Shown piece after piece: positions 1 to 20,517 of a stretch of 20,517 nt of DNA (the first letter of the stretch is position 1; each line of letters starts with the position of its first letter). Location: positions 1 to 20,517 of the IMG/VR virus record IMGVR_UViG_3300012920_000363, one strand, 5' to 3'. The notes beneath the pieces are model-generated. The model searched no databases, was not told the DNA's origin, and saw only the letters and a program-made list of their open reading frames with translations. Origin of the DNA: a virus. The position numbers and the translations under genes were made by a program.

Positions 1-2
1 AA

Positions 3-47
3 GACGCCCTACGCGAAGTGGCCGAACAGCAAGAATCTATTTTGTGA
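3..47 (+). CDS. C-terminal end of an upstream gene (partial)
   Basis: The third frame is open from the left edge and ends at a TGA at 45-47. It encodes DALREVAEQQESIL, a helical, charged sequence of the kind often found at a protein C-terminus. It stops just before the nuclease gene, as expected for tightly packed phage genes. With only 14 codons visible no function can be given. The alternative is that this is chance and the nuclease frame, which is also open to base 1, extends off the window. Confidence 0.35.
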   Translation, partial: DALREVAEQQESIL

Positions 48-69
48 CGCCTTGCGGGATGTCGGTGGC

Positions 70-693
70 ATGAAAAAATTACTTCCGCCGCTACCTATCG
101 CAAGGATAGAAAAAACCCACAAATACATTTGGGAACCCACGGGCGAACAGCTTGCATTTTCAACAACTCAAGTTTGTAATACAAAAACGCCTGAACAATT
201 AGAAAACATTGAACGCTATCGCCATAAATGGCAACCACGGGGCGAAACAGCGCATTATGCTTTGCAACAGCGGATGCTAGGCAACGATAAAATCGAAATG
301 GGCGATTATGAAGATTGGATTAAACCTTTGATGGATTTGGAACTGTGGGAAGATTTCGAGCCGTGGGCGGTTGAATATATGCTTTGCGATCTTGAAAAAT
401 CTGTCGGCGGTCAACTTGATCTTCTGGGCTACGATAATAAATCTCAAAAACTTATGTTGATTGATTTAAAAACACAATCGCAGAAGTACGCCAAGCCTTA
501 TTCAACAGATGCGCAAATGGGAAGCTATCTTGAAGCGCTTGCTGAACATCACAAAATCATTCCTGATGTATGCAAAACAATTTGGGCTAGACCGAATAGA
601 TGTATTGTTGGCGAAGATCAACATACGATTGATTGCGCTTATGCTTGGTCGCAGGCGTGGAAAAGATTTGATTCTGAACAAGGAGGATTTTAA
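70..693 (+). CDS. PD-(D/E)XK nuclease, RecB/Cas4-like exonuclease
   Basis: The protein has the motif series of RecB-family PD-(D/E)XK nucleases. In order these are a His in GETAHYAL, a Glu in WAVEYML (codon near 373), GGQLDLL with its Asp near 418, LMLIDLKTQ with Asp at 463 and Lys at 469, and QMGSYL, which fits the QxxxY motif (Gln 514, Tyr 526). This family digests DNA ends in a metal-dependent way; in phages it commonly makes the single-stranded tails used by an annealing protein. The genes that follow (resolvase, annealing protein, SSB-like protein) support that role. I chose the ATG at 70, giving 207 residues. A TTG at 52 is in frame, and the frame is open to base 1, so the start is uncertain. 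No good ribosome binding site is visible for either start. The specific substrate cannot be read from the sequence. Confidence 0.8.
   Translation: MKKLLPPLPIARIEKTHKYIWEPTGEQLAFSTTQVCNTKTPEQLENIERYRHKWQPRGETAHYALQQRMLGNDKIEMGDYEDWIKPLMDLELWEDFEPWAVEYMLCDLEKSVGGQLDLLGYDNKSQKLMLIDLKTQSQKYAKPYSTDAQMGSYLEALAEHHKIIPDVCKTIWARPNRCIVGEDQHTIDCAYAWSQAWKRFDSEQGGF
681..686 (+). promoter_or_regulatory. Strong ribosome binding site
   Basis: AGGAGG lies inside the last codons of the nuclease gene, seven bases before the ATG at 694. It is one of the clearest Shine-Dalgarno sequences in the window and fixes the start of the next gene, which begins directly after the nuclease stop codon. Confidence 0.8.
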
Positions 694-879
694 ATGAATG
701 ATGAAGAAATAAAAGAATTAATTGATGAATATAAAAAATTTAAGACTTTCTTACAAGTTGATCGAAGTTTACAAAAACAAGGCGTATGGGGTTTTATCCC
801 TTCTGAAAATCTTCCTTCAGTTTATAAATTTGTTAAAACTTTTGAACAAAAATTTTTGATTGAAAATGAAAGAACTTGA
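694..879 (+). CDS. Hypothetical 61-aa protein in the recombination operon
   Basis: This short, soluble, mostly helical protein is rich in Lys, Glu and Phe. It begins MNDEEIKELIDEYKKF and has no membrane segment or recognisable motif. The start is well supported by AGGAGG seven bases upstream, and the ATG follows the nuclease TAA with no gap. Its end overlaps the start of the RusA-like gene by 14 bases. Sitting between a nuclease and a resolvase, it could be an accessory factor of the recombination module, but that is inference from position only. I do not recognise the family. Confidence 0.65.
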   Translation: MNDEEIKELIDEYKKFKTFLQVDRSLQKQGVWGFIPSENLPSVYKFVKTFEQKFLIENERT

Positions 880-1324
880 ATTTCGTGTTGTAGGTTTACC
901 CGCGCCGCAGGGTTCAAAAACTTTGACAAGATATGGCGGATTAATGGAATCAAGCAAAAGGGTTAAGCCGTGGCGTCAGGATATTATTCACGCGGCGCTT
1001 GAAGCGTTTGCAGGCAACCCGTTTAATGAACCCGTGCAAGTTTCTATTGAATTTATAATGCCGCGCCCTAAAAGCCATTTTGGAACGGGTAAAAATGCAG
1101 AAATATTAAAAAATAGCGCGCCTTTTTTCTGCACTAGCAAAATAACAGGGGATGTTGATAAATTAACGCGCAGTACTCTTGATGCCCTATCTGTAACATC
1201 TGGCGGAACTGTTCTTGCTGATGATTCTCTTGTTGTTTGTTTGCAGGCTTTAAAACGCTATGCAAAACGATTTGAACACATTGGCGCAAATATAAATATA
1301 AAAACTTTTGACAAACCTGAATAA
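866..1324 (+). CDS. rusA: RusA-like Holliday junction resolvase
   Basis: The sequence has the RusA layout. An N-terminal strand is followed by LPAPQGSK, then MPRPKSHF, then the catalytic block GDVDKL-RSTLDAL, and finally LADDSLV. The two Asp and the Lys of GDVDK and the Asp pair of LADD match the acidic metal-binding residues and the Lys of the RusA family, so the enzyme should be active. RusA dimers cut Holliday junctions; phages use them to resolve branched DNA in recombination or before packaging. At about 152 residues it is slightly longer than the roughly 120 of E. coli RusA. I chose the ATG at 866 over a TTG two codons earlier. The gene overlaps the previous one by 14 bases and is followed by a long structured gap. 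Confidence 0.85.
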   Translation: MKELEFRVVGLPAPQGSKTLTRYGGLMESSKRVKPWRQDIIHAALEAFAGNPFNEPVQVSIEFIMPRPKSHFGTGKNAEILKNSAPFFCTSKITGDVDKLTRSTLDALSVTSGGTVLADDSLVVCLQALKRYAKRFEHIGANINIKTFDKPE

Positions 1325-1330
1325 ATTGGT

Positions 1331-1423
1331 AGACTAAAAGAGTCAGTTGCTTGCTGACATTGAAGCAAAGGAAGTTGTAAGTATAGTCTTTTGACCTCTG
1401 CCGTTACAAAGAGCCTTTGCTTC
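1331..1423 (+). ncRNA. Candidate structured RNA or leader before the annealing gene
   Basis: The 119-base gap between the resolvase and the annealing gene is full of inverted repeats. GAAGCAAAGG (1362-1371) is an exact complement of CCTTTGCTTC (1414-1423). Nested inside, TTGTAA (1375-1380) pairs with TTACAA (1404-1409). The enclosed loop contains TAGTCT (1384-1389), complementary to AGACTA (1331-1336), which would make a pseudoknot-like contact. GTCAG (1342-1346) can pair with CTGAC (1354-1358), and GACT (1332-1335) with AGTC (1341-1344), so alternative folds compete. No T-run follows, so it is not a standard terminator. The annealing gene starts 20 bases later and has no clear ribosome binding site, which makes a cis-regulatory role attractive. 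It matches no riboswitch class I know. Confidence 0.45.
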
Positions 1424-1443
1424 TTTAAAATTATTTACGGATT

Positions 1444-2184
1444 ATGGAAAACCAAACAAAACCAATCGAAATCCCAAATCTGGGCGGTCTTATTACAGAA
1501 GACGATATTTATTACAAAGGCAAAGTTCCTTATTGCTCTTGGGCTAAGACAGCGCAAAGAATTAGAGAACACGCGCCAAACTGGTTCTTTGCTTTAGAAC
1601 CTGACCCAAACGGCCAACTTGTTTGGATGGCTCCCGACAATACTGGTTATTTGATGGGCTATTTTAAAAACATTGAAACAGGAATACAATTGCCCTTTTA
1701 CCCTTATGCGGTTACAGGCTACGGAAACAAAGCTATCGAATACGGGTCAATCTCTACTAATGACATACAAAAAGCGCATCGAAGATGTCTTTGCGCTTGC
1801 GCCTGTTACTCTTTCGGCGATGCCTTTGAATTATGGGCGGGTCTTGAAGTAAAACAAGCTAAGAAAGAAGAAGAAGAAGAAGCAAAAGCGCTTGGGTACA
1901 AACTTATAGAAAAATCAAAAACAGAAAGTAACGATGTTGTAAGAACACCGACAAAACCGAATCAAGAACCTGACAAAGATTATTTGATACCAAAAGCAAT
2001 AAATCCTGAAGCAAGAGATTTGATTTGTGATGACATACGAAATTCAGGTCATCAAGAACAAATCTTGAAAGACTTTAAAGAACATTTCAAATTAAAAGTT
2101 AAACAAGTACGTCCTGAAAATATTACATTATCTGAACACGGCAGATTTTTGCGCCAAGCTGTTGAAAAGTATAAAGATGATTAA
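1444..2184 (+). CDS. Single-strand annealing protein, DUF1071/Sak3-like
   Basis: The first 135 of 246 residues look like the core of the DUF1071 (Sak3-type) annealing proteins. They have an early PYCSWAKTAQRI segment, a central beta region ending in PFYPYAVTGYGNKAI, and then a helix ISTNDIQKAHRRCLCACACY followed by SFGDAFELWAGLE. This corresponds to the family's Asp-Ile, Arg-Cys and Gly-Leu/Trp-Ala signature. The rest is a Lys/Glu-rich linker (about 137-185) and a helical C-terminal domain of unknown role. Such proteins anneal complementary single strands during phage recombination, usually with an exonuclease partner; here the nuclease is three genes upstream. Four Cys in RRCLCACACY are unusual. 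It is joined to the next gene by a TAATG overlap. The exact annealing family is the uncertain part of the call. Confidence 0.65.
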   Translation: MENQTKPIEIPNLGGLITEDDIYYKGKVPYCSWAKTAQRIREHAPNWFFALEPDPNGQLVWMAPDNTGYLMGYFKNIETGIQLPFYPYAVTGYGNKAIEYGSISTNDIQKAHRRCLCACACYSFGDAFELWAGLEVKQAKKEEEEEAKALGYKLIEKSKTESNDVVRTPTKPNQEPDKDYLIPKAINPEARDLICDDIRNSGHQEQILKDFKEHFKLKVKQVRPENITLSEHGRFLRQAVEKYKDD

Positions 2185-2390
2185 TGACCGAAGAACAGGC
2201 CACACAATCAGGCGAAGAAGTTATTGCGCAACTTCGATCTCGCCGCAATTCTTATTACAACCGCAACAAATTTTATTTCAGAACCGATGATACGCAAGCC
2301 ACCCTAATTCGTAAATACTGCGCGAAAAACAAAATTTCGCTTACACAATTATTCGATCAACTTTTAACAAATTTTTTTAATCATGCCTGA
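2184..2390 (+). CDS. Small possible ribbon-helix-helix DNA-binding protein
   Basis: This 68-aa protein has a disordered N-terminus followed by a strand (KFYFRTDD), a helix (TQATLIRKYCAKNKIS) and a second helix (LTQLFDQLLTNFF). That strand-helix-helix order and spacing fit a ribbon-helix-helix fold such as CopG/Arc, which binds DNA as a dimer through the strand. I see the pattern, not a diagnostic motif, so the fold is inferred. The ATG shares its A with the stop codon of the annealing gene, so translation is probably coupled. Its end overlaps the next gene by eight bases. It might regulate this operon or assist recombination. Confidence 0.6.
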   Translation: MTEEQATQSGEEVIAQLRSRRNSYYNRNKFYFRTDDTQATLIRKYCAKNKISLTQLFDQLLTNFFNHA

Positions 2391-2706
2391 ATCATTTAAA
2401 GCCGCGATGCCCTATCCAATCAAGTTTTCAACAAGTGAAAACGAATATGAAGATCAAGATAGATTTCCACAAAAATTTTCTATGTTTATTCCCTCTGAAT
2501 CTGTTTCCGCCTTTTGCGAAGAAGTTATGAAAATGGTAGATACTAAACAAAAGAAAGGTAAAGTTTGGGATTATTCAAAAAAAGAAGAAGTCGAAGTCGA
2601 TGGTATTTATATCAACGCAAAAGCCAAAGAAGGCAGATATGGAATTTTTGGCAATATAAATCTAAACTTTATTGAGCCTAAAGAGGTTGACGAAATACCT
2701 TTTTAA
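2383..2706 (+). CDS. SSB-like protein with acidic C-terminal tip
   Basis: The 107-aa protein ends in KEVDEIPF. This closely resembles the acidic-hydrophobic tip (DDDIPF type) by which bacterial and phage single-stranded DNA-binding proteins recruit partner enzymes. The body alternates predicted strands (YPIKFSTSE, QKFSMFIPS, DGIYINAKAK, YGIFGNINLNFI) with one helix, compatible with a small OB-fold, although no classic SSB sequence signature is obvious. Its place at the end of a nuclease, annealing protein and resolvase operon supports an ssDNA-binding role. The start overlaps the previous gene by eight bases. Its last 29 bases overlap the convergent gene at 2678-2953. The tail is seen directly; the fold is inferred. 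Confidence 0.65.
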   Translation: MPESFKAAMPYPIKFSTSENEYEDQDRFPQKFSMFIPSESVSAFCEEVMKMVDTKQKKGKVWDYSKKEEVEVDGIYINAKAKEGRYGIFGNINLNFIEPKEVDEIPF

Positions 2707-2953
2707 TTTTCGATTTATCTTCTTCCTTTTCTTTTTTAAGACTTACTTTAATTAGTTCTGTTTCGAGATCGCCAATTTTTGCAATGCAATTTTTGATGAT
2801 CTCGTCTTTTTGCCAATTTTGCCGCTGATAATTTACAGCTATATCAAGCAAATATTCAAAGTCAGTTATCTCTCCTAACATCCGCGCCTGAATCTCAAGA
2901 TAAAGTTGATCTTCAAGCGTTTCTGTTATGGTAAGCCAATCATCCCAAGCCAT
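2678..2953 (-). CDS. Hypothetical helical 91-aa protein
   Basis: This leftward gene has a strong ribosome binding site: AAGGAGGT at 2963-2970 lies nine bases before its ATG, which argues that it is real. The protein starts MAWDDWLTITETLEDQLYLE and is largely helical. Residues about 45-80 (KDEIIKNCIAKIGDLETELI and following) look like a coiled coil, and the C-terminus is very basic. No membrane segment or catalytic motif is visible. It converges on and overlaps the SSB-like gene by 29 bases. I do not recognise the family. Its leader contains the hairpin at 2983-3009. Confidence 0.65.
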   Translation of the reverse strand: MAWDDWLTITETLEDQLYLEIQARMLGEITDFEYLLDIAVNYQRQNWQKDEIIKNCIAKIGDLETELIKVSLKKEKEEDKSKIKKVFRQPL

Positions 2954-2982
2954 AGCAAGCTGACCTCCTTATATTGAAAATA

Positions 2983-3017
2983 GGCTTACTTTTGGGGAAT
3001 TAGTAAGCCCATTTTTT
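2983..3017 (+). terminator. Hairpin with T-run, probable intrinsic terminator
   Basis: GGCTTACT (2983-2990) and AGTAAGCC (3002-3009) form a perfect 8-bp stem with an 11-base loop. On the + strand the stem is followed by CA and six T, which fits a Rho-independent terminator for rightward transcription leaving the recombination operon. On the - strand the tail is the weaker TATTTT, so it may also act on leftward transcripts between the genes at 3068 and 2953, or as an attenuator in the leader of the latter. Confidence 0.6.
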
Positions 3018-3055
3018 GCAGAGAAGGCATCGACCACCTGACGCCTTACGCCAAC

Positions 3056-3072
3056 CATAACTTAAAGTTATG
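3056..3072. repeat. Perfect 8-bp palindrome with one-base centre
   Basis: CATAACTT and AAGTTATG flank a single A at 3064. The palindrome covers the stop codon of the leftward gene at 3068. Near-perfect dyads of this size are typical of operators for dimeric regulators, but the same sequence could form a small hairpin at the 3' end of the transcript. No second copy was noticed in the window. Confidence 0.35.
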
Positions 3073-3229
3073 TTACAGGCCACAACTTTTCTTTAACTAA
3101 CTTAACGATTTCGTCATCAATGTCAGTTTCTGTGGATTTTGCGTAATCCTCTAAGAGCGAAATTACTAAGGATTTTATCGCATTGGATTTGACGAAGAAC
3201 TTCAGTATTGGCTTGATAAATCGAATCAT
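3068..3229 (-). CDS. Small basic helical protein of marine-phage type
   Basis: From the ATG at 3229 this encodes 53 residues: a basic amphipathic helix (MIRFIKPILKFFVKSNAIKS), then LVISLLEDYAKSTETDIDDE and a final helix ending KEKLWPVT. The frame also permits a GTG at 3289 (73 residues), but no ribosome binding site precedes it and it would leave only three bases before the divergent start at 3293, so I prefer the internal ATG. From memory, short proteins with this layout (basic hydrophobic start, L-LE, then DIDD and a terminal helix) occur beside lysis-type genes in marine phages. The divergent neighbour is a holin candidate. The function is unknown; membrane-surface association is inferred from the N-terminal helix. 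Confidence 0.5.
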   Translation of the reverse strand: MIRFIKPILKFFVKSNAIKSLVISLLEDYAKSTETDIDDEIVKLVKEKLWPVT

Positions 3230-3241
3230 TTTTTGTAATAT
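3213..3241 (+). promoter_or_regulatory. Possible sigma70-type promoter for the exported-protein operon
   Basis: TTGATA at 3213-3218 is one mismatch from the -35 consensus. It is separated by 17 bases from TAATAT at 3236-3241, which matches four of six -10 positions. It would start rightward transcription about 45 bases before the gene at 3293. The -10 is poor and AT-rich sequence gives many such matches, so this is a weak call. Confidence 0.3.
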
Positions 3242-3263
3242 ATTCTTTCCAACTCTAGTCAAG

Positions 3264-3281
3264 TTTGCTAGTTTTAGCAAA
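3264..3281. promoter_or_regulatory. Inverted repeat, candidate operator or leader hairpin
   Basis: TTTGCTA (3264-3270) and TAGCAAA (3275-3281) are exact inverted copies four bases apart. They lie between two divergent genes, just before the ribosome binding site (AAAGG near 3281-3285) of the rightward gene. It could be an operator for a dimeric regulator or an RNA hairpin limiting access to that site. Confidence 0.4.
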
Positions 3282-3292
3282 AAGGCCACACT

Positions 3293-3565
3293 ATGGAAGA
3301 ATTAGAAGAAGAAAAACAAAGGCCGAATATTGTTGCAACTTTCGTTCAACTTATCGTTCTTGGTTGGTCTTTGGCCGTCATTTCTTGGTCATACTACAAC
3401 CCTAATCCCGTCAGGCAAATTGATACGACCTTTGCCGCAGGCTTGCTTTCGGGCGTCCTTACGCAATTTGGGGTTGACTTGAAAAGTAAGAATAATGACA
3501 AAAAAAAGTTACAGGGTAAAGTTAATATAGTAGACAATAAAAACTCGAAAGTAGGTATCAAATGA
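3293..3565 (+). CDS. Small membrane protein with two hydrophobic segments, holin candidate
   Basis: The 90-aa protein has a short acidic N-terminus, a hydrophobic segment at about 15-34 (IVATFVQLIVLGWSLAVISW), a turn containing NPNPVRQ, and a second, weaker hydrophobic segment at about 46-62 (TFAAGLLSGVLTQFGV). The Lys-rich hydrophilic tail begins KSKNNDKKK. Small size, two short membrane segments and a charged tail are the usual appearance of class II holins, which make holes in the inner membrane at lysis. No endolysin is next to it, so the call rests on topology alone; it could equally be a membrane partner of the exported proteins that follow. AAAGG lies seven bases before the ATG. It overlaps the next gene by ATGA. 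Confidence 0.6.
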   Translation: MEELEEEKQRPNIVATFVQLIVLGWSLAVISWSYYNPNPVRQIDTTFAAGLLSGVLTQFGVDLKSKNNDKKKLQGKVNIVDNKNSKVGIK

Positions 3566-4071
3566 AAAAATTACTTCCTATTTTATTTTTGCTTCCTTTG
3601 CCATTGCAGGCGGGCTATGTCCACAAAATAACGGCATCGGCTCAGGGTGTTGTTGATGGTAGCTATTCGCAGGCAAAACGGATTGGTTCAACCTATTCAA
3701 TGAGTTCGACAGGAATTACCGCGGGAACAATGGGGCATTTAGATTCGCCCGCATTAGACAATAGTTCAGTATTGACAGGCGTGGCCGCTACACACGGAAC
3801 AGGGTCTTACACCCAAACTACAGCCGGCGCCGCAACAAGTTTTTCAGAATCATTTATTCAAGGGGATGCGGTAGTAACAACAGCAAGTGTTTCTTCTGGC
3901 GTTGTTTCTTCTTTACCAGTAACAGGCGACACAATCACATATTCAGGCGGGTCTAGTTCAGGACAATCAATAGGTATAACTTCAGTTGCAGGCGGAACTA
4001 TAACATTAAGCCCCGGTGCGGCGGGTTCAAGCGTAACAGGTTCAATTACAAGTTCAATCGAAATCGAATAA
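3562..4071 (+). CDS. Exported Ser/Thr/Gly-rich protein A
   Basis: The first 18 residues (MKKLLPILFLLPLPLQAG) form a clear signal peptide with a likely cut after QAG or QA. The mature part is low in charge and rich in Ser, Thr, Gly and Ala, with alternating polar and hydrophobic residues that suggest beta structure. Examples are SQAKRIGSTYSMSSTGITAG and, near the end, VTGDTITYSGGSSSGQSIGI. It shares the motif AGAAT-F-ES-I with the next gene product, so the two are probably related. There are no Cys in the mature part. It is the first of three signal-peptide genes joined by ATGA or TAATG overlaps. I recall similar exported proteins in marine phages without known function; a surface or periplasmic role in the infected cell, or a virion role, are both possible. 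Confidence 0.75.
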   Translation: MKKLLPILFLLPLPLQAGYVHKITASAQGVVDGSYSQAKRIGSTYSMSSTGITAGTMGHLDSPALDNSSVLTGVAATHGTGSYTQTTAGAATSFSESFIQGDAVVTTASVSSGVVSSLPVTGDTITYSGGSSSGQSIGITSVAGGTITLSPGAAGSSVTGSITSSIEIE

Positions 4072-4508
4072 TGCGGCGCTTATTTATAAGCCTTTTTTTA
4101 TTAACCAGTTCGCCCTGTTTTGCTATTCCTGTTATTCCAAATTTTTCAGCCGGAAGTTCTATATCTCGAACGACCAGTTCTCAAAGTACGCGAGAAATTA
4201 TTCAGTCATATTCTTATTCTACGGGGTATCAATATACATCTGGGGGTTCTAACATCGAAGCGGTCACGGCAGGCGGTACAATCAGCCCTGAAGCGATTGC
4301 AGGGGCAACACAAACAATTAACGGCGTAACATCAACAACAACAGGAATTAATTTGACTACAAAACCACAATGGAAGCAATCAACGGCAGGGGCGGCAACG
4401 CAATTTCACGAATCGTATATTGGGCCGGGGCTAAATTCTTATGTCCATATAGATCGCACCATTGAAGTCCAATCTGTAACTGAATCAACGTCCACGTTTA
4501 CGCAATGA
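4071..4508 (+). CDS. Exported Ser/Thr-rich protein B
   Basis: MRRLFISLFLLTSSPCFAIP is a signal peptide with a probable cut after CFA. The mature part of about 126 residues is Ser/Thr/Gly-rich and beta-like, beginning IPVIPNFSAGSSISRTTSSQ. The segment STAGAATQFHESYIGPG matches TTAGAATSFSESFIQGD of the preceding protein, so these look like diverged paralogues or share one domain. The C-terminal part (YVHIDRTIEVQSVTESTSTF) also ends in beta-like sequence. The start codon shares its A with the upstream TAA, and the stop overlaps the next ATG, so all three exported proteins are probably made together. The function is unknown. Confidence 0.75.
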   Translation: MRRLFISLFLLTSSPCFAIPVIPNFSAGSSISRTTSSQSTREIIQSYSYSTGYQYTSGGSNIEAVTAGGTISPEAIAGATQTINGVTSTTTGINLTTKPQWKQSTAGAATQFHESYIGPGLNSYVHIDRTIEVQSVTESTSTFTQ

Positions 4509-5215
4509 TAAAAAAATTTAAAATAGCAGGCGCAATATTATTTTTTTCTGTTCAGTTTCCAAGTTACGCTAATACCAATATGACAAATAATCCAGTATCA
4601 AATTCTAGTGGTTCGGTCACAAATTTAGGGGTAATGAATATGCCGACAAGACAATTTCAAAATCAAGTCGGATTAAATACAGTTGTCTGTCAATCTGATA
4701 CTTTAGTCATCCAACCTTTTGTAACTTCATCGGCTTCATTTACAAAACCTTATCAAGATTTTTATCTTGACCCCATATATTCAGTAAAGGATACTGAAGG
4801 CGCGACAGATGCAAACGGCGTAACGATAGGCGATGGCGACCCCGACAACCCCGGCCAAATAATCGGATATAAAACAATAAGAACAGCGCAAAAAGATACA
4901 TATAATATTTCGCCGGGAATCAGTTTATCTTGGAATATTTCACTAGATCGAAAAGCGGTGCGGTTATGCCGCGAAGCGCAACAAAGACAATCAGATTTAA
5001 TTCAGGCAAGATTAAATGACAATATGTATGCGCTAGAACTCGGACGTTTAAAAACGTGCGGCGAACTTTTATCAAAGGGTTATAATTTCAAAAAATCGTC
5101 AAAATATTATAAATTATGCGAAGATGTCCAATTGACAAATCCAAGTAATACTTTGATTAATCATCAACATTCTTTGAAAGAAGTTTCTGTTTCTTCAAAC
5201 GAGAAGAAGAACTAA
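4505..5215 (+). CDS. Exported four-cysteine protein, cyanophage-conserved type
   Basis: A Lys-rich start and hydrophobic stretch (MIKKFKIAGAILFFSVQFPS, cut after YA) give a signal peptide. The mature protein has NSSGSVTNLG near 33, a Cys at 62, and an Asp-rich loop DGDPDNPGQII at 110-120 that might bind calcium. Then come TIRTAQKDTYNISPGISLSW and LDRKAVRLCREAQQRQ, a helical stretch of about 150-190, KTCGELL and YKLCEDVQLTNP. The four Cys (62, 155, 185, 205) fit two disulfides in an exported protein. From memory, T4-like cyanophages encode proteins with the same order of blocks: SSGSVTNQ, DNPG, RTGQKD, GIS, PLDR, a LCK/CE helix, NCGEL, and CADVVL-NP. I know no established function. It overlaps the convergent gene at 5157-5885 by 59 bases. 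Confidence 0.75.
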   Translation: MIKKFKIAGAILFFSVQFPSYANTNMTNNPVSNSSGSVTNLGVMNMPTRQFQNQVGLNTVVCQSDTLVIQPFVTSSASFTKPYQDFYLDPIYSVKDTEGATDANGVTIGDGDPDNPGQIIGYKTIRTAQKDTYNISPGISLSWNISLDRKAVRLCREAQQRQSDLIQARLNDNMYALELGRLKTCGELLSKGYNFKKSSKYYKLCEDVQLTNPSNTLINHQHSLKEVSVSSNEKKN

Positions 5216-5885
5216 ATTTTGTACCTGACTTTTTGCCAATAAGTTTTTTTGCACGATTTATTATCTGTTTGAATATTGGCTTAAGAAGTCTAGTCAAAAA
5301 AGGCGTAGCAGTTGCGGCGGATGTTGCGACAATTGTTACCACTAGGGTCGTGGCGACCACAGATGACGATGGAAGGTATTTATCGACAAAATCAGTTTTC
5401 GCCCATATCTCAACACATTTTCCGTCTATCACTTCAAAACCGACAACCTTTTCTTGCGCTTCTGCATTTCTTACATCGTTTAGCCTGAATTGTTGGTCTT
5501 TCGCAGGGCAATCAATTTCTTTTTCTTCGATTACATTATTATCATTATTTTCTTTTGTTTTTGGAATATCTGGCGTTTTTACTTCTGGTATTTCTGGCGC
5601 TTCTGTTTTGGTGTTCTGTTTCGGTGTAATTATTTTTGCTGATGGCGAATAATCAGGCGCAAAATAAAATGGCGCCGTGTGATCGCATAAAGCAACATTT
5701 CCATCGGGGTCGTTGTTGAAATGATCTTTACCACCCGTCAGAGAATCGCGTACAACAGCGCAAGGTGCATCAATGACAGGAACGCCCATATCAATAGAAA
5801 CAGGCGTATCAAGGACGATAGGCGGTTCAATATGGATAGGTTCTGGAATATGTATGTTCGGAATATTTATTTCTGGTATTTCCAT
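5157..5885 (-). CDS. Proline-rich membrane-anchored protein, marine-phage type
   Basis: The N-terminal 40 residues repeat an I/V-P pattern (EIPEINIPNIHIPEPIHIEP), suggesting an extended rod. A middle part carries four Cys (42, 67, 126, 157) and a second Pro/Glu-rich linker (about 93-112). A single hydrophobic segment at about 174-197 (SSSVVATTLVVTIVATSAAT) is followed by a strongly basic tail with IFKQIINRAKKLIGKK. The Cys and the positive-inside rule suggest an outside N-terminus and cytoplasmic C-terminus, although no signal peptide is present. T4-like cyanophages carry proteins of the same design (IP-rich start, Ala/Thr/Val-rich membrane segment, Lys-rich end), as I recall, near exported proteins like those at 3562-5215. 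The ATG directly follows nine T with no Shine-Dalgarno sequence. The function is unknown. Confidence 0.7.
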   Translation of the reverse strand: MEIPEINIPNIHIPEPIHIEPPIVLDTPVSIDMGVPVIDAPCAVVRDSLTGGKDHFNNDPDGNVALCDHTAPFYFAPDYSPSAKIITPKQNTKTEAPEIPEVKTPDIPKTKENNDNNVIEEKEIDCPAKDQQFRLNDVRNAEAQEKVVGFEVIDGKCVEIWAKTDFVDKYLPSSSVVATTLVVTIVATSAATATPFLTRLLKPIFKQIINRAKKLIGKKSGTKFSSSSRLKKQKLLSKNVDD

Positions 5886-5913
5886 AAAAAAAAAGGGTTA
5901 TTTATTAGACCCT
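5886..5913 (-). terminator. Weak hairpin plus T-tract running into a start codon
   Basis: In the leftward direction AGGGT (5913-5909), a 10-base loop and ACCCT (5898-5894) form a 5-bp stem followed by an uninterrupted T-tract to 5886. The stem begins at the stop codon of the gene at 5912-6109, and the T-tract touches the ATG of the next gene. It looks like an intrinsic terminator, though the stem is short. It may partly insulate the downstream gene or regulate it by readthrough. Confidence 0.5.
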
Positions 5914-6109
5914 ATCTACATATCCAGACATCGCCATTTTCATATCTAACGCCGCGATATTCAACTTTTCCTCTTGGTTTTCTAAGTAAAAATCTTGTTC
6001 TTTCGTTTCCTTTATGTGTAAAAGTTTCTTGCTCTAAAAGAATCCATGTCATATTGTTCATTCTTCTTGTATCAACTTTACAAGTCTCGAAAGTGATTGT
6101 CTTAGTCAT
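5912..6109 (-). CDS. Hypothetical 65-aa basic beta-rich protein
   Basis: The small protein alternates charged and hydrophobic residues in short strands (KTITFETCKV, MTWILLEQETF, TRFLLRKPRGKVEYRG) and ends VRYENGDVWICR. There is no signal peptide or membrane segment. It is a confident gene because it has a textbook promoter (TTGACA, 17 bases, TATAAT at 6138-6166) and AAGGA seven bases before the ATG. A weak terminator sits at its stop codon, so it can be a short single-gene unit. The strong host-type promoter suggests early expression by host RNA polymerase. Early expressed phage proteins of this size often interfere with host functions, but that is inference. I do not recognise the family. 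Confidence 0.75.
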   Translation of the reverse strand: MTKTITFETCKVDTRRMNNMTWILLEQETFTHKGNERTRFLLRKPRGKVEYRGVRYENGDVWICR

Positions 6110-6137
6110 TTTGGTTTCCTTGGTTTCTTACATTCCA

Positions 6138-6166
6138 ATTATAATATAATTAAATAAGGTTGTCAA
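6138..6166 (-). promoter_or_regulatory. Perfect consensus sigma70 promoter
   Basis: Reading leftward, TTGACA (6166-6161) is followed by exactly 17 bases and TATAAT (6143-6138). All 12 consensus positions match. Transcription should begin near 6131, about 20 bases before the ATG at 6109. The promoter fills the gap between the genes ending at 6171 and starting at 6109. Confidence 0.88.
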
Positions 6167-6170
6167 CCAT

Positions 6171-6368
6171 TTAAAATGGAATTACGTTGCCTGTTGATTT
6201 TGGTAGTTTTGGAACTTCTGGTAAAGTTATTTTATCAATAACTTGTTGAATCATTTTTTCTTTAAAATCATCACTCGTAACCATCATGTAGCCGTAAACC
6301 CCTGCGCCCAACATTGACGCGCTGATGATAAAACTTAAAATAGATAATATCTGTGAAATACGAGCCAT
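6171..6368 (-). CDS. Small membrane protein ending in PF
   Basis: The 65-aa protein has one hydrophobic segment near its start (ILSILSFIISASMLGAGVYG, about 7-28), then a charged helix (SDDFKEKMIQQVIDKI) and a Pro-rich tail (LPEVPKLPKSTGNVIPF). I recall small cyanophage membrane proteins with the same plan: membrane segment, charged amphipathic helix and a tail ending TGP-IPF or similar. This fits the other cyanophage-like genes around it. Its ATG overlaps in antisense the ATG of a + strand ORF at 6367. No clear ribosome binding site precedes it. The role is unknown; membrane localisation is a confident inference. Confidence 0.65.
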   Translation of the reverse strand: MARISQILSILSFIISASMLGAGVYGYMMVTSDDFKEKMIQQVIDKITLPEVPKLPKSTGNVIPF

Positions 6369-6495
6369 GATTCGAGAAGCATTTTTGAAAGCATTAGTGC
6401 CTGTTACAATTATAACCTTCTGCGGAATCTGTGCATTGGCGCCATTATATGTAACTCTTGGAATGATGACAAGACAAATAGAAAAGGTAAATTAG
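6367..6495 (+). CDS. 42-aa membrane mini-protein
   Basis: Translation gives a basic start MIREAFLKAL, a single membrane segment (VPVTIITFCGICALAPLYVT) and a polar end MMTRQIEKVN. The ORF fills nearly exactly the gap between two leftward genes. Its start codon overlaps the antisense ATG of the gene at 6171-6368 (shared CATG), and its stop overlaps the end of the gene at 6492-6671 by four bases. A clean positive-membrane-polar layout in an otherwise empty gap supports it. Against it are the lack of a good ribosome binding site and of a visible rightward promoter. If real it belongs with the neighbouring small membrane proteins. Confidence 0.5.
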   Translation: MIREAFLKALVPVTIITFCGICALAPLYVTLGMMTRQIEKVN

Positions 6496-6671
6496 TCAGA
6501 AGTTTCTTCAACTTTTGTTTTTTCTACTTCAACTTGACTAGCTCTATCCTGTAAAATTGCCTGAATTTGAATAAGTCTTGTTGTACATTGTTCATGTACT
6601 TTTTTTGCTTGATCAATGTTTTTTATCATTATCTGCATTTCTTGTTCAAGCTCTTCGTTTGTTTTAGCCAT
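6492..6671 (-). CDS. 59-aa coiled-coil protein at the end of the tail operon
   Basis: The ORF begins MAKTNEELEQEMQIMIKNID and continues as one long amphipathic helix through about residue 45 (HEQCTTRLIQIQAILQDRAS), with a Glu-rich end VEVEKTKVEETSD. It therefore looks like a small coiled coil, perhaps a trimerisation or chaperone-like element. It starts two bases after the stop of the gene at 6674-7009. AGGAG within that gene lies about 13 bases upstream, a long spacing. It is the last leftward gene of the block before the small rightward ORF. Its position among fibre-proximal genes suggests a tail-fibre accessory role, but that is inference. Confidence 0.65.
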   Translation of the reverse strand: MAKTNEELEQEMQIMIKNIDQAKKVHEQCTTRLIQIQAILQDRASQVEVEKTKVEETSD

Positions 6672-6673
6672 AA

Positions 6674-7009
6674 TTAAAATGCAACTCCTGTTGTTTGTAC
6701 TGGTGTGTTTATTAAATCAATTTCTGCCTTTAAAGATGCTTCGATAGCCGCAACTTCAGTTGAACCAAGTGAATCTTTTACCCATGTAAGCATTGTTGAT
6801 TCATCAGGTGTTTTTTTTGAAGTGTCAAAAGCTATGAAATCTGAAGGTAACGATTCAGGTTTTGTAAAAACAATTTCGCCTGTACGCCTTGCCTTTTCTT
6901 CTGTGCCGTCCATGCCTTTCACGCGATAGACGACATTAGTATAGTAACCATCAGCAATGTCTCTTTTTGAACAAGTGCCATTGATTTCCCACGTACAAGA
7001 AATTGCCAT
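6674..7009 (-). CDS. Small fibre-proximal protein, DUF7936-like
   Basis: The 111-aa protein starts MAISCTWEINGTCSKRDIAD, has a beta-rich middle (NVVYRVKGMDGTEEKARRTG) and then a helical end with STMLTWVKDSLGSTEVAAIE and IDLINTPVQTTGVAF. This resembles a family of phage proteins, found next to tail fibre genes, that begin with a Trp-containing strand, contain V-Y-V-W/R-GTDG, a W-LG helix and VAAIEASL, and end with a Pro-rich tail. I recall it as DUF7936, but this is a memory-based match. The ATG follows eight T directly, with no Shine-Dalgarno sequence. The role is unknown; its place after the fibre suggests fibre assembly or a virion component. Confidence 0.65.
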   Translation of the reverse strand: MAISCTWEINGTCSKRDIADGYYTNVVYRVKGMDGTEEKARRTGEIVFTKPESLPSDFIAFDTSKKTPDESTMLTWVKDSLGSTEVAAIEASLKAEIDLINTPVQTTGVAF

Positions 7010-7032
7010 AAAAAAAATAATTTATTTTAATT

Positions 7033-7365
7033 TTAACTTGGTTTTGGATATTTGTCTTTTACGGCTTTTATAGCAGTAAAAAATCCTCCCGAAGTTGTCA
7101 AAGTGCCATTCTGTATGTCTTTGAATAATAGGTCAAATTGTTCTCCTAAATCTGGATATATGGTGTCTGTTGTTCCATCAATCCCTGTTCTTTGACGTTG
7201 GTAAAGAGTTGTAGAAGCTTCATTATTTAAAGTTGTTCTTGCGGCAGTAACAAGACTATTATCAATTACTATTTCCTTGCCTGTAATATCAAAAACACCT
7301 TCGCTATCATCAATTTTTGTAGCGTTGGGATATGCTTTTTTTATTGCATCGTGATCTAAAATCAT
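7033..7365 (-). CDS. Tail-fibre-associated protein ending in KDKYPKP
   Basis: From the ATG at 7365 the product is 110 aa. It begins MILDHDAIKKAYPNATKIDD, has a central helix (VTAARTTLNNEASTTLYQRQ), a segment LGEQFDLLFKDIQNGT and the end AIKAVKDKYPKPS. Proteins with the same beginning (I-DY-AI-KAYP-A) and end (I-AVK-KYPKP) are common after tail fibre genes in marine phages, as I recall; the start also resembles XkdW. The start is set by GGAGG seven bases upstream and by an ATGA overlap with the fibre gene; a longer reading frame begins at 7413 but lies inside the fibre gene. It is probably a chaperone or minor part of the fibre. Confidence 0.7.
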   Translation of the reverse strand: MILDHDAIKKAYPNATKIDDSEGVFDITGKEIVIDNSLVTAARTTLNNEASTTLYQRQRTGIDGTTDTIYPDLGEQFDLLFKDIQNGTLTTSGGFFTAIKAVKDKYPKPS

Positions 7366-9047
7366 GCTGAAACCTCCATTAATACTATAGTACTGGCCTG
7401 TCTTGATGACCAAGTTTGACTGCTTAAATCTCCACCACTTGCATTTACCCTATAAGTTGATGCTCCCTCTGTAGCGACTGCGACACCGTAAGTTATAGCA
7501 GATGTTGTTCCAGCATCATCTAAAAATTGATAAATACATTGTCCGACATTATGTTGATTTCCTCCTCCACTTCTAAAACCAGTTGTTATTGAAGTATAAC
7601 CGCTTGCACTGTCTCCTAAAATTGGATGCGTAACTGTGCTACCAACTGTTTTTCTTAACACAAAATCAACGTGCGCACCGTTAGCTTCTACGTTACCTGA
7701 AATACTGAATTGAACAAGAATTTTGTTTGATGAATTTGAAGGTGTGATTGATTTGCTCATAATTAAAGAGAAATTTGCCGCACCTTGATTTATATTTACA
7801 GAATGTGTAGCAGTATCAGTTTTGGTTTGTTGAACTACTTGTAAAATCTTTCCTCCACCACTAACCCCTGTCAGACCAGAGCCATCACCAGAAAAAGCTG
7901 TTGCGGTGCAAGTTCCTGAAATTGTAAATCCCCCAGATACTGTCTCCGCTTTCTTTGAACCATTGTGATATAACTCAATTTGTCCACCATTGATACATCT
8001 AACCATATTTGTTGTATCATCATTATCTCTAAGAATAATATTAGCGTCAGATAAAAGTTTCATTCCACCGCCATCACTTCGTATTATAAAAGTTCCTGTA
8101 TCATTATCGATGTAAGAATTTGAGCCATCATGATATATGGTTAAATCCGAGCCAACTCCGAATTGAGCTTTAACATTATCGTTAGATCTATAACCATCAG
8201 CATTTGTTGTAAGTTTAACTACATTGTCATGAAATAATTCAGCTGAGCCATTTGCAGTGCCTCTGAAATATTCTTCTCCAGTAGTTGATGCTAATTTTAT
8301 TGAACTACCTCTAATAGAAAGATCACCTGTGGTATTAACAATTCGTGAATCTGTTCCATTATGGAAGATTTCTAAATCTCCACCAGTTCCAAATTCTGCT
8401 TTTGCATTATCAGCAAATTCAAGTTGACTATCTGATTTATCAAAAACTATATTTGCACTATCTCCTGTAAAAGTCATATCTCCACTTAAGGTTAAACCTG
8501 TAAGAGTGCCTAAAGAAGTTATGTTTGTTTGTGCCGCCTGTGTAAGAGTAGTTCCCGCTATGACAGTTGATAAAGCTGTTCCAGCAACAGTAATTGCATC
8601 AGCTTCAAGAGTTCCGTCAAAGTCTCCGTCAACAGCATCAATATTTCCTACAAAAGTTGTTGCAGTAACATTTCCTGTTACTGACAAGCCAGAAGAAGAA
8701 AAACTTCCTCTTGTAGTTCCGCCGCAAGTTACATCGACAGTATCAGCCGCACTTGAAAAAATTCCTGTATTTAGATCATCCCTAAAACCTAAAGCGGGCG
8801 CACTTGCAGAGCCATCTTCAAGCGTCAAAGTTCCATCAAGTTGTAATAAAGTTACCCAACCATCGTTAGAACTATTTCTAATTTTTAAAACGCCTTCATT
8901 TGTATCCGCCCACCATTGATAAGCGTATTTAGTGGAAGGTTCAGTTGATGATGAATTATTACTTACAATAGCGGCCAAAGCATTGTTCAGGTCTGAACGA
9001 AAATTCGCGCCCGTGGCATTATCTAGTACATAATCGTGAGTTGCCAT
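7362..9047 (-). CDS. Tail fibre / receptor-binding protein
   Basis: The 561-aa protein begins with a conserved attachment region (MATHDYVLDNATGANFRSDL) and a YAYQWWADTNEGVLKIRN segment typical of marine phage fibres. It continues with a long beta-repeat shaft. The repeats include FGTGGDLEIFHNGTDSRI (about 223-240), FGVGSDLTIYHDGSNSYI (about 295-312) and GGQIELYHNGS, and the shaft ends FSGDGSGLTGVSGGG near 395. A distinct C-terminal domain of about 160 residues (from GKILQVVQQTKTD) is rich in Ser, Thr and Gly and is the likely host-binding head. It lies directly after the gpJ-like gene. The start has only a weak ribosome binding site. No reverse transcriptase or template repeat suggests targeted variation. 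Confidence 0.85.
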   Translation of the reverse strand: MATHDYVLDNATGANFRSDLNNALAAIVSNNSSSTEPSTKYAYQWWADTNEGVLKIRNSSNDGWVTLLQLDGTLTLEDGSASAPALGFRDDLNTGIFSSAADTVDVTCGGTTRGSFSSSGLSVTGNVTATTFVGNIDAVDGDFDGTLEADAITVAGTALSTVIAGTTLTQAAQTNITSLGTLTGLTLSGDMTFTGDSANIVFDKSDSQLEFADNAKAEFGTGGDLEIFHNGTDSRIVNTTGDLSIRGSSIKLASTTGEEYFRGTANGSAELFHDNVVKLTTNADGYRSNDNVKAQFGVGSDLTIYHDGSNSYIDNDTGTFIIRSDGGGMKLLSDANIILRDNDDTTNMVRCINGGQIELYHNGSKKAETVSGGFTISGTCTATAFSGDGSGLTGVSGGGKILQVVQQTKTDTATHSVNINQGAANFSLIMSKSITPSNSSNKILVQFSISGNVEANGAHVDFVLRKTVGSTVTHPILGDSASGYTSITTGFRSGGGNQHNVGQCIYQFLDDAGTTSAITYGVAVATEGASTYRVNASGGDLSSQTWSSRQASTIVLMEVSA

Positions 9048-9081
9048 TGCCTACTTATTTTTACTTAAGATTATCATAATT

Positions 9082-12000
9082 CTAAGAACCGCGCCCAAAT
9101 CCGACAGCGGTATATCTAAAATTCCTATCAACAAAACTAGAGCCATTTTTCACATCTATATCGAAGCCGCTTCCTGTAATGTTGTGAAGACTGAAAAAAT
9201 CTCCGCTTTGCATATTTTCAAGAATTATTCCAATTGTCGGAAGATGTGCTGTTGTTGACCCGCCAAGTTCAGAAGTACCCGTGAAATAGGTATTGATGAA
9301 GGAAACTGACTTTCGAGAAGTTCCCGAAGCAATAACGGCTGTCGGCGATTCTGTTCTTCTTATTAGATTTGCAGAATATCCAAGTTCTTTAATTAAAATA
9401 CTTTGTGCAGGGTCATCGCTTGTTAATTCTGCTCTAAATTTAAAACCTCTACCGATAAAAGTTCCATTTGCCATCGGTTCAAATGGTGTGAAATTAGCCC
9501 CGTAAGTGCAATTTCCGCTTGTTGTCTGGCTTGTAGTTCCAGTTAATACAAAATCATTTACGCTTCCTGTACTTTGAATTACATATTCGCCATCAATACC
9601 TGTTCCGCTTGTGAAATCAACGACAATAACATTTCCCGCTACATAGCCATGATTTGCTTTCGTAACAGTAATTGTTGTTCCTGATTGTGCGTAAGTTGCC
9701 GAAACTGACAAATCAGGGTCTAAATCTGTTATCGCAACAAGTAATTTTGCGTTTGTATCAAAGGCCGTTTGCGCGTCAATATCTGTCCACACATCAATTA
9801 ATGCCGTTCTGGAATCAATTAAGTCGTTAGGATAAAAAGATTCTGTAACCATGTGACGGGTTAGATTTACGACCTGTTTTGCGCCAAAATCAACATTACT
9901 TACAAAGTCATATTTACCAGAAGATGCAATATCGCCAAGAAAATCAATTGAAGATAAAGAATCAATAAGTCCTACAGAATCAATTTCTGTTGTTGACCCA
10001 AGTACTATACCACTTAAGGTTGAATCAAAAAATGTATTTGTTTTTGCACCATTAAAAGGGGTTGCGTCAGTATCTTCTCTGTCTGTAAGAATTGCGAGTT
10101 TGGGAACAGCATCAGGAATTGTAACAACAACAGAAGTTTCGCCAGAACTTAGGCGTCCGCCATCATCGCGGAATTTAAGAATATATTCCCCCTCAATAGC
10201 GGGAACAAGCGTTTCTGATACGTTTCCCGGTAGTGCGGGTATAATATCAACAGAATTTGTAAAAGTGCCGGTTCCATCCGTTACGTTACTGTGCCTCACT
10301 ACAATATTTCCGCCGTGTGTAACATCAACATCTGTTGCTTTATCAAAACGCAATCTTACAAATTGATCGTTTACAGGCTCAACAGTTACATTTGAAACAT
10401 CTTGCGGAAGTGCAGTTTTTCCAACAGCTTCAAAAGTTAAATCGTTTGAAGTTGCTGAAAGTTGGCCGTTTACGTTATAACTGAAAACTTGAAATTCATA
10501 TGTTCCAAGCTGACTATTCATTATTTGAAAATCAGGTCTTGAAACTCTTTCTGTGAAATAATTACCATTTTCAAAACGATAATTAACTTGATATTCAATG
10601 ACACCAACTATTGGTTGCCAACTTAAAAATATTTTTGAAACCGCTTGATTGTTGATCGGAACAATTGTTTCAACGGCTGAAAGGTTAGAAGGCGGCGGCT
10701 GAAGATCATTTAATTTTGAAACTGTTCTTGTCGGTAAAGATGCCCCATCTTCAATAAATGCGTATTTTTCATTTATGTAAGATAAAGCTGTAATCGTGTA
10801 ATTCGTTGAATCTGTTTCCTCAACGGTTATTACTCTAAATTTTTGCGCTTCAACTGTTGAATTTTGGATTAAATAAATTGTATTTGCGTTTGGTGTTTGA
10901 CTAAATGCAGAAGAAACAGTAACAACGCCGTTTGTAATATCTGAAATATCTTTTGTTTCGACAGAACCATCTGGCAAAATTAAAGATAATGTCGGGCTGT
11001 TGGTTGTAGGTAAATCTGTGCTTTCTGTATCGTCAACTGTAACAATTGTTGTTGATGTAACGCTTTTTAACCTTCCTGAACGTCTAACACCCGCCCGAAC
11101 AGGGTCATTGATACTTATGACAGCACCCGGCCTACACATCAAGCCACCTTCCATTGATGTAGTAAATGTCACTAGCTCAGATTCATTTGCTTCAGAAAAT
11201 GCAATTGCTTTTGCCAATCTTTGCGCTTGACCTCGCGATGTACACGCAAAACCTTTTACTTGTTTGATAACGGTTCCAATCTTTGCTGATAATGTAGTAT
11301 TTTCAAAAACTTCATAATCTATATCTTGCGAATCCATATTGTAATAACTTACAGATATAACTGAATGTCTTTGCTTTAGACTTGAACCTGAATAATTAAA
11401 ACCATCACTTGAAATATTGGCAAGTGAGAACAAGAACGAAGAATCTTTCGGGGAATCTTGAGCCAATAATATAGAGCCGGTTGACCAGATCGGCATACAA
11501 CGCATCACGCCCGCAAGTTCATTTATCAAATCAAACGCGGAACTTGAAGATTGAATATTTACATTGCAAGAAAATCTTGCTTCCTGTCCGCCAAATCCAT
11601 CATCAACAAGAGTATTTGCAAATTTTGATGCGGTTACAAAAGAAAACAAATCAAGGTTTGAATCTGCAATGTGTGTTCCGAATCCGTACCTCTCAGTTGT
11701 CAAAAGGTCAAGCAAGATCATCGAAGGGCATGAACACCAAACCGCTGAACCCATAACGCCATTGAAAATATATCCTGTCGGATAGACAATCCGGCCTGTT
11801 GCAGAATCAACAGTTGGCGTTCCTGAACCTGATGCACCCGCGCCCGGAATCCTTACTTTGATACCCCGAATACGGAATTTCCGGCGAGGGATTGAACTGA
11901 ACTGTTGAGAATCAAGCCTTATTGCGTTATATGCTGAATTCGCATAAGTGCTTGCATCGTCAATTATTTCTGCAAAACTGGCAAATTGAAAAGAATCTAT

Positions 12001-12693
12001 TAAAGAAGTATCTGTTGAATCTGCCGTAACTCTTATAACTCTTATATCAACAGGAAAAGAACCTGTTATTTTTACTGAATAATCTTTTTGATATGCGTCA
12101 GCGGTTCGACCTGTAATCGTGTCTGTAATAACATCTGTAAAACCTCCCGAATTGTATTGAACAGCAACTTTTAATTGAACAGTTGAACCAAGAAGATCGC
12201 CTTCTGTTGTAGCTTTTTGTATTTGCGGAAAACTGACAGTAACTTTTACGCGATCAACATTTGTGTTTGTGATCTGTCTTGTAACTGGCGTTGAATTTGT
12301 AACCGTAACCCCGACAGGCGTGATTGAAGAAGAACTTTCAATTCCATCAACTTTTGTTTGATTTGCAGTTCCAAAACGCGGTGTAAAAGTAACATTTTGA
12401 AAATTAAAATCTGAATCAGCGGGATTTGATGAATTTGCAGATGCTTTTAAAACAGGGGTATCATTAAGAAAGACGTCCTTCAAATACGCGTTGACATAAG
12501 CGGCTGAAGTACGGTCTGTTATACCTTCTTTTGAAGCGGTTGCAGAACCTTCAATCTCTCCTTCTGATATAAGGTCAAGGAAAGTCGCAAACTGTTTACT
12601 GTGAAGCGTGTCAGGGGTTCTTGTCGGCTGTCTTGGGGGCGGCGGCGAACCTCCTCCACCAGAACCACGAATAATTTTTCTTTTATCGGTCAT
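9082..12693 (-). CDS. J: Tail tip / host specificity protein, lambda gpJ-like
   Basis: At 1203 aa this is close to lambda gpJ (about 1130). The N-terminus has a Gly/Pro-rich linker followed by LHSKQFATFLDLISEGEIEG, the hallmark start of gpJ-type proteins. The central part forms the tail-tip hub. Around residues 665-860 there are two fibronectin-III-like domains (PPSNLSAVETIV to IEYQVNYRFENGNY, and LPQDVSNVTVEPVNDQFVRL). At about 995-1064 lies a beta module (TYAQSGTTITVTKANHGYVA onward) also found in the gpM-like protein. The C-terminal part is beta-rich and probably contacts the fibre or receptor. The gene overlaps the gpI-like gene by ATGA. Its role is to complete the tail tip and trigger host recognition and DNA release. 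Confidence 0.9.
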   Translation of the reverse strand: MTDKRKIIRGSGGGGSPPPPRQPTRTPDTLHSKQFATFLDLISEGEIEGSATASKEGITDRTSAAYVNAYLKDVFLNDTPVLKASANSSNPADSDFNFQNVTFTPRFGTANQTKVDGIESSSSITPVGVTVTNSTPVTRQITNTNVDRVKVTVSFPQIQKATTEGDLLGSTVQLKVAVQYNSGGFTDVITDTITGRTADAYQKDYSVKITGSFPVDIRVIRVTADSTDTSLIDSFQFASFAEIIDDASTYANSAYNAIRLDSQQFSSIPRRKFRIRGIKVRIPGAGASGSGTPTVDSATGRIVYPTGYIFNGVMGSAVWCSCPSMILLDLLTTERYGFGTHIADSNLDLFSFVTASKFANTLVDDGFGGQEARFSCNVNIQSSSSAFDLINELAGVMRCMPIWSTGSILLAQDSPKDSSFLFSLANISSDGFNYSGSSLKQRHSVISVSYYNMDSQDIDYEVFENTTLSAKIGTVIKQVKGFACTSRGQAQRLAKAIAFSEANESELVTFTTSMEGGLMCRPGAVISINDPVRAGVRRSGRLKSVTSTTIVTVDDTESTDLPTTNSPTLSLILPDGSVETKDISDITNGVVTVSSAFSQTPNANTIYLIQNSTVEAQKFRVITVEETDSTNYTITALSYINEKYAFIEDGASLPTRTVSKLNDLQPPPSNLSAVETIVPINNQAVSKIFLSWQPIVGVIEYQVNYRFENGNYFTERVSRPDFQIMNSQLGTYEFQVFSYNVNGQLSATSNDLTFEAVGKTALPQDVSNVTVEPVNDQFVRLRFDKATDVDVTHGGNIVVRHSNVTDGTGTFTNSVDIIPALPGNVSETLVPAIEGEYILKFRDDGGRLSSGETSVVVTIPDAVPKLAILTDREDTDATPFNGAKTNTFFDSTLSGIVLGSTTEIDSVGLIDSLSSIDFLGDIASSGKYDFVSNVDFGAKQVVNLTRHMVTESFYPNDLIDSRTALIDVWTDIDAQTAFDTNAKLLVAITDLDPDLSVSATYAQSGTTITVTKANHGYVAGNVIVVDFTSGTGIDGEYVIQSTGSVNDFVLTGTTSQTTSGNCTYGANFTPFEPMANGTFIGRGFKFRAELTSDDPAQSILIKELGYSANLIRRTESPTAVIASGTSRKSVSFINTYFTGTSELGGSTTAHLPTIGIILENMQSGDFFSLHNITGSGFDIDVKNGSSFVDRNFRYTAVGFGRGS

Positions 12694-13337
12694 GCTTGAA
12701 CTTGCTCCGTATCAATTCCGCCAGAAATAACAACTGAACCTGTAAAAATCTCGCCGTAAACAATAGGAACAGGCGTTCCAGCGCGGCTTGTTTGTTGCGT
12801 TCCTGAAAAGCTAAACGACAAACGCGGGTCTTGTTCACTTGAAAATTCAGGCATTTTTGGCGTAGGGAACAGCATCCCACTTACGCCGCTAAGAACTAAA
12901 CTTGCACCAATAAGACCAAGAGCCGCCGAACCATAAGCACCCGCCGCATATAAACCCGTTGCACCTATCAAGCCACCTCCGCCCGCTAATCCCGCACCTG
13001 AACCGCCTGCAAAAAGCCCCGCACCCATCGGCGTAAATGATAAACCGATCAAGGCCACTCCAAGAAGCACTTTTCCGAAATTACCCCCCGAACCTGAAAT
13101 AACAGGTACAAAAGATATATCTGATTTACCAATAGGATTGTGAAGCTCGTCCGCACCAATCTCTTCCTCATTAGTTATGACTTTATAATATCTATTTGCC
13201 ATATGACTTTCCAGTTGCGGAAAATTATTTATTAAAAAACTTACAGCCTGCGCAACATTAGAAACATTTATATCTTCAAATTCTTTGTGACCGACTTGTT
13301 TTGCCAGTTCTCCATATAACTTAATTTTGCGAAGCAT
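12690..13337 (-). CDS. I: Tail assembly protein, lambda gpI-like
   Basis: The first about 85 residues (MLRKIKLYGELAKQVGHKEF through SDISFVPVISGSGG) resemble the ubiquitin-like N-terminal domain of lambda gpI, which ends with the same kind of FVPVI-GSGG sequence. A very Gly/Ala-rich hydrophobic stretch follows (FAGGSGAGLAGGGGLIGATG and around it, about 90-165). The C-terminal segment RLSFSFSGTQQTSRAGTPVP, then VYGEI-TGSVVISGGID, is common in gpI-type proteins. GpI is needed to build the tail tip with gpJ but is not clearly a virion part. GAGG lies seven bases before the ATG. It overlaps gpK by 17 bases and gpJ by ATGA, in the lambda order K-I-J. Confidence 0.88.
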   Translation of the reverse strand: MLRKIKLYGELAKQVGHKEFEDINVSNVAQAVSFLINNFPQLESHMANRYYKVITNEEEIGADELHNPIGKSDISFVPVISGSGGNFGKVLLGVALIGLSFTPMGAGLFAGGSGAGLAGGGGLIGATGLYAAGAYGSAALGLIGASLVLSGVSGMLFPTPKMPEFSSEQDPRLSFSFSGTQQTSRAGTPVPIVYGEIFTGSVVISGGIDTEQVQA

Positions 13338-14028
13338 AACGTAACCTCATTCCTGTGCATTTTAACAACCAAGGGTTGTAAGGTTCTTTACAAGATAGTC
13401 TATCTCTTAAATGATGTATTACATCGCCATCTACAAAAATCGCCACATGATTCAACCCGACAGCGCCGATTGACATAAATAATAAATCGTTATTTTTTAA
13501 TTTTTCGTCATTTTTTAATTCAACAAATCCTGTATCTTTTGCGCATCTTTCAAACATCGGGTCATTTTGAAATTCTTCAGGTGTTGTTGGCCTTTCCCAA
13601 TCTCTAAGTTCTATATTCAATTTTTCTTTGTAATATCTGCGAACAAGTGACCAACAATCAGAAACGCCCCAAACCCAAGGCAAACCGATCATTTTTGGTT
13701 CATATCCTGACGGGGCGTATTCGCCCCATGTTTCCGTTTTAGGGTTGACAATATACCAAGGCAAATTCGATTGCTCACAGCTTATTTTATCGGCTTCTGA
13801 AGCGACAGGCGGTGTTGTCGGGTGTGAATGAACAATGCCGATTATTTCTCCAAGTGCATCGGCTTTTACAAAATCTTCTGGATTCATTATAAAACATTGA
13901 TGCGAAGTAATTGCTAAATTCTGACAAGGAAAATATTTTTCTTTTCCGCGAATATTTAACAAAAGACCGCAAGATTCTTTCGGGTCTTGTTCTTTGGCAT
14001 GAAGCAATGCGTCAGCCTTCCAAGTCAT
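13321..14028 (-). CDS. K: Tail tip hydrolase, lambda gpK-like (JAMM + NlpC/P60)
   Basis: There are two catalytic domains. The N-terminal JAMM/Mov34 domain has Glu18, the HSHP motif with His67 and His69, Ser77 and Asp80 (VASEAD), a complete zinc-binding set. The C-terminal NlpC/P60 domain has Cys125 in GVSDCWSLVRRYY and His194 in LNHVAIFV, the catalytic Cys and His of peptidoglycan endopeptidases, with a His pair at 205-206. At 235 aa it is typical of the family. In lambda-like tails gpK sits between gpL and gpI and probably opens the cell wall for the tail tip. The start overlaps the gpL-like gene by ATGA. As no endolysin is visible in the window, this is the only clear cell-wall enzyme here. 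Confidence 0.92.
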   Translation of the reverse strand: MTWKADALLHAKEQDPKESCGLLLNIRGKEKYFPCQNLAITSHQCFIMNPEDFVKADALGEIIGIVHSHPTTPPVASEADKISCEQSNLPWYIVNPKTETWGEYAPSGYEPKMIGLPWVWGVSDCWSLVRRYYKEKLNIELRDWERPTTPEEFQNDPMFERCAKDTGFVELKNDEKLKNNDLLFMSIGAVGLNHVAIFVDGDVIHHLRDRLSCKEPYNPWLLKCTGMRLRYASQN

Positions 14029-14603
14029 CCAGTTATTAATCCAATACTAGGAAATTCTGCGCGTGTGCATTGACGTTTAGGCGCTCGAACTCCCGCCATA
14101 TCAAAAACAGCCGCAAGTTCAAAAGATACAACAGTTCGATTTTCTGCTGATTTTCTGTCAATAATGTAAATTTCTTGAGGGAATTCTGCGGTGTTGTCTG
14201 GGGTTCCATATGGGTTTACATTGCTCGGAAAATTAGCGGCATCAATAAATTTTGCCTGTGTTCTTATTCTTTTAACAGTTGCACCTGTCAAATCGTTTCC
14301 TGTAGTTATAGCGTTTACTGTAAGAAGTATTGCCGAAAGTGTTCCAAGAGCATTTGAAAAAGTAAGGGTTGGGCGTGGCAATTGGCCTTTTCCATATTGA
14401 AAACCTTCTGCCTGTACAGGAAATCTTGTATATGTGTTACCTTGCCAAATAATTTCGCCGTTATCTTTCAAACTTGTTCCCGCATGAAAACGATAAGTTG
14501 TTGTTGCGCCATGTAGTGAATTATCAAGTGTCAAGGTAAAAAGTTCAATTACCGCTGACGGATTAACTTTTTGTAAATCACTTACAATTTTATCTGAACT
14601 CAC
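14025..14603 (-). CDS. L: Minor tail protein, lambda gpL-like, short C-terminus
   Basis: The sequence fits gpL: ALIELFTL-like start (PSAVIELFTLTLDN), a beta domain with WQGNTYTRFPVQAEGFQYGK, GQLPRPTLTFSNALGTLSAI, and the later FPQEIYIIDRKSAENRTVVS, then FELA-VFDMAGVRAPKRQC. Gene order M-L-K supports it. It ends at 192 aa, shortly after Cys179, its only Cys, whereas lambda gpL (232 aa) continues into a Cys-rich C-terminal domain that binds an iron-sulphur cluster. That domain is missing here, and no frame with the remaining Cys was seen because gpK starts at once. The start is GTG in a GTGA overlap with the gpM-like gene. The protein helps build the tail tip. Confidence 0.87.
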   Translation of the reverse strand: MSSDKIVSDLQKVNPSAVIELFTLTLDNSLHGATTTYRFHAGTSLKDNGEIIWQGNTYTRFPVQAEGFQYGKGQLPRPTLTFSNALGTLSAILLTVNAITTGNDLTGATVKRIRTQAKFIDAANFPSNVNPYGTPDNTAEFPQEIYIIDRKSAENRTVVSFELAAVFDMAGVRAPKRQCTRAEFPSIGLITG

Positions 14604-15169
14604 GGCTCGAATACCTGTCTGAATGTAGCGCTGATTGATGCCCTGTTGTTATATGGAATTGATTTTGACCAACTTTCGCAAACAAATAATTTTGCACCTG
14701 AAAGAGTAATTGAAACATTTCCGCTATTAGTTGCGCTTGAAGCCGCTGTAACTGTAAATGTGTTTGCATCAACCGCTGTTGCAACTGTAAAAGAACCATC
14801 GGTTGCGGAACCTGATGTGTAGTCAATTGTCAAAACATCCCCTATTGCAACGCCATGATTTGAAATTGTAATTGTTACTGTTGTTCCTGATTGTGAATAT
14901 GTTCCTGTTTTTGTGAATCCTTCGCCCGGCGGTGTAAATGTAAAACTTTCTTGATCGTTTGCACGGCTATCAAGAAACGCTTCGACAACATCTGATTCAG
15001 TTTCGCTCAATTCAAAATTTACATTATAAACTTTAGGGTTTTGATTGCTTGCTAATCCAAAAAATATTCTTTGTTCAAATCCATCTGCAAATCTTACTGT
15101 ACGAACAGCGGGCGCAGATTTTTTTGAAAAGCCCTGATATGTGGGTGTGACGCTTGGAAAGGTTGCCAT
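14600..15169 (-). CDS. M: Minor tail protein, lambda gpM-like, with inserted beta module
   Basis: Residues 1-85 follow the gpM pattern: VRTVRFADGFEQRIFFGLAS, the strand PKVYNVNFELSETESDVVEA, then FLDSRANDQESFTFTPPGE. The C-terminus completes it with CESWSKSIPYNNRASISATF and RQVFEP. Between these two parts, at about 90-155, sits a module beginning TYSQSGTTVTITISNHGVAI and ending NSGNVSI that is also in the gpJ-like protein. Without the insert the length would be close to lambda gpM (109 aa). GpM is a tail-tip component made after the tape measure gene. It follows the tape measure stop by one base and overlaps gpL by four bases. Confidence 0.87.
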   Translation of the reverse strand: MATFPSVTPTYQGFSKKSAPAVRTVRFADGFEQRIFFGLASNQNPKVYNVNFELSETESDVVEAFLDSRANDQESFTFTPPGEGFTKTGTYSQSGTTVTITISNHGVAIGDVLTIDYTSGSATDGSFTVATAVDANTFTVTAASSATNSGNVSITLSGAKLFVCESWSKSIPYNNRASISATFRQVFEP

Positions 15170-15170
15170 T

Positions 15171-17246
15171 TTAAGTTGCTAGTAAACCGCCCGGTCTTTT
15201 TTGTTTTATTAATTCTGATTGTATCGCCGAAGCAAGAGCAACGCCAAGTTCTTTTCCGCGATCTTCATTCGCACTTGATTGCATACCTTCGGCCGAAACA
15301 TTTACATTTATATTATTAACAATGCCACCGCTTCCGCCGATTTTATGATTAGGGATAATAGTACCCGCAGAACGAGGAACAAATATTTCCGGCCCTCGCT
15401 CGCCCACAATTGAAGGCTTTCCAACGGGCGGCCTTCCTCCATTTGCAAACCCCAAAAATGAACCAAATTTGGTTCCACCAAACAAACCAGTGAGAGCCAT
15501 ATTAATTCCAAGTCTTAACAAGGACGATGCAAGATCATTGATAATTGATTTGGCCGCTTCTCCAAGCGTTCTTGTTCCTTCAATAGCACCAACCAAGGCA
15601 TCAGTAATACCTGTTCCAATGTCTTCTCCAATTTGTTTGAAAGCACCATTAATTTTTTTTGCGATTTCCTCTTGTTTTGTCATTTGTTCAACTTTTTTCT
15701 TCAATAATTCTTCTTGTTTTATTAAATCTATAATTTGCTGTGCATCTAATTCGCCAAATTTTTCTTTTAACTCATTTATTCTTTGCTCCATATTAAATTC
15801 TTCTTCTTTGCCTGCAAGTTTCGCTTCCATCGCAGAAATATTTTTTAAAAGTGCAATAGTTTGATCGTTAAATGCTTTATCAAGGGCAAGTTGCGCTTCC
15901 CTTTCTTTTTCTCCTTGAAGAATAATTGATCTTTCTTTAAGTATTTCAAGTTCACGTTCTAACGCTTTTCTTCTTCCCGCATCATTTCGATTTGTTCCTA
16001 AATTGGAAAGTTCAAATTCTTTATTAGCAATAGTAAGGCTATTTAAAGCGGCTTCGGTTTGTGGTGCCGTTTCAGTAATTCCTTTTATATTATCGTCAAA
16101 GGCTTTTGCGGCATCCGCGGCTTCTTTTGCTGAATTTTTATTATCAATAAATTTTGCCGCTAAAGTTCCTAAAATAACAATTGCCGCACCTACTCCCGTT
16201 TTTATGAGAGCTAATTTAAAAGCGGAAAGAGCAATTGTCGCTTTTGTTATACCACCCGCGGCCAAGAATGAAGAAGCCGCAACACCTTTTAAACCAGTTG
16301 AAGCCAATGCAGAATTTATCGCGGCTACCTGAAAAGAAGTTGCCAAAGTTGCTAATTGTCCAATAATTATAGGCGTTATAATTGCAACACCTTTTGCGGC
16401 AACAGCTATTGCCGTAAATATTAAAGTCACTTGACCCGCACCCGACTTTACAAAATTAGTTATTGCTTCAGTTACTTTTGTTAATGCTCTAATAACTGGT
16501 AAAACAGCGGGCGCCAATTGATCGCCAAAAGCCCTTGATAAATTTTCAGCTTCATTTCCTAGATTTTTAAATACTTGTGTCGGGTCATTTTCTAACAATG
16601 CCTTCAAAGAATCTGCGCCATCAAGTTCAACTTTTTTTAATGCTCTTATTACAACGTCACTTGTTAATTTTCCTTCAGATGCAAATTTTTTAAGTTCTCC
16701 AATCGTTACGCCAAGCTCTGCCGCGATAGGCGCAAGAATTGTTGGAACCTGTTCTGCAATACTTCTAAATTCATCCCCTTGTAAACGTCCAGAACCTAAA
16801 GCCTGCGCCAATTGCCTGAAAGCGTTTGAACTTTCCATTGCTGACGCTCCCGCCAGTTTTGCCGCTGTGTTAAATCCAATAAATGTTGTTCTAATATCTT
16901 CAACACCAACGCCCAAAGGTTGCAAACGCGCAGTGATATTTGTTATTCCTTCAAGCGCTTCTGTCGCACTCAATCCAAACAATTTTTGTGCTTCTGCCGC
17001 TATTTCTTGCGATTTTGCAAAGGTTCCTGATGCTTTAGTTAATAATCCAAGTCTGACGTTTAGTTTCTCAAAATTTGCAGATGTTAATATTGCCTGTCTT
17101 GCTAAAGCTGTAACCCCGACACCAAGTATTGCACTTTTAAGGCCACCAAATGCCCTTTCAAGCCCTGATGATTGCTGTTGAACACCTTTTAATGCTCTTG
17201 TGGCCTGCGAAGCATCAACTGTAAGTTTTACATTAGCCTGTGCCAC
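15171..17246 (-). CDS. H: Tape measure protein (lambda gpH-like)
   Basis: This is the long helical 691-aa protein expected between the chaperone and gpM. The N-terminus has VKLTVDASQATRALKGVQQQ. A conserved region follows at about 85-210, with FGLSATEALEGITNITARLQ, FRQLAQALGSGRLQGDEFRS and EQVPTILAPIAAELGVTIGE. Hydrophobic stretches at about 270-300 and 335-365 may enter the membrane during DNA ejection. A Lys/Glu coiled coil spans about 425-550. The C-terminus has FANGGRPPVGKPSIVGERGP then EIFVPRSAGTIIPN, a hallmark of gpH-type proteins. By the usual 0.15 nm per residue, the tail would be about 100 nm. The start is GTG; an in-frame stop lies two codons upstream. AAGG lies about 12 bases before it. 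Confidence 0.92.
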   Translation of the reverse strand: MAQANVKLTVDASQATRALKGVQQQSSGLERAFGGLKSAILGVGVTALARQAILTSANFEKLNVRLGLLTKASGTFAKSQEIAAEAQKLFGLSATEALEGITNITARLQPLGVGVEDIRTTFIGFNTAAKLAGASAMESSNAFRQLAQALGSGRLQGDEFRSIAEQVPTILAPIAAELGVTIGELKKFASEGKLTSDVVIRALKKVELDGADSLKALLENDPTQVFKNLGNEAENLSRAFGDQLAPAVLPVIRALTKVTEAITNFVKSGAGQVTLIFTAIAVAAKGVAIITPIIIGQLATLATSFQVAAINSALASTGLKGVAASSFLAAGGITKATIALSAFKLALIKTGVGAAIVILGTLAAKFIDNKNSAKEAADAAKAFDDNIKGITETAPQTEAALNSLTIANKEFELSNLGTNRNDAGRRKALERELEILKERSIILQGEKEREAQLALDKAFNDQTIALLKNISAMEAKLAGKEEEFNMEQRINELKEKFGELDAQQIIDLIKQEELLKKKVEQMTKQEEIAKKINGAFKQIGEDIGTGITDALVGAIEGTRTLGEAAKSIINDLASSLLRLGINMALTGLFGGTKFGSFLGFANGGRPPVGKPSIVGERGPEIFVPRSAGTIIPNHKIGGSGGIVNNINVNVSAEGMQSSANEDRGKELGVALASAIQSELIKQKRPGGLLAT

Positions 17247-17272
17247 AAATCAACAAAACCTTTTCTTATATA

Positions 17273-17799
17273 TTACCTTTTATTTGCTCTTTGACGATTT
17301 ATTTCTCTTTTTTCTCTTTCATTCTTAACTTCATAATAAGCCGCCCAAAAAATCAGTTCTTCTTCTGTAATCAAAGAACGTAATTCCTGTAAAGTTTTGC
17401 CTAGTTCTGTTGCGAGAAAAAATTCAAAATTTATCCAATTATCTCGCGATATTATTTTTTTGCTGTATCAACATTTAATTGAATATCAAACATAAATAAT
17501 TCAATTTCGTTCAATACACTTTCTGGAAGTTCTCTTTGTAGGTTCGGCGCATCTGCGGGCGCAAATGCTTTTGACCCATCTTCTAATTCTGCGTTTTTAC
17601 AAAGAAGATAAGTTGATATTGTCAAAGCATCATCTGTATTTGCCGCTGATTGTGCGCGAACTCGATCATCCCTTGTTAAAGGCTTAAAGTATAAATCGAC
17701 AATTTTTTCCCCGTTTTTATTTTTAAATTCGTATTTTCTTCTGGCTGTCATCTGATCTTTATAAGAATCAGTTAACAGGTCAATAGTTCTTTTTTGCAT
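17273..17799 (-). CDS. Tail assembly chaperone gpGT-like fusion made by -1 frameshift
   Basis: If ribosomes slip back one base on A AAA AAA (17461-17455), they bypass the TAA at 17454-17452. Decoding then continues for 60 codons to a TAA at 17275-17273, giving a 175-aa protein. The extension reads IISRDNWINFEFFLATELGK then TLQELRSLITEEELIFWAAY and a basic helix YEVKNEREKREINRQRANKR. It is clearly coding-like: LGKTLQEL-ITEEEL-FW-AYY resembles the short T domain of siphophage chaperones. There is no good independent start for it. In lambda the minor GT product binds the tape measure and recruits tube subunits. The gene sits directly before the tape measure gene, as expected. The seven A and the adjacent stop are seen; the slip is inferred. 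Confidence 0.82.
17452..17799 (-). CDS. Tail assembly chaperone, lambda gpG-like (major product)
   Basis: The 115-aa product begins MQKRTIDLLTDSYKDQMTAR, has KIVDLYFKPLTRDDRVRAQS typical of chaperones and tail subunit-like proteins with a common Leu-Thr-Arg-Asp pattern, and a helical end PESVLNEIELFMFDIQLNVD. It lies between the tail tube and tape measure genes, the invariant place of this chaperone. It ends in Lys-Lys-stop on seven A, the site of the -1 shift. GpG-type proteins coat the tape measure during tail assembly and are absent from the virion. No strong ribosome binding site is visible before the ATG. Confidence 0.85.
   Translation of the reverse strand: MQKRTIDLLTDSYKDQMTARRKYEFKNKNGEKIVDLYFKPLTRDDRVRAQSAANTDDALTISTYLLCKNAELEDGSKAFAPADAPNLQRELPESVLNEIELFMFDIQLNVDTAKK
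17455..17461 (-). promoter_or_regulatory. -1 ribosomal frameshift site, A AAA AAA
   Basis: In the chaperone frame the mRNA reads GCA AAA AAA TAA. The heptamer A AAA AAA allows both tRNAs to re-pair after a -1 slip. The zero-frame stop follows at once, which slows the ribosome at the site. Just after the stop, TATC GCGA GATA can form a four-bp stem with a GNRA tetraloop, a weak possible stimulator. Confidence 0.8.
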
Positions 17800-17831
17800 T
17801 GGTTGATTAGTTGACTAATAAACTCAATGTA

Positions 17832-18251
17832 TCAGATAGCGCTAGTAATGGTACCGCTTGTAATGAAACTGATATTTATTACCTGAACTTCGCCAAGTGT
17901 TGCGCCATATTCTGCATTTGTGATAATCCCCGCAAAACTAATTTTTTTAGCTGAAGTTGAAGAATCAGGAAACAGTTCAAATAATGCGTCAGCATTATCG
18001 CCTGTAGTTAAAACATCATCAATGAATGTTGTATAGCCTGCGCCTGTTTCTGATGGATTATAAAGAAGTTCGGCTGAACCTTCGCCTGCTATTAAACCGC
18101 CAATATTTGATTTAAATGTATCGCCTTGTTTTGTTGTTTCCATCGTGTCCTTTGTTATAGACAAAGACCATGATCTTGTTTGTCCAACGTCAGCTTCGGT
18201 GCCGCCCGCGTTTTCAAACATAATTTTACCAACATCGCCTTTGATAGCCAT
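17832..18251 (-). CDS. Major tail tube protein
   Basis: The 139-aa protein has the usual tube-subunit plan: GKIMFENAGGTEADVGQTRS, a strand pair with WSLSITKDTMETTKQGDTFK, then IGGLIAGEGSAELLYNPSET, GYTTFIDDVLTTGDNADALF and the final strands ISFAGIITNAEYGATLGEVQ and VINISFITSGTIT. The alternation 'trSWslsit-d-metT-qGD-fk' is characteristic of siphophage tail tube proteins. Its place before the chaperone and tape measure genes agrees. It polymerises on the tape measure to form the tail tube. The ATG is preceded by a U-rich leader (seven T near 18255-18261) rather than a Shine-Dalgarno sequence, surprising for an abundant structural protein. Confidence 0.85.
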   Translation of the reverse strand: MAIKGDVGKIMFENAGGTEADVGQTRSWSLSITKDTMETTKQGDTFKSNIGGLIAGEGSAELLYNPSETGAGYTTFIDDVLTTGDNADALFELFPDSSTSAKKISFAGIITNAEYGATLGEVQVINISFITSGTITSAI

Positions 18252-18280
18252 AACAAAAAAAGAAACTATTTATAAATATA

Positions 18281-18424
18281 TTAACTCTTAATTGTTTTTT
18301 TTACATCTTTTTTTAATTTTTCTTGCTTTTCCATATATCGCCTGCAACGTCCATCCCAATAAGCGGGGTCACGGCGACCTTTTACAGCTTCGATTGCGTC
18401 AAGCATTTTTTCTGTAATTTCCAT
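18281..18424 (-). CDS. 47-aa hypothetical protein between tail terminator and tube
   Basis: The short ORF encodes MEITEKMLDAIEAVKGRRDP, AYWDGRCRRYMEKQEKLKKD and a basic end VKKTIKS. It is helical and very basic in its second half, with a compact RRDPAYWDGR motif that looks constrained. The start shares its A with the TAA of the tail terminator gene (TAATG), the same coupling seen across this operon, and it fills a 172-base gap that is otherwise empty. I do not recognise it. A role in tail assembly is inferred only from position. Confidence 0.62.
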   Translation of the reverse strand: MEITEKMLDAIEAVKGRRDPAYWDGRCRRYMEKQEKLKKDVKKTIKS

Positions 18425-18846
18425 TAAAGTTCCTCGAAAATTTCAAAGGTCATTCGCAATTGTGTTTGGAATTGACCTTCTGGATTTGGATTGTCTACGA
18501 CCTCCGGCCCAATTGGGGCGTCAAAGATCACACTTGAAACTGTAATTCGATTATATAAATCCCGCAACCTTTTGCCGATTGTGTAGTTATCGCCTGAACC
18601 TATTCCCTGCGGTGTAAAGATATTAAAAACGACAATTCCATTTACACGATTCTGTCCGCTTGCATTTCCAAGAGTCAAATAATTACTTTCGCCGAATGTT
18701 GTAAGGCATTGGACAAAGGTTGTTACGGCGCTACTATCAAACGACATATTATGAAAAACAACAGGGATTGCGGGGCTACTGGCTAGTTCTGTCGCGACTC
18801 TAGCTTCAATCGTTGCTCTTACTGTATTTAAATCAATAGCGGCCAT
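18424..18846 (-). CDS. Tail terminator protein
   Basis: The 140-aa protein starts with a helix (LNTVRATIEARVATELASSP) followed by IPVVFHNMSFD, a strand with NRVNGIVVFNIFTPQGIGSG, then the helix IGKRLRDLYNRITVSSVIFD and the final strands GQFQTQLRMTFEIFEEL. The order helix, 'P-v-w-n-pf', 'G-v-v-i-tp-g-G', 'a-l-d-l-f' is that of gpU/DUF4128-type tail terminators, which cap the tube at the head side and stop its growth. It lies between a gp10-like neck protein and the tube gene, as expected. Both ends are TAATG overlaps. Confidence 0.78.
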   Translation of the reverse strand: MAAIDLNTVRATIEARVATELASSPAIPVVFHNMSFDSSAVTTFVQCLTTFGESNYLTLGNASGQNRVNGIVVFNIFTPQGIGSGDNYTIGKRLRDLYNRITVSSVIFDAPIGPEVVDNPNPEGQFQTQLRMTFEIFEEL

Positions 18847-19304
18847 TATTTTCCTATTATTTGTTTGTAAAGGTCTTGAATTTCGTTTGCAAGTTCTTTT
18901 GCCAACAGATCAAGATGTTTTGGTTTTATATTATTAGATGGGCTACTTCTAAAAACTCCACCCCAAGACGGCGGCAAACTTGTTCCAAACATAACAGGTT
19001 CAGCATATGGAACATTATTGTGAATATGATATTTTTTTCTAAAATTTTCTTTTCCTAATTGATAATTTAAAGTCTTTGGCGGTCTGACTACAGTTCCTTT
19101 GCCTGCACTTCCGTATTTGCCTTCCTTTGCGGGTGCGCCGCTTTCTGCGTTTTCTCCTATCTGCCAAGAAACAGCAAGCCTTCCAGAATCTACAGGCGAG
19201 CCTTCTTTAACAATACGATCTCCCGTCAATACAGCAACAGATAACAAAGTATTGATTTGTTCTTCTGAATAATCCCCGATTTGGTCAAGTCGTATTTTTC
19301 TCAT
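18846..19304 (-). CDS. Neck / tail completion protein, HK97 gp10- or gpZ-like
   Basis: The 152-aa protein has the diagnostic GSPVDSGRLAVSWQIG near residues 35-50 (in the family 'apvdtG-Lr-Sw'). It continues with a long variable loop and then HIHNNVPYAEPVMFGTSLPP (family: 'n-v-YA-yvEfGt') before a C-terminal helix KHLDLLAKELANEIQDLYKQ. These features place it in the HK97 gp10/gpZ group that helps join the tail to the head. Its position between head closure and tail terminator genes agrees. It overlaps the previous gene by ATGA. Confidence 0.8.
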   Translation of the reverse strand: MRKIRLDQIGDYSEEQINTLLSVAVLTGDRIVKEGSPVDSGRLAVSWQIGENAESGAPAKEGKYGSAGKGTVVRPPKTLNYQLGKENFRKKYHIHNNVPYAEPVMFGTSLPPSWGGVFRSSPSNNIKPKHLDLLAKELANEIQDLYKQIIGK

Positions 19305-19666
19305 GTTCTTAGATAAAGGGTGTAAGAAATATCGGTTCCGCCTGATGTTTTAGTAAGGACGCGAATAATATTATGTACAATATTTGAAATAAGAACTTTA
19401 TCTTTTGTCGTAGGTTTTGTCGTAACATCCCCCGCCGATATTGTAATTTTTTTATCTTCCGCCTGAATAAGTTCATTTACTTCACGCATATTTACATCTT
19501 CAAAAACAGCTTTGACAGTTGCATCGCTGTTCGATTCTGAAATAACGCCTGTTGTTGTATTGTAAGAACCCGCAGTAATAGTTCTTACTGTTACATCTTG
19601 TCCAAAGCCTTGAATTGAAGCAACATTTTTTATTGCTTTCTGAACGGCGCTCGCGAAGTTTGGCAT
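19301..19666 (-). CDS. Head closure / head-tail joining protein
   Basis: The 121-aa protein is beta-rich: FGQDVTVRTITAGSYNTTTG, VISESNSDATVKAVFEDVN, then QAEDKKITISAGDVTTKPTT, KDKVLISNIVHNIIRVLTKT and a last strand ISYTLYLRT. This strand series, with 'g-d-v-lr---ggtydp-TG' at the start and 'p-t-Dkv-i-g--y-I--v' later, is typical of siphophage head closure proteins (SPP1 gp16/HK97 gp7-type group). It is set between the connector and gp10-like genes, in the canonical order. TAATG links it to the preceding small gene. Confidence 0.68.
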   Translation of the reverse strand: MPNFASAVQKAIKNVASIQGFGQDVTVRTITAGSYNTTTGVISESNSDATVKAVFEDVNMREVNELIQAEDKKITISAGDVTTKPTTKDKVLISNIVHNIIRVLTKTSGGTDISYTLYLRT

Positions 19667-19899
19667 TAGATTCTGTAAGCAATAACAGTTCCACTTGCCA
19701 AAGTAATGCTTGTTATAACAGAATCACAAATTTCTGAAGATGATTTCATTTCAATACCACTTATAGTCGAAGAACCATTCTCTGTTAAATTCTCAGCAAC
19801 AAGTGTTACTTCTGCATTAGAAAGGCAATGAATTTTGCCAAATCGTCCTGTGTGTGTGTTTGTGTCTGTAATGATGATTGCGGCGGGATAGTAAACCAT
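19666..19899 (-). CDS. Small beta-rich protein in the neck operon
   Basis: Starting at the ATG at 19899 the product is 77 aa: MVYYPAAIIITDTNTHTGRF, GKIHCLSNAEVTLVAENLTE, a middle Ser/Gly segment, and the end SITLASGTVIAYRI. AAGGAG five bases upstream fixes this start; a longer frame beginning at 19935 lies inside the connector gene and lacks such a site. I recall small proteins of this kind (a 'G-f-ai-al-da-ft-l' strand followed by a loop and a final 'it-tLasG-viaYr') next to connector genes in marine and other phages. A capsid or neck decoration role is plausible but not shown. Confidence 0.68.
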   Translation of the reverse strand: MVYYPAAIIITDTNTHTGRFGKIHCLSNAEVTLVAENLTENGSSTISGIEMKSSSEICDSVITSITLASGTVIAYRI

Positions 19900-19900
19900 G

Positions 19901-20461
19901 TTAACTCCTTTTGATTGAAATGTTACCCGGCCCACTTATTCGCAAGCCTGTGAAATAGCGTTCAAATAATGGCGGAACGCGATCAGCGCCAACGGAACCG
20001 CTGAATACGGGCTCAACAGCGACACCGCCAACGCCTACTCTTTTATAATCCTCCAATCCTGATAAGCCAAGCCCCGCTTTATTATTATTTAGATAAACAG
20101 CCAATATTGCCTGCGCTCTTTTAACCTGATCTGGAATTTCTGTATCTGTAAAATAATCTGTTGAAATGCGAAAAGGAAATCCGACAGCATATGTATTTAC
20201 ATAAGTGTCTGGTTTTCTGACTCCTGTTCGCGGCCATTGTAAAGCCTGTGTATCTGTTGCCCTTGCTCCAAGAAATCTTTCGCGATCAATTCTGATCGTG
20301 CTTGTATATAAGGCGCGGTTTTTTTGGTCGTCAGTTGAAGAAGACCACGCTGTAACATCATCGTCTTCTACTAGACCTTCGATGATTGCATTTGCGTCTG
20401 TCAACGTCAAATAACTATTTGCTGTTGCGCTTCCCGCTGTTGCGACTATTGTTATCGCCAT
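19901..20461 (-). CDS. Head-tail connector (DnaT-like family)
   Basis: The 186-aa protein begins with TANSYLTLTDANAIIEG, has a helix DQKNRALYTSTIRIDRERFL, then LQWPRTGVRKPD, a helix EIPDQVKRAQAILAVYLNNN and a C-terminal extension with YKRVGVGGVAVEP and PPLFERYF. The sequence 'aNSY-tl--A--y', 'AL--at--ld', 'LqWPR-g' and 'iP--v--A---lA' marks the phage protein family called 'putative DnaT-like ssDNA binding', which in tailed phages is the adaptor bound to the portal (gp15/HK97 gp6-like group). It stands at the start of the visible neck-tail operon. TAAGG lies about six bases before the ATG. Confidence 0.75.
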   Translation of the reverse strand: MAITIVATAGSATANSYLTLTDANAIIEGLVEDDDVTAWSSSTDDQKNRALYTSTIRIDRERFLGARATDTQALQWPRTGVRKPDTYVNTYAVGFPFRISTDYFTDTEIPDQVKRAQAILAVYLNNNKAGLGLSGLEDYKRVGVGGVAVEPVFSGSVGADRVPPLFERYFTGLRISGPGNISIKRS

Positions 20462-20517
20462 TTTCGACCTTAGATTTGGGTTTACGTTTTTTTGTTTTAG
20501 TAGGAATAGAAGCCACC
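20415..20517 (-). CDS. Possible Lys-rich C-terminus of an upstream gene (partial)
   Basis: A leftward frame entering from the right edge encodes VASIPTKTKKRKPKSKVENG and a polar end NNSRNSGKRNSK, stopping at TAG 20417-20415. It would overlap the connector start by 47 bases. The Lys/Pro-rich, disordered composition is common at phage protein ends, but A-rich DNA gives Lys by chance and the overlap is larger than elsewhere in this operon. An alternative end, GGFYSY then TAA near 20500, lies in another frame and would leave a normal short gap. Confidence 0.33.
   Translation of the reverse strand, partial: VASIPTKTKKRKPKSKVENGDNNSRNSGKRNSK

Follow-up and report, generated by a model that had tools for sequence, protein, structure and literature searches.

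A set of six conserved genes, found at positions 3293–6495 of the window (the whole 20,517-nucleotide stretch of viral DNA analyzed, IMG/VR record IMGVR_UViG_3300012920_000363), probably corresponds, judging from gene content and context, to a host-lysis module of marine picocyanobacterial phages, or to the membrane and outer-envelope part of such a module. This reading was reached because relatives of the set have endolysin genes as neighbours, because it occupies the position of the T7 lysis locus in podoviruses, and because it is nearly exclusive with known endolysins. A large fraction of Prochlorococcus and Synechococcus, the commonest photosynthetic bacteria of the ocean, dies from cyanophage infection, and to our knowledge lysis genes were known for only a minority of the tailed viruses of marine picocyanobacteria. 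The isolates that carry the cassette, the model phages P-SSP7 and Syn9 among them, have no gene from any tested endolysin family. If the reading is correct, the genes P0 to P6 constitute a short list directly testable for lysis, hundreds of “hypothetical” annotations would receive a role, the misleading label “plasmid stability” could be dropped, and marine surveys would gain a marker for the way in which infected cells are opened.

Genes and encoded proteins of the cassette

All of the open reading frames were confirmed at their positions, in the layout P1>P2>P3>P4> <P5<P6. The first gene, P1 (3293–3565, plus strand), encodes a small membrane protein of 90 aa with the domain DUF6450 (PF20048, E 2e-11), equivalent to T4-GC218 and Syn9 gp161. 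It is followed on the same strand by three genes for predicted secreted proteins: P2 (3562–4071; 169 aa, Ser/Thr/Gly-rich; T4-GC237, Syn9 gp167; phrog_564, E 5e-28), P3 (4071–4508; 145 aa, DUF6322, PF19847, E 2e-27; T4-GC236, Syn9 gp166) and P4 (4505–5215; 236 aa; T4-GC235, Syn9 gp165; phrog_848, E 9e-59). The minus strand carries P5 (5157–5885), coding for a Pro-rich protein of 242 aa with four Cys, a C-terminal transmembrane segment (TM) and a basic amphipathic tail (T4-GC234, Syn9 gp164; phrog_570, E 1e-34), and P6 (6171–6368), coding for a single-TM protein of 65 aa that ends in IPF (T4-GC414, Syn9 gp162; phrog_568, E 2e-9). Between them lies a 65-aa ORF (5912–6109, minus strand) without a confident family, whose membership in the set is uncertain. 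P4 and P5 are convergent, with an antisense overlap of 59 bp.

Two small genes were added to these six. The unit reaches upstream to P0 (3068–3289, minus strand), which is divergent from P1 and encodes a small amphipathic protein of 73 aa (phrog_2738/402, E 5e-21). On the other side, a 42-aa membrane ORF (6367–6495, plus strand) is conserved in siphoviral relatives; none of its 50 tblastn matches in related loci was interrupted by a stop codon, and therefore the ORF looks real. Its identity in P-HS2 and MED4-117 was 77%. All the cassette products fell in PHROG families (E 1e-9 to 1e-59), and these matches, together with a gene order that was the commonest one among 135 loci, ruled out a chance assembly. 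Only the P6 family has a functional label, “plasmid stability”, which comes from PHROG alone and had no supported match in Pfam; the other families are of unknown function.

The original prediction described three consecutive, translationally coupled genes for signal-peptide proteins, beginning at 3293. The coupling and the export-like signals held for P2, P3 and P4, whose starts and stops overlap at ATGA/TAATG junctions, while the gene at 3293 encodes a membrane-anchored protein and not one with a signal peptide. A crude signal-peptide test was passed by 90 of 117 homologues of P2, 77 of 124 of P3 and 95 of 135 of P4, with interior-Met controls passing at 0–6%, and by none of the 127 homologues of P5. 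One strong TM was located in P1 (residues 13–31), and the TMs of P5 and P6 were at residues 176–194 and 7–25, respectively; the P-SSP7 homologue of P1 had two by TMHMM. The convergent four-Cys membrane protein, the small membrane protein ending in IPF and the 42-aa ORF were thus borne out as described. The export signals of P2–P4 and the predicted inner-membrane proteins P1, P5 and P6 point to an action on the envelope, as had also been proposed.

The size, TM layout and charged tail of P1 are holin-like, and DUF6450 was present in all 11 cassette genomes; nevertheless, no holin family was matched by P1 in the PHROG and Pfam searches. In these same searches, no cassette protein was significantly similar to known holins or spanins, and inspection revealed no lipobox in any of them. 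The four Cys of P4 were invariant in 57 of 57 sequences, and those of P5 were conserved in 58–59 of 59 homologues; P4 also has a loop rich in Asp and Gly and, at its C terminus, a helix of 42 residues. Such paired, invariant Cys would suit an oxidizing compartment.

P2 and P3 proved to be paralogous families (hhalign probability 96%). The AlphaFold model of P3 (pLDDT 82.8, pTM 0.45) contained a hairpin of two strands of about 24 residues, and that of P4 was poor (pLDDT 69, pTM 0.38). Foldseek/VIA searches with both models yielded weak matches only, and a PDB sequence search with the P2–P5 profiles gave nothing credible. The P3 matches (Z at most 4.2, the best over 42 residues) comprised beta-hairpin pores, ring collars and tail knobs, and were dominated by the oligomeric pores lysenin, aerolysin and iota/CDTb and by the L-ring protein FlgH, with which the P3 model would share the long two-stranded hairpin as a likeness of shape, without sequence similarity. 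P3 was also considered as a transmembrane beta-barrel and this was not supported; the hydrophobic alternation of its strands was not significant (p 0.34 and 0.27), and a pore is therefore a guess.

Occurrence in siphoviruses, myoviruses and podoviruses

The window was part of a siphovirus near the Prochlorococcus phages MED4-117 and P-HS2, which also bear the cassette, and its tail genes were lambda-like (M, L, K and J). Homologues of P4 were detected in 421 phage records, nearly all of them from cyanophages, in agreement with the likeness to T4-like cyanophage proteins noted in the original prediction. Among 135 IMG/VR loci, the commonest order was P1>P2>P3>P4>P5<P6<, complete in 60. Contigs marked as siphoviral by a lambda-J-like tail gene and contigs marked as myoviral by T4 gp23 both carried the cassette. 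In Syn9 it is represented by gp167-gp166-gp165, the convergent gp164, gp163, gp162 and gp161, and the arrangement in P-SSM2 and P-SSM4 is similar.

Furthermore, a core P5-P1-P3-P4-P0 was recognized in the T7-like podoviruses P-SSP7, NATL2A-133, P-SSP6 and P-SCSP1d, with the qualifications that the gene in the P3 slot of P-SCSP1d lay below the profile threshold and was assigned by position and eye, and that the P0 of P-SSP6 was assigned by eye, the P3 slot of this phage having no annotated gene. P0 homologues were present in P-SSP7, NATL2A-133, P-SCSP1d, P-HS2, Syn5 (gp48) and 62 loci. By gene content, then, the cassette crosses all three tailed morphotypes; the sharing between a siphovirus-like genome and T4-like myoviruses that was originally predicted held and extended to podoviruses. 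The T7 RNA polymerase, used as a podovirus marker among the viral contigs, gave no match and was therefore uninformative.

The siphoviral cassette is located after the tail-fibre genes, with P6 and P5 following them on the same strand, and this position, together with the tail knobs among the weak P3 matches, would fit virion decoration or accessory proteins of the tail tip, an idea also raised in the original prediction. We consider it very unlikely, because P2–P4 carry Sec signals and P1, P5 and P6 are membrane proteins, features unsuited to cytoplasmic assembly; moreover, P2–P4 lie on the strand opposite to the tail genes and the set is common to unrelated tail types.

The cluster had already been described for cyanomyoviruses in 2010 (PMC3037559). 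T4-GC 218, 219, 234, 235 and 237, with a plasmid stability protein, formed a “hypothetical” cluster without an assigned function (Sullivan et al., 2010, PMC3037559), present in 15 of 16 cyanomyoviruses, S-PM2 being the exception, and differing in location between phages; functional clustering and mobility by means of the plasmid stability protein were proposed (PMC3037559). The families and order in the window are alike, with homologues of GC218, 234, 235 and 237 together and the “plasmid stability” protein alongside; the differences are the siphoviral genome, the additional P0 and 42-aa ORF, and GC219, which had no match in the window and was present in 26 of the 135 loci. The part of the 2010 account available to us contains no podoviral or siphoviral copies, endolysin neighbours or lysis role. 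What is new is the context that bears on function: the T7 slot, the endolysin neighbours and the near-exclusivity.

According to the 2010 hypothesis, the set would be a mobile or selfish cassette maintained by a plasmid-stability function, which the label of P6 and the varying location among phages favor. However, P6 is a single-TM protein of 65–87 aa with no supporting Pfam match, and no recombinase or endonuclease occurs within the set. In the P4 tree, all 12 siphoviral sequences formed one group (98/98) and the podoviruses another (100/99). This grouping by phage type argues for vertical descent with few transfers, rare and old; rampant mobility was rejected, a selfish cassette is highly improbable, and the word “transferable” of the original prediction is weakly supported. 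A host origin of P4 was likewise discarded: in a scan of genomes, P4 turned up in just nine contigs, most of them short and from unrelated MAGs or a single cell, and these look like phage sequence.

Genomic context and the proposed role in lysis

In all four podoviruses the core was placed between the tail-fibre and terminase genes, the slot in which T7 carries the holin 17.5, TerS (18) and the spanins 18.5/18.7. Syn5 has no P1–P5 and keeps P0 in the same slot, beside the TM/coiled-coil-like gp47. The cyanopodoviral cassette thus shares with the T7 lysis genes (17.5, a class II holin; 18.5/18.7; and the amidase 3.5) the genome slot and a combination of a small TM protein with envelope-facing proteins. 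It differs from them in the absence of detected sequence similarity, in its three secreted proteins, which stand in place of a spanin pair made of an inner-membrane protein and a lipoprotein, and in lacking the amidase.

A C39-peptidase homologue of a cyanophage endolysin was found in 36 related viral loci, 1.3–2.3 kb from P4, divergent and directly upstream of P1, and in 28 of the 48 loci whose upstream sequence was long enough. Contigs with a lambda-J-like tail gene held four of the 36 (L090, L094, L101 and L119). In at least one locus, L079, the C39 protein begins with a hydrophobic segment that may be typical of signal-arrest-release endolysins. The window and P-HS2 have P0 at this site and no C39. 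Additionally, the freshwater (lake) phage DSL-LC03 carries a C39 endolysin, a GH24 endolysin, an outer-membrane autotransporter-like gene, P1 and P5, and then P6, P4, P3 and P2 on the other strand.

Endolysins and the cassette were compared in 21 complete genomes, a small and chosen sample not corrected for ancestry. The eight endolysin-bearing myoviruses had GH24 (7/8) and C39 (8/8), and the 11 cassette-bearing isolates of all morphotypes had P4 (11/11) and neither GH24 (0/11) nor C39 (0/11). An intact P4 was missing from seven of the eight endolysin-bearing Kyanoviridae, DSL-LC03 being the clear exception; the P4 match of S-CAM7 was weak and contains a stop codon. The two were therefore nearly exclusive (Fisher p 0.005, 14 myoviruses, ancestry uncorrected). 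The T7-type amidase was absent from all of the cyanophages tested, including the 11 cassette isolates, with a positive T7 control.

The main rival explanation is superinfection exclusion or envelope remodelling, in which the exported proteins would cover or obstruct the outer membrane or periplasm and thereby prevent injection by other phages or prolong the survival of the infected cell. The export signals and membrane proteins would suit it, a common host would account for the sharing between unrelated phages, and the myoviral cassette sits among replication genes and not among late structural genes, a location that also speaks against lysis. Nevertheless, the exclusion systems known to us consist mostly of one or two small proteins, and this explanation accounts neither for the endolysin neighbour in 36 loci nor for the DSL-LC03 cluster, the location at the T7 lysis locus or the near-exclusivity with endolysins; we regard it as unlikely.

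Under the lysis reading, what cassette-bearing genomes lack is also relevant. The window encodes no endolysin, and the sole peptidoglycan-hydrolase-like domain found belongs to an NlpC/P60 tail protein. In the complete P-HS2 genome, the proteins with a TM were the cassette members, besides the tape measure, one tail-assembly protein and a spurious match in TerL, and Pfam detected no endolysin among the 50 other proteins. P-SCSP1d resembled it in these respects; the only comparable domain outside the cassette was transglycosylase-like and belonged to what is probably an internal protein of the virion. Apart from the cassette, no candidate for crossing the host envelope was found in phages of these two types. 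Its genome position, in the podoviral tail fibre–terminase slot or after the siphoviral tail-fibre genes, is that of a canonical lysis cassette. Since the window set comes without an endolysin and without a lipoprotein, and no spanin pair was recognized (no lipobox and no spanin family match), it was not filed as a canonical holin-endolysin-spanin cassette, and would rather work like a lysis module or as part of one.

In the proposed mechanism, P1 would build up in the inner membrane and trigger like a holin, tuned by P0 and P6 as putative regulators. The exported proteins would meanwhile reside in the periplasm or outer membrane, P2/P3 as oligomers made of long hairpins and P4 probably with disulphide bonds. 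P2–P4, together with P5, which would reach to the inner membrane, would subsequently form an opening in the outer envelope or a link to it, and the C39 peptidase, where it adjoins the set, would cut the peptidoglycan. C39 is absent from the window and the checked isolates, so that wall breakage there would need an unrecognized phage or host hydrolase. In coliphages the outer-envelope step is handled by spanins. As a tentative and doubtful extension, all three morphotypes would share a lysis system of unfamiliar proteins, in which the role of the spanins would be taken by several Sec-exported phage proteins assembled in the periplasm or outer membrane, and which in many genomes, relatives of the window included, would work without a recognizable endolysin. 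A literature search, with several key papers outside its reach, found no published cyanophage lysis function for the cassette.

Endolysins of S-PM2-type phages

S-PM2 lacks the cassette; its genome has, side by side, genes for a C39 peptidase, a GH24 lysozyme and an exported protein resembling RlpA. The idea that S-PM2 merely lost the cassette was replaced by that of a substitution with the endolysin and the RlpA-like protein. The C39 protein of S-PM2 had relatives in 106 phage records, several of them annotated as endolysin, and in S-PM2-type phages C39 is fused or adjacent to the GH24 lysozyme; S-CREM1 and ACG-2014f have a C39-GH24 fusion with both domains in one open frame. The “72-aa lysin” of S-PM2 was found to result from a truncated annotation; the complete GH24 domain lies at 116286–116696.

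Overlapping genes in the cassette

The coding ends of P4 and P5 were found to overlap in antisense by 59 bp (window 5157-5215), and these ends likewise overlapped or abutted in Syn9, P-SSM2 and many contigs. A second antisense overlap was observed at the start of P6, with a 42-aa membrane ORF (6367-6495, + strand). Since its reading frame was unbroken in all 50 of the 50 matches from related loci, this ORF looks like a genuine small gene, so far unannotated.

Labels of P6 relatives and P4 homologues

Many cyanophage records give relatives of P6 (phrog_568; window 6171-6368) the label "plasmid stability". This label seems to be a misannotation passed on from record to record, and functional claims have been built on it (PMC9602691). 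P4 homologues were also encoded by MAG/SAG contigs (L176-L184) labelled as Bacteroidetes, Euryarchaeota and others, which look like phage contigs, either mis-binned or originating from infected cells.

Lysis-related and exported proteins in other phages

In S-PM2 (NC_006820.1, 115534-118229), the 72-aa "putative lysin" was a truncated gene call; the complete GH24 domain was located at 116286-116696, downstream of the C39 peptidase gene, and an RlpA-like exported protein was encoded nearby. The 549-aa protein of the freshwater phage DSL-LC03 (L174, 2074-3720), annotated as an outer-membrane autotransporter, gave no match in a Pfam search, and its gene was flanked by endolysins on one side and the cassette on the other. 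The early gene product gp14 of Syn5 (L159, 3667-4116), an exported protein, weakly resembled M76 metallopeptidases (E 0.001) and is possibly a periplasmic protease.
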